A DNA stretch of 64,000 bases, taken from NCBI RefSeq assembly GCF_041381155.1, contig NC_091145.1, positions 36,347,882 through 36,411,881 on the forward strand, read 5' to 3'. The DNA comes from Argopecten irradians. Its lineage: Eukaryota > Mollusca > Bivalvia > Pectinida > Pectinidae. The position numbers and the translations under genes were made by a program. How positions within the stretch are numbered: the stretch's first letter is position 1; each line of letters opens with the position of its first letter. Under the pieces are notes generated by a model. It was not told the DNA's origin. It was given only the letters and a program-made list of their open reading frames with translations, and did not search any database. Of this stretch, positions 1-64,000 are shown piece by piece.

Positions 1-3000
1 TGAAACAAAAATAGATCATTTAGATAGGAAATGTTGTTTAATTCGGTAATGTTATCTCACTAAAGCATACTAATAAATGATATTGATGTCGTTTCTCGTG
101 GACAGGAGACGTGTTTTTATTTTTTTATTGTCTCTATTTCACTGCATTGACATCTCTGTAGAAATATAATCAATTACATCTAACTATTAATATATCAGCT
201 GTATATTAAAGTGAATAGTCGGGCAAAGAAAACCAGTCTAAATGCGTTCCAAAAGTTCTCACATGTTAATACGACGGCCAAGTTCTGCTTACATTTCCCA
301 GTTCTGACCATTAAAGTAAAGGAAAGTTGAAAGCATTGAAAGCGAGGCTGCGTGTAAATGTAACCACGGACATAGTCAGCCGGGAGGACGTTTTAGGATT
401 CCTATACTTTAAATCAATTTCTTCGCACGGAGACAGATTTTGGTGAAAGATTTTATTTTTCTATTTCATAAGAAATTATACTGGATACATTCACACCATT
501 TTTACCGACTTTAGCCATCCTTGCCCAACTGTTCACTTTAACTATAATATGAGAAATATTTACTTCATTACAAAGAAATATATTACGATGGAAGAACTTA
601 TTCCCGTCTACTCGACCTTCTGTGAACATAAGGTCATAGTATCATTCAGTACATACCAAACATTTAGTTCAGACAACTTTTCCGGAAACCAGGAATTTAG
701 AAATCACTCTAAATATCTCGGTGGACTTTTCACTTCCTGGTTTACACAGTGCCTCAGTAATCCTGCAAACTTGAATGTTTAAAAAACATCACGTGTGATA
801 ATTATCAGGACCGATTACATATATTTGGAAATCTAAGGAATCACCTGCATGAGAATTTTAACCTTGTCATTAGAGACGAACCTACTGATTTAAACTGTCA
901 ATTAATGACCACTATCTCATCTCCAATAATCAATGAGAGTAACGCAGTGCAGTAGCCCTACTGTACATCATCGAGTATGTCGGTATGTTCTTTGAAAGTC
1001 GACGTTTCCTTAGAACTTTAATCCATTTCAACGAGCAGTATATTTAAAATAAGGTAGCTTCAAATTATAATACTTACCAGTTGATAGTCTATAAATAGAA
1101 TGATGCTGTTTAAAAATTGTGCTTCTTAAGTAAGAGCGTTCTATAATTATATACCCGAGGTTCTATTGTTTTCTATCTCCTTGACCTCCGGTATCAGCTC
1201 TGTATAAACAAGATAAGTGTGGGATCCATCAAATGTGAAGTGGTGAAATACCAAGGAAGCATTTCCGTATGTTTTTATGTGTTATGCTGTTTTTGTTTTT
1301 CTCAATAGCATACCACAGTCCTGGCTTACTGTTCGTTAAAATAAGACCACTGTGTCGATAAAGATCTATAAGAGTATACGTAATAATTACAACAGACTCG
1401 GGCTAAATGATAAACACGTGTGGAGAAATGTACACAGAATAACCTGTTATGTTATAGAAAAAAAAACTAGTTTATGACTGCCAGGGGAAAAAGGTTATTA
1501 TTCCCGAAAGTAAATGTCGACACGAAAAATGTTACTCGGGCTGCTGTATTCGCAACACACACAGCATTAAAACAAAACCAGGAATAAAACAACGGTAAAG
1601 AAAGCAAGAAAAAATCATGATGTGAGTTAGCAAGTGAAGTGAATTGAGACCTTTGAAATAAATCTACAATAAATACTTTTTATTTAGTGCTTTCTCGGCG
1701 CCGCGGTTTTCTTGTGTTTGTTTTTGCCTGGATAACGATGGCAATAAATCATACATAACGAGAATCGGGGTTAGGTGATTTTTGTTTTGTAGCAGGTTTT
1801 GTTGAAGTTCTGTAAATACGTAAAGGCCATTTGAGCACATTGCGCTGTGGACCAAAATGCCAAATGCCGTAATAGCAAATACCAAAGGTGGTGTGAACTA
1901 TCAAAAAGTGATCACGATACTTCAGGAATTACAAATTTTCTGGATTACAACGTTAACATCTACGACGTAAAGTAGTACAACTCTGATATATAGACACAAA
2001 CTACCAAAGTGCATTTAGAACGCAATTTAGAGCATCAAATACGCTTTCGTAACCCTTGGAGATGGTAATGTTCATTGGACTCTTAATTGACTTTTCAAAA
2101 GAATCTGGTATTAAACCGGAATATCACAAGGAACAGGGCATTGTCTATAATTTTACAATTGTTAGTAATGGTGATTAATTAAACTCTTTGACAAGTGAGC
2201 ACACGGGAGAAATCACCAATCAAGATGAAGCAGATTATTTAACAATCGATTTTTCCGTTTGCGTTTTTATGATCAATAAGTGAAGAGGTGTGGCTGGTAT
2301 AGATGGTGTGGTACCTGTATCAGGATTCTCCTGTTGCATGTACACGTTATTACAGTATGACTCACAGACTTCCAGTATTATATAACGTTGTACTTTGACT
2401 TGCCATGATGCCATGTCATGTGTTCATTCACTTCTGCAAAAATCAATCAGGTTCAGATGCTGATCTGCTGGTTCTACCGATATAGACAATAAACGCCCCG
2501 AGATTCTGTTACAGAATTGATGAGTTCCCGCCATCACGAGGGATGTCGTCTGCCCGGCGCCGTCTGCGCAGGTGATAATGGTACTCTGGAATCGGAGAAT
2601 GCTGTTATTGAAACCTATTAAAATACTATCTTCATAGAGGTCTTTGATGTTATGGTAAATCCGTGATTGAAAAATGCAATTACTTTAATGTTAATTGTTC
2701 GACAAAAACAGCAACATTCGATACTTCCTTGTAGCAGCAAATTAAACTTTGAGTGTTAAATATTGATGGTTCCACCGATATTATAACTAGAAGCAATGAG
2801 AATGATTGCTTTTGACTCAAATGGGGTATTTGAGCTCAACTTATTTTAAATAGATATAATGTTTATAGTATAACTATGCAGCCAATTTTGGTAAAATATT
2901 GCTTCACACATGTTCATTCTATAAGTATTGTTTGATTCTTTGGTTCATGGTTAGATATACTGGTTCGTAATTGTGGGTAAGACCGACTTACTGATTGTTG

Positions 3001-3400
3001 TAAGATACACGTGTACATAAGTCATTGTTTCCTTGTCTTGGCTTCGTTCATCTGGGTGTTCTAGACACCTGTATGCGTAAATGTATGTTCTCCTTGAGTG
3101 AGTGTGTTGCGTGCTCTGCAAGTCTGTAGAAGAATCTGCCAATTCTGATCTTTAGATGGTCTTGCCGACAGCGTGCGTCACCAACAAGACGGATTACGTC
3201 ATTGCCAGACTACAAGGAGCAATGGCTGACACTACATCAGGACATCGTTAATTTATACACATTACAGTAGGCCCACGAGATCGGCAGTAAGTCTCGTGAT
3301 GCAGGTACCAATACCAACAAATAGGATGCAGGTGGAATTAACAGAGATTGTTACCACAGTAGGACATCATTATTTACAACATCTATTACCATAATCACTA
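1..3400. other. A/T-rich stretch with no firm gene
   Basis: I see no convincing gene here. Open frames are short and lack good splice or start contexts, apart from the weak exon candidate at 2515-2571, listed separately. A minus-strand frame of about 45 codons near 1145-1285 looks mildly protein-like but is of chance length. The stretch reads as intergenic or intronic sequence. Confidence 0.5.
2515..2571 (+). CDS. Weak candidate internal exon in a G/C-rich island
   Basis: A 57-bp island, much richer in G+C than its surroundings, lies between a fair acceptor (pyrimidine run then TTACAG) and a fair donor (GCAG followed by GTGATA). Its length is a multiple of three. Two of three frames are open; one contains an ATG at 2520. 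The opposite strand also has an open frame across the island, so the strand is uncertain. No partner exon was found and no protein family is recognised. It could equally be a conserved non-coding element. Confidence 0.15.
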
Positions 3401-3412
3401 AAAGACTTTGTT

Positions 3413-3450
3413 TGGTTTTGTGTTTAACGTCCCATTAACAGCTAGGATTA
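3413..3450. repeat. Fragment of an interspersed repeat
   Basis: The stretch contains GTTTAACGTCCCATTAACAG. I associate this motif with a highly repeated short element in bivalve genomes, but that is from memory and not verified. Only a short piece is recognisable, with no downstream body of the element. Confidence 0.3.
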
Positions 3451-3576
3451 TTTAAAATTAAGGTTGATCTTACATGCGTGCAATGTGTTGCGGTGTGAAA
3501 ATGGCTATATTTCAGGACGCTGTGGTATATTCGTGTTGTGTCTCCTTGTACTAGTGGAACTCTAGCCATTTTCATT

Positions 3577-4267
3577 TAAGGAATAGATTTTTATTTTGTT
3601 GAGGTTACAGTGTATAAGGGTATAATGATAATGGAGCACGTGTTGCCGGGTTACATAAAATTTACACGGGGCCATTATCATTATACCCTCATAACCTCAA
3701 CAAAATGAAAAGCTATTCCTTATATTTACAGTTTTAAACGTAAATGAATATTTATTCTCGCGACAGTTGCATATTTTTGTATCTAAATACCTATATTTTT
3801 TTCTCCTGTTCTCAGTTTGCACTGACATGGACTCAATAACCATGCTTTCTAGTATTAGCATTATCAGTGTACAGTACAAAACATGCGGCGATTCTATTGT
3901 TACGGGAATAGTCGCTGGCGTAGCAACGTGGGATCATGATCCCACTTTTGATGGGAACATATGGATGACTCGATTGCAATCAGCTGTTCAATCGAATTCG
4001 TTGACGATGACGGGATGACGAGAGAAGAAAAAAATAGGGGTATTTTAATAAAAAAAAAAGTATGCAACTTAAGCGAGAATAAATGTTTGCGTGAAAAACT
4101 GTAAATATAAGGAATAGGTTTTGATTTTGTTGAGGTTATGAGGGTATAATGATAATGAAGCCCGTGTAAATTTTATGTAGCCCGGCTTTGCCGGGGTTAC
4201 ATAATTTACACGTGCTCCGTTATCATTATACCCTCATAGCCTCAACAAAATCAAAATCAATTCCTTA
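3577..4267. mobile_element. Composite foldback element: two palindromic MITE-like units
   Basis: Two near-palindromes of about 150-160 bp, at 3577-3722 and 4108-4267, share the same arms. Each begins TAAGGAAT, continues into a TGAGGTTA...GGGTATAATGATAAT arm, and ends with the inverted complement. The spacer between them also begins and ends with inverted copies of one sequence (around 3723-3775 and 4050-4107: ATTTACAGTTTT versus AAAACTGTAAAT, and TTCTCG versus CGAGAA). The whole 690 bp is therefore a nested inverted repeat. No transposase frame is present, which fits non-autonomous elements. Either one unit inserted as an inverted pair or the complete structure is one foldback transposon. Confidence 0.75.
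3928..3945. repeat. Perfect 18-bp palindrome
   Basis: GTGGGATCATGATCCCAC is its own reverse complement. It lies near, but about 20 bp off, the symmetry centre of the surrounding foldback element, so it may be the remnant tip of the hairpin or a separate small insertion. Confidence 0.8.
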
Positions 4268-6640
4268 AATCTCACTGAAGCACGCCGCCGTAGTCGCCAA
4301 TACACTCCATACGATCACATACATATACAGCTATAAAACATTATCGGAATGAACAATGGCTTCATTATTGCAATTTTCCAATTAAAGATCTTTAATGAAT
4401 GCTCTTTTGAGATGAAATCTTTTGAAACTAGTTCATTTTGCGCGAAGCTTTAATAGCAAAAAGTACAACTCCGAGACGAGCTTCATAGAATATCGGACAA
4501 AACAAACACATTCAAAATACCATTCACTATGAAATCATGTTGAACCAGCGAACCAACGTTTCATGATCTCCGGTTCATGTCTCAATGTCATATTCCACAT
4601 TAGTGTCACAATATTACTATACAGATCTAACTCGTACAGTCCTACTCGACAGACAATTACGTGGGAATTTCGGAGATCCTTCGTCCATATTTCTATCATC
4701 TTTTGTTATTATCATTTTTGTCTGTGTGATTCGCCAAAAATACCCATTCCACTGGAAACTAATAGCATGGTATACACCCAACATGTCTTCAAATATTCAT
4801 TTGACCCATAGAACTATTGCTGGTATCCAACTTAGCCTCGGTTTCATCAACATTCCGTATCTCCATATAGAAGAGCAGTAGAAATCGATGGGGAAAATGA
4901 ACGTTCTTCAACTTCGTTTACTTTTTTATGGAGAGATTTAAATTAAGGAGCTTCCTGAAGTTAAAGAATATTGATAAAACTGGTCAAAATAAATTACAAG
5001 ACAATTATATGTTTGGAACTTTTTATTAATAAGAAAATGAGAGACTGGTTATATATGAGAATTTGAACAAATTTAATGATGAACTATAAGATAGAATGCA
5101 TGAAGTTATTAAACTTCACAATTAATGAAATGACACTGATAGTCATAAATACAATAAATAATGCACAAATGCAATGAACGGAATATATACGCTTCATACA
5201 ATTAAACTTGATAGTCATCATGGTTTTGTTAGATGGGTTCCCATGGAAACAGCGAACTGTCCTTCATTTATTGTTTATACAACTTTTACGAGACGGTAGA
5301 CTATGTTGTCTTGTAGATAAGACTGGAAATATAAAAACAAAGAATTTACAAATGCGTGGCATTCTTGTGATTCATGGGCATCACAAGGCTGACTCGACAC
5401 AAGTACATACCCTAAACATTGCAGACGTGAAATGCACATGCACGGTTTTTGCTTTCGTTTGTATTCAGTACACGACACGCCATGTCTAAAAACAATTCCA
5501 CTAGCAGGCTATTACCTAGGTATGATTCACGCCATCCATGGACCGCACTTCCACTACACAACGTAATATCATGGCTGGTTCTTTGGTGGACCAATTTACA
5601 TAACTATGTTTAAGATTACTATCATAACTATACAAGCTCCTGTCTAATTAAAGATGATATAACATGGACTTTGATTCCTTTTGTCTTTGATAAAGCATTG
5701 TTCGAAATTCATGAAAATCATTACTGACTACTTTAGTATTCGTTTTGAATTCTGTAGTTTTCACTTGATTACATACTTGCCGTATGGGGTAAACGGGGGA
5801 TGGTTATCGATATCGGAAACTCAGAACGTTTGAAAAGGCCACGTATCTTTGGATTTAATGAAATTATGTACCTATTCAGGACTATTTTTTATTTGCGACA
5901 CTATCATATCTATATATATGTATATGAAATGAAAATGCTGCTTACAGACGACATTGATTACATATTATATATCATAGGATACAATATGGTATAGTGATGG
6001 TCACTTTGTACAGAGCTGCCTGGTGTTGTGACAGGAAAGGTTTGAGCAGTTTCTATGACCTGGTCAAGGTGATATTCACATACCGACACTATCAGCGTCA
6101 GTACTCTCCTAGAACATGGTAACATAGCACAGCCATGGAAACGATTTTAACTTCACCGAACATTGTACAATACTGCAGTAACCACCGTAACACTAAGTTT
6201 ATCCTCGATTAACACTTCACGAGACAATACTAATTAATTTCTGAAAGGAAGATCATTGCAGTAGCAATGATACTTGTCCGTCATCCGAATATGTATTTTT
6301 TGGTTAAAATATTGCGAGCGAATCTATTTAAATAAATATTAATTAGCCACGTTAAGAAGCCAAGCGATATTAGACATTCTGTGTAAAATAGAAATTACAG
6401 ATTTCCATTGAGATGATCTTAATAGTTTAAATACATTTATGTTTTTGTAGTTATAATATACGCAAACCAATTCTAGAGGAACTTCACTAATACCATATAT
6501 ATACATTTCACTCAAAGTTATCATCAATGTAATTTCACCGTGTCATGTAAATCTAATATTCCTATAGGGGTTAGATGTTAATAATTTCATGTCATTGGAA
6601 TTAGATTTAGCTTTCGTTAGATTGACATCCGTTCATTTCT
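4268..6640. other. A/T-rich stretch with no recognisable gene
   Basis: Only short, overlapping open frames without splice support are present. I see no repeats of note and no recognisable protein. Confidence 0.5.
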
Positions 6641-6649
6641 GGTTAATGG

Positions 6650-7055
6650 TAAGTAGACTGGTTAGCAATTGTGATTAGAACTTTTCTTTGCTTGTTTCTG
6701 ATTGGCCGATGTACTGTTTCTGATTGGCCGATGTACCGGGTAGTTAGTGATTGGTGGATATTCTGGGGAGTTTTTGAATGGTCAATATTCTGGTAAGGTT
6801 TGATTGGTAGATATTCTGGTGAAGTTCGATTGGCCGATACTGTTGGTTTTGGAAGATTTTTATTGGTCACTATTCTGGATATTCTTAAGTTTGTGATAGG
6901 TCGATATTCTTGGAAGTTTGTGATCAGCTGATGTTGTAGAAAGTTTGTTATTTGTCGATGTTCTATGAAGTTTGTAATTGGTCGATATAGTTGGAAGTTT
7001 GTGATTTGCCGATGTTCTAGGAATTTGCGTGATAAATTGATATTATGGTGAGGCA
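6650..7055. repeat. Degenerate minisatellite, period about 30-40 bp
   Basis: A decayed tandem repeat built on the motif GTTTGTGATTGGTCGATATT, repeated roughly a dozen times with substitutions and small indels. On the minus strand it produces an open frame of about 138 codons made of ITNF/RPIT-like repeats. I regard this frame as a by-product of the repeat, because the divergence does not spare codons. Confidence 0.65.
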
Positions 7056-7059
7056 TCAA

Positions 7060-7908
7060 TGGTAATGATCTTAGATATTCTTAGATTGGTCATGTTTTTT
7101 CTAAGGCCAGAACATGTACTACTGCAGTATTTTTGAGAGTAATTAATGCAGTAGAAAACGCAAATTTACAATTATTGTTTTGAACTCATTATGGCTTAGA
7201 ATAATTGCAAATAGCATATGGTAATCAAGATTTGTTTTAAACTTAAATAAAATTCGTGTTCATGAAGTATGGGCCTGTTGAAGAGTTTAATGATAATGCA
7301 GGACAATGTTAGAATACTTAACACCTATAACCCTATCAGTCTTCGTTGAAACGATGTATGACTGTAATTGGATAATGATGCCCGGAATCCTTATAATTAT
7401 AATTACAGAAAATCTTGGCAAGATCGATCTATTTCACTTTGCCTACAAAGGGCGAACACATGTTAGGTTCCAGAGCATTAAGAAAATGCCTCTCTCTTCA
7501 TCAAATCTTCTATAGCCACCGAACAAATATTCGAAAATTCCTTTGAAGATTTGAAACAACATGGCTATTCCCACAACGAAATATGGTTTTGTTTCCTACG
7601 GGAAATCCGTAAACCAGATTGACGTTAGACAGAACATGTAAACCACACTCAAACGAATTAGTGTGGAATGGTTGAATGTATCTAGCTGCTTAAATATTAC
7701 TCCTATTAACTAGTAACGTCGAGATTCTTAACAATCACACGTCCTGTTTACTCGAAAACGCCCATCACATGATAAAGACAGAGTTATCAATTAACAACTC
7801 AATAAACATGTATTGTTAACAATCACGAGGAGTTCCGAACGGCAGATGTTCCCAATAAATAAATCCTCACTTCTTAATTATAGGCATTCCTAGTGGTTAT
7901 CGAATTGA
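7060..7908. other. Probable 3' flank of the CARD-LRR gene
   Basis: No other gene is seen. The minus-strand gene ends at 7909, so its 3' UTR lies here. No canonical AATAAA in minus orientation was found close to the stop; an ATTAAA-type signal (TTTAAT on the plus strand) occurs near 7286. The transcript end is undetermined. Confidence 0.35.
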
Positions 7909-10900
7909 TCATGCTTCGTCAAACGCATTTCCCCACAGCAAAAGCTTCAATTTGGGATTGGAGGACGTCACAATACGAACACGGTAGCGTAAATCGTCAG
8001 AGGTCGCAGACGGGTTTGTGTGCTCGCGACCTAGTCTATTGTAACACAATTTCAACAAGGTCAACGTAGGGTTACACTCCAAAATATCCAGAATTTTTGA
8101 AAATCCATCATTTGTAATACCGCACATATTCAGCCCGAGAGTTTTGATTGATTTGTTGCGTTCTAAAGCATTAGATATTTTTAAAACACCTGCATCGGCT
8201 ATAAAATTAACACTAAGGTCCAAGTGCTGCAATGTTTTGTTCATTAAAATGACGTCAGAGAGCATCGCACATCCACCGGAAGTGATGCCACAGTTCTCTA
8301 AATTGAGGTCCACTAGAGTGGACTTGTCATTGAGATGGCGACACATCATTTCCATCCCATCGTCGCCGATAAAATTCCGACTTAAATCTAGTTCCGTCAG
8401 ACTACGACTCTGTTGAACACCTTCAAATAATATTCCACAGCCTATCCAGGAAATGTTCGCACTACGCAGACGCAGCTTTTTCAACGCTTTGTTCTGTTTG
8501 AGCATATTTCCCAGACTGATACATCCGCTGTCTGCGATGTCCAGAAAGCTCATGTCTAGATCTGTCACCCCGGGGTTGGTTCTGAGGGCCTCACCCAGGT
8601 GTTTACAGCCCTCACTGTCCATCCCTGTCGACGACAGATTCAGTTGTCTTATGCTGGTGTTTTTATTTAAGGCGGCCGCCAGCATTTTAGCACCTTCGTT
8701 ACCGATAGAGTTAAGGCGTAAGTCTAGTACAGAAAGGTTCGGAGAAGATTGTAGTGGCTCCGTAAAGAAACCAACATCTTTTCCAGACATTTGTGTTTTT
8801 CCAATATGCAGTTCTAGTATGCAAGGGTGTTTGCCGAGCATTTCTGCGAGCCGCTTGGATCTCTCGCCGTGTAGAGAATAACCCGATATACACACGGTAA
8901 TGACAAGCGTTCCTGTGATCTGCATGTCGTCGTCCAGTTTGAGTGCATCCCCTGACGTTATTGAGTGATACGACAGACGGGAACAGCGCTTGTAGAAGGT
9001 GGAGTCCCGTGAGAAACGTTTGTTGTCACCTCTTGCTTTCTCCAACTGGATCACCGGGGTCATAATCTCTGTGTCACAGTTATAATATCCAACATCGAAG
9101 GTGATTGTCTTCTCCTCCTCTACCGTAGTACTGCTGTCCTCCACCAGGGGGCACGGAATGTCAGATATGACGTTGTACACGTCACTCATAGCGTCCATTA
9201 TCTTAGCAATGTCACGGTAAGTGTCACTAGCACGAAGGATGTCACAGAAGGAATCAAACTGTTTGGGTTTCCCGTCGGACATGACATGGATCATACTCTC
9301 GCACACCAGACGTCTGTCCGGATGTCCGCGGAAAGCCTGCAAGTCCACAGAAGATATCACCTGTTTTGCATGTAGTTCGTCTAACAATTCGGAAGCATCA
9401 AACTTTTGACATATTAGTTCAGAAGCACTTTGCAAAATCACTCTATGTCGTTCATTTTCAACAGAGCCTGTCGACTTTTTCCTGCGCGTGAGAGTTCGGC
9501 GAGGAGTAAGGTCCGGAGTCACGATTTTGATTTTACTTGTATTTAAACTAGTATTAAGGCTGGAGATTTCCGAGTCTAATTTACTAACAGTTGTTTTCTG
9601 TAAAATAGGTTTGCTGATTTCAATATTGTTATTTTCAGACAGTTTCTTTTTCTCTGTTGTATTGCAACTGACGCCATTTTCCTTCCTTACGGGAGCGACA
9701 TGCGCAGTCGGTATATTGCCATCTTTCCCGCGGTTGGTTTGGTACGCTTGTGACATGACGTAAGAGTTCCTGTCCGTAGATCCACCAATCACAGCAGAGT
9801 TCCGTGGAGTGCTGATGGATGAAGACCGGAAGATGAAGAGTCGCGGAGGTTTGGGAGGAGGTTTTAAACTGTTACTCCTCCGGAACAAAGACTTTTCTCT
9901 GTCCCCTGGGGGCCCGTCGGTAGCGTCGTATTGGCCCCAATCAAACTTCTGGTCCCGCTTACGCCGTAAACTAAACTTCCTCCAAAACTTCCAAGGTGGG
10001 GAATTGGGACTTTCAGAGTCTGAAAGTAAAATGTGAATATTAGTATTCAAAGACTATATGAGATGAAACATTATTTTCATTGTTAAAAAGAACCGGTGCA
10101 GTAAACTGATATACAATAATTTTTATTCGTCGCAATATAAGCAATTCACTAGGAGTTGAGGTTTAAATGTTTATTAGACATACCAAAAGGTAATGATGGT
10201 ATAAATGTTAGCAGAGCTTGGTAGACTTTTTGTAGTAATGATTAAACACGTTTGGAATTCTTGTGAGGCTTTATTTGTCTTTTAGTATTATTTTTTTTCA
10301 ATTTTTTGTTTGCAATATTTTGCAATCCTGACAATGTTACGTTATATAACGTTTATCTTTGGCAATATCACAGCCCACCCGGTAGAAGTCATATATAACC
10401 AGTGTCTACTTATGTCTGACACACAGTAGCTAGTACAAAACGCCAGTTACACTACACAGATAGACAGGGCAGTACACAAACCAGGGACTGGTCTCCAGGC
10501 ATAAAATACTGTGTTAGGACTCTCGGACTCACCGGGCTAAAATCCAGAACTTCCCCTGAATTTTTAAGGGGAATAGCCTACACTATCTAGAATTAATTAC
10601 CTCTTCCGGAACACTTATAACTAAACGCTTCGTCAGATGTTGTGAGGATGATACGCCCAAACCTAGTATTTTTTGTTTACTGATAAATACGTGTTGTTAC
10701 CGAATTCCTCTCTGTCCCATACACACATTAGACGTAACGTGTAATTGAGGCGTGAAATACGACTTTCTCTCACTCTCCACTAACCATTACAGGTGTGATT
10801 GGGGAGGGGTGTGAAATACGACTCAATCATTTCTCTATAACCTCCCTCCCTTAGATGCTAAAACTGCTACAGTGAGTTTGAAACCCTTCAAAATCTCGCA

Positions 10901-13900
10901 CCTAAATGGAAATAGGTCGTATATTTCGGCAACAGATATTTCACAATCGTAAAACGTTTCTGTGAGATAAGTTATCTCGTCTATTCTATCTGTGCACCAC
11001 CATTCCTCCACGCCATATCATCTGTCCATCGCCATTCTTACTAACCGTATCAACCACTTAGGATTAGAAAGTGGTACCAGCCCACATCGGGACATCAATC
11101 AAGCGGCTTAGTCTCGCAGCTATATTGTAAAAACATACTTCGATAAGCCGGCCTTGTAATCAATATCTATGATCTACGATGAGAGTTATTTCGAGTTTGG
11201 TGCTCTAGGCTGGTGTAATAAGAGAAATCTGGAACATAACGCCCTATACTGATGCACGGTCTTTCCTCTCGACTATCCTTCTGATATCAGCATTATCTAA
11301 CACTTCTAAATAATTATACTCTTTTACATCTAAACACACTTTGTAATTATCACGACCAATTTATTGCACTGAAAGGCTTCATTGCATCACAATTCCTTGT
11401 TGTAAGACAATGGAAAGGCTGTTGAGAACACAGTTCACTATAACCTATGTAATACAATCAATGAATAGCGATGTGTAAAGTGGAGAATGAAATAGCGAAA
11501 ATTATAGCATTTTGAAAGAAGACGCAGACGGCGATTTAGAATAATGCAAAATTGCAAATAACTGAAAAAGACGACAACTAAATATGCAGAATTCGAGACT
11601 GACATACATTTTCTTTCATAAAGTCGTACCCCACTGCAAGGCTCCACTTCACCTCCTTTTCCAATGACCAGGACTATTACAACCCAACCAAGGCACTATT
11701 TTGTATGTTCGGCGGAACCAGATATTGACGTGTTCATGATTCATGCCGTACTTTTTAGTACCACGTGGTCATGCTTCGTTATGATGTTTTGTCTCAACGA
11801 TTAGATCATTGATTATTATATTTCCCTCCCCATACATCTCCAGTCGAGCGTAAACAACCCTATACAGTAGGTCCAGGACACGCGATGCTGACAAAGCTAT
11901 GGGAGGGTGCTATACTGCGGATTGTACCTAACAATTAATTCTGCGCCATAATGGTAATGGGGTATTATTGTATTTAAACATGTTTTATGACATTTGAAAG
12001 ACCCAACGGTTAGATATAACATAAATTGGTATCGTTCTACCAATTGCACACAAATACTCTACATGTAGACAAAGGTATAAAACTGTCACGCGACACATTA
12101 TATGTATTACAAATGTAATGCAACTACAATTTAGCTGTGACGTTTTACACATGTAACTGCATAAGATAACATGTCATTACATTATTATAACAGAGGCGGA
12201 CGTGTGAGTGACTTATCTGTCCCGATAGGCTCAGCCATCCAAAGGCATGCTCTCAGTACCACATCTGGTAATACATATGTAGAAGACGAATGATACCAAA
12301 TTGCCACAGCTATTACCACATACAATATTCATAACCATGTTTGTCCGTGTACTTGTCGATTGTTTTCTGTAGCTTTGATGCATTGTAACACACGTTCCAG
12401 GTCTAGTTCTGAGCAATGTCCACTTAGGACAATAGATAGGATACAAGCTTCTCACTAGCAATGTAGCTGAAGGATATAATATACATGATGCCAAAATGTA
12501 TTTCAAGATTTTGAAATTTGATTGTTCAACATGCAAGATTTACTTCTATGCTAACGCTGCTCTGTTATCTCCGCAGAGGGAGACCCAAACCGCCATACAA
12601 TGTCGCATGTTTATACAAGGATTCTCCTGATCTCAGACAGCAAATTACATGTTATATAGATATTCTAAGTAAGCTTATTGGTCATACATTACAGGCAACA
12701 AATACCAATTCAATCAAAAAGCTCCAAAATACCAATCATATTTAATTTATCGTAAAAAGTGGCATAACAAGACTTTCCTACATTATCGTAATTAGTTAAG
12801 GACTCCATCAGCGACTTCCACAACCTAGTTAACCTCGCTTACAGATACAACATTGGTTGTAATGCTGCCAACAGCTATCTGTATAACACGGTATTACATG
12901 GCACGGTATACATTATTATCGCCTATTGCACTTTATTTCAAGATATAATTATACCTATCCCCCAGAGCTTCTGGAGGAGTTGTGAAGGCCAATATCAACA
13001 TCAATACATATCAACTTTTAACTGAACGGAGATAGAAGGGACAATAAATCGAAACGTGCCATGTATTCTATAACGGGTAAAATGACAAACGTTTAACCAG
13101 AGTTTAATAAACTTTAAGATGTCTTCAAGAGCGTAGTAGACATTTCGGCACCAGTTCAACACTTTCTGGGTTTTTTGCTTTCTGACGTTTGCTTCCTGCA
13201 ACCGAAAGGCTGAATTCATAAACATGAATGTTACAGTATGTCAATCTAAAAGATTATAGTTGTGAATTGTTTTCTTTTTCTTTTCTGTAAACTCTTCCTT
13301 GGCAATTTGGGATATATTCCATCTCCGGAATGTGATTATAAACAAATTAAGTCTAGTTACTAGAAGATTAAGCGATCTTGAGAATAGATTTAATATCCCT
13401 ATGTCTTAAAACAGATTCACGCCCGTATATTACGAGATATTCTTGTATTTGATGATAATCGCCTCTCAGCTGGTTTTCATTTGATTTTAATTAATGGTAC
13501 CGACTCACTCCATCTCTCTGCTGGGTATACACCGTTACCATTACAAGCCTTTTCTAATCCCAGTGTGTTATGAGGGTAAGCTATGTATACTTCCCCCTGT
13601 GTCTAATGATATCCTAATTCCAGCCATTCCACCACGCCCTGTACGGAACCGTGAAAGGAAAACAGGTACGCCCTCCGATTACAGGGGTAAAAATCAAAGT
13701 GATATTCTAGCCCTTTGTTCTTCATCAGAAGGTCTGTGTACTCCATTGGATGTTACATTAAAGTCGTTGTAAGGTGACTAAGTGGAACTACGGTAGATAC
13801 AAAACATGCATCAACTGTATAACATAGTATAAGTTGCATTCACTTCCTTTGCATACGTTACGTTTTAAGACGGAAACACTGGGAAGAGCAATTTAAGCTC

Positions 13901-15507
13901 AGACATACTTCTACACGGCGCCAAATCGCGGTTCAACAACGTGGAATGCGCCAATAAATCGGTCATTACGTCACCCAAAACACAAATGCAAAAAAGCGAT
14001 TTCTGTGACGCCAATACGGAAAGACATACAATAACTAAACATTAGTGTCCAAAATCAGCCTAATATCGGCACGGCACCACAAATGATTAGCTGAAATATT
14101 GATGTCACCAATGGTAAAAGACACCTTGTTTTAAGGAAGGCATCAGGATATAAATCCGATACATTATTTCATACTATTAGATACAATGTTTATTTTTATG
14201 TTTAAAATACTATGTTCATTGGTTTATATATATTACAAAGTTCAATATTTTATATATTAAATACAATGTTCATTGTTTTATATATATGTATCAGATATTA
14301 TGTTAATATTTTATTAATTAATGTTCATTTTTTAGATACATTGCCTTTTGCCTGATATTTCATTTATTAAATACATTATTTACATACGTATTTTATACAA
14401 TTATTTATTTTTAGATATCCAGATACATTGTTCCATATGTCCTTCACGACAGGACAGTTTATCATCTAGTTACCGTGAGGGTGAATCACGGTCAGCTAAG
14501 TAAAACGTTGGTATGGCTGTCACGGTCGGGTGACGCTCAGCAGCTGTACCCGAGCCTGTGATGGACCGCTCTGTTGCCTGATAACTGGCTGTCAGTCGCA
14601 TCACTAGGTGAAGAGACGGACCGGCTGGGCCAGATGTTTGAGGCTTATCTGGAACCCAGCCACAGATAAAATATTATCTAAAGTACATCATCTGTGTATT
14701 AGCTTAATAATAACCCCAGAATGAGCCTGGTCTTAGGCCCGTTTACAATAATTACATTTAACACGTTTAGTCCCCGGCTCGGATAACATCAGTTGTAAAC
14801 ACATTTCAATAGAGAGTTTCCTTATCAGAACAAACATCTAACATGTTAACATTAACTGTAGAAATGTCCCTTATCATTAGCGACTGCTCGTTCAGCAGTA
14901 TACCGGCCTGGATGTGTTATCCTTGGTATACACTATAGAAATCGTACCTAATTATGTTTGTTACGTATACTGGTTATCTATAATACAATGTCTGTGAAAG
15001 GACTTGGCGGATACATGTGTCCTTTTGTTTTATTGATCTACACAACACGTATCTATTATTTATCATTATACAGCAGTACATTTAGTACACACTTTAGATA
15101 TAAAGTATCTCTATAGTTCATCGCATTTACATCCAAACTTTCGCGTATAATAACATTATCCAGCCAAACAATCTGAACATTTCAAGCTGATTACCAATTT
15201 TAGGAACCTCTGACACAATATCAAATGTTAAAGAAGAATGGAAATATGTATACACGATTCTTTAGGATTCGTCGACTATCATGTCTCTGAACAGATTACA
15301 ATTGTGATTCAACTACTAAAACAACGAACTTAACCAAATAATCAATTAAGCATATGTACAATTGTATCATCTAAAAGAAACATCACCTTCATCGTCGCTG
15401 CCATCCTCGAATCCCCAGCTGCCGGACCAGGCGGCCTCGTGACGACGACAGTTATATGACGAACCTCCGAACAAACTCCTTTTGACGTTCACAAGGATTG
15501 AACACAT
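7909..15507 (-). CDS. CARD and leucine-rich-repeat protein (two exons, 743 aa)
   Basis: Exon 1 is 15507-15387 (40 codons plus one base) and exon 2 is 10019-7909; the intron is 5367 bp. Exon 1 ends GAAG|GTGATG. Exon 2 follows TTTTACTTTCAG. Both are phase 1, joining an acidic SDDE to DSES, and an in-frame stop lies six codons upstream of the ATG. The predicted protein has a short N-terminal segment, a basic patch (about residues 50-66), a proline-rich PPPKPPR SH3-ligand-like motif (94-100), a low-complexity Ser/Thr/Lys linker, a CARD-like helical domain (about 230-318) and ribonuclease-inhibitor-type LRRs (about 413-710) with repeating LDLSxNxIGDxG motifs. No NACHT/NOD, TIR or membrane segment is seen. 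CARDs mediate homotypic signalling contacts, so a cytosolic innate-immunity or apoptosis adaptor is inferred. An alternative start inside the intron (ATG at 10050) would add ten residues read from the branch-point and pyrimidine region and is unlikely. The CARD call is from pattern only. Confidence 0.8.
10020..15386 (-). other. Intron 1 of the CARD-LRR gene
   Basis: A 5.4-kb A/T-rich intron with no clear repeat family. Two things stand out. One is a G/C-rich island at about 14477-14650 with an open minus-strand frame (see findings). The other is a short hairpin near 10550-10575 (TTCCCCT / AGGGGAA). The very A/T-rich tract 14160-14430 is low in complexity. Confidence 0.6.
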
Positions 15508-15530
15508 AATGTATATTACTCAAGTACTGA

Positions 15531-15538
15531 TGACGTCA
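15531..15538. promoter_or_regulatory. Perfect CRE palindrome upstream of the CARD-LRR start codon
   Basis: TGACGTCA, the full cAMP-response/ATF-CREB half-site pair, lies 24 bp upstream of the minus-strand ATG at 15507. Its distance suggests the core promoter or 5' UTR. The match is exact, but function is inferred from sequence alone. Confidence 0.4.
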
Positions 15539-18500
15539 CAAACGATTCTTGCACAATTACTATTGTAAAATGTGACTCATGTTTTTTGAATCTATTTAGA
15601 AAAAACTAATATTCAATAACTGGCGTGTCTCTCATCATTTATGCCTAGCCTGCCAGTTTGGAATACTCCGCTATTAAATCGCTCTATCCGGTATGACTAA
15701 ATCCCCACTTTCCTTATAATTCCCGGACGGCAGATAAACACTAATAACTCCTCAACAGTTTAATATTTTAGTACAAAGCTACAGTGAATCTGGCCAATAC
15801 ATGAGATGTCCTGTGTGTATCATTCATCGATATTCCATCTTGATGATGTAAGTTGATCGGAGCGAGCGGAGACCGTGTCTAACTGACAGTATTGCACCAA
15901 TAATCCAGTGATTCTCATCTTTACATCAATCCATTAAACGTATGATTATCAAGAAATTGCGTGTCCTTTCAGTCGCCGAGATATTTAGAGTCCAATCTCC
16001 ACGGACAAAACCTAATTTCTCAACACATAATTGAGCCGGGTTTATGATCGATATAGCCTTGAACTGTTGTGTAAATAGGAAGGTTTCTTACTGAGTTCAT
16101 ATATCCCACTTCTGATGTACAACTACGATGTAGCAATGCCGATAGACAAAATGTGATTACAGTCGATAGGACGGACAAGTTGGCTTAGAATCTCCAACAA
16201 ACAATCAAGGTTATGGACAACACACAGATTGGTCAAGTTTCTGTGCAAACTTAAGCTGTTGACAGATGGACATAGCCTCTGTACCAAAATGCCTTAGTCA
16301 ACTTGTTAGTGGACATTTGGACACAGTCCCAAGCATTCCTACTGTCGGCAGCAGGACAGTGGTGAAGATTTGTCCCAGCCTCTGTACCAAACATTCCAGG
16401 TTGTTGGCAGCAGCCCTATGTCATCCAACCTTATCAGTTTACATCAGTAAGTGTTGTATATAACTTTCCCAGCCGAGCCGCTCATATCTCTCAGACAAAC
16501 GTCTTATAATGTGCTTTATCTGCCGCAGGTTTATACTACAGATCCATCTAGTGTATAAAAACGTAACGGCTGATTTCACGTGCTCAGCAAGAAAATGTTG
16601 CTAAAGGTAAATCAAACGAGAAAGGCTAAATTTGCGAGGATTCGTATAAACGGAGTTATACAAAGTCTCCACATTAAACCCTAGTTATTACTTGGTTGTT
16701 CGACTGCCGTTATAATGAGAAACAGAAATGATGGGTTAACTCACCGTTAACTACTAACAATCTTATCTTACCGCATCAAAAACGGCACGCGCGCGATCAG
16801 TTTTTATACCAACTCTGTAATATAGAGATACGCGCATCCTCCGAAATACAATATTACATGGGAATGTGTTTCCGGCGAGTCACATGTTTCACAGTTTTAG
16901 ATATAGCTCACTTTACTTGCTGCTATTGAAGATGCATTATACAAAAATTTCAAAACTTCGTTAAGATCCAGATTTCGTGTCGCCAATGAATATTCCCTAT
17001 GGGATTCCAAAAAGTTGTATTTGTGTTGGAGAGATGCTAAATGTATATGCTGCATTAACAGCCCCTCCACAACAAGGAAACAAATCCTTCCATTCAATTA
17101 TACCTAAACCGTATTTTAATTCGTTTCCATAGATTCTGTTCGGCACTATAGAAGAAAGCAAACTCTGGAATTCCAATAAAACACAATGAATTCCGAGACG
17201 AGCGACTCCACAATACACACTCTCTAAGTAAGTCGACATGCGAGAGTAGGGAATGTTTGAAGAGGTTAACAGTGAATTCTGATGAGCAGCCAGAAACAAG
17301 GTTTTAACCAGGCACTTAATAGAAGACTGTTGTAGAATGGAGAGCGATAATGAACACTGCCTGCGATGGAATACAGTACACAAATATTTGGTATGCTCAT
17401 CACAATCCGGCCGCACCAATGTTTTATAGTTTACATTAAATATTCTCCGCCGATCCTGTTCCCCTCGCCCGGGACGTGTAATGAACGTACCTTTACACGT
17501 GAAGGTCAATCTTAACGAACTGGTCGTAACACAGTTAGCGTTCCAGAGTGATTGCTGCACGCGCCGGGCCCTCTAAATGTCAACGCTGAAAGTGTCACGG
17601 GTCACAGGAAACTGGCTCCATTGGTAATGAAAAGGAAATCGATGTCCTGTGTTGAGATAGGAATCTCTGGTATTTTAACGTCCGATTACATAAGGTATAT
17701 TACATATAGCTCCATCTATGTCGCCATACACACGGAGGCCATAACACAAGGTTGCAATGCACAATACAAGTCATCCGGCAACGTCAAGGCCAAGACACTT
17801 TGTACCAGTAACGCAAATGATGCTACAGAATTACTTCAGGCCGTTTATATAGAATATAAAATAAAATCTGTCGTATGAATGCCCACTTGTTGGAAAGCAA
17901 CAGAAACCAAAATGTAAAAGATGTTGCTGACAAGTAGTGAAAAACGTTAATGGACAGTGGGGCGGTTCCTGAATGGACTGCGTCCCCAGGAGAGCCACTC
18001 GCAGAGTATATCGGTAGTAGTACACGGAACTATGTATACGGATTAGGCTTGTACTTTGGGCGTATTCTTGATTTATAAAGCGATTTATATCGATCTGTTA
18101 CGTACACCGGCGTTTACATGCATAGTTAAAGGAAAACATGGTTATAGTCAAGGCTGTGAGGCATGGGTAGTTTATAGAGCTTTCCTGCGAAACTGATGAT
18201 TATCGCAAGATTTTCTGGCTTTGTTTCACAGTTATCATCGCTCGATCAACGATACGACGATTTCACTGCGAACGAGAATCAAAGGCTGACTTTAATTAGA
18301 GTGCAGTTTGGTGTTACATATGAAACCCACAGCTTTATTTTACAATCTTTCCCTTTCATCTCGAATCCCTGATCTCATCAATCTGTTGATCAGTTAGATG
18401 GGTAAACGTGTTTTTGTAATTAGTTTGATTTTAATAGAAAACCAATCATATGAAAATGGTTCGGGGCTGTTTCTGAGGCTAGAACTAATTGATTACGCTG

Positions 18501-21500
18501 GTTAGCATAGCTCTAATGTTCACTTAGATCACGTGGCCATGGGGTTTCCAATAGATCACAGGAGATGACATTTAACATGCCTGGTTCACAGGAGAGTACG
18601 TCACGAGCACAGAATGCATGTATATATAAACAAACGGCACGTGCGAGTTATTATGACCGTCAAGGACGCACGAGCGTAGAAAGCACGCGCTATGTTATAT
18701 TCACTGTAAGACAGAAGAAGGGATCTGTTATCTGTCATTCCAGTGCACTTTATAAACAATACATGCCGATGTCAATGTACAGTTGATATATTGATATAGT
18801 TTAACCAAAGAAATGTAACCCATAGCCAGACATACTAACATACTGTACACGTGCATATTTGAGTGGTAATCCTACTTTAACACTTTTAACCCCAGTTTTG
18901 CGCTAAGATATCATTTTATGTTCTTCGACATAGCAACTAGTGCGACTGTGTGTTTTCATATTTGTTAAAAAGCAATTTTATGATAATATCCTTCGCTAAA
19001 AGGAATACGTATATATAGCATAAATTGTAGCAGGAATAAGAGCTTTCCATACGCACCATGCCCGATACTCTGATACATGTATAAGGAACGGGCAGAGCAG
19101 AAAATTAATTCTGAGTTATCTCCAACTGATTGTAACCCAAGTTTATCGAAGGTTAGTAGCCGGGATGAGTCACGTGATTACTGCTCTCACGGGAGCTCAT
19201 GATCAACTTCCGGTTCCTAGTTACATTGCCCCTACAACAAAGGGCGAAACGACTTAAGCTGATCTAGCGTCCTAAATCTAGAGTTAGTCGTCTAAAGTAC
19301 AGTCCAATGTAACTGGTGTCAGGCGACAGATGGCCACCAATATCCCTCTCATCAAATATGCATCCTGGTTCCAGGGAATGAGAACAGGGACCAATCGCAC
19401 GCGCTTTATGCGCGTTCTGCTCAACAGGGCGATGCACGTGCTAGCACCACTGATTTCATTATAACGCGAATCGCTCCAAGTGTTTGTCAATCATGGTCAC
19501 ACTTAAGTTCGTTACAGATAATGTTAAAATACTGTTTTACTGCAGCACAAACATTCCTGAGCTGTTGATTCCATGCTGTGAGGTAACTAATCGGCAAGCT
19601 GTTGAGATATCCCCTTTGTTCCCATCACCGCGAGGTCGAGACAACCCAATCAAATCATAAGTCAATATCATGGTGTCATTGATTTGTCAAAGCTATATTT
19701 TTTAAATGTATGACCTGGAATATTTGACATTATGTTATTAATCAATGAAAGATGTCAAACTATCTGCAAGATTCGTGACTGCAATTGGACAAAAAACAAG
19801 CAAGACCAAAGATGTATCCGAGACGTACAAAGTACAGTTAATTTCGTGTTACTGTTTAATAATGATTTAAGCTCATAAAGAATATCAGAATTAAAAACTC
19901 GTGTTAACAGACCCATGCGTGTGAATATGACCATGCCACCGGTAGTTATACAAGTCTTATCTATCTTAACACAACTTCTATATAACAAGGCGGGACGCGA
20001 TAAGGCTTCAACACACACCTGTTGATTCTGACGCTTGTCTAAAGCTTCAACGTCAGCTGATGATGGTCCAAATAAGCAATTGAACCCGACAACAATAACG
20101 GAAGGAGCTTGTCCGAAGGAAGCTTCGAAATGCACCTGTCGGTGGAAGGCATTGACCCAAGGCTCAACGACTACCTGTCTGTCATGACTTTGTCAATGAC
20201 TGTAACAAGTGTCTGTTACGGAAAGCTGTCTGTGTGAGGCTTCAAGAGTTTGTCAAAGAAAACTGTATTTATCAACTGCAGTTTAGACAGTCATGTGTAT
20301 TAGACTCGGTATATTCTGTATCAAATATCTACAAATTGTATACATGTGTACATAAACAACAGCACTAACATAACATCTATGCCAATTCATGTATATATAT
20401 CTAGAGTGGTGAGATAGCGAACTAATGGACACTGTATAACGGTAGGATTAGATACTTTATGGTACTGGTCAGTGTGGTCATTAAAGGAAGGTTCCTAATA
20501 CCTCGGCATGTCACTTATCCCAGAGCTGATAATACACTAGGCGGAATAGATGGTGATGGACACCAACTGGAATTGCTGATAATGGTCACTTTCGGAACCG
20601 GCCAAGTGGTCAAGTCCGTCCATAAATCATGGGGAGTTTCGCGACCCCAGTCGAACCGATGTGAGTGTTCCCGTTACCACGATAATTGTGATGGACAGAG
20701 ACAGTGTATTGACTATTTAAATGGTAAAGTGCCACCCCAACCCCTCTTCTCTCGCATCCGTACAAATTCCACTTTTTGCTTGAATGGCTCGTGGCCATAT
20801 GCTACACTAGACTAATAGACACGACTATAGTTGAGACAATCCAATCTGTTTGAATTCTCCCACGAAGGTCAAGAGGTCAAGAGACGTTCATTAACGAGAG
20901 TAGTGACACGATGTAGAATTGGAGTTTAATCAGGATAAGATTACATTACAATCACCCATACCTAAACACGTGGGTCGTATTCAACACCTAATGACTTTCT
21001 CATTCCATTGATAACACTGGAATATCGAGTCTAGTGGTTACTGCATCCCAGCAACGAGATTAACAAATTAATGGAAATACAAACATTATCAAGTGCAGCG
21101 TTACTACTTGTTTTCCAGAGAGCAGAATGTCATTGATGGCTTTCACTCCTCGTTTCAGAGCAAGTGCATTAATGCAGAATTTGGGTCGTTTTCCTTGTGG
21201 TATTTTATAAGCAAATCAGACAAACATTAACAGAGATTGATGAGTATACGTTTAACAGGAAAAGGGAAGAGGATAAAAACTGATGTCGTAGATTTTTGGA
21301 ATGACATGACGATCTGTCTATACAGTAATAAGGACAGGAAGCTCTAGTTTACAAAAAGGTGAAAGTCAATAGACATCAAAGAGAAAACGCCAGGTAGGAA
21401 AGTGATCTAGGTAATCTTACCTGAACAGGTGTATAGACGTAATATAGAAGCCCCACTCCTATCAATACGTAATTGTGACGTGCATGTAAGGCGAGTATCT

Positions 21501-24500
21501 ATTAGACAGTAATTCGGTATCCCGGAACTAAGCTGGTGTAGGCGTCGCTACAACTCACATTAACCGTGTAGTCTGTGTCGTACGGAATACAATATACTGA
21601 TATGACGACAGGGAAATTATCATGAATTGAATACTCCGGAACTTTAACAGGAAACATGTTGGCCTGCGATGATTAATTCTCAGTTATCTCTAGGTTGTCT
21701 TATACATTCTCAGAATGTTTATATTAAAGTGTAGAATTTATTTTAAGAATTCATATATGTACTTGTGTAGAATATTCCGTTGCTGATTAATGCCCATGAT
21801 ACGAAAATAATTTTAAATCATAATATTAATGGGTTATAAAAATACAAATCGATCTGAATAGATGCCCGCATCACGTGGTGCACATCCACGCGACAGGTCA
21901 CGTGGTATTAGTATGGACGTGCCGAAACCTGCAATTGATTGGACAAGCAGTGATAACAAATCATCAATAATAGCATGGCTTGGTAAATTGGCCACAAGTC
22001 AATCTAGCGATAAAATTGTGATAACAAACATGAAAAAGACGGCTAACCCAATGTATCGTTTGTGTAACATTGGTGTCATTCTGTCGGTCAGTATTGTAGG
22101 TAACACAATGTAATGATTAGGTGCGAGACTCTCCATTACCGCGCATTACCATGTTATTGACTTGTAAAACCACGTGCGTGTACACTGCAGGAGAGCAATA
22201 CACAACATCGACCGCTAGGAACAATAGACTCGTTAGCGAGACCTTGTACTGTGTATTACCACGACATTGATACAGTAATTGTCTCAATACATCCAATCTA
22301 CTCTAGGTAACTAGACCATCGTGACATCGTTAGGAGACTGGTGAACACAGTAGACCATAGCCATCACCTCAACGACCCGACACAAATTTACATTGAGATT
22401 CAAAGCCGGAGCATCTGAAAGTCCATATATCTAGACAATGGCGCTGACCCTAGTTAAGTTCCGTACCAAATAACAGGACAATATCTATGTCTTGTCTCAA
22501 AAGCCTTCGCAAATTCGCGAAATACATATCGATAAATATTGTTATGTCCTATAACATTACCAAAACTTAAATATTGATGACCGTTTCGTCCGTACAGCAT
22601 CAAAAGTCAAAATGTGAAATAACACACTAAAGTGAGATGATTAAATATTACAACATTGAAAGTAGGTCCAGGTTTGGACGATTCGAACTAGTCTATGTCC
22701 CAATACCATGACTCTATACTATTCCTTTATTCTCTAGCCGGACGATACTATGCAAAAGGCAACTGGAACGGCCAAGTGAGATTAAGAAATGTTCAAAGTT
22801 ATCCAAATACGCAGGACTTATACTGAGGACAGTTGAAAATAGGTGCCCTTACTCGCGAAGCAGACTGACTTCGTGGACTATCTATCGTGTCTATAACCAA
22901 CCACGTGTAACGGATGCACAATTCGGGGCCGCATAGTACAGAATATATATCGATATACAATCTATGTATACCTGTATCTAAAGGAGCACTCCCTGACCCC
23001 TATTGGACGAGCTTACCTTTGGGTGACGATTTCTTCATTCTGGGTAGAGAGTGAAACATTTTGGTAGTTTTAGTGACACTTTCTTCCAATGGTTCTTTCC
23101 TCACTGAATCACAATATCCTTTTACATTTGATATTTTCCATCAACATGTGTCTACAGAATTATTTTGATGATCGCATTAAGTCACCACGACCCGCCCGTA
23201 ATGTTCTGACGTATCATCCGTAATAAACCCCCGTAGGAGGCCAAGGAATGAATGGAACCACGACTTCACAATGCTGCACGTGTATGCACAAACCTTTCAC
23301 GTCGTCAATTACTTAACAGGCGTCAAGGTAACAATTGGCGGGAAAACAATTGATGAAGCCAGCACATTGCAGCATCTGTAGCCAATGTGTTTTGGCGGTG
23401 TGTCTGACAGAACCCTGACCGTGTATATAACCCTGTCAAAGTGTTCCCAGGCTCCGGCAGTGACGAAAGCACCCCGGCGTGACTAGGATCGCCCTGTAAA
23501 GTGGCTACTCAACCTAAACACGCAGAAGTGTTAGTAGGATTATCACTGATATTTCATAGATTAAAACTCCTGAGTAATTGTATGATCAGATACTAGAAGC
23601 ATCAGTTATAACTTTTGTCTCCTGCGTGCACACACACCCATAGCTGTGTGGACGTCCCATCAGCATCAAACACCAATGCAACAGGCGCTATTTCATGTTT
23701 GTCAATTGTTGATCATGCCCGACTTATCCTGCATTCTAGTGATATTAAATACACACGGATGAACAATTGTCTATCATAAACATACCTCCGTGTACTTGTT
23801 CACACGAGTTTTCAAGGTTACTCACCACAGAATTTATAATATCTATGAAGTATATGAACATCAAATGACATACAGGTCTAAAATCACTCGTCAATCTCCT
23901 CAATATCGAAGTCTGTATTTAAAGTATCTTCTTCACATATTCCTGACGATGATGGAACCTCATAGTGTCATGGCTATATGATGCAGAGCTTTGTCCTTGG
24001 TTTATGGTTGCATGTATACATTATTGTTAAGATGTTGTCCGTAAATACACGTGAAGGTCAAGCCGTCATCACGTAGTATCCAAACAGTTCTTAAAGGTAG
24101 CATAGTACGATTATTGGACACATCAAAAATCATAACATACATGTATGGTGTTAATAAAAGTCTTGTAGAAAGAAATCGTTGGCTAGCTCTTGAAATTAGA
24201 CCAAGTTTCCAATGCAGCCTTTCCCCATAAAACCCCCGATCTTTGGTACCCACAGAACGCCCTGTTGTTGATTAGCATTGTGTTGGTCGTGTCGAAGCCA
24301 AAGTTCCCTCACCTGGCAGCCAAATCAAAGCCGCGTCCTATTCAATCTTTGTTTTAATGTTACCACTCGAGTCAAATCTACGGAACATGGAACCGCAACT
24401 TTTTATCTTAAGGGTTTAATTACGATTCTAGCACTATCAGCTGTCGGGTTCGGTTAGATACACATCAAGGAGGCGAATCAAAGAGAGTCATAAGGTCTCG

Positions 24501-26667
24501 TGGCCTTCAGAATCTGTAGTATATATAGGTATAGGGTACTCATGAGTTTGATTCTTGAAATCACAGGAATGTGTACCCTAGGGGACCTTTTGGATGGTTA
24601 TACGAAAACACCTTTCGCTCTAACGTGGGTGCCCCAGCAAGTGACATATGCAAGTTAATCTAATCGACGTTTAGGTTCATAATAGTTCAAGAATACAGGA
24701 CATGGGTGTCACAGAAAATGATGTTATACGCTTTCAATGTGATAACTTAACTGTGAAATGATATACTGTAAATGCTCGTTGTTCGAATATAAAAACAACG
24801 ATCTTTATCAACATGTCATTGTTATTTTTGTTGAGTTCAATGACTACATCCGATTTTTCTTTCCGTGTAAGTAAATGAAAGATCCAAACCACGAAAGAAA
24901 GGACCCACGAATATTTATTTTATACAACACATAGAGATAAGCTGTACTACTTAAAACTACAATGTTAAGTTGATGGCCTACAAATGTAGATGGTTGTAAG
25001 GTTGTAAACTACCGGAACCGGAAATTGAGCTTTATTATTTGACCTTTATTGAAAACTTTCACTATGTAACTTCTAATCAAAACTGAAATAAATGTCAATG
25101 GCACTGGGATACAGATTTAATTGCTTCTTTGTAACTTTTAACTATCTCGGGACGTGTATTAGCGGATTAGGTTTTTAGTATGACTCGAGATTACTCCGGT
25201 GATAAGTCCGTAACTCGATGGCCAGGTTACCATTGCGGGAGCATGGTGACGACGTATCTGATCCGAAAGGGAAGGGAGAACATAGGTTATCAGTGATTGG
25301 TTGAGACGTGAACTTGTGAAGTGAGTATGTATCAGCTAACGTGTAACTGATACAAAGACATGTAACTGATGCATCGCCCTAAAATACGTACAGATCATTG
25401 TGTCCGGGCGTTACACGTGCAGCATGCTAATCAGGATCACACACATACCGCGTGTGACTCATCACCATTCTCACTGTCGATCGGCTTTTATATATTTTTT
25501 TTTGCATCACAGATGTGTCTTGTTCACGCTGATGGCCAGGAATTACCACCTGAACCCTTTTCAGGCAGATTTCCCTGCGCCAAGCGTAAATACCAATCTG
25601 TGATGTAATTTACTGTAGATGATGGTCCATACTGGGTAATTACCTCACAACATTTACAGGCAGACGATCAGACGATCGTTATACAATATTCCGAGTCTAC
25701 TTACGGACAATCAGCGATTTAATGTGTAGCGATATTTACCAGTGACAACTTACGTCTCGTTAGACTCGCTGTACATTGCCATGCTTCCCTGTACAGAGTA
25801 AAATGTAACGGTACTCAGAAACAGTCTAGGCAAATTTCCATTGCTGGTAAAGCTATTGAATCAAGTTTTTTTAATCAAAAGAAAATATTATTTTGCCATT
25901 CATCTTCTATAGTGGCTTAACATACTTAACGCGACGTTTGGTCATCTGCATAACTATTCAAAGTCGATAAGACATTTCTTAAACTCGTGCAAGTTTCAAT
26001 ATACCGTGCTCAATCAAGCGGATTTATAACTCGTTGCCAGTGGTGAAATGTTGGGAAATATTCCTACAAAGTCCCCAGATGCTGATTAAATATGCAATAA
26101 AGCGAGTAATTTTTATCCTCCAACAAAGCGTTAAGAGCTGTAACAGAACTTGAGCATGCGTCATTACGTAACTATAGAATATGGTGTCTTATAACAAGTG
26201 TCAGAGAGGAGAGACAGGTGTGAATCACCAACTTCTTGGTCTACCTAGGCGACTTCACAGGGACACGGGAAGTCGGATAGGCTGACATGTTGTAGAAATG
26301 CTGCATTGTAATGGACGTTTGGTATCCCTATTTCGTTTAGCAGCTACAGCAAATGTGACACGTACAAATGTAATGATTTAGCAAATTATTGCTCTAATAA
26401 AAGAGCAGCCACCTAAATTACCTTGTTAACAAATGATAATAATCATTAACATACATACCTATATCTGAATGACCCTGTGATACTGGTCACGCTTGGTAGG
26501 ATAAATTAGTAAGGATATCAACCAACCAGATCATCGGTAAGTCTGTACGACGAAAGAGCTGACACTTCCGGTTTTCCGTGTAATGGCGATCACGGCATGG
26601 CTGACACCTCACGAATCAGTCACACAAGTGCCTGTCTCCCCAGACGGCGAGGAATTAGTGAGGATAA
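15539..26667. other. Long gene-poor stretch
   Basis: I find no supportable gene in about 11 kb. The longest frame is a 187-codon minus-strand frame at 16997-17560. It has no recognisable domain, and its composition looks random. A plus frame of 118 codons ends at 20815 and is likewise unsupported. A TATATAA motif near 23424 followed by a G/C-richer segment resembles a promoter, but no reading frame follows it. Confidence 0.45.
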
Positions 26668-26835
26668 ATGATCAATTCGAAGTATAAAACAGATCCCTTC
26701 AAGACACGATGTGTCACACAACATGGCGTTCCGTGTCTGATTAGCCAGTCGCACCATCAGCCGGCGTTACAGGGACCCGCCCCTGGACCACCATCGGAGC
26801 TGCGTGAAATCTGTCGGCACAACAAGTACCCATAA
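26668..26835 (+). CDS. Small open reading frame, 55 aa, unknown
   Basis: An ATG-to-TAA frame of 56 codons in a G/C-richer patch, directly preceded in frame by a TAA. The product is rich in Gln, His and Pro in its middle (SQSHHQPALQGPAPGPP) and ends RHNKYP. No signal peptide, domain or Kozak-strong start is evident, and no splice partner was found. It could be a short independent ORF, a terminal exon, or chance. Confidence 0.15.
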   Translation: MINSKYKTDPFKTRCVTQHGVPCLISQSHHQPALQGPAPGPPSELREICRHNKYP

Positions 26836-26839
26836 ATCT

Positions 26840-29800
26840 AGCCATTTTGGGTCACAGACACGGCCACTTAACACCCATTGTCATGAAACAATAGACAGAC
26901 CAGATTTAACAGACTTCCGCTCACTGGTGATAAGGCACAGAATCGGCCAGAATATACAATGGTAATGTTTATTGTTCACGTCATTCAAACACGTGCACAA
27001 GAGGCACATACATGTGCAAGACATGGTTATTTGATTAAAGAAATACACGTGCAAGTCAAGAATACGCCACCAGAAAGGGTATTGCGTTTATCGGGAGTTA
27101 AATCCTGGTCTCCTATATTTTATGACTATATGATATTCGCTCCTCAGCTGAGGTATGAATCAGTAAATCTGTACAATATCTTTGAATAGCCTCTCTGTGC
27201 CACATTGAAAGAAAACCTTCCATTTTATAGGTCGATGTTGTTCTCTTGTTTCAAAATGACAGATTCCTTAACGAGAGTGATAAGCCATGTTTACTGATGG
27301 ACAAAAGGGTGTGAGTGTTAGTAATATCTCCATCAGCGATGGATGGATTCAAGACACATTACTTAAGCCATCATTGAGATATATGGGTCTTATCTGTCAG
27401 GAATGGACAGATAAAATATAGTATCATATGGGCAAATGCACCAAACGGCAAAACTTTTGAAAGGACTAGCAATGGTCACTGAGCAACACTTAGTAATGAC
27501 GTTGGGTTGGCCATGCTATCACAGAGAGGCAAAGACTGTCAACAATGACGTCAGGATGGACTAGAAGTATGCATCACCAGGCTCCAGCATCATGAAGCAA
27601 TCTTAGACCTAGCCATGCAGAAATGACGAAACTTTTTGTAACATCATCTTTGATTTGCTAAGTCTAAACTTAAGACAGTTTTGGATTTTTCGTGATCCTG
27701 AGACCTACAGTGACGTGAAAATGCACAAGCAAAGATGCATGTGAAAATCAAAGCTGTCGAAATGAGACCAGAATGGACTATAGTATAGTAAGAAGGATGC
27801 TATACGCGAACTGGGGAAGCCTTAGGTACTGTGATCATATAACAGGATACAGAGGTCCGAAATAACTTATAGCAATGGTCATAGTGATGGTGCCGGGGTT
27901 AAATTAGGGGATATAGGGGCCATAGAATTGACGAACGGGTTAGAAAAACAAGCAAACCAAGATGGGTTTTTATAATAACGCAGTACAATATCGTCTTTGT
28001 ATTTCATCTACAAATCTTGCATATATCGATTTCTGGTCATCTTGACCACAACCTCGCCGATAAAAATTGGCTTCAGTGATATCGCTGAGCTAATCATTGC
28101 TCTCTCTCTCTCTATAATACATGATATGATATATATAGTTGTGCTATTAAGGGAAGGTGGGTTGGTGTAATGGGGAGGGTAGGAATTGGAGGTGTTTATT
28201 AGTATTATGGTTTAAGACTCTGTTTATACTAGTGAATTTTTGAAGCCGCCATTTTCCTGACAAGGTCAAAAAGGACTGTGTATGCTTTTATAAAGTCGAA
28301 TCCGTTTAAACCAGCGCTCCAACTACACGATATAAACACTAATAAACATAATGTCATGGTTATTTGGTGACAGAAATATGTACTGAATCCTGTGAAGTGA
28401 ACAATGTTTTGCATATTTTGCCAAAATTTACAAATAACACAACAATCTACGTGTCACCAGTAATATGTAATGTTAGGATGGGTGTATAGACACTTTATAT
28501 TAACTAAGTTATGTTTAATTACACAAAATCAGTGATATATAGGAAAACGGCAAATAAAGTGTTTAAACAGGGTCTTAAATTTATCATATTATGTAATCGT
28601 GGTCGTTTTGTGTGTCTCGATAAAGGGGCAGATCGCCTCGAAAATTTGACATTTTTTTTGTCTACACGGTTGGAATTACTTCTTTGTCCCGCACTTCATG
28701 ATATGTATATTCCCATTGAATTATGGTAAAACATACATTTTGGAATGGATGTGTGTGACGAACGTGCGATGTGTCAGTCATAACATGGCTTTAGTAATTA
28801 ATAATGTGTTTTAGATATGTATTTTCTTACACGACAATTCGTAACAATGCTCTAATGGTCCTGACAATACATATAGTACACTTAGTCCCCTTGTCACTAA
28901 TACGTCATAATATTTACAGTAAATATATACTACTCACTACACACACAAACTAACTGAACTGTGTACGAGGTCACTCTACTAGCCGTCATACGGAATCTCA
29001 CATCACTATTATTACGGGATATTAATCTAAAAACATACGGGTTAATATTTATATTTATAATCACGGCAGTAGCTCATTGATGTAAACAAGGAGCCGAGTT
29101 AAAAGGTTCGCAGCGGAATCATCATAAGTAGATTAGACATTCCTTGAGATTTGTATCGGATAATTATCTCCCGGGTCAGCCACACACGAGTAACACCTCG
29201 CCACAAACAATCTGCTCGCCACAGATACTACATTGGTCACGGAAATACCAAAACACGATCTACTCTTGTTTCAAGTGGCGCCAACATGTTGAAGTTTTCT
29301 TACATGCTGACTAACATTCCTCGTTCTAAGTACACGATTATCTGACACAAAATAACGCGTTTGTTTAATATCAGCCATCATATCTTAATTCTAGCGTCAC
29401 TCAATTAAATCCCGAATGGTTGTTAATGCTACTCTGGTGACGATCTGTGTTTCGGGGCTCGCCACAAACATCAGCCTTATTATTTATACAATGTTATAGT
29501 GTACTCGTACTGAGGATAAGGGAATCAAGTAATGCGCGCCCTTAAGACTGAATCTGTTAATTTGTCCATATACAGAAAGTTTCATTGCTTTCATGAAAAG
29601 ATGATATTACAAAATAATCTAACAAAATTAACTAAAGTGTCTTGCTGTTTAGAAATTCGTGCTGAATGTATTCGCTTCAAGGTTTCCTCATCAATGTCTG
29701 ACCTCGCAGAAAACATTGAATACCACGTAATTGCATATTCTATATTGCTTGGTTTTGGTATTGCCGATAATATCATAATAAACCTATGTCCCAAAGTGAG

Positions 29801-30400
29801 AACACTGTCCCAGAAAAAGCATCAATTTGTTTACGACAAACCCTCAGCAGCTACAATACATTCCAGTGGCACGTGAAGAGACCATTGAAGTGATACATTT
29901 ACACATAGAGGGGGTCTTCAGCATCACGTTTTAAGTGCAATATCTTCAACAAATGGAAAATTCATGCAGCGGCCAAAGATCTTACTGTCCAGTAATGCTG
30001 ATCATTCTGAAATGTTCTTGGTATGTTGGGGAAATGTTATGTCACACATATACCAAGTTATTTTGTACGCCAAACGTACTGATAAGAAACGGTCACAAAA
30101 TAGAAATATTAATCGTCACACATTCGCTGGCCTTACAAAGATATAATGAGATTTGCATAGTACGACTACTAAACACTACCATGTAGGACTAATGCTATTT
30201 GACTCGCCAAATTTCCCCCTGGATTGTATATAATACATACCAAGTAGTTCACCAAAGTGACCACGAATCGCCGGAACTGTATCGTCTTGTGACTTCCCCA
30301 GTGGCCGGAAACGTGGAGACCAATGTCCAGCAGTCTGAAGAACATACATAGATCAAGATACCGGGATCGATGGTCATAGGGCCTGTTATTAGGGATCAAT
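26840..30400. other. Gene-poor stretch
   Basis: No supportable gene. A short CT-dinucleotide run lies at about 28099-28113. Open frames are short and on both strands without consistent splice signals. Confidence 0.45.
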
Positions 30401-30414
30401 ACACTCCCCTTAGA

Positions 30415-30950
30415 TCAGCAGCGCCATCTTGCGTCCAGCATTGTAACGTCAGTCGGTTCAGTGGTGATAACTCGTGCAGATCTTTTTATCTTTTCAACGA
30501 TTGCCAATATACTGCATGTAGGGAAATCGATTTGGAGTGGAAGCTTGCCTTGTGGTGTGTCTATAGACGTAAGTGGTCCTACATACACTCCAAACAAACG
30601 AAGTTTTATTGTCTACAGTTTCACTATCAGACGAAACATCACTGGTTTTGCTATCTCATGTCGGAATTCACTTCACTCAGCTTTTCTTTTCAACATATTA
30701 TTGACATTGTATTCAACTGCGAAAACAACTACCGGACCATTTCCAATTCTTAACTCAATTTGTATTTTGTGTTCGAAATCTAAAGGGAAAACGAAAAGCA
30801 ATAACTTTTCTAAAGTAAAGGAAATTGGTATTGGTTTCGTTGTTTTTGTCGCATATGTTACCATTGTTGCTGCCTTTGCTGTAGCATTTGTAGATGATAC
30901 TGATGATGAATGGATATTGGTAATGTTTTTGGTGGTGTCGCTGAAAATAT
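30415..30950 (-). pseudogene. Possible decayed coding frame with two internal stops
   Basis: Read on the minus strand, one frame runs from about 30950 to 30415 with only two stop codons (TGA near 30672 and TAG near 30625) in roughly 175 codons, and the flanking residues look protein-like on both sides (for example IELRIGNGPVVVFAVEYN before and GVYVGPLTSIDTPQGKLPL after). Both stops could arise from CGA or CAG by C-to-T changes. The family is not recognised. A plus-strand frame of 169 codons (30461-30970) overlaps it, so strand and even coding status are uncertain. Confidence 0.25.
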
Positions 30951-31135
30951 TCTTCAGATTGGTAGGTTAGAATGTAAATGGTCTGTCTGTCAAAATGGCG
31001 TCCACGCTCTATTCCTCAACGCAAATGACGTTTCAGTGACGTCCCATCCTCTTCCGGTGGAATGTTTGTTAATCAATTTCCCACTTTTTACATTTCCTAA
31101 ATAATTACCTTATCTCTTTAGTCTCGTCCCTGCAG

Positions 31136-31188
31136 GCTTATAATGTCGGACATTGACATAGAGATGGGGTCGCACCGCCGTCAAATCG
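31136..31188 (+). CDS. Candidate start-codon exon, unknown gene
   Basis: A 53-bp G/C-rich segment has near-ideal splice sites on both sides: a pyrimidine tract CTCGTCCCTGCAG before it and CG|GTGAGT after it. It contains ATG at 31143 followed by 15 open codons (MSDIDIEMGSHRRQI) and ends in phase 1. This looks like a second exon carrying the translation start. No downstream exon with matching phase could be identified with confidence, so the gene is not assembled. Isolated good splice-site pairs also occur by chance. Confidence 0.3.
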
Positions 31189-32052
31189 GTGAGTGACCTA
31201 GTCTGTCGGCCATTTTAAAGAAGCAGCCTACCAACTGGACCATTGCGACATAACGTCACACACCGACGACCTTTTGGTAAGATAGAGCTATAAGTTACCG
31301 AAACACAATACTAGATCAGCTTAACTCCCTCAATGAGGGTATCAAATGTGGCCTATGAGCACGATACAGAACAAAACTTACATGAAAAGCGACTAGTTCA
31401 GTAGCCTGTCAAATCTACCTACACACAATCAGACAGCGACAGCTTTCCCGATTTCTCCCGATACAATTGTACCATATTCACCACGTTTATGCATGGCGTA
31501 TGTGTCTAGTTGTAAAGTGTTAAGAGTTAAAATATAAATAACACATACGTACCTACGAAATTTTTTAATTGTAATTCATATAATGACCAAAGAATTATTC
31601 TATTTCGACAGCTAAACTCATTTATTCCACTCTCTGTCAATTTATTACTTTTTGGAAATATGAACACAAGAAAACGAATTAATCTTCATGCACACTCAGC
31701 AATATATCAAAGATACTCATAGATTTTAACTTCGTCCTTCTATTATTATCAAATATTTCCATATCTGCTTTACTCCCAACATCTTACTGGTTTTGTATTT
31801 ACACGTAAATTATATTTGTATAACCCTCCGATACTGACGACAAAAGAGAAACGAATATTCAAAGAAAGCCTAGAGTGACCAGGAGAAAGACAAACCGAAG
31901 ACAGGATGATATGAACATTGAGAAGTCGAAAGTTAAGAAAAGTGGTTTAGAACTTCTGTCGTCTTTATCGGAGGGGTAGATTTTAGATTTTAAAATAATA
32001 GTATATTACGAGTTGAAACTAACACTTTGAGGAGCATACTGGCTATAAAATA

Positions 32053-32106
32053 GCTCTCTCCCTCCCCCACCTCTCTCTTTCTCGCTCTTCCCTCACTCAC
32101 TGTCTC
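32053..32106. repeat. Pyrimidine-rich low-complexity tract
   Basis: A run of about 50 bases almost entirely of C and T (CTCTCTCCCTCCC-like), an imperfect CT microsatellite. Confidence 0.6.
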
Positions 32107-33141
32107 AAATACAACTTTATATATTATGTATATCTTTTCTTGTAAATGCCATCTTGTCTATGTAATTTGAACGGTTTTTTAAAATTTTTTTGGGATCGGG
32201 CTTTATATAAGTTGTATAACTTGTGCCCAATCCCATTGTACATTTTGCAATAAAATATGTTTAAATCAATACCTACGAAAGGCAACAGATCCTGAACTGT
32301 TATGTTTGTCATTGCTAATGACACCGACACTATTACTCCAATAATATTCAGATTAACTTATGGACAGCCATCAGTCGAGAACTTAGGGAATTTGAAGCAT
32401 GATCATTATAATACAACGCTATTTTCAATAGCATCATCACAAAAAATGCAATTACCAAGTGATGAAATCTTTCCTTGGGTTTCCCCTTGAACACCTTGTG
32501 ACTAAATGGTGATATTCACAAACTGGAAACAGATGATAGTAATTCGAGATGCACCTTTGGAAGGTCAGTAAAACTAGACACAAAATGAAACTAGGCTTAT
32601 TTATTTTTACAAATAATTCAACAATTAACTTGGCCACCAGATTATCACAAAAAAAAATCAATAAAATAATTATGTTAACATTGTGTTATATTTCTAATTT
32701 CTCCTGAGCTTTTCTCGGATTCTTTGTGGACGTCAGTATGTAATTACCCCGGGGGTATAATAACAATCTATTGCTCCACTACTGCATCCTGGTCTCTTTG
32801 TAACCGTACAAAATTACAGATTACAGTATCTTAATAATTCCAAAGGACAAAGGTTCACATGAACACTATCGCTTACATGTCTAGATATCAACAATAGAGG
32901 ACATGATGGGAAAATTACACCAACACCATACGTGAGGATCATCTACAAAAATGGTCTGGTCCACCGCAAAAACTGTAGATAATAGTTTACCATGACTACA
33001 TCATAGAATCGCCTCAAGGTTAAACCTTCTACTAAGATCGAACTAGAGAACTGTCATTTGTATTTAAGTCCAATATTGAACCTAGATAAAACACAAGAGA
33101 ATCGCCAACATGTTCAACAACATTATATATGTACCAAGACA

Positions 33142-33549
33142 ATGAGAGAGCATCGCCATGTCCAGTCATCTCGATTTGTAGATATTGCAATTAAGTACTT
33201 GAAAGAATTGCCACCCACATGCCCAAATATACTGTATGAGGAGACAGCACCAACCCCAGAGATTGGAACTCTGGCAAAAGTGAATGGTTATGAGGCCACT
33301 GAAAATTCGGTCAGGGGTTCAAAGCCGGTATATACTATCAGTCCGTTCTCATTTGTAAAACGTCAGACATTTCTGAAATACGATCAGTACGGATTACCAG
33401 ACATACTTGCTACTTACACAACAGAAACAGGATCTCGCCCAAATGTCAAATGTAAAGGTGTAGCTAATATTTCACCCAGAAGCCAGAAGAGAAGTTACCC
33501 ATATTTTCAAAATGACAGCTTCATGTCGCTGCACTTGCTATTTTATTGA
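33142..33549 (+). CDS. Uncharacterised open reading frame (135 aa from ATG)
   Basis: The frame is open for 181 codons from 33007 to the TGA at 33547-33549; the first ATG is at 33142, and an upstream exon joining in this frame is possible. Codon content looks coding-like rather than random: balanced charged residues and segments such as FVDIAIKYLKELPP and FVKRQTFLKYDQYGLPDI. There is no signal peptide, membrane segment or recognised domain. It may be a lineage-specific gene, an exon of a larger gene with the segment at 33632-33803, or a remnant of a mobile element. No function is proposed. Confidence 0.35.
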   Translation: MREHRHVQSSRFVDIAIKYLKELPPTCPNILYEETAPTPEIGTLAKVNGYEATENSVRGSKPVYTISPFSFVKRQTFLKYDQYGLPDILATYTTETGSRPNVKCKGVANISPRSQKRSYPYFQNDSFMSLHLLFY

Positions 33550-33631
33550 TTTTAGTTGAAATCATGGCAGATTTCCCATCCAAAATATTGGATAAGTACT
33601 TTTTATAAGATTTATACAATTTGATTTTCAG

Positions 33632-33803
33632 GACCGTGAAAATTTATTTCGATGAGAAAGTATTTAATATCCCACTAGGCATTTCGGCTGGCGCGTCCCA
33701 AACTGTAGCTTTGCTACTTTGGATGTTTCGTGAGACGAACGACGTCAGCAAGACGTATCTCATTCTTGCCGATTTGATGAGAAAATATGTCGATAGGAGG
33801 TGA
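33632..33803 (+). CDS. Candidate terminal exon downstream of the 33.1-kb frame
   Basis: A pyrimidine-rich acceptor (TTTGATTTTCAG) precedes 57 codons plus one base, open to a TGA at 33801-33803. The translation starts TVKIYFDEKVFNIPLG, has a hydrophobic middle (ASQTVALLLWMF) and ends LMRKYVDRR. It requires a preceding exon ending in phase 2. In the 33.1-kb frame a CA|GTACGG site near 33389 would fit that phase and frame but is not a strong donor. Unknown family. Confidence 0.25.
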
Positions 33804-34289
33804 AACAGATTCAACACACAAATCATTTCCCAGAAGCAAAACCAATATTTGGCAATAAACTGTCAGAGGAACCGAAATAAAACCCATACCCTACCGATGG
33901 TCGCAGATTATGATGAATCTCGAATAGCGCACGTGCGCACGTGCTAGACACCGATCACAGGGAAGTCCACTGGTTCAGGGACATATAATGTAATTACGAT
34001 AGACAGCCGTGGTATAACTCAGGGACACTAATTGGATTTCTGACCAGTCGTCGTCATACGGTCATCTAGCTCGGTATTACTGGACACAGCACTTAGTCCA
34101 GTCGGTACAATCACATCAGACACAGCACGAAAACAACATGTCCTTATTTGGACAATAAATAATCAGGACCACAACTTCTCGCAACAACCAGACATAAGCT
34201 CGTGACGCCGGGTTCAATGTAGCTTAATATAACTTATACGCACATAATGCACTCCCTCATTGACTTGAAAGGCTTTAACTTACGGGTAC

Positions 34290-34955
34290 AGATGGCGCCA
34301 ATTTACAATTTACAGGAACTGAAGGTACGAAATGTGCTAACCTTTATGTATGGAAGGCGCTAATTCATTGGCATAAAAAGCATCACTTACATCATTATGT
34401 ACTAAGTACTAAGTTATTGGCACGAAATGTGCTAACTTTTATTTTCAGAAGGCGCTAATTCATTAGCACAAAAGGCGCCAATTTACAAATACTAGGCGCT
34501 AATTCATTGGCAAGAAATGTGCTAACTTACATGTACGGAAGGCGCTTATTTATTGCCATAAAAGGCGCCAATTTACATGTAATGCGCTACTCCTTGGCAC
34601 GAAAGGTGCTAACCCACATGTAAGGAAAGCACTAATGAATTGGCAGATACTGTACACTGATCTATATGTACGGAAGGCGCTAATTCATGACATCAAAGCG
34701 CCAATTTACAGGTACTACGATCTAATTCATTCCCATGAAATGCGCTAACTTTCGAAGACTGTAGGCGCTAATTTATTGACGTCAGAAGCTAAATTACGAG
34801 AGTACGTACATGTGCTCACTCATTAGCACGAACGGTGCTAACCTACATGTTCGGAATGCGCCAACTTGCAGCGCCGATTTACAGGTATATTCAGAAGTCG
34901 TGAACTCGTTTTCACGAAAGGCACTATAACCCACATCTGCGAAAAGCGCAAGTAA
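34290..34955. repeat. Degenerate minisatellite of alternating GGCGC blocks
   Basis: About 660 bp of decayed tandem repeats in which blocks like GGCGCTAATTCATTGGCA alternate with GGCGCCAATTTACATGTA and with GAAATGTGCTAACTTACA. The unit of a full cycle is roughly 60-70 bp. Adjacent blocks are partly reverse complements (GCGCTAAT versus ATTGGCGC), so the array can fold on itself. It has no coding potential. Confidence 0.7.
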
Positions 34956-36544
34956 GGATAGAGCTTTATCTATCGTCATCAGATTATTTGTCGTACAGTT
35001 TATATCCGTTTCTCGTGGGAATTTAAATTATTTTGTGACACAAAAATATTTATCGAACGGCTCAGTGGCCTGTAACATAACTACAATACGGTCACGGCTT
35101 GTCAGATTATATGTTAAGCTGTCGGGAGATGAAATGGCTAGATAACGTTTGATGATGTTTGTGTCTAAGTGTAGTTACAGCAGTCGATCCCTATATAGTA
35201 TACTGTACATAAATATTATATACCTGTCGATACAGGGATAGGCCGCCAGTTCTGAAACGTCACTGTACTTACACTAAAATGATTTAGGTTCACAAACTTG
35301 TGTCGTCAACTCGTTTTAATTCACAGCCACATAAAAAATAATAAAATATTTTCTTCCTCATTAACTCACAAGATACGATAATCATTCAATTTACTTCCTT
35401 CTCATTGAAATTATACTCCCTTCGAAATCATTTCCTTGTAATTAGTTAATTATTGTGTAAAATCGGAACAGGAAACAATAAACGATAAGTAGGCTAGCAT
35501 TGTTAGAATATTAAATCCAACAAAAAAATTATCCAATACGTTGAAACGAATAACTTAATCTATGTATATATTAGGGGGGAGCTAATAATATAGGCAGGTT
35601 TAGCGGACTAGTGGGTAATATTCTTGATAATAATTTTTTCGTGGAACAAATGACCAATATCCATGTAGCATATACTTGTCATAATTGACAGATACAACTC
35701 ATAACTCAAGATGAATTGGAACTAAAGGGTACTATCGAAAATAACTGTAACCGTTGCTCACTTTGACTAGTCACTACCAAGAGGGTCGTTTCGGACCCCA
35801 TGGGCTTTTGCATACATGCGAACCCATTATAATGATTGTAATTCAGCTAGTCCAAATGACTTTTGACAACATGCAATAAACATAATTTTCTCTGATGTAG
35901 ATTAGGGTCTCAGTCATTTAAATTCATTAGCACGAATTCTAGTGGACAGAGGTCATCAGCCCTATCCCTAGGTGGGGCGGATGCTGGAGATTAATAATCA
36001 ATAGCGTACAGCACACGTGCGCGCGTGGACAAATGAACTGTTTTGGTTCACGAAGTAGCCTTACTAAGAACGTGCTTCAGATTGATGTTCAGGTTTGATT
36101 ACCATAGCCATCATCTTTCCCCGGTGTCAATAACAGTATCTAAAAGCCTCTTGATAACCCTATCTTATCTCACATACACAGATGTTCTCAAATCGTCAAT
36201 TAAATAGGAACAGAACGCTAACGATTTGTGAAACCTTAGATAGAAATATTAACCTTCATTGACAACGTTAACTTATACCAGTCACATAATGTAGTAAGAT
36301 CGTCCAGAAACGTCAGGTAAACCGACCGACAGACGGCAAGGTGACACGACTCACAAAGGTCACCATGGTCAATTAGCATATTCACAATACATAAATGACG
36401 CTTTACATTAACTCCACTAGCCACCGTATTGTCTTGTTGTCCAGATATAAATAGAAGTTAGCGTTACCTATCTTCCCCATCACGAACACCTGATCAGTCC
36501 GATTGTCAGGGCTATCCTTTGAAATCCATCTCACAGAAATCCTT
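34956..36544. other. A/T-rich stretch with no gene
   Basis: Nothing coding is seen. It contains the one-sided MITE relic at 35572-35610, listed separately. Confidence 0.5.
35572..35610. mobile_element. Relic of the TAGTCCGC palindromic MITE (right end)
   Basis: TAATAATATAGGCAGGTTTA followed by GCGGACTA matches the right half of the element inserted at 36919-37040. The left half is missing. Confidence 0.6.
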
Positions 36545-38047
36545 ATCATGAGAGTAAAGCCAGATCGGAAACATCTCTGAGAACCAGAACAGTACGTACC
36601 AGATTGGTAAAATCTCTGAGAACCAGAATAGTACGTATACTAGACCTGTAAAATATCTGAGAACCAGAATAGTACTAGATTGGTAAAATCTCTGAGAACC
36701 AGAATAGTACGTATACTAGATCGGTAAAATATCTGAGAACCAGAATAGTACGTAAACAAGATCGGTAAAATCTCTGAGAACCAGAATAGTACTAGATCGG
36801 TAAAATCTCTGAGAACCAGAATAGTACGTACTAGATCGGTAAAATCTCTGAGAACCAGAATAGTACGTACTAGATCGGTGAAATCTCTGAGAACCAGAAT
36901 AGTACGTATACTAGATCGTAGTCCGCTAAACCTTGCCTATGTTATTAGGCTTTTTTTCCCCTAATATATAGTCTATAGTCTATATATTAGGCAAATTTTT
37001 TTTTAAAAAGCCTAATAATATAGGCAGGTTTAGCGGACAACTAGATCGGTAAAATCTCTGAGAACCAGAATAGTACGTAAACTAGATCTGTAAAATCTTT
37101 GAGAACCAGAATAGTACGTATACCAGATCGGTAAAATCTCTGAGAACCAGAATAGTACGTATACTAGATCGGTAAAATCTCTGAGAACCAGAATAGTACG
37201 TAAACTAGATCGGTAAAATCTCTGAGAACCAGAATAGTACGTATAATAGATCGGTGAAATCTCTGAGAACCAGAATAGTACGTACTAGATCGGTAAAATC
37301 TCTGAGAACCAGAATAGAACGTAAACTAGATCGGTAAAATCTCTGAGAACCAGAATAGTACGTATAATAGATCGGTGAAATCTCTGAGAACCAGAATAGT
37401 ACGTACTAGATCGGTAAAATCTCTGAGAACCAGAATAGTACGTATACTAGATCGGTAAAATCTCTGAGAACCAGAATAGTACCAGATCGGTGAAATCTCT
37501 GAGAACAAGAATAGTACGTATACCAGATCGGTGAAATCTTTTTAGAACCAGAATAGTACGTATACCATATCGGTATAATCTCTGAGAACCAGAATAGTAC
37601 GTACTAGATCGGTAAAATATCTGAGAACCAGAATAGTACGTATACCAGATCGGTAAAATCTTTGAGAACCAGAACAGTACGTATACCAGATCGGTAAAAT
37701 CTCTGAGAACCAGAATAGTACGTAAACTAGATCGGTAAAATCTCTGAGAACCAGAATAGTACCAGATCGGTGAAATCTCTGAGAACCGGTACGTACTAGA
37801 TCGGTAAAATCTCTGAGAACCAGAAAAGTACGTATACCAGATCGGTAAAATCTCTCTGAGAACCAGAAAAGTACGTATACCAGATCGGTAAAATCTCTCT
37901 GAGAACCAGAATAGTACTAGATCGGTAAAATCTCTCTGAGAACCAGAAGTAGTATACCAGATCGGTAAAATCTCTCTGAGAACCAGAATAGTACGTATAC
38001 CACATCGGTAAAATCTCTGAGAACCAGAATAGTACTAGATCTGTAAA
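36545..38047. repeat. Minisatellite, 33-41-bp unit, about 35 copies
   Basis: A long array built on GTAAAATCTCTGAGAACCAG, then AATAGTACGTATACTAGATCG. Unit length varies with how much of the ACGTAT linker is present: full units are 41 bp and shortened units about 37 or 33 bp. A later block (37790-38000) carries an extra CT (CTCTCTGAG). Copies are very similar, so the array is young or actively homogenised. It is interrupted once by a palindromic element at 36919-37040. Minus-strand open frames here (FWFSEILPI-like repeats) are by-products. Confidence 0.92.
36919..37040. mobile_element. Palindromic MITE-like insertion inside the minisatellite
   Basis: About 122 bp with long inverted arms: TAGTCCGCTAAACC...GTTATTAGGC on the left and GCCTAATAATATAGGCAGGTTTAGCGGAC on the right in inverted form. 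The host unit sequence CTAGATCG occurs directly on both sides, and removing the element plus one copy restores an uninterrupted array unit. This is consistent with an 8-bp (or 9-bp) target-site duplication, as made by hAT-type transposases, although a repeat boundary cannot be excluded. No coding capacity. Confidence 0.75.
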
Positions 38048-38426
38048 TATGGACAGGTTTCGTGTTGTAAAGTCTGCTTTGTTCGCTAATATCACTTAGA
38101 CCACTACAGTATCTGTGTAAGACAGCATCCTCAAATAACAGGACAAGTATCTGGATGCATCCAATAAATGCATGCATATTTTACTATCTCTTGTAGAATG
38201 CATGAATGAGTTGAAATATTATGCACAGTTGACCAATTTACTAGTAAAATATTGGAAGTGGTGATGTTTTTGTCTATATTTCCGAGCAGTTATGCTCGAT
38301 ATAATTTCTTTCGTCCAAAAACAAAACGCATTAATCGTGATTTAGCTATAGAAACTTTCACATTGACATAGTCCTTGTGCAACCCCTACAAAAGAACTAT
38401 GATATATTACCCTATTGTGAATTGTA

Positions 38427-38508
38427 CCTGTCTATATTATTCTAGGCCTTTTCCCCTAACATAGTAGGCAAAATACCCACTAATGATATAGACAGGTTTA
38501 GCGGACTA
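38427..38508. mobile_element. Third, truncated copy of the TAGTCCGC palindromic MITE
   Basis: CCTGTCTATATTATTCTAGG on the left and GATATAGACAGGTTTAGCGG then ACTA on the right are inverted copies of each other and match the element at 36919. The outer TAGTCCGCTAAA of the left arm is missing. Confidence 0.65.
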
Positions 38509-38509
38509 C

Positions 38510-41500
38510 ATTGTAACAGGTTTGATATTGCACAAGTCTATGTGACCTGTGGAGTTTGTTAGATGCTGCTACTGCAACCTACAATTAAGACCTTGAACTA
38601 GATTGGTACACGATAAGTTATACAGAATGAATGATACATGGGGTCTGGCGCCAGGATTCATCAGTAGTTACACCTGTACATATTATATAGGTGCAGCGAC
38701 AACCGCCAGACTGCTTGTGGGCGGACTAATTATAAACATGTCGCCTTTCAATATTATAGAGCCACGTCTACAAACACAGATAGATTGTCGTCAAATTACT
38801 ATTTCATAAGTGGACAATTGACATCGATTACTAATTAAAAAAAACATTTAACGAAAAGTTTTCCCATTGAGAGATCGCACATGCAATATATGCAAAATAC
38901 TCCGTTTTGAGAGTAACTCTTAACGATTTTACAAAACATAGTTCCGATCGATACGATCGGTCAATAAAACGTATTTCGTTTCGTAACTAACGTCAATCGC
39001 TATTTCCTTTCATTGACATTTTGTTGCTTTACAAATTAGCAGCAGTGATCTTATTTCGACAATTTTGGTTTTGTTTTTGAATTGTTCACGCCCCCTCATC
39101 ACAATTGGGAACGTTCCCGATTGCCACTCATCCTGCTATATTTTTACTATTAAAAGTAGTCAACGGTTATTTTGGAAAAGGCACAAATTGCAAAATACCA
39201 AGAAGAAAATGGTAAACCATGGTAAAACCAATACTAGATCCAAAACGACAAGCTTCATAGTAAGGATATTTCCATCCGGGTTTATCATAATAATTATAGG
39301 TAAAATATGTATTAGTTTGAGTAAAGTGATCCACCCAGTTCCAGAAAACACGTCACCATCATACAGAGGCTAGGCCACATCCTAGATATCCTACCCATGT
39401 AGTCAGTCAGGTAGAATGAGGCCACGTGACGGTGTAGGAGCAATCCAGGAAAAACGAATAAGGGGGATGGAAAAGGCCCAAAAGGATGGGGGCGAAATCC
39501 GCCGATCGTTTATTCCCAAAACTAAACATCCATTATCTTAAACCAATTTACTTTGTTTACCGATTCTATACAAACTGTTATCCTTAGGGTCGTCTTTACA
39601 ACAGATATATACCCTTGTGTCCACACCAATATTAGACTGTCTACAAACACCTGTTTATCTGAATGTCTTTCTGGGGTTTAAAAATGCCCAATGTGTTTGT
39701 GGACGAATAATGACCAGAGCTTAAATTCACACGTGACAGTCGAGGGTCTATCACGTTTGCTGCATTGTCACGCCCTCTAACGTCCAGACAATGGAAGGAT
39801 GTACCCCTCACCCCATCTCCAAGTTCTTTAAGTCCATCTAAATCTTTATATTGACTGATCCATCTCGCTTAATGGAATTTAAGAAATATGGCCTTCTGAA
39901 ATAAACTTTTAAAACGTGTACAATTATCTATCACTTAACATTAATGGTGTACTACATTGACACGGGAACCAATTAGGTACCAAATGTATGACATTTAAAA
40001 CCTGGCGAGAGTCAAGAGCACACGGTTTGTTGTATGTCGCTGACAGTGCACATGAATACTATTAGTCTAATAGTACGACCTTTGGAGAAGCCAATAAGTG
40101 AGGTCTCGAGGCAAGGAAAGATTTGCTATCTTCTCGATAGTGCTTGTTATATGGAACGATTCTCTGTAGAAATAATAACGTTTGCACTGAAAACTATAAT
40201 GAAATCTTATAACTTTTCATAAGCCTTCCAAAAGGGAACAGTAGTTTACAATATTGATAATATTAACCGTCTCTACTCAAAATTTTCGGCTGCATAGACT
40301 TCGAAGCAGAGACTCACGGTCATTTACAGGTGGAATTTGGTTGGAACGAACTCGGCAACCTATATTGTAGGTGCCTTAATACATAGTATTTTGCCGGTTC
40401 CGGCTGATTTTTATTTTTTTAAATTAGGAAAACTCGAAAACTCGGAAACTACTAAATAAAGTTTTGACACGAACTTGATGAAATATTAAAAGTTTCTTTA
40501 ACTCGTATTGATACTATGCGATAATCGCGTGACCACTCTATATATAGCTAGCTTTTGATATATAACGGTATCAGACCGTTTCTGGTTTTACAATTGCCTG
40601 TATGTGCTAATGTTGTGATCAGACGTACGCGTCTGGTGCAAGGATTACGTGTAATGCTATCACTTAATTATAGAGACGAGGGGACGTTATTGTTTGTACG
40701 GGGAGATAGATAGATATCTGTAACGTTACGTAGTCATTACAGTGTTCAATTTACAAGGCAATCCAAACAACATCGCCATTGTCCGAATACTCTTTGATTA
40801 TATAGTAGTATCTGCCCGAGTCACTAGTCCGCCATTACAGGTCTACAAAATACCTGTTTAGATGCAGGCCTGAGATAAGGATAAAGAATGAATATTGCCT
40901 TTGGAAAAACTGTTCTTTACTGCACACAGTAACATTATAAAACTACAAGTCCGTCGGCAATGTCAATTCAAACGAACTTTTGGCATTCATGAACAGTAAA
41001 CAACACAATTATACTGTCTGACGAGGGACTGGAGACTCCTTCCTCACGGTGACTTGTAGGGGCCATGTAAAAGTTCAATGAGAGGGAATGCTGTCTCTGT
41101 TTTTTGACAGACGTGCGATTCGCTTGTTTTCTATGATTTATAACGACATTCAAGGCCGCTGTGTTATGCAACACCTCCCTGGGTACTTTGTACTTCTATA
41201 AATGGTTAATGACCTTGAAACGATGCCACAAACGTGTCCTCGAGGTGACACATTCTAGTGATTGATTGCTTGGTTGCAGCATCAGCAACTGGTTATAATG
41301 TCTTTTGACGATGATATGGGGATTCTGTCTGATTCCTGAATATCATTCCCTCCCATACATATCTTTCAGTGATTAGACTTCTCTATGTACATCTTCGACC
41401 TCATGTCATATACACGTATATATATTGATCTTAGTGTGCTGGTCATTTACCGATGTTTCGAATTCTCGCGGATCCTCTGACCCATTTACATGCGACGTTG

Positions 41501-42177
41501 ACCCCGGTCAGGTCAGGGATGATAATGCCAGGCCTAAGGTTATGATAGTTGTCTCGTGTAGTAGTACATATATTGTTGGTATATTAGTATATGGAGGTAT
41601 ATCTGTTATTCGTCACTTAGTTAATTCATATAAACAGAGATCTCCTATCTAAATAAGGCATACGTGTAGTCCATAACACATTCTCGTATACTTTTAAATC
41701 GCCAGAAAATAAACCAGGACATATTACACACCATATACGAAATGATTTATAATAGGAGAGCCGCCGGAATTATCCCAAGTTGTTTACAATCCTATGGTAC
41801 TTTGCCGGAGGGATTTGTGGTCCAGTAATCTCACCTAAATACTACCGTTAAATACTAAAGCAGGGTTAAAACGTTTACGTTTTTAAGGAACATGTCAATA
41901 AAACAACCCATTTAGTTCTCAATTAAACAGCCCACTTAAACGTGAAGTTTCGAAATTTATAATGTATAAATGTTTTAGAACTTTACAATCTCTAACATTC
42001 CGTACAGAAAACATATCGCCTTCAAAGTATAAACATTGACCAGGAATTGGTGCTGACGTACAGTGTTAACGAAGCAGGCTATGTGTCTATAATGATATCT
42101 AAGTTAGAACAAAAGATATAGTGAACGCGTAACGATACATAAAACTTCACAAGGATAAATCAGGGTAAGTGCCTCTG
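38510..42177. other. Gene-poor stretch
   Basis: No supportable gene. A minus-strand frame at 40968-41174 is mildly protein-like but has no splice support. No other repeats stand out. Confidence 0.45.
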
Positions 42178-43033
42178 ATCTGCTGGCCCTAGACCAAAAG
42201 TCGGACGGGATTTGTACGGCGGAGTTTTTTTTTTTTTAGGTGGAAAATTTTTTTTTATTGGCCAGACTATTCTATCATAGAAACTGCCAGGGTTGGGGCC
42301 CTGGGGTCAGCCTCCTTACAAACAAATGTCCCCACACACGAGGGCTCTCAATCATCACACACACATTCATTCCCACCTAAACACATAAACAACTCTCAAC
42401 CCTTTCATTCTCAAGTACATAACTTACATATTCAACTTCAACAAAACATTTATCCTGGCTCTCACTCCATCTGTTTCACGCTATCATTCTTTCATACATG
42501 TATGTTTACACAAACCAAAAAACATAAAGAGTAGATAAACAAAAAATAGGAATAAGTATGAAAATAACTGAATGATAAATTCATAAAAATAAATAGGTTA
42601 ATAAATAAATAAAATAAGTAAATTCATAAATGAAAAACAAATAAATAAATAAGTAGTTATAATAATAATAATAAATAAAAAAAAATAAAAAAAAATAAAT
42701 AATAACAATAATTGCCATGGTTGATATAATTATATATAAATTAATTATAATTGGATTGATTGTAGATGGTTCAGACCCTCTCTGGTACAGATAACATGCA
42801 TATATATATTATAACAGAAGAAAAAATATTATGTTTGCGCCGATTATGTGCACTGTATCTTGTATATATCACAAGTATAACATAATATAAATGACTGTTT
42901 ATTACAGATGTATATCAGTTCTTAGACATAAATACAGATTCATATAATTCCACTAATATTGAAGAAGGTTAAAATTTATTCAGAAATCTGCTGGCCCTAG
43001 ACCAAAAGTCGGACGGGATTTGTACGGCGGAGT
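42178..43033. mobile_element. 760-bp insertion flanked by identical 48-bp direct repeats
   Basis: The same 48 bases, starting ATCTGCTGGCCCTAGACCAA and ending GTACGGCGGAGT, occur at 42178-42225 and 42986-43033. The intervening segment begins right after the first copy with a run of twelve T's. This is what a poly(A)-tailed element inserted on the minus strand with a long target-site duplication would look like. The inside has no clear coding frame and ends in an A/T-rich tract. Other explanations are recombination between two dispersed repeats or a solo-type structure. The element family is unknown. Confidence 0.6.
42580..42716. repeat. A/T-rich low-complexity tract (AAATA/AATAAT)
   Basis: Imperfect AAATA and AAT repeats and A-runs make up nearly all of this stretch inside the 760-bp insertion. 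Confidence 0.8.
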
Positions 43034-43478
43034 ATTATATGTTTTACTGTTACTTACAGATAGACCTCTCGGTGAACGTCAGTATGTATATTAAAGATTT
43101 CTGTTGAATAAAGCCACATTAGCATGGGACGTACAGGTAGAGCTTTACACCTGATATTATACCTGGCGAGTGTCACAGGTGTGAAAAGCATTAGGTTACA
43201 TATGTAAAGATGTATCACTACATGTATCATGTGCTGTATGTACATGTGCAGTGTCACTGGGTACATTCACATCTGTATATATACAGTTAAATTCAATCAA
43301 CAACACTCAAATATGCTATCGTCATTTTAAACTCCCATACACTCGATGATTTTGTTATCATTATAGCTATAGAAATATTTAATGTCGGGCGACAGTTTTT
43401 GTTGATACTGATAAGACACACACACATAAAATATACCTGTTGATGACTTCAAACCTGAGAATCTAATCGTTTATCATA

Positions 43479-43922
43479 TTGACAGGTAAACGGAGTATAA
43501 TGACAAAACGTACCTTGGACAGGCTCTGTCCCCGGGTCCTTGGCCTCCGCCCTCTCACATCCGTAGGGGAGGGGGTCCCGGTCAGCATACCGTGCCGAGG
43601 CGCAACTAAATGTCCCTCCCATGATTGGGAGGGGGAGAGTCGTGATATCACCTGCTTCTCTATACACTCCTTAGAACACTCAATGTCACTGCTCACATAC
43701 TTTTTATCCGGTCAGAAACTCTATCTGTTAGGTGACCATCACTGTCGGGCACTTGGTAATCCGGGGGTGGGACACACGAACATCATCACCGTCCCGTGGG
43801 TGGGTCCGCTCTGTAACAGACGTGCCACTGTAAACATACGATAACACTGAAAACATACAGCGAGAACCGATACCTGAGACACCGTCAACAACTGCCGGTT
43901 GTGTTATGCTAATGTTTGTTTT
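43479..43922. other. G/C-rich island with coding-like frames, strand uncertain
   Basis: This island is much richer in G+C than its flanks. On the minus strand, two frames run into a strong donor (CCAAG|GTACGT, exon end at 43514). One contains PLPIMGGTFSCASARYADRD and CERAEAKDPGTEP, the other KECIEKQVISRLSPSQSWEG. Just upstream on the same strand, another frame of about 64 codons ends at a TAA at 43728-43730 (SVTERTHPRDGDDVRVSHPR). On the plus strand a 121-codon frame (43479-43844) spans the whole island. I cannot decide between exon(s) of a minus-strand gene, a plus-strand ORF, or a non-coding CpG-type element. No family is recognised. Confidence 0.3.
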
Positions 43923-44619
43923 TCAAGTGCACACAATAAAATCCCCGTAGTAAATTAGAGACTAGACTGTCAGTGTCCAGTCTAGGCCCGCCTCCACGTG
44001 GCCTGGGGGACTACCTGGCTTTGTCTAGTCCGGGTTTGGTGGAATTAGGCCCGACTGGAGAGTTTAAGCACCGTATTTCATTCAACATTAAAGTTTTGAG
44101 CTGTCTGCTGTTTGAACACCGGAGTGAATATGATTGAGGTATTGATCGTTCGTACGTGGACAGGTATATACGGAGATGTAGTATTGTATGTATCTGTAGC
44201 TTTGATCACACTGCCATTCTATACAGGTACGGCGTCACAACAGAACATGACTGACAGGGCCGCATCTAGGGCACCACATAATACCATCAATTATTGACAC
44301 CAATTTCTGGACAATATAACACGAACAATTGTGCCTTTAAAACACGAACAGCGGAAGTTGGACGAGAAAGCAGATGTTATTGTCGACCAGTCGGGTATAC
44401 CTCTATAGAGCCTACGTTACCTCTCTGTAACTAAGGTTACACCCTCCGGTTTCACCGAACATCCCCCGATGTATAAAATAGTTTCGATGTCTGATATATG
44501 TAGCGACCTCGATAGCCTTCAGAATGAACAGCAATGCACAGTGAAAGTTGTTATCAACGAAAGGTGTTACCAACTATCAAGGGCTAATTTTCTAAAACCT
44601 AAATTGAAAAAGTTCAAAA

Positions 44620-45240
44620 ATCCACACTTACGGCATTACGGCATGGCCAAATTTCCTTGCACTATTAATATCGAATTTCCCTCGCGGGCCAATTATCGAA
44701 TCCCCAAACGGCCTGACCAAATTATCCTGCCGTGTTATCGAATTCTACTTACGGTATGGTGAAATTATCTTCGATATGACCGAATACCCTTAAAGTATGG
44801 CCAAATCCCTCTCGTAATATGGCCACATTCCTCTAAAAGTATTACCGGCGAAATGGCCAAAACAGTATGGCCAATTGTATGACACAATTCCATTACAGTA
44901 TTATAAAATCCCAATACGGTATGGTCGAATTTCCCTCACGGTATTATCACGTCCCTTTGTGGTCATACCGTTGCATGACCAAATTAACGGTATGACCAAA
45001 TTTCTATAATACCCTAACAATAATGACGGGACGAGTTGACCATACCCTAACAATATTGAGGTCACGAGTTGACCATACCCTAACAATAATGAGGGGACGA
45101 ATTGACTAAACCCTAACAAAATTGAGGTGACGAGTTGAACATACCCTAAGCATTATTGATGTGGCGAATTGACCAACAATATTGAGGCGACAAATTGACC
45201 ATACTTTAAACAATATTGAGATGATTAAGTAGTAACTACA
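44620..45240. repeat. Two adjoining degenerate minisatellites
   Basis: The first part (to about 45000) repeats CGGTATGGCCAAATTNCCCT with a spacing near 30 bp and strong decay. The second part (about 45000-45240) repeats ACCATACCCTAACAATANTG then AGGNGACGAGTTG with a 38-40-bp period and better conservation. The two motifs share CCATACC/GGTATGG in opposite orientation. No coding potential. Confidence 0.7.
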
Positions 45241-45392
45241 TATATATTTTTACGATGGATGGCGAGTTGACCACAACATTATATACAGCACTGACTACTG
45301 AGGTATAACCTGTCTACGCCGTTTTAACATAAAAATAAGCCGTCCGTCTCAGAAGCAACTAATGTATACAGAAATGTAAAAAAAAATACCCT

Positions 45393-47999
45393 CTAGTATG
45401 GCGCCTCTCCAAACTGGTCATGACAAACTACCCAATCCTCGATACTCAAAGAAACACCCTGGCCCTGCTGACTCGCTATAGTCTGTAATAGTTCCTTGTT
45501 CTCTGTACCTATGGGGTTATCGTCTTCTGACAAACGGTACACGTCATACACAATCTCAAACATATCTCTAATAACTTACACTGGACGTGTAAACACGTGC
45601 ACGCCTTGACAGGACAGCTGGCTAACACTTGTCTAATAGGTAATCCCGGTAATGCACATGCTTTTCACGCTATTATGTCAGTGCGAGAACTGAGATATCG
45701 CATCCTGGTCATACATTATCACAAGATGTTTCAGCTCTGGTTTTACCTATTATATTTTCCTTATCATGGAACATTCAAACTTATGATTATTAAAATGATC
45801 TTTAGGAGTAGGTGTGAATATTCCCGATTGAAATAAATTCAAATAATCGATAGGTAAATGAACTGCTGTCAACGCTAACTTCTGAGAAGGAAGGCATTGG
45901 GAGAGAGGTGGGGTGGGGGAGGAAAAGGGAAACTCTGGCGGGAGTATCGAGTAACAACTTAAATCGACACAATTCAATAATATAGGCATCACAGACGTTC
46001 TGACGCCGGTCTGAATTTATTTACACTTCTCTCGGCAGTAAAGAGTTCGATTGATTTTTCTACTGGCTTCATACATACAACCACCACTATGATTAATGTA
46101 TTGCCGCCATCGTCAAATCAAGCTGGATTGGAGGCGAGAACAAATAAAGGTCCTTTTCATCTATAGAGCGTATATTCCCTCGTCGTAACCGTACTTCCCG
46201 AAAAAAAAGTGAGGCTCGGTCCCGGAGGAAATCAATACCACAGCTGTTTATGTATAGTCCCGTGAGTCGGGTGGGCACTGTCTTCTAGTTCTAGATGTCT
46301 ACTCTTAACACAGTAACTCAGCATGGACAGCGAATGTTGGTGGTAGTGTCAAAATCGACAGCATATTGATAAAAAATCGACAAGAATTCTAAACCAATGA
46401 CTATGCAAAATATAATATATCCATTATCGGTAAGGAAAGATTTCTTAAAAAATCTATAACTGTAATGTAACTTATATCGAAAACCTATAGTTCTGAAATA
46501 CTTCTTGAAGAGAAAAGTGTCTTAACCTCGTTATATGACTAGAAGCAGGATAATATGCAAAAGGGAAGTTTGATTAGTAAAATTCATAGATAAGGGGGGT
46601 AACTCGTATAGATAATTGGTTTTACACTACACTTCAGATCACATCTCCTGGACACTATATTGATCAAATAAATTTGTTTGATGTACATGTACGTCATGTT
46701 TTTGGTTATAAACTAATTCAAATACTTTGAAAACAGAAATGTAAAGGGGATCAAGGACCAGGCACTTTTTCTGATGTTTTATAATTTTATCTTAATGAAT
46801 GAATATCGGTAGTGGTTCTGTGAGCAGAGGAAATGAATCTGATACAGGGATCTGCGCTATTTTGTGCTGTTTTATTGTTTATAAAGGCGTATTATACGGT
46901 CTTTATCTCGATTTAAAAAGTGTGCTGTGTTGTTTGTAAAACATAGATAAGGGGGGTAACTCGTATAGATAATTGGTTTTACACTACACTTCAGATCACA
47001 TCTCCTGGACACTATATTGATCAAATAAATTTGTTTGATGTACATGTACGTCATGTTTTTGGTTATAAACTAATTCAAATACTTTGAAAACAGAAATGTA
47101 AAGGGGATCAAGGACCAGGCACTTTTTCTGATGTTTTATAATTTTATCTTAATGAATGAATATCGGTAGTGGTTCTGTGAGCAGAGGAAATGAAATCTGA
47201 TACAGGGATCTGCGCTATTTTGTGCTGTTTTATTGTTTATAAAGGCGTATTATACGGTCTTTATCTCGATTTAAAAAGTGTGCTGTGTTGTTTGTAACTA
47301 TATATAATTGTACATATTATGTACAAAGCGGCCTTTAATGTACGGATAATTACTGTTGAACGTTGGCATTTTACACAAAGTAAGTCAATATTAGTAATAA
47401 CTTACCACGGTAGAAACGTTTCGCCTCTAACATTAGCTTGCCGATCAAAGCATACATGTACATTCTACCTAATTATCATTAAATATATGGTTTGGCATGA
47501 TCGTCGCGATAACAATATAAATAGGTTATTAACGATTAGGTCTAATCCTTGTTTTGTAATTTCTCATTTTCATGTTATATATAATTGTGTTATTGGCCCC
47601 TTTCTCCCACATTGTATCACCAGATCACCAACTACACTAGCCTAGCAGTAACTAACACTTATTTTAACCAAATGACTTCATTTAGCTTGCCTAGCCGCTC
47701 ATATCGAGACTTTGAGAATCATATGAGGCGAGGGGCTGTAAAGTTCATGCATTGACACTCCATATTTCTCCCAAAGAACTTTCAATACACGTCATTATTA
47801 TCAAAATAAAAATAGGCCTAGTAATCACAATAACAAATTATGTTGCCATTCCTATTAGATCAAAAATGTCCTTTGAAATATCATGTTGTATGAAGAAGAC
47901 CCGTTTGTCTACTGTTTCACCCAATTTGAATGATTTACACTGTGTACTTACAGTTCTTTGTAACCATCTTGTTGAAGAGTGTCACAGGAAGGGGGACAA
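45393..47999 (-). CDS. Possible 3' part of an unidentified spliced gene (three exons)
   Basis: Three short minus-strand segments join in one frame. They are 47999-47952 (before AACT|GTAAGT), 47468-47406 (after AATTAG, before CGTG|GTAAGT) and 45574-45393 (after GTGTAAG, ending in TAG). All junctions are phase 1. The joined product reads as a hydrophobic helical stretch (LIGKLMLEAKRFYR), then an acidic segment (IRDMFEIVYDVYRLSEDDNP) and a C-terminus ending QFGEAPY. The last exon is the most convincing: 59 open codons, rich in acidic residues and Gln. The acceptor of the first segment is poor, and upstream exons are not found; a weak candidate ends near 48094. No family is recognised. If real, this is the end of a larger gene, with a recent tandem duplication in its last intron. 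Confidence 0.35.
46585..47297. repeat. Recent tandem duplication, 2 x about 357 bp
   Basis: Segments 46585-46940 and 46942-47297 are nearly identical. The only difference I see is one extra A (AAATGAATC versus AAATGAAATC). The unit begins CATAGATAAGGGGGGTAACT and ends TGCTGTGTTGTTTGTAA. No terminal inverted repeats or target duplications are seen, so unequal exchange or replication slippage is more likely than transposition. An assembly artefact (collapsed or split haplotypes) is possible. Confidence 0.9.
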
Positions 48000-48348
48000 C
48001 TCCAAATTAGTCAATATTCCTAGTACAATATAGGATACTGGAACACTGATTTTCAATCTACATATATATATTGTTTGCAATTACCGGTATCACAGATACA
48101 TGAAGCCATGTAATGATACAGAATTTTGATTTTTAATGCTTTCTATATAACAAAGAAAGAGAGAGAAAAAAAGAAAGAAACGTGAAAAAAAAGAACAAAT
48201 GAAATCTTTGGCACTAAGATGTGGATGTAATGTTGTCTTACACCGTGTCCCAATATAACACTGGTTTATCTCGTTTATCGTAATATGATGGAATTAGGGA
48301 GAGAAATTTTTGTCTTTAAAATAAAATTGTACAACTGATGCAAATCAC

Positions 48349-48536
48349 CTTGTCCTTCGATGGCCCAGGTGTAAGCGCGCGAGGGGTCTTAGAGGGATGA
48401 AATCGGAGTGCCCGGATAAAACCCACGTTATCGGACAGGTGACCCCTAACCCTTTCACGTCTTTGCCGGGGGCTCCATGCCGGGGATCGAACCCCGGCCG
48501 GCTAGCTGCTTAACCACTACACCACCCGATCACCCA
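48349..48536 (-). mobile_element. tRNA-derived SINE
   Basis: Read on the minus strand, the element starts GGGTGATCGGGTGGTGTAGT and has an RNA polymerase III A-box (TGGTGTAGTGG, about 48514-48524) and a B-box (GGTTCGATCCC, 48483-48493) at tRNA-like spacing. An unrelated body rich in CCCGG and ACCTGGGCCATCGAAGG follows. The T-arm can pair (CCGGGG/CCCCGG), but the acceptor stem has no 3' partner, so this is a SINE head and not a tRNA gene. Similar sequences are, from memory, common in bivalve genomes. Confidence 0.8.
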
Positions 48537-48539
48537 CTT

Positions 48540-50693
48540 CCGTAATATGATGGACAGTAATCTAAATTGTTCTACTGAGTATATCGCTGGACAAATAAAT
48601 TTTAAAAATACTCGGACCCCTCGATTTCTTCTGCTAAGGTTATCTGTGCTAACCACGAAATTAGTAGAATAGGCGGACGACATTAGACTACTAGATATCA
48701 GTTTTCTTATTATTTCGCATAATTTAGGCTTAGGTACAAACATTCTCAGTTGAAAAAATGCTATCGAGAGTACAAGATTCTACTCCAAAAGATCTATCTG
48801 ATACATTAACCCCCTCACCTATCAGTACCCTCGTTATCCATCTTTGATTTTATCACTGTGGAAGTATAACATGGAATTGTAAATATGTTAGTAATTAGTT
48901 ACCAATCGCTAAGTGTGTTATAACTAATCATGCCCTTCTCTGACACCATCATTGAACTCGACACAAAATCCTTCTTTTCCATTTTTTTAAGACGACGGAG
49001 AGGAATTTAATCTGATCGGAGGAATTTAATCTGATCGGAGAGCGTTGTTGGTAATCGATTTATCGATTAGATTTTCTCCTATCCCTCCTTCCCCTTAGTT
49101 TTCGTCTCATTTCTTAAAATGGTCACCTTCTCTATTCAATAAAGCTACCATTCTCCGTTCAATAATCACCAATCAAATATCCACCAAGCCCTTTACCAGC
49201 TGATGGGCCTCTGCAATATTGCCGATCATGATTTGAGTGTTATGCCTTCTAAAAAATCGACATTCCCAATTACCTCTCGGTTTTAGTTATTGACGTTAAT
49301 TTAATATATGTAAAGTAAACCTTATTATCAGACCCTGTGGTTAAACCAAGAAAAGATTGACTAACGGTTACAGTCAAATATAGATAAAGTAATACACTGA
49401 CCACATAGCTAATCAATGGCAAAAGGGTGTGAATTAGATAAAAAAAAGTATTTATTAAATACAGTTATGAATTATAAAGCACGAAAGTCTCTATTTAATC
49501 AGTAGCGGCATACAGAATATATAAGGAATATATCTTTAAATGTCACTTTTATGCACTTACCTGGTAATGACGTAATACAGGTAACACACTCGGTGTTATT
49601 TCAACATCCCACACAATTGTCAATCTTTTTACTGATTTGAACGTGATAGGTATCGATCACGCTCGCTGCAGCAATCTTTAGTTTTTTTAACAAATGTTAC
49701 CATGGTAACGCCGATGGGCATGATATAATGGCACAAGTTGTGGCAGCAACAATTCCGGGATCGTTAGTCACTGTTTCATTCCTTAATGATGTAACGGAAG
49801 TGTAAAACAACCAGGTGCATCTATATTTATCATTATTATAATTTTTATATATCGGTGTACCATAGACAAGCTTTACATTTATCTCAAGTGCTAGTGAATA
49901 TCGCCAAAATATTATTATGTTACATTTTTTATCCAGCAGCTTTAAAACTGTACTTAAAAAAGGCATTCTACTATTATATCTTTTATTTTAAATGGATATT
50001 TCAGTGATAGAGATATGTATTTTTATTCAGATATCTCGCTAGTCCCCAGATCTTTACAATCAACTGTAAAATAACATTTCAAGAACAAAACATATGGTTG
50101 GCAGCTTGATTTAAGAAGACATTCTTTATCTTAAATAAAAGGTAAATCAGTGACTAGTCGCTTCAAACATACATGTCTTAGTATGTACATGTATCAATTT
50201 GCATACAATATATATTGGCGAGATATCCCCTTTTGAAATGGGGCATTCGGGCTAATGATAGGAGCAGACGAATTCGTTATTTTCTTCAGTTGCAAAAATC
50301 ACTTACTTTTAATTTCTTAATTAATAAATTACATTACCATCTTTGAAAAATTTGAGCTTCTAATATAACTTCAATGGATACAAATATTTAAAATAATTAA
50401 TTGCGTCCGGAAAAATCCATAGCACTATATCCTTTATGAAATGACGTACAAATTGCGCATGTACCAATAGCAAATTACATTATTTTATATTTTTTTGTGT
50501 TAAAGATACATATATATATTACACACATTTAAACATTAATTATTATTCAAATGATGAGTATCTTTTATGTTCTGTCGGCGGTGGAGCATCTTTACCGTAA
50601 AAATATTGATCCATTAAGATGCGATATGTTTTTTACCATGGGGATATTAGGGGGTTATGACAGATCATTCATGTATGGCAAAAAAATACTGTA
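48540..50693. other. Intergenic stretch
   Basis: No gene is seen. A 21-bp direct duplication of GGAGGAATTTAATCTGATC occurs around 49000-49038. The rest is A/T-rich. Confidence 0.5.
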
Positions 50694-50879
50694 TGTCTGT
50701 TTAGGGTTGCATAGGCAAAAAAAATAGTGTCGGAAGGATTTTTTTTAGTGTACACTAAAATAATGGCCGGAACCGGAGTCTGAGATCGAAATCCCGACTT
50801 TTGTTTGAAAAGGGGGGGGGGGGGGGGATTTAGGGTCGGAGTAAAACGTTAAGGTCGGGCGGGTAACCCTTAACAGACA
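50694..50879. mobile_element. MITE-like element with 17-18-bp terminal inverted repeats and a G16 run
   Basis: The ends are TGTCTGTTTAGGGTTGC and the inverted GGTAACCCTTAACAGACA. The element is 186 bp and includes AGTGTACACT (a palindrome) and a 16-base G homopolymer (50812-50827). No coding capacity. The element lies 300 bp upstream of SSR4. Confidence 0.6.
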
Positions 50880-51134
50880 TTTTTTTTTAGGCGTAATGTA
50901 CAAAATGTACATGTATGTAATTTTATTTTATTGATTTTATCCTTTTTATGGCGTCTCACGAAACATGTACATGTATATTCGGCATTTCCATGCGTAGATG
51001 AAAAATATGTATCTGTGAAAATCATCTTCATAATATGCAGGTCCAAATATGTTATTCTTTTCGATTTATATGTCCCTCTGGCAGCAGGGGGCGTGTCCCA
51101 TTACGGTTTGTAGTTTTATGAGAGTTATCTCTCC

Positions 51135-51176
51135 TTTATAAGGTGCACTTCCGCTTTTCTTTCCGACCCGGCAAAA
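51135..51176 (+). promoter_or_regulatory. Probable core promoter and 5' UTR of SSR4
   Basis: A TATA-like TTTATAAGG (51135-51143) is followed at suitable distance by a pyrimidine tract CTTTTCTTTCC (51154-51164), which may be the transcription start and resembles a TOP-type leader. The ATG follows within about 15 bases in a good context (AAAAATGG). The start site is inferred. Confidence 0.4.
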
Positions 51177-54100
51177 ATGGCGACTACCAGTAGCTTTGTT
51201 GTTCTCTGCTGCCTGTTTGTTCTCCCACTGTGTATATTAGGTAAATATATATCTACATTGTGATAATTTATTTCAAAAGTGTTTTCCAATTGTATTCCAG
51301 TTTTGTTTTTCCACGCCGTTAACCTTTGATGGTCAAACTTGATATTTGACCGTCGGCTTTGTGTGTTGACGTGGCACAGTGGTTTCTGTAAACTAGATGT
51401 GCGATCGATGGAAATAATTAGGCTATTAGCAATTGATAAAGTATACTTCTACTTTTTGTTCGTTTAAAACAAAAAGTTAGAATTGGTCGCGATATGATCG
51501 TAGCATGTGATGATGTTATGATTGGATATTATAATGGTCAAAATAAGTCAGGGCTACAATCTGTAACGATTGAAAAAATGTCACACAGAGATTATCATTT
51601 TTTTCCTGTTGGTCTTATTGTTAATGTTATGTTGAAGAAAGTGAAGTTTGTTTTGCTGTTGATAGATTTATCTTAGGCCTACAATGTATTGGAATGTTCA
51701 GTTTTGACATGTTGAGCACAACCTACTCCTACAGTGTATGAGATCTTATTCCACCTGATTACATTGGGTGGATGCAATATTAAAAAGTATCTCGTCGTGT
51801 TAACCTCTAACATTGTTGGAATAGGCACAACCCTACATACAAATGTATGGGTACATGCATGTAACAGGCCTGCATTTGAGTTACAGTACCCATTGGAGTA
51901 ATTAAGTTATCCAAATGCAGGATTCTGTTGAAAAAGTTGTTTCAAACATTTTTATCCAAAAAAGGCGTTTACATATTTTTAACATAACACAATTACTTAC
52001 ATAACTTACTTTGTATATTATTAATCAAAATTGGACAAAGTTCATTGTTACAGTTTTGGTAAAATTCATAGAAAAAATTACCTCAATTGCTTACTATAGG
52101 GCTAAAATACAATACGTTTAAAACTCATTCAACCATGACATTTGCAGTTTTTGTTCTAAATTTGCACTAAATTTCCCTGATGGCTATACACTGTAGTCAA
52201 AGGAGACTTGAGAACACCTAAATTGTCATCTTACAACAAAGCGAGACAACAGAATTAAATAGTTCATATGCTAAAATATCTTTGATCAGTTGTAAAGCAT
52301 TCTAGTATTGAGTAAAAATTATGCTCCCTTTTCGGATAACATTTTTAAAAACTACTCCTGTGTTTCATTCCACAGAATCCTTCATTTGGGCAACTAACTA
52401 AATTATTTCTCAAATGGGTAACAGTTACCCATATGCAGGGTTATGCTCATGCCCAACCCATTTAATTTTAAATAATAAAAAAACAAACTTGTATTGAACT
52501 TATCAAGCCTACATTAATACATATAAGTTTCTGTTAGTTCGTTCAGAACAGGGATATACTTTTTATTTTTCTAGTTCTGCTATCTATTACTGACGTCTCA
52601 AGGTCAAGGACTACAATGGTTATGTCGCAGATGTCCAATGATTATTGTTGAGAGGAGTAACAATTAACAAACCATTTATGGTACATGTACCAGTATGGTG
52701 GGATTGAATTATTAATTGAACGATTGGTATGAATTACAGGAGACACCTGCTTGGCACCTGATGTAAAGACACAGAGCTATACAACGACAGAGGCAGTCAC
52801 CTCTACAGAAACTGTTTTCATCGTTGAATTTACATTGAAATGCAAGAACAGTGTATCGGTGAGTTTTCAACTCCTATTTCTTAAAATAGCTCTCTATACC
52901 TTGCTATGAATTGAATTACCATAAAACAGTTGTTTAGGCAAATAAAGAAATACTAGTATTAAAATTGAAGACATTTATGTTAATTGTTTGCATTTTTCTA
53001 TCGTTCCAGAATATGAATCTATATGCTGATATTCAGGGAAAAACTATTCCTGTGACCAGGGCAGTCACTGGAGATAAATATCAGGTATAATATTCTAATA
53101 CTATTTCTATCATTTCTATATACTGATGTTCTTTGTTAGAGTTGTAAAAGTTAATTGGATAAAATGAAAAATATGAAAATTCGATCTTTTTCTAAATAAA
53201 ATATTAATGTTTGTTTTGGCACTAACTGGAGATAATCATCAGGTTAAATCAAATTAAAAAAAAATAGAAATAGAAAAATAGAATACAAATCTATTCTGTT
53301 TTGACAAATTTGAGAATCTGTGCAATGTTTGTTTCATTTCTATTGTAATATATAAGCTGCCTGTAGATGCAAACTTTAAATATCCTTATCTTAGTAATAC
53401 CACAGGAATTCTCAGTGACTGTTTTGAGTTAATCTATATTGGTCTGATGTTTACAGGTCAGTTTCAGTGATGAACACACCAAACTGCCATCAGGCTCCTA
53501 CGACATCAGACTTTATGATGAGGAAGGATTTGCAACTCTAAGAAAGGTACACTAATGCAAAATTGGATCAAAGTACATGGTATTAAATGTATTTTTGAAG
53601 CAAAGTATTATAGATACACTTTAAAGCAGTATTTTATAATGACGTATAGAAAAAATAAAATGATTGTTTCTGCATTTTCATGCTACTTCTCCCACTTGAG
53701 ATTTAGAATTATTTTACCAATTTATTAAAACGTTTAGGTAAATACACAAAAAACCTGTTGTTTGCCTCATCAATATACTGTACATTAATTTTGGATATAT
53801 TTTGACACAGGCTCAGAGAAGTGGTGAGGGTGCCGACGCTGTTAAGCCTGTATATACCATCAACTTGAACCATCCTGTGAGTAAAGGGACACTACTCTAA
53901 AAAGATACAAAGTTATATCTGTATAGTTATATCTCAATGTACCAGTGAGACATGTCATATGATAGAGCTCAACGTTCAACATGTTGCTAAAATTTATGCT
54001 AAATGTTTCTTAACAAGCTTTCTGATGATTAAAAATAAATTGAAAATAAATTTTCTGTTTTAGAAAGGGTAAGTTAATCTGACATTAACATAACAAAAAA

Positions 54101-54345
54101 TACAAGTTCAAATATATAATAATAATTAAACAGCAAAAATGAATGGGTTTTTTCTAAGATATGAACTTTTTATGTTGGTTTGCTGTTGAATAACTTTATT
54201 GAAATAAGCATTCAATTAAAGAAATTCCTTTGTTTTTCTACAGGGTGTGTGGAAAGGCCCCTTCCTACAGAGCGAGTTTGTTGCTGCCACTGTAGCTGTG
54301 TTTGTATGGTACTTAGCATACAATGCACGCAGCCAGCTACAGTAA
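51177..54345 (+). CDS. SSR4: Translocon-associated protein subunit delta (TRAP-delta), complete, 6 exons, 171 aa
   Basis: Exons: 51177-51240, 52740-52858, 53010-53084, 53457-53546, 53811-53876, 54244-54345. All introns are GT-AG, and the total is 516 nt, close to the usual length of about 172 residues. SSR4 is a subunit of the TRAP complex, which sits next to Sec61 in the ER membrane and helps signal-sequence insertion and glycosylation. The sequence shows an N-terminal signal peptide (residues 1-22: Ser/Thr then [12 protein letters not shown]), a luminal beta-sandwich domain with the family signature [16 protein letters not shown] and two cysteines (25 and 56) suited to a disulphide, a single C-terminal membrane span (about 148-164, [15 protein letters not shown]) and a short cytosolic tail. 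The AATAAA lies 50 bp after the stop. I see nothing unusual in the gene. Identification rests on strong sequence resemblance recalled from the family. Confidence 0.96.
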
Positions 54346-54394
54346 CTCATTTAGTGTTGTTTATTTTATACAAATTCCATTAATATTATTTTCG

Positions 54395-54400
54395 AATAAA
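54395..54400 (+). terminator. Polyadenylation signal of SSR4
   Basis: AATAAA lies 50 bp after the stop codon and is followed by a T-rich stretch, giving a short 3' UTR of about 70 bases. Confidence 0.75.
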
Positions 54401-55684
54401 TTTCTTTTTTTTTAATATAAGTTGTTTGAGTTGTATGTCTTGAGTCTTTGGGATATTTTATCAATCATGCCTGCTCTTATTACGACAATATTACAAATTT
54501 GACATGAAATGTATATTTTAGATATTGTGTGTAGACACAGTATATAAGTAATGCCAGACCATTGACTGCCATGCTATGAGAAGATATCCCCTAAGCAATG
54601 AGTGTATACTGTATACAGCGTATTTACTGTTTTTGGTGCCATCAACTCATCTGGATTGAGTAAAACATTTGTGCTACACAGCATTTGATGTACATTGGAT
54701 GACCGTTATTTCCTTAAGGGTCACAAGTATCTGATAAAAATGGCTATGATTTGAGAAATGTGCTTATATATAAAGGGGAACCCCGTTCTACACTGATGGC
54801 ATTAAATTCACACATTGGCAATGGCAACATTTTAATTAACAAGAAGCTCACTGAAGAAACCAATTATGTACTAGAGGGATGAATATATAATGAATTAAAG
54901 TAAACTCTTTAGTAGTACACAGAATGTGCAAAAACCAAGCTTGTAAATCTGTTAAAAGAAGGCGAACAAATGCAACTTGTCTTTGCCTCTTCTCCCCCTT
55001 TTTCGAAATGAAGACTTCGACTCTATATATAATGTATAAAATTTTCTAGCTATTTTTCTTCTTAAGTTTTCAAAATACGAGAAGAAAAACACATTAACCC
55101 GGGGGTACCGTTCAAGCATCGTCGATAACCCACGTTAATAAACGGAGCGTAGTGGAGTTTACAACTGGGATATAAAGGGAATTCTGTACTGTAAAGTTAT
55201 ATGATATTAAACAGCGTAATGAGTGTGTAAGGTGTAAATTATGTGACATTGTTAAGTATATATATCCAAGTAACCCTATAGCTGCGTTTCAATAATTTTT
55301 CGTCAACTATGGAACTGAGATTTTAATACTGAACCAGGTTAATGCATTAGCGGAAAAAAAACCGAATCGAACTTATTTTTCTTTTGTTAAGTGCTTTCTA
55401 CTTCCTGCGCCACTGTCATTCAACAATTTATTTGAAAAAGAGTACAACAAATCTCAAAAGATGTTTTCTTTGGATAATTTTCATAGCTAAATATATAAAG
55501 TTTCCTATTGATCATGGCTTTCCCAATCGATAACAAACCCAAGTTGAAAGAAGCTATAGGCCGGAGAAAACCTCATGATTACCTTATGCCTCCTGGTAAT
55601 CATCAGCCCGTGATTACCTCATGGCAATCGGCTTCAAACAACCATTTCTTGGTAATAGGCTTCAGTGGTAATCCTCGGTGACCG
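54401..55684. other. Intergenic stretch after SSR4
   Basis: No gene is seen. A GGTAATC / GATTACC alternation at 55570-55680 lies just before the foldback element and may be part of a larger repeat. Confidence 0.45.
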
Positions 55685-56588
55685 CCTTATATTCCTACGG
55701 CCCAATAGTCCGAAGGCCCATTAGTCCCAAGGCCCGTTAGTCCGAAGGCCCATTAGTCCCAAGGCCCGTTTGTCCGAAGGCCTAACAGTCCGAAAACAGA
55801 TAATATAACTGGAATTTATATGCGAGCAGTACTCGAAATGAAACAAACGTTTATTACGGTTTTCGATACAAATTACACGTATGTGACTCTATAGATTTGA
55901 TATGAAAAATGATAGTAATCAACGAAATGTTGCGAATTAAAAAAGAGCATAATCTTGAAATACGTAAACGTATCTGACATTAAAAAAGTATATGCATTTT
56001 ATATGTACAATGCAATCGGTTTAACATCACCCCCTAAAATATCATTATGCGGACCATTTCCGTCATTATGGGTAGAATAAATAACAAGTCAAACAAAGGG
56101 GAAGGAAACGCAAAAATAAGTCGTTAAAATATGTACACAATGTACAATATAACAACGTTTACAGGTATAATAATGCTCATTTTTCGATTCGTAAGATTTG
56201 ATTATATACAACATTTATTCACGGAGCAACGTTAATCCTAATGCAATCAAATTACAGTGTACATAAGGCTTACAATCGAACATCTTAAAGCTTGTATGTT
56301 CGTAACATAATTTATAGAACGCATGCTTGTGAGATATATCATAAAATATAACATATCAACTTTTTTATTATTATCTTTTTATATTTTGATGAAATTTTTG
56401 TAAATTGTCAGATCAGCAGTGCAGAAAATGTTTTCGTGAAAATACAACTATACGTTAATTTTAACAACTATATAACTTACAATATTTACTGATTTTCGGA
56501 CTAACGGGCCTTCGGACTATTGGGCCTTCGGACTAAAGGGCCCTCGGACTATTGGAACTTCGGACTATTAGGCCGTAGGGATATAAGG
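55685..56588. mobile_element. Foldback transposon-like element with iterated terminal repeats
   Basis: The ends are inverted: CCTTATATTCCTACGGCCCA on the left and its complement (GGCCGTAGGGATATAAGG) on the right. Inside each end lies a short array of a 16-17-bp motif, AGTCCGAAGGCCCATT, about six copies on the left (to 55795) and five inverted on the right (from 56493). The 700-bp core is very A/T-rich and non-coding. Long terminal inverted repeats built from short tandem units are typical of foldback elements. No target-site duplication could be assigned. Confidence 0.8.
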
Positions 56589-56865
56589 GTGTAATCCTTT
56601 CGATTACGTTATTTCTCAATTGGTCATAAAGTGGAAAGGAACATGGGAAAGCCCCCTATAGTTTCGTTTTAGAAACAGTTTTGTTTGAGCTCAACAAGGG
56701 ACCATATGTGCGAAGACATTGTGCATAAAAAAAATCCCAGCAACATAAATAAATATATTATCAGTATATAATATTCTTCTATTATAATAACTGAATATTT
56801 ATTTTTATGTTACCTACGGTTTTGTATTGGAAACTATTCATATTTTTCTCTAGATTCATATAAAG

Positions 56866-57085
56866 TTACGGGCCAAGGGATCTGAGAAGTAGTTACAGAT
56901 TACATAATCATGGACCCACCAGAGTGCCCTAAGACCATTTCGTAGTACCATGTAGAACAGGATTTTTATCGGTTTTTTTTATCTAGACTTCTAAAACGTC
57001 TAATTTTATGGTCTTAGGACACTCTGGTGGGTCCATGATTATATAATCTGTAACTAATTCTCAGATTCCTATGGTTACGGGGCCA
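56866..57085. mobile_element. Foldback/MITE-like inverted repeat with about 85-bp arms
   Basis: The arm AGTTACAGATTACATAATCA...GGACCCACCAGAG...CTAAGACCAT is mirrored about 55 bp later by ATGGTCTTAGGACACTCTGG...CATGATTATATAATCTGTAACT. The pairing continues outward through ATCTGAGAA and GTTACGG with more mismatches. The loop is T-rich and non-coding. Confidence 0.8.
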
Positions 57086-57930
57086 TTTTTCATGAGTTTG
57101 ATGACATTCAGCTACAATTAATTAACTATTTTCCATGTTGATTTCACAGGACAATTTAAAAATATAACAGTTGGCAACCAAGAACTGTAAGTCATTCTAT
57201 TTCTTAGCCCTTTTTCCAGGCTCTCGGATAGATATATTTGGCAAAATGTCATCAATGCCTCCTAAAGCTACCATGGAAGATATGTAGCGAAAAATGTTTT
57301 GTGCTAATTCAAAATTTAAAATAAATGTGTTTTGAACATGAATGAAAAAAATTCAATATGACGATTTTAGCATATGAAATTTTACGTAGCTGGCCTACTT
57401 GAAAACTTGATATATAAATAGAATTTACAGTTTTCGGTCAGTCTGGGCAAGGACATATATAAGAGAAGGATATATGTCACACCGGGTTTCGGGCATGTGC
57501 ACTGACCTTGACGTTGTGCTACGACTGATTTTCCTTTTATATGTAGCATGGGGGTGCGAGGGCTACCGTCTTATTTCTGAAGCATGCTGTCATTACATGA
57601 GCTGTCGTTTGTTTTTAACGAAAATTTAAGATATTTCTTCTAAATCTTCAGTCCTTAAAGCAGTTCTAAACGTTGTGAAATTTCATTAACTTTACGTTAA
57701 TGTTTCGTTTGACTCGCTAAGACAAGTATTTCTTGAGAAAATGATTTTTATTACCGGTTCATAGGCGTTTCCCTTGGTGTTTTGTAGTGAAAAGAGACAG
57801 TGACGAATCCTTCTCGCGTATAAATCCTTAGTCTGGGTTATATCCAAACCACAATCATATCAAAAATCCATCGATTTATTTGTAAATTGTTATTCTTACA
57901 CATAAAATATCAAATTAAAAATATATTCAA
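57086..57930. other. Intergenic stretch upstream of GNL3
   Basis: No coding frame or repeat stands out. The distal promoter of GNL3 is presumably included. Confidence 0.45.
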
Positions 57931-57939
57931 TCCAATTCA

Positions 57940-58042
57940 CACGTGTAGCGTTCAGTTAGATAAGGTCCCATTCCGGAACTTTATTTCCGGTTTCGACTTG
58001 AAATTTACCCTACAAAGTACAACTTCCTGTAAAGTTCACGTG
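57940..58042 (+). promoter_or_regulatory. GNL3 proximal promoter motifs: two E-boxes and two ETS-like sites
   Basis: Perfect CACGTG boxes occur at 57940-57945 and 58037-58042, with TTCCGG motifs at 57971-57976 and 57985-57990. In vertebrates, nucleostemin is reported as a Myc-responsive gene, and CACGTG is the Myc/Max site. Function here is inferred from motif and position only. The second box may already be in the 5' UTR. Confidence 0.4.
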
Positions 58043-58071
58043 GTGGTTGTGAAAAACAGGAAAAAACTACG

Positions 58072-61000
58072 ATGGCAAACTTATATATGAGTAAGTAATA
58101 TACCTTCTAGTTTATTGATAACTTTTGTATATTTACCATTGTTTATGACCAATATATGTACAATGCAAATTATCATCTCGGGTCTATCGATTTCCCTAGC
58201 TATTCCAGATGTGCAGCAGACATGAATAACTTGTCATGATCAACATCAAACAGTCAAAATGTACGATCATACTCACATGTGTATTTGACTTCGTATTGAT
58301 TAACTTAGCACTAGATCTCTAATTGCAAATAAAATTCATTGTATTACCTTTATATGCTGTATTCACGCCATATTGATAATATCCTATCTTACTTTCTATT
58401 TGTAGAAAGACTGACAAAGTCCTCAAAACATTCTGTAAAATAGTGTAATAATATATCATATATTTAGAGATTATCTTCTGTTGTCATTAATGAATTCAAT
58501 TGCAAATACTACATTGTAATAAATAATTTGATGTTTTTTTTTGCTCAGGAAAAGCAAGTAAGAGGCAGTCTGCCAGACATAGATACAAAGTGGAGAAGAA
58601 GGTAATATTGATCAGGAGCTGTTTGTTGGTCATAGATACTAGAGGGGGTTGTATAAAGTTGTATGTTATGCAATGGCACATATCTATCATTCATGTTGAA
58701 ATGTCTCGAGAAGGAATTCCGATATGGATCAGATTACTTTTCAGGGGAGTAGATGATGTATTTTACTAGATTAATTTGCTAATCAAATATTTATGGCATT
58801 TTCACAATACAAATATTGCAACATTCAGGTAATTATAATTAAGAGGACTTGTAATATAAAAAAATGATGAGAAAGCATGATCTACGATATAAAAAGTTTG
58901 TGCTTTTCTTATTATGTGAAGGAGTTCTCCAGGTTGTCAGAACTGAACAAAGGGTTCAAATACCAGTCTGGCTGCTAGATTTGTTCCTTTCTGTTGTAAA
59001 CTTTATGCCCAATTAAAATACCCACGGTAGTGGTGTAAGGGTCTCTTATGTCTTTTAGGGTGATAACTTTGAAAAAGGAGAGAGGAGTGTAACAGAATCG
59101 ACTGGGTCGATTATTGGTAACCAAGCCTAGGTAGCTCTGAATTATGCAGTCAGTAAAACATTTGGCTAGTTTTTGGAGGTCTTGGGTTTGAATCCCGGTA
59201 TGGCTGCTACATTTCCTCCTCTCCTGTTACAAAAGCATCTGCTACTATATATGAAGCACTGACTTAAAGCTTGTTAAAAACATTTGAAATCATTTTATTT
59301 TTGTACTTTTTAGATATTATAGTTTTATATTTTTGATGGAGAAATCTACAAATGTAAAATATATGAGTAATGATGATGTTAACAGTTTATGTTTTCCTAT
59401 TCAAGGTCAGACAACACAAGAAGAAAGTCAAGAAAATGGAAAAGAAAAACAGTAGCAAAAGTATGACAGATTTTCAATATATTACATTAGATATTTTTTT
59501 TTCTCTTTTAACAATTTGAAAAAATGAAAATGCAGTGTAACAAGTGATTGATAATTATTGAGATACAATAATCAAGATTTTTTTCTTTGTTCAAACTCTG
59601 AAATGCTATCTTATTCAAATATATTTATATCTTAGTGTTGATGGTTTTAAACATACTTGAAATCATAATAAAATGTCTACTGTAATTGAAATAAGTTGTA
59701 ATTTCATTCATATTGCAAGCACAATGATCAAATAACTTTGAAATGCATGTGAATGTTTTTATTTCAGAACTGAAAAAGGACCCAGGAATTCCAAACAGTT
59801 TGCCATTTAAAGAAAGTATTTTAAAGGAAGCACAAGAGAGAAAACAAAGGGTATGATTTAAAAAAAAAACAACCTGTGATACTTAAAAAAAATCTTAAAT
59901 CACATTCCACTTTTAAAAATATTCCTAAATCACATTCCAATATATTAAAAGAAGGGATCTGTTTTTGATAAGTCTACATGCGCATTCATATAAAGTGTGT
60001 GTTATTTATGGAAATTGTTGGATAGGCTCTATGACACTGTAAGACATTTACAATAAAAATAAAAGGGACTCTCTAAAATGTATTGCAGAATAATTACATG
60101 GCACAAGCTATATTTCAATAGGGTCTTGTTTATGGAAGGCCTTTGTCAAGTCATCTAGCAATAGGATAAATATCTACCTGGTAATAATCTAATCATAATG
60201 ATCATCTGTAATTCTAAGCTACATTTCTCATTAGGTAAATCAAAACCTTAAAAACGTTATAGTGCAGTTACAAATTGTAGGTTGCATGGACACAAAGTTC
60301 TCCTTATACTGTATGTCTTATGGATAAACATATCATACATAAAGTAAAAAGTAAATTATTAAACATGTTTAAGATGCTCTGCATGCATAAAGTATTTCTA
60401 TAAATATGCTATTGATCTTTTTCTTGCATTGTTTAAGTTGGAAGAAGAACAACAAAAACGAAAACAAAAGCGGAAAAAGGACAAAGAAAGAAATCTAGCA
60501 AAGAAGAGGAACTTAGAAGGCATTTTGAAAGATGCACAAAAGAGAGGTGGAGAGTTTGAGAAAAAGGTAAAATATGTTGTACACAATACCTGGCGTTTAT
60601 GATACATCCAGAAACATATATACATAGAGATTGGCAACTCCTCCATTTTTACGACCGGCAGATGTACCGCTGTATGTGCTTAGGGGTTTGAAGATACATA
60701 TGTAAACTCTTAAAAATTTAATATAGAAGAATAACTTTGATATGTTGTAAAAGTTCAGTAATTTTCAGATGGTTTGAGTACAATTTTGGATAGAAAAAAT
60801 AATATTTTAACTTATTTATTAATAAAACAAAACACACGGTTTCGAATGCCTGATTTTCGAAAAACCAGGTAAAATTGCTTATTTTCATGCTTTCAAAAAT
60901 CATATTAAATATCATCAATCGGGAAAACTGATCACATCAAACCATGATATAATGTTTAAACTTTGTGTTGATGCAAAAAGAGCATGTTTAAAAGAATACA

Positions 61001-64000
61001 TTTAAAAGAATTTAGCCAAGGCAAAATGCATATAAACCGGAGGTCCTCTGCCTGTCAACAAAGACAAAGAAGGAGTTTCCAATCTCTATGAATACATGTT
61101 TCTGATTCTGAAATTCTGCATAGATTGAAGATCATGGGTTTGAACTGGGAGTTGCTGTTTTTTTGGTTCAAAGTTAGCACAGTTAAAACCTTTCAGGCTT
61201 TCACTACACTACATTTGAGTATCCTTACAGTTATTAATGATTACCTTGATACTTTCTATCTCTTTAATTTCAGCGTAACAGGTTTGGCTTTATTTTGGTT
61301 TAGATATTGCAACATTTTTCACTGCTTAATGTGTGAATATATTATTGTCCTAAACATATAAATATGTTAATAACAATTAAAGCATATTACATGTATAATT
61401 GAAAGAGGCCACGTATACAAAACCTGCGCACCTACTTATTACAGAAAACAGCAACCACAGATGGCAAAGCGTCCGGTAGAGGTGTGGAGACGTCACTGAA
61501 GGCATTCTATAAAGAATTCAGAAAGGTAATGTTAGAACAATAAGTTTTAAGATCTATAGCGAGATTCTCCTAACTATTAACCAAAATACTTTAATTAATG
61601 GTTTTGATTTTCATATAAGTTCTGATAAGTCGTTTAAAACCTGAAGTGTAAGTTGATATTGATATTAATTGATATAGGTAGTGATGCTGCCTATGTGGTA
61701 ATGCAAGTGTTGGATGCACAGGACAATCATTATCTGTTTATAATAATTATATGATACACCATCTCCATAGTTTACATCCAAGAAGTGTAAAGAATTATTG
61801 TGATAAGATCATTCTGGCCTAAATGCATTACGGCTAGTATTCACAAGATTACAATACGTACCTGTTATAATAATGTTTCCTGACTTGTATTGATTTTGAT
61901 TTAAGTTTTATAATATTTCATATCTGACCTTTATTTATAAGTCAGTATTGATGTAATGTGACGGTTTCCTGCCCTAAAGGTGGTGGATGCAGCCGATGTG
62001 GTCCTGGAGGTATTGGATGCCCGGGACCCGTTAGGGAGTAGGTGTGCTCAGATGGAGGAGGCCATCATCAGCAGCGGGGTCAACAAACGTCTGGTTCTAG
62101 TTCTCAATAAAATAGGTATTAAAATACAATCTCCTTTCTTTCATAAATGATATGGTATACTGTATATAGATGGTAATTTATGCCAAGACGATGTTTTGTT
62201 GATTTCAGGGCACGTTGCTTTGATCACAAAAATTTGATTTGTCAAATATTGAGGAATTCTGTATTTACAAATTACAGAGTTATCTGCCCTTTCTGATAGG
62301 TATTTATTGTGATGCTGGTGATTGTGAGCGACGAATTTCATACTTTTTAAAGAAACCGACATGACTTGTACTCACAAAATAATGACGTCACATTGAATAC
62401 CTACCCGCAAGGGAGGTAAACCTGTAATATGCAATGAGGGAATAGATGAATGATATGTTCACCTTTCTAGCTAAGTCCCAAAATTATAATTCGTCAAAAT
62501 TTTCACAAAATCAACAATGACCAATCAATATGTTCACCAAAATCATCCCTGTAAATAATGTCCATGACTATTTTGACCATATTTGGGTTTTGTTCTAGAT
62601 CTTGTTCCTCGTGAGAATGTGGAGGCATGGTTGACACACTTAAGAAATGAGTTCCCAACTGTAGCTTTCAAGGCTTCTACACAGACTCAGACAGATAACT
62701 TGGTAAGTCTTAGAATACTGATGTTTGCTCAGACAGATAACTTGGTAAGTCTTAGAATACTGATGTTTGCTCAGACAGATAACTTGGTATGTCTTAGAAT
62801 ACTGATGTTTGCTCAGACAGATAACTTGGTATGTCTTAGAATACTGATGTTTGCTCAGACAGATAACTTGGTATGCCTTAGAATACTGATGTTTGCTCAG
62901 ACAGATAACTTTGTAAGTCTTAGAATACTGATGTTTGCTCAGACAGATAACTTGGTAAGTCTTAGAATACTGATGTTTGCTCAGATAGATAACTTGGTAA
63001 GTCTTAGAATACTGATGTTTGCTCAGACAGATAACTTGGTATGTCTTAGAATACTGATGTTTGCTCAGACAGATAACTTGGTATGTCTTAGAATACTGAT
63101 GTTTGCTCAGACAGATAACTTGGTAAGTCTTAGAATACTGATGTTTGCTCAGATAGATAACTTGGTAAGTCTTAGAATACTGATTTGCTCAGATAGATAA
63201 CTTGGTAAGTCTTAGAATACTGATGTTTGCTCAGACAGATAACTTGGTAAGTCTTAGAATACTGATGTTTGCTCAGACAGATAACTTGGTAGTCTTAGAA
63301 TACTGATGTTTGCTCAGACAGATAACTTGGTAAGTCTTAGAATACTGATGTTTGCTCAGATAGATAACTTGGTATGTCTTAGAATACTGATGTTTGCTCA
63401 GACAGAGAATGGTTTCTTATTCTTTTTCAAAAAACCCAGAAAAATTTTAATTTGAAAGACTTGAAAATTTAGAAACTATCAACTGAATTTTTGACATTTA
63501 GTTGGAGAAATCATATGGTATACCTTGAAACGAGGTATGATTATTAAATAGCAGTAACTTGCAACTATTTTCAGTTGCTCATAACAGTTAAAACTTCTGT
63601 AAATTTTAGAGTCAGAAGAAGGTAACGTTGGCCACGGTGAGTGATGATGTTCTGAAGTCGAGTCACTGTATTGGAGCGGAAATCCTGATGAAACTGCTGG
63701 GGAACTACTGTCGCAGTAAAGACATTAAGACAGCCATACGAGTAGGGGTGGTCGGTAAGTCTGACTGTAGAGATCTTGTTCAGACGTCTCTTAGATTTAA
63801 ACTTAGCTCTATATAAAGATAATAATAGTGTAAATTTACTCTTATTAGAATTATAATAGTTACCCATTATTTATTTTATTGTTTTAACCTTGTTGACAGA
63901 ATTCTTTCAAATTCTTTATGTATTTTGGTTACAAGGTGTTGAAAGATTTCTTGATCTTTGTTCTACTTAATGAATGGCTTTTAATGAATATCCTGAAATA
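58072..64000 (+). CDS. GNL3: Nucleostemin-type GTPase (GNL3 homologue), 5' nine exons, partial
   Basis: Coding exons: 58072-58090, 58549-58601, 59406-59460, 59768-59850, 60438-60566, 61445-61525, 61980-62115, 62599-62702, 63610-63754, all GT-AG and in phase, giving 268 codons before the window ends. The family are nucleolar GTPases needed for pre-60S ribosome maturation and proliferation. The N-terminus is short, then very basic ([17 protein letters not shown], a GNL3 nucleolar-targeting region), followed by [12 protein letters not shown] and a Lys/Arg/Glu coiled-coil stretch. The circularly permuted G domain starts with the DARDP motif (153-157) and the G4 motif NKID (183-186); IRVGVV at 263-268 directly precedes the P-loop, which lies in the next exon, outside the window. 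The conserved N-terminus favours GNL3; the region after NKID resembles GNL3L, as expected for an unduplicated ancestral gene. Intron 8 contains a tandem array copying the exon 8 donor. Confidence 0.93.
58935..59240 (+). mobile_element. Two decayed, related SINE-like remnants in GNL3 intron 2
   Basis: GGGTTCAAATACCAGTCTGG (near 58952) and GGGTTTGAATCCCGGTATGG (near 59184) are each followed by CTGCTA, ATTT and a pyrimidine-rich stretch ending TGTTGTAAA or TGTTACAAA. The shared GGTTNGAATCCC-like box resembles a Pol III B-box, so these look like old tRNA-derived SINE copies. The A-box part is not clear in either. Confidence 0.45.
62691..63401 (+). repeat. 42-bp tandem array, 17 units, copying the GNL3 exon 8 donor
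   Basis: The unit is ACAGATAACTTG followed by GTAAGTCTTAGAATACTGAT and GTTTGCTCAG. The first unit spans the last 12 bases of exon 8 (codons TDNL), the splice donor and the first 30 intron bases; it is then repeated 16 more times. The donor is GTAAGT in ten units, GTATGT or GTATGC in six and damaged in one. Since 42 is divisible by three and no stop is present, the reading frame stays open into the twelfth unit, where a 2-bp deletion near 63184 shifts it into a stop at about 63200. Each unit also recreates TTTGCTCAG before ACAGATAACTTG. Confidence 0.95.

Follow-up and report, generated by a model that had tools for sequence, protein, structure and literature searches.

Which of many tandem splice donors at an exon boundary would be used, and how a repeat could come to lie there and be borne, were the questions raised by the GNL3 locus of Argopecten irradians. 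GNL3 is probably an essential gene. We analysed a window of 64,000 nucleotides in which the boundary between exon 8 and intron 8 of this gene was straddled by a 42-bp minisatellite. All gene and array features described below were on the + strand, and positions are those of the window unless a downstream locus is named.

Exon 8 (62599-62702, 104 nt, beginning with DLVPREN) ended at 62702 with TTG/GTAAGT, at the donor of the first repeat unit, and was followed by a phase 0 intron. The acceptor of this intron, TTTTAG, was located at 63604-63609 and led into exon 9 (63610-63754, SQKK...AIRVGVVG) through the junction AG/AGTCAG. The exon number 8 came from a count by eye, and no first coding exon was located. 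The exons used in the protein searches were also joined by eye, with only approximate joins in the N-terminal part. When exons 7-9 were joined at donor 1, the resulting 129 residues matched human GNL3 (8fkp chain NB, E 3.5e-33), followed by Grn1 and Nug1. This fragment alone contained no Pfam family above the cut-off, and the fragment from exons 5-6 gave no Pfam family at all. A longer join scored above the cut-offs for both GN3L_Grn1 (PF08701, 61.1 bits against 22.3) and MMR_HSR1 (PF01926, 37.6 bits against 21.9). Thus, the assignment to GNL3 made in an earlier sequence-only reading holds on protein similarity, and the gene can be placed in the nucleostemin/GNL3L family. The GNL3 gene retained by invertebrates was, according to the abstract of PMC9449814, duplicated to give vertebrate nucleostemin and GNL3L. 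The DNA downstream carried GFPNTGKSSIINSL and LLDSPGVVMATGASD, indicating that the coding exons go on.

The array interrupted the part of the gene that encodes the linker between two GTPase motifs. NKID, which we take to be the G4 motif, spanned exons 7 and 8, and GFPNTGKSS, presumably the P-loop, was encoded downstream of the array. Judged from these motifs, G4, array and P-loop follow one another as in a circularly permuted GTPase. The exon alignments and the motif order bore out the earlier placement of the array between the G4 and P-loop regions, with the G4/G5 part on one side of it and the P-loop on the other. It had also been proposed that insertions at this site vary among family members, and we compared the linker with four solved homologues. 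Against human GNL3, the 129 query residues aligned with 125 and the linker gaps were 1-2 residues long. The alignment with the 8pv1 protein covered 119 of its residues, and those with Grn1 (query 1-121) and Nug1 (query 1-97) were partial. Linker gaps reached about 12 residues against Grn1 and the 8pv1 protein, both of which were shorter there. Since the gaps of the relatives ranged from 1-2 to about 12 residues, an insert of about one unit (14 residues) would be near the known range, but an insert of many units (up to 154 residues) would be far outside it. The proposal was upheld for the former and not for the latter.

The array at the exon 8 boundary is real. Tandem Repeats Finder reported it at 62686-63406 with a period of 42, 17.2 copies, 96% matches and a score of 1337. 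When the sequence was split on CTCAGA, there were 17 full units: fifteen of 42 bp, unit 12 (63148-63187) of 40 bp and unit 15 (63272-63312) of 41 bp. A 10-bp stub ended the array, and other intron DNA followed. Tandem Repeats Finder and the unit split thus agreed with the previous description of 17 tandem 42-bp copies at the exon 8/intron 8 boundary, and the interval 62691-63401 given for them was the same array in another register. A 28-base core, searched with at most three mismatches, matched 16 times in the window, always inside the array (unit 15 was missed), and had no matches in 100 shuffles of the window. The common unit was CAGACAGATAACTTG, then GTAAGTCTTAGAATACTGATGTTTGCT ahead of the next CAG. 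An acceptor-like sequence had been noted in each unit and was present without exception, TTTGCTCAG following the donor in 17 of 17 units. The last 12 exon bases, ACAGATAACTTG, had likewise been ascribed to each unit, but they were exact in only 12 of the 17; four units had ATAG in place of ACAG, and unit 6 ended in T. The mean pairwise identity of the 15 full-length units was 0.973. Eight unit types could be distinguished, interspersed in the order AABBCDAEBBAFEAGAH, and a search for higher-order repeats found no block order repeated above chance (best lag match P 0.45).

The claim that every unit carries a donor needed a similar correction. The donor was GGTAAGT in nine units, GGTATGT in five, GGTATGC in one and TGTAAGT in one, and in unit 15 it was broken (GGTAGTC). 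The 721-bp array held nine copies of GGTAAGT, compared with six on the + strand of the window outside its arrays. The donor of unit 1 (GTAAGT, 62703-62708) was the predicted main 5' splice site. The donor of unit 2 (GTAAGT, 62745-62750) was the same over positions -3 to +6, so that sequence strength gave no choice between them; its use would add 14 residues. All the donors of units 3-6 (62787-62918) were weakened, being GTATGT, GTATGT and GTATGC in units 3-5, with a change of the exon base at -1 from G to T in unit 6. Because these four were weaker than the first two, the next GGTAAGT donor was that of unit 7, which would produce an exon of 356 nt. Units 7-12 (62955-63170), all in frame, had GTAAGT in units 7, 8, 11 and 12 and GTATGT in units 9 and 10, and the corresponding exons would be 356-566 nt long.

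The predicted pairing with U1 was -9.1 kcal/mol for the GGTAAGT donors and -5.3 for the GGTATGT donors, in comparison with -9.3 for the donor of exon 9, -6.8 for those of exons 5 and 6 and -5.6 for that of exon 7; both the weight table for the donors and the 5' end of U1 were human-based, and we relied on them for ranks within the array and the gene alone. Six distinct variant events were counted among the units. Four of them (three substitutions and one deletion) fell in the 9-nt donor motif and weakened it, with a nominal P of 0.02 that is post hoc, as the motif was chosen after the variants had been seen and a variant common to several units was counted once. Should this excess be meaningful, it would suggest that spare donors are decaying and not being maintained. 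RNA folding of 62599-63470 revealed no unusual structure, the region being less stable than 20 of 20 shuffles (z +2.77). The mean unpaired probability of the donors ranged from 0.16 to 0.43 over the 17 units; it was 0.35 for unit 1 and 0.30 for unit 2, and unit 6 had the highest value. A scan of 62600-62700 for bacterial promoters and terminators, with models unsuited to such a genome, found nothing.

The reading frame divided the donors further. Donors 1-12 were in register with exon 8. The 2-bp loss in unit 12 put donors 13-15 out of register, and the 1-bp loss in unit 15, which also destroyed the donor of that unit, brought donors 16 and 17 back into register but behind stops. The open frame ran from stop to stop over 62577-63197. 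The sequence-only reading had allowed 14 additional residues per unit for up to about 11 extra units, and this arithmetic was correct at 11 units and 154 residues, since donors 1-12 were in frame with no stop. However, the open frame was weak evidence for coding. In window positions 1-62000, 647 of the 1153 30-nt segments starting with GTA had no in-frame stop; multiplied by one third for a unit length divisible by 3, this gave a rough estimate of about 0.19, so that one array in five would be open by chance. Four substitutions separated the units, and three of the four changed a residue, compared with 99 nonsynonymous or stop changes among the 126 possible. Frame-changing indels were present in 2 of 17 units. 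Coding constraint on the repeats was not seen in these four to six variant events, a number that gave low power. A coding repeat, considered as the cause of the open frame, was not needed, given the chance of about 0.19 and no visible constraint. The 14-residue unit peptide was hydrophobic, with a mean hydropathy of +0.72 in contrast to -0.28 for the beginning of the linker in exon 9.

The two ends of the array were informative with regard to its origin. The 10-bp direct repeat CTCAGACAGA was present at 62686-62695, within exon 8, as the putative seed, and again at 63397-63406 as the stub that closed the array. Exact 10-mers that recurred 20-60 bp further on were found at only 19 of 60370 positions outside the masked arrays, and for none of them was the distance exactly 42 bp. 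The presence of CTCAGACAGA at both ends suggests birth by slippage, although a partial last copy alone does not by itself prove a seed. The 97.3% identity of the full-length units implied that the array was young or homogenised. When three units were searched against the genome of the same species, all seven matches were inside this array; because this search passes over very common words and scores just the best candidates, its counts are lower bounds, and a lack of matches elsewhere is no proof of absence. The GNL3 protein gave four matches in the same assembly from seven scored candidates, three of which were its own exons and the fourth a paralogue exon (54% identical). None of these four represented a retrocopy, a second haplotype or a spare copy of the gene. 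The paralogous GTPase exon was located on contig C6 at 17104681-17104830, with the identity extending over 50 residues, and might belong to another nucleolar GTPase of the family. Mitochondrial COX1 had no match in this assembly.

Taken together, we consider it likely, with a probability of roughly 0.68, that a young minisatellite multiplied the 5' splice site of exon 8 and that splicing uses mostly unit 1 and perhaps unit 2, the other donors being mostly idle or decayed. The proposed course of events would begin with a 42-bp segment spanning the exon 8 donor and flanked by CTCAGACAGA. Slippage or unequal exchange may have duplicated this segment, and growth to 17 units would have followed, multiplying the splice site with it. 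A single ancestral segment between the two CTCAGACAGA repeats would explain the array, its register and the stub. The donor of unit 1 would be used in most transcripts, giving a GNL3 linker of normal length, and the donor of unit 2 would be the likeliest alternative, lengthening it by 14 residues. Units 3-6, as weak donors, would be little used, and so would units 7 and beyond because of the exon of 356 nt or more that they would require. This explanation is supported by the first copy being in register with the exon end, and by the alignment of the exons joined at donor 1 with human GNL3, in which the gaps were 1-2 residues long. The array could then be tolerated as ordinary intron, its first copy having preserved the authentic end of the exon together with the donor.

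The in-frame run of 12 donors, on the other hand, is also how a tolerated splice ladder would look and counts against the favoured explanation. Splicing might slip among units 1-12 and produce GNL3 isoforms that grow by 14 residues per unit and vary with the copy number of the individual. Such a ladder would be served by the absence of stops up to donor 12 and by GGTAAGT in six of the 12 in-frame donors (units 1, 2, 7, 8, 11 and 12). Human IFI6 indeed uses two downstream repeat units as donors for three mRNAs, as described in passages of PMC4526556, and the differences of up to about 12 residues among the solved relatives indicate that one additional unit might be borne. However, the frame could be open by chance, the added peptide would be hydrophobic, coding constraint was not seen in the few variant events, and beyond the weakened donors 3-6 only exons of 356 nt or more are available. 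We therefore regard the working ladder as unlikely. At the opposite extreme, donor 1 alone would ever be used and the remainder would be plain intron. Everything that speaks for the main reading speaks for this one as well; a strong exon-definition bias would suffice, and the folding of exon 8 with the array was ordinary, with 20 of 20 shuffles folding at least as well. Since donor 2 matched donor 1 over -3 to +6 and was only 42 nt away, some slippage is to be expected, and an entirely inert array appears improbable. Still less probable is a copy-number-tuned rheostat, in which the tandem U1 sites would keep U1 snRNP bound to intron 8 and the 17-fold donor array would set GNL3 output or the share of the lengthened isoforms. 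If it were true, the dose of the nucleolar GTPase or the length of its linker would vary between individuals with different repeat numbers; a copy-number difference between individuals is itself plausible for a minisatellite.

Two further possibilities received very little weight. It had been suggested that the units could be spliced one by one as 12-nt TDNL micro-exons, each with its own acceptor TTTGCTCAG and donor and in frame at any number. The acceptor-like element did occur in all 17 units, with 9 of 17 pyrimidines at -20 to -4, the same as in the real acceptor of intron 8, and in potato a tandem duplication across an exon boundary gave a new intron, according to passages of PMC4974935. 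However, neighbouring units leave an intron of only 30 nt, whereas the spliced human introns named in passages of PMC4463651 were 43, 49 and 56 nt long, sizes that may not be the limit in this organism. Moreover, only 11 nt separated the branch-like A (in CTGAT) from the AG, and in the light of the human introns splicing between neighbouring units appears unworkable. Longer introns of 72 or 114 nt, made by skipping units, would be possible, yet the A would still be 11 nt before the AG and a further AG would occur every 42 nt. We consider splicing of the units as micro-exons unlikely. Finally, the copy number may have been inflated or invented in the assembly. The array was known from a single assembly, but its eight unit types were interspersed with no block order repeated above chance (P 0.45), and other large arrays were present in the region. 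Of all the readings, we found an artefact the hardest to credit.

The locus represents a natural competition experiment. Behind one exon and ahead of one acceptor, 17 near-identical 5' splice sites follow one another every 42 nt or so, and nine of these sites are GGTAAGT; the locus thus bears on how distance, order and the weakening of single bases influence the choice of a donor. It further suggests how a gene that is probably essential can come to carry, and to bear, a minisatellite on one of its splice sites, since the first copy preserves the authentic boundary.

The surroundings were rich in repeats. Six arrays with at least five copies each, hand-picked from the Tandem Repeats Finder output with the A/T-rich simple repeats at 42587-42712 left out, made up about 4% of the window. 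With so many repeats in the genome, chance may have placed some arrays across exon boundaries. A 41-bp minisatellite at 36560-38035 (about 37 copies, 82% matches) was longer than the GNL3 array. Short arrays of apparently one 16-mer, GGCCCATTAGTCCGAA, were found in opposite orientation at 55699-55794 and 56495-56574, about 700 bp apart, and were possibly the arms of one element. Short arrays clustered at 6693-7027, their units being 22, 26 and 27 bp long and having TGATTGG in common. Three more arrays were observed in the downstream locus L008. Those at 554-1223 (156-bp unit, 4.3 copies) and 3893-5507 (146-bp unit, 11.1 copies) lay, by eye, in later GNL3 introns, and the one at 9384-9519 consisted of three copies of a 46-bp unit with 100% matches and was very young or homogenised.

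Among the matches listed in the open-licence PMC literature, including those on donor competition and on GNL3 in molluscs, nothing concerned the GNL3 exon 8 array. The array is unusual but has a precedent from 1995 in human IFI6 (6-16, G1P3), whose minisatellite provides multiple splice donors according to the title of Turri, Cuin and Porter (Nucleic Acids Res 23:1854). The two IFI6 repeat units that serve as donors in PMC4526556 are both downstream ones. We found the same type of anatomy here, namely a head-to-tail array at an exon-intron boundary with the donor consensus in most units, so that the GNL3 array is likewise a minisatellite with multiple donors, known in this case from its sequence. 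The IFI6 repeat reportedly has 12-bp units at the end of an exon of an interferon-induced gene. The GNL3 units differ from it in being 42 bp long and including more intron, and they belong to a ribosome-biogenesis GTPase of an invertebrate genome.

Other systems shared single aspects with this locus. In human ABCA7, skipping of exon 19 correlates with the length of an intronic VNTR (PMC5954066). This is also a tandem repeat within an intron that is tied to a splicing change, but the abstract of that paper is silent on donor multiplication by the VNTR. In the intron 3 of the abalone TSSK1-like gene, a minisatellite with a 27-bp unit differs in copy number between individuals, as stated in passages of PMC6905558; it resembles the GNL3 array as an intronic minisatellite in an animal gene, but those passages do not report an overlap with a splice site. 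The potato RdRp gene, where one tandem duplication over the boundary of intron 1 and exon 2 made a new intron, is similar in that a duplication crossed an intron-exon boundary and copied the splice signals. In GNL3, by contrast, the copies numbered 17 and lay on the donor side, with no sign of a new intron.
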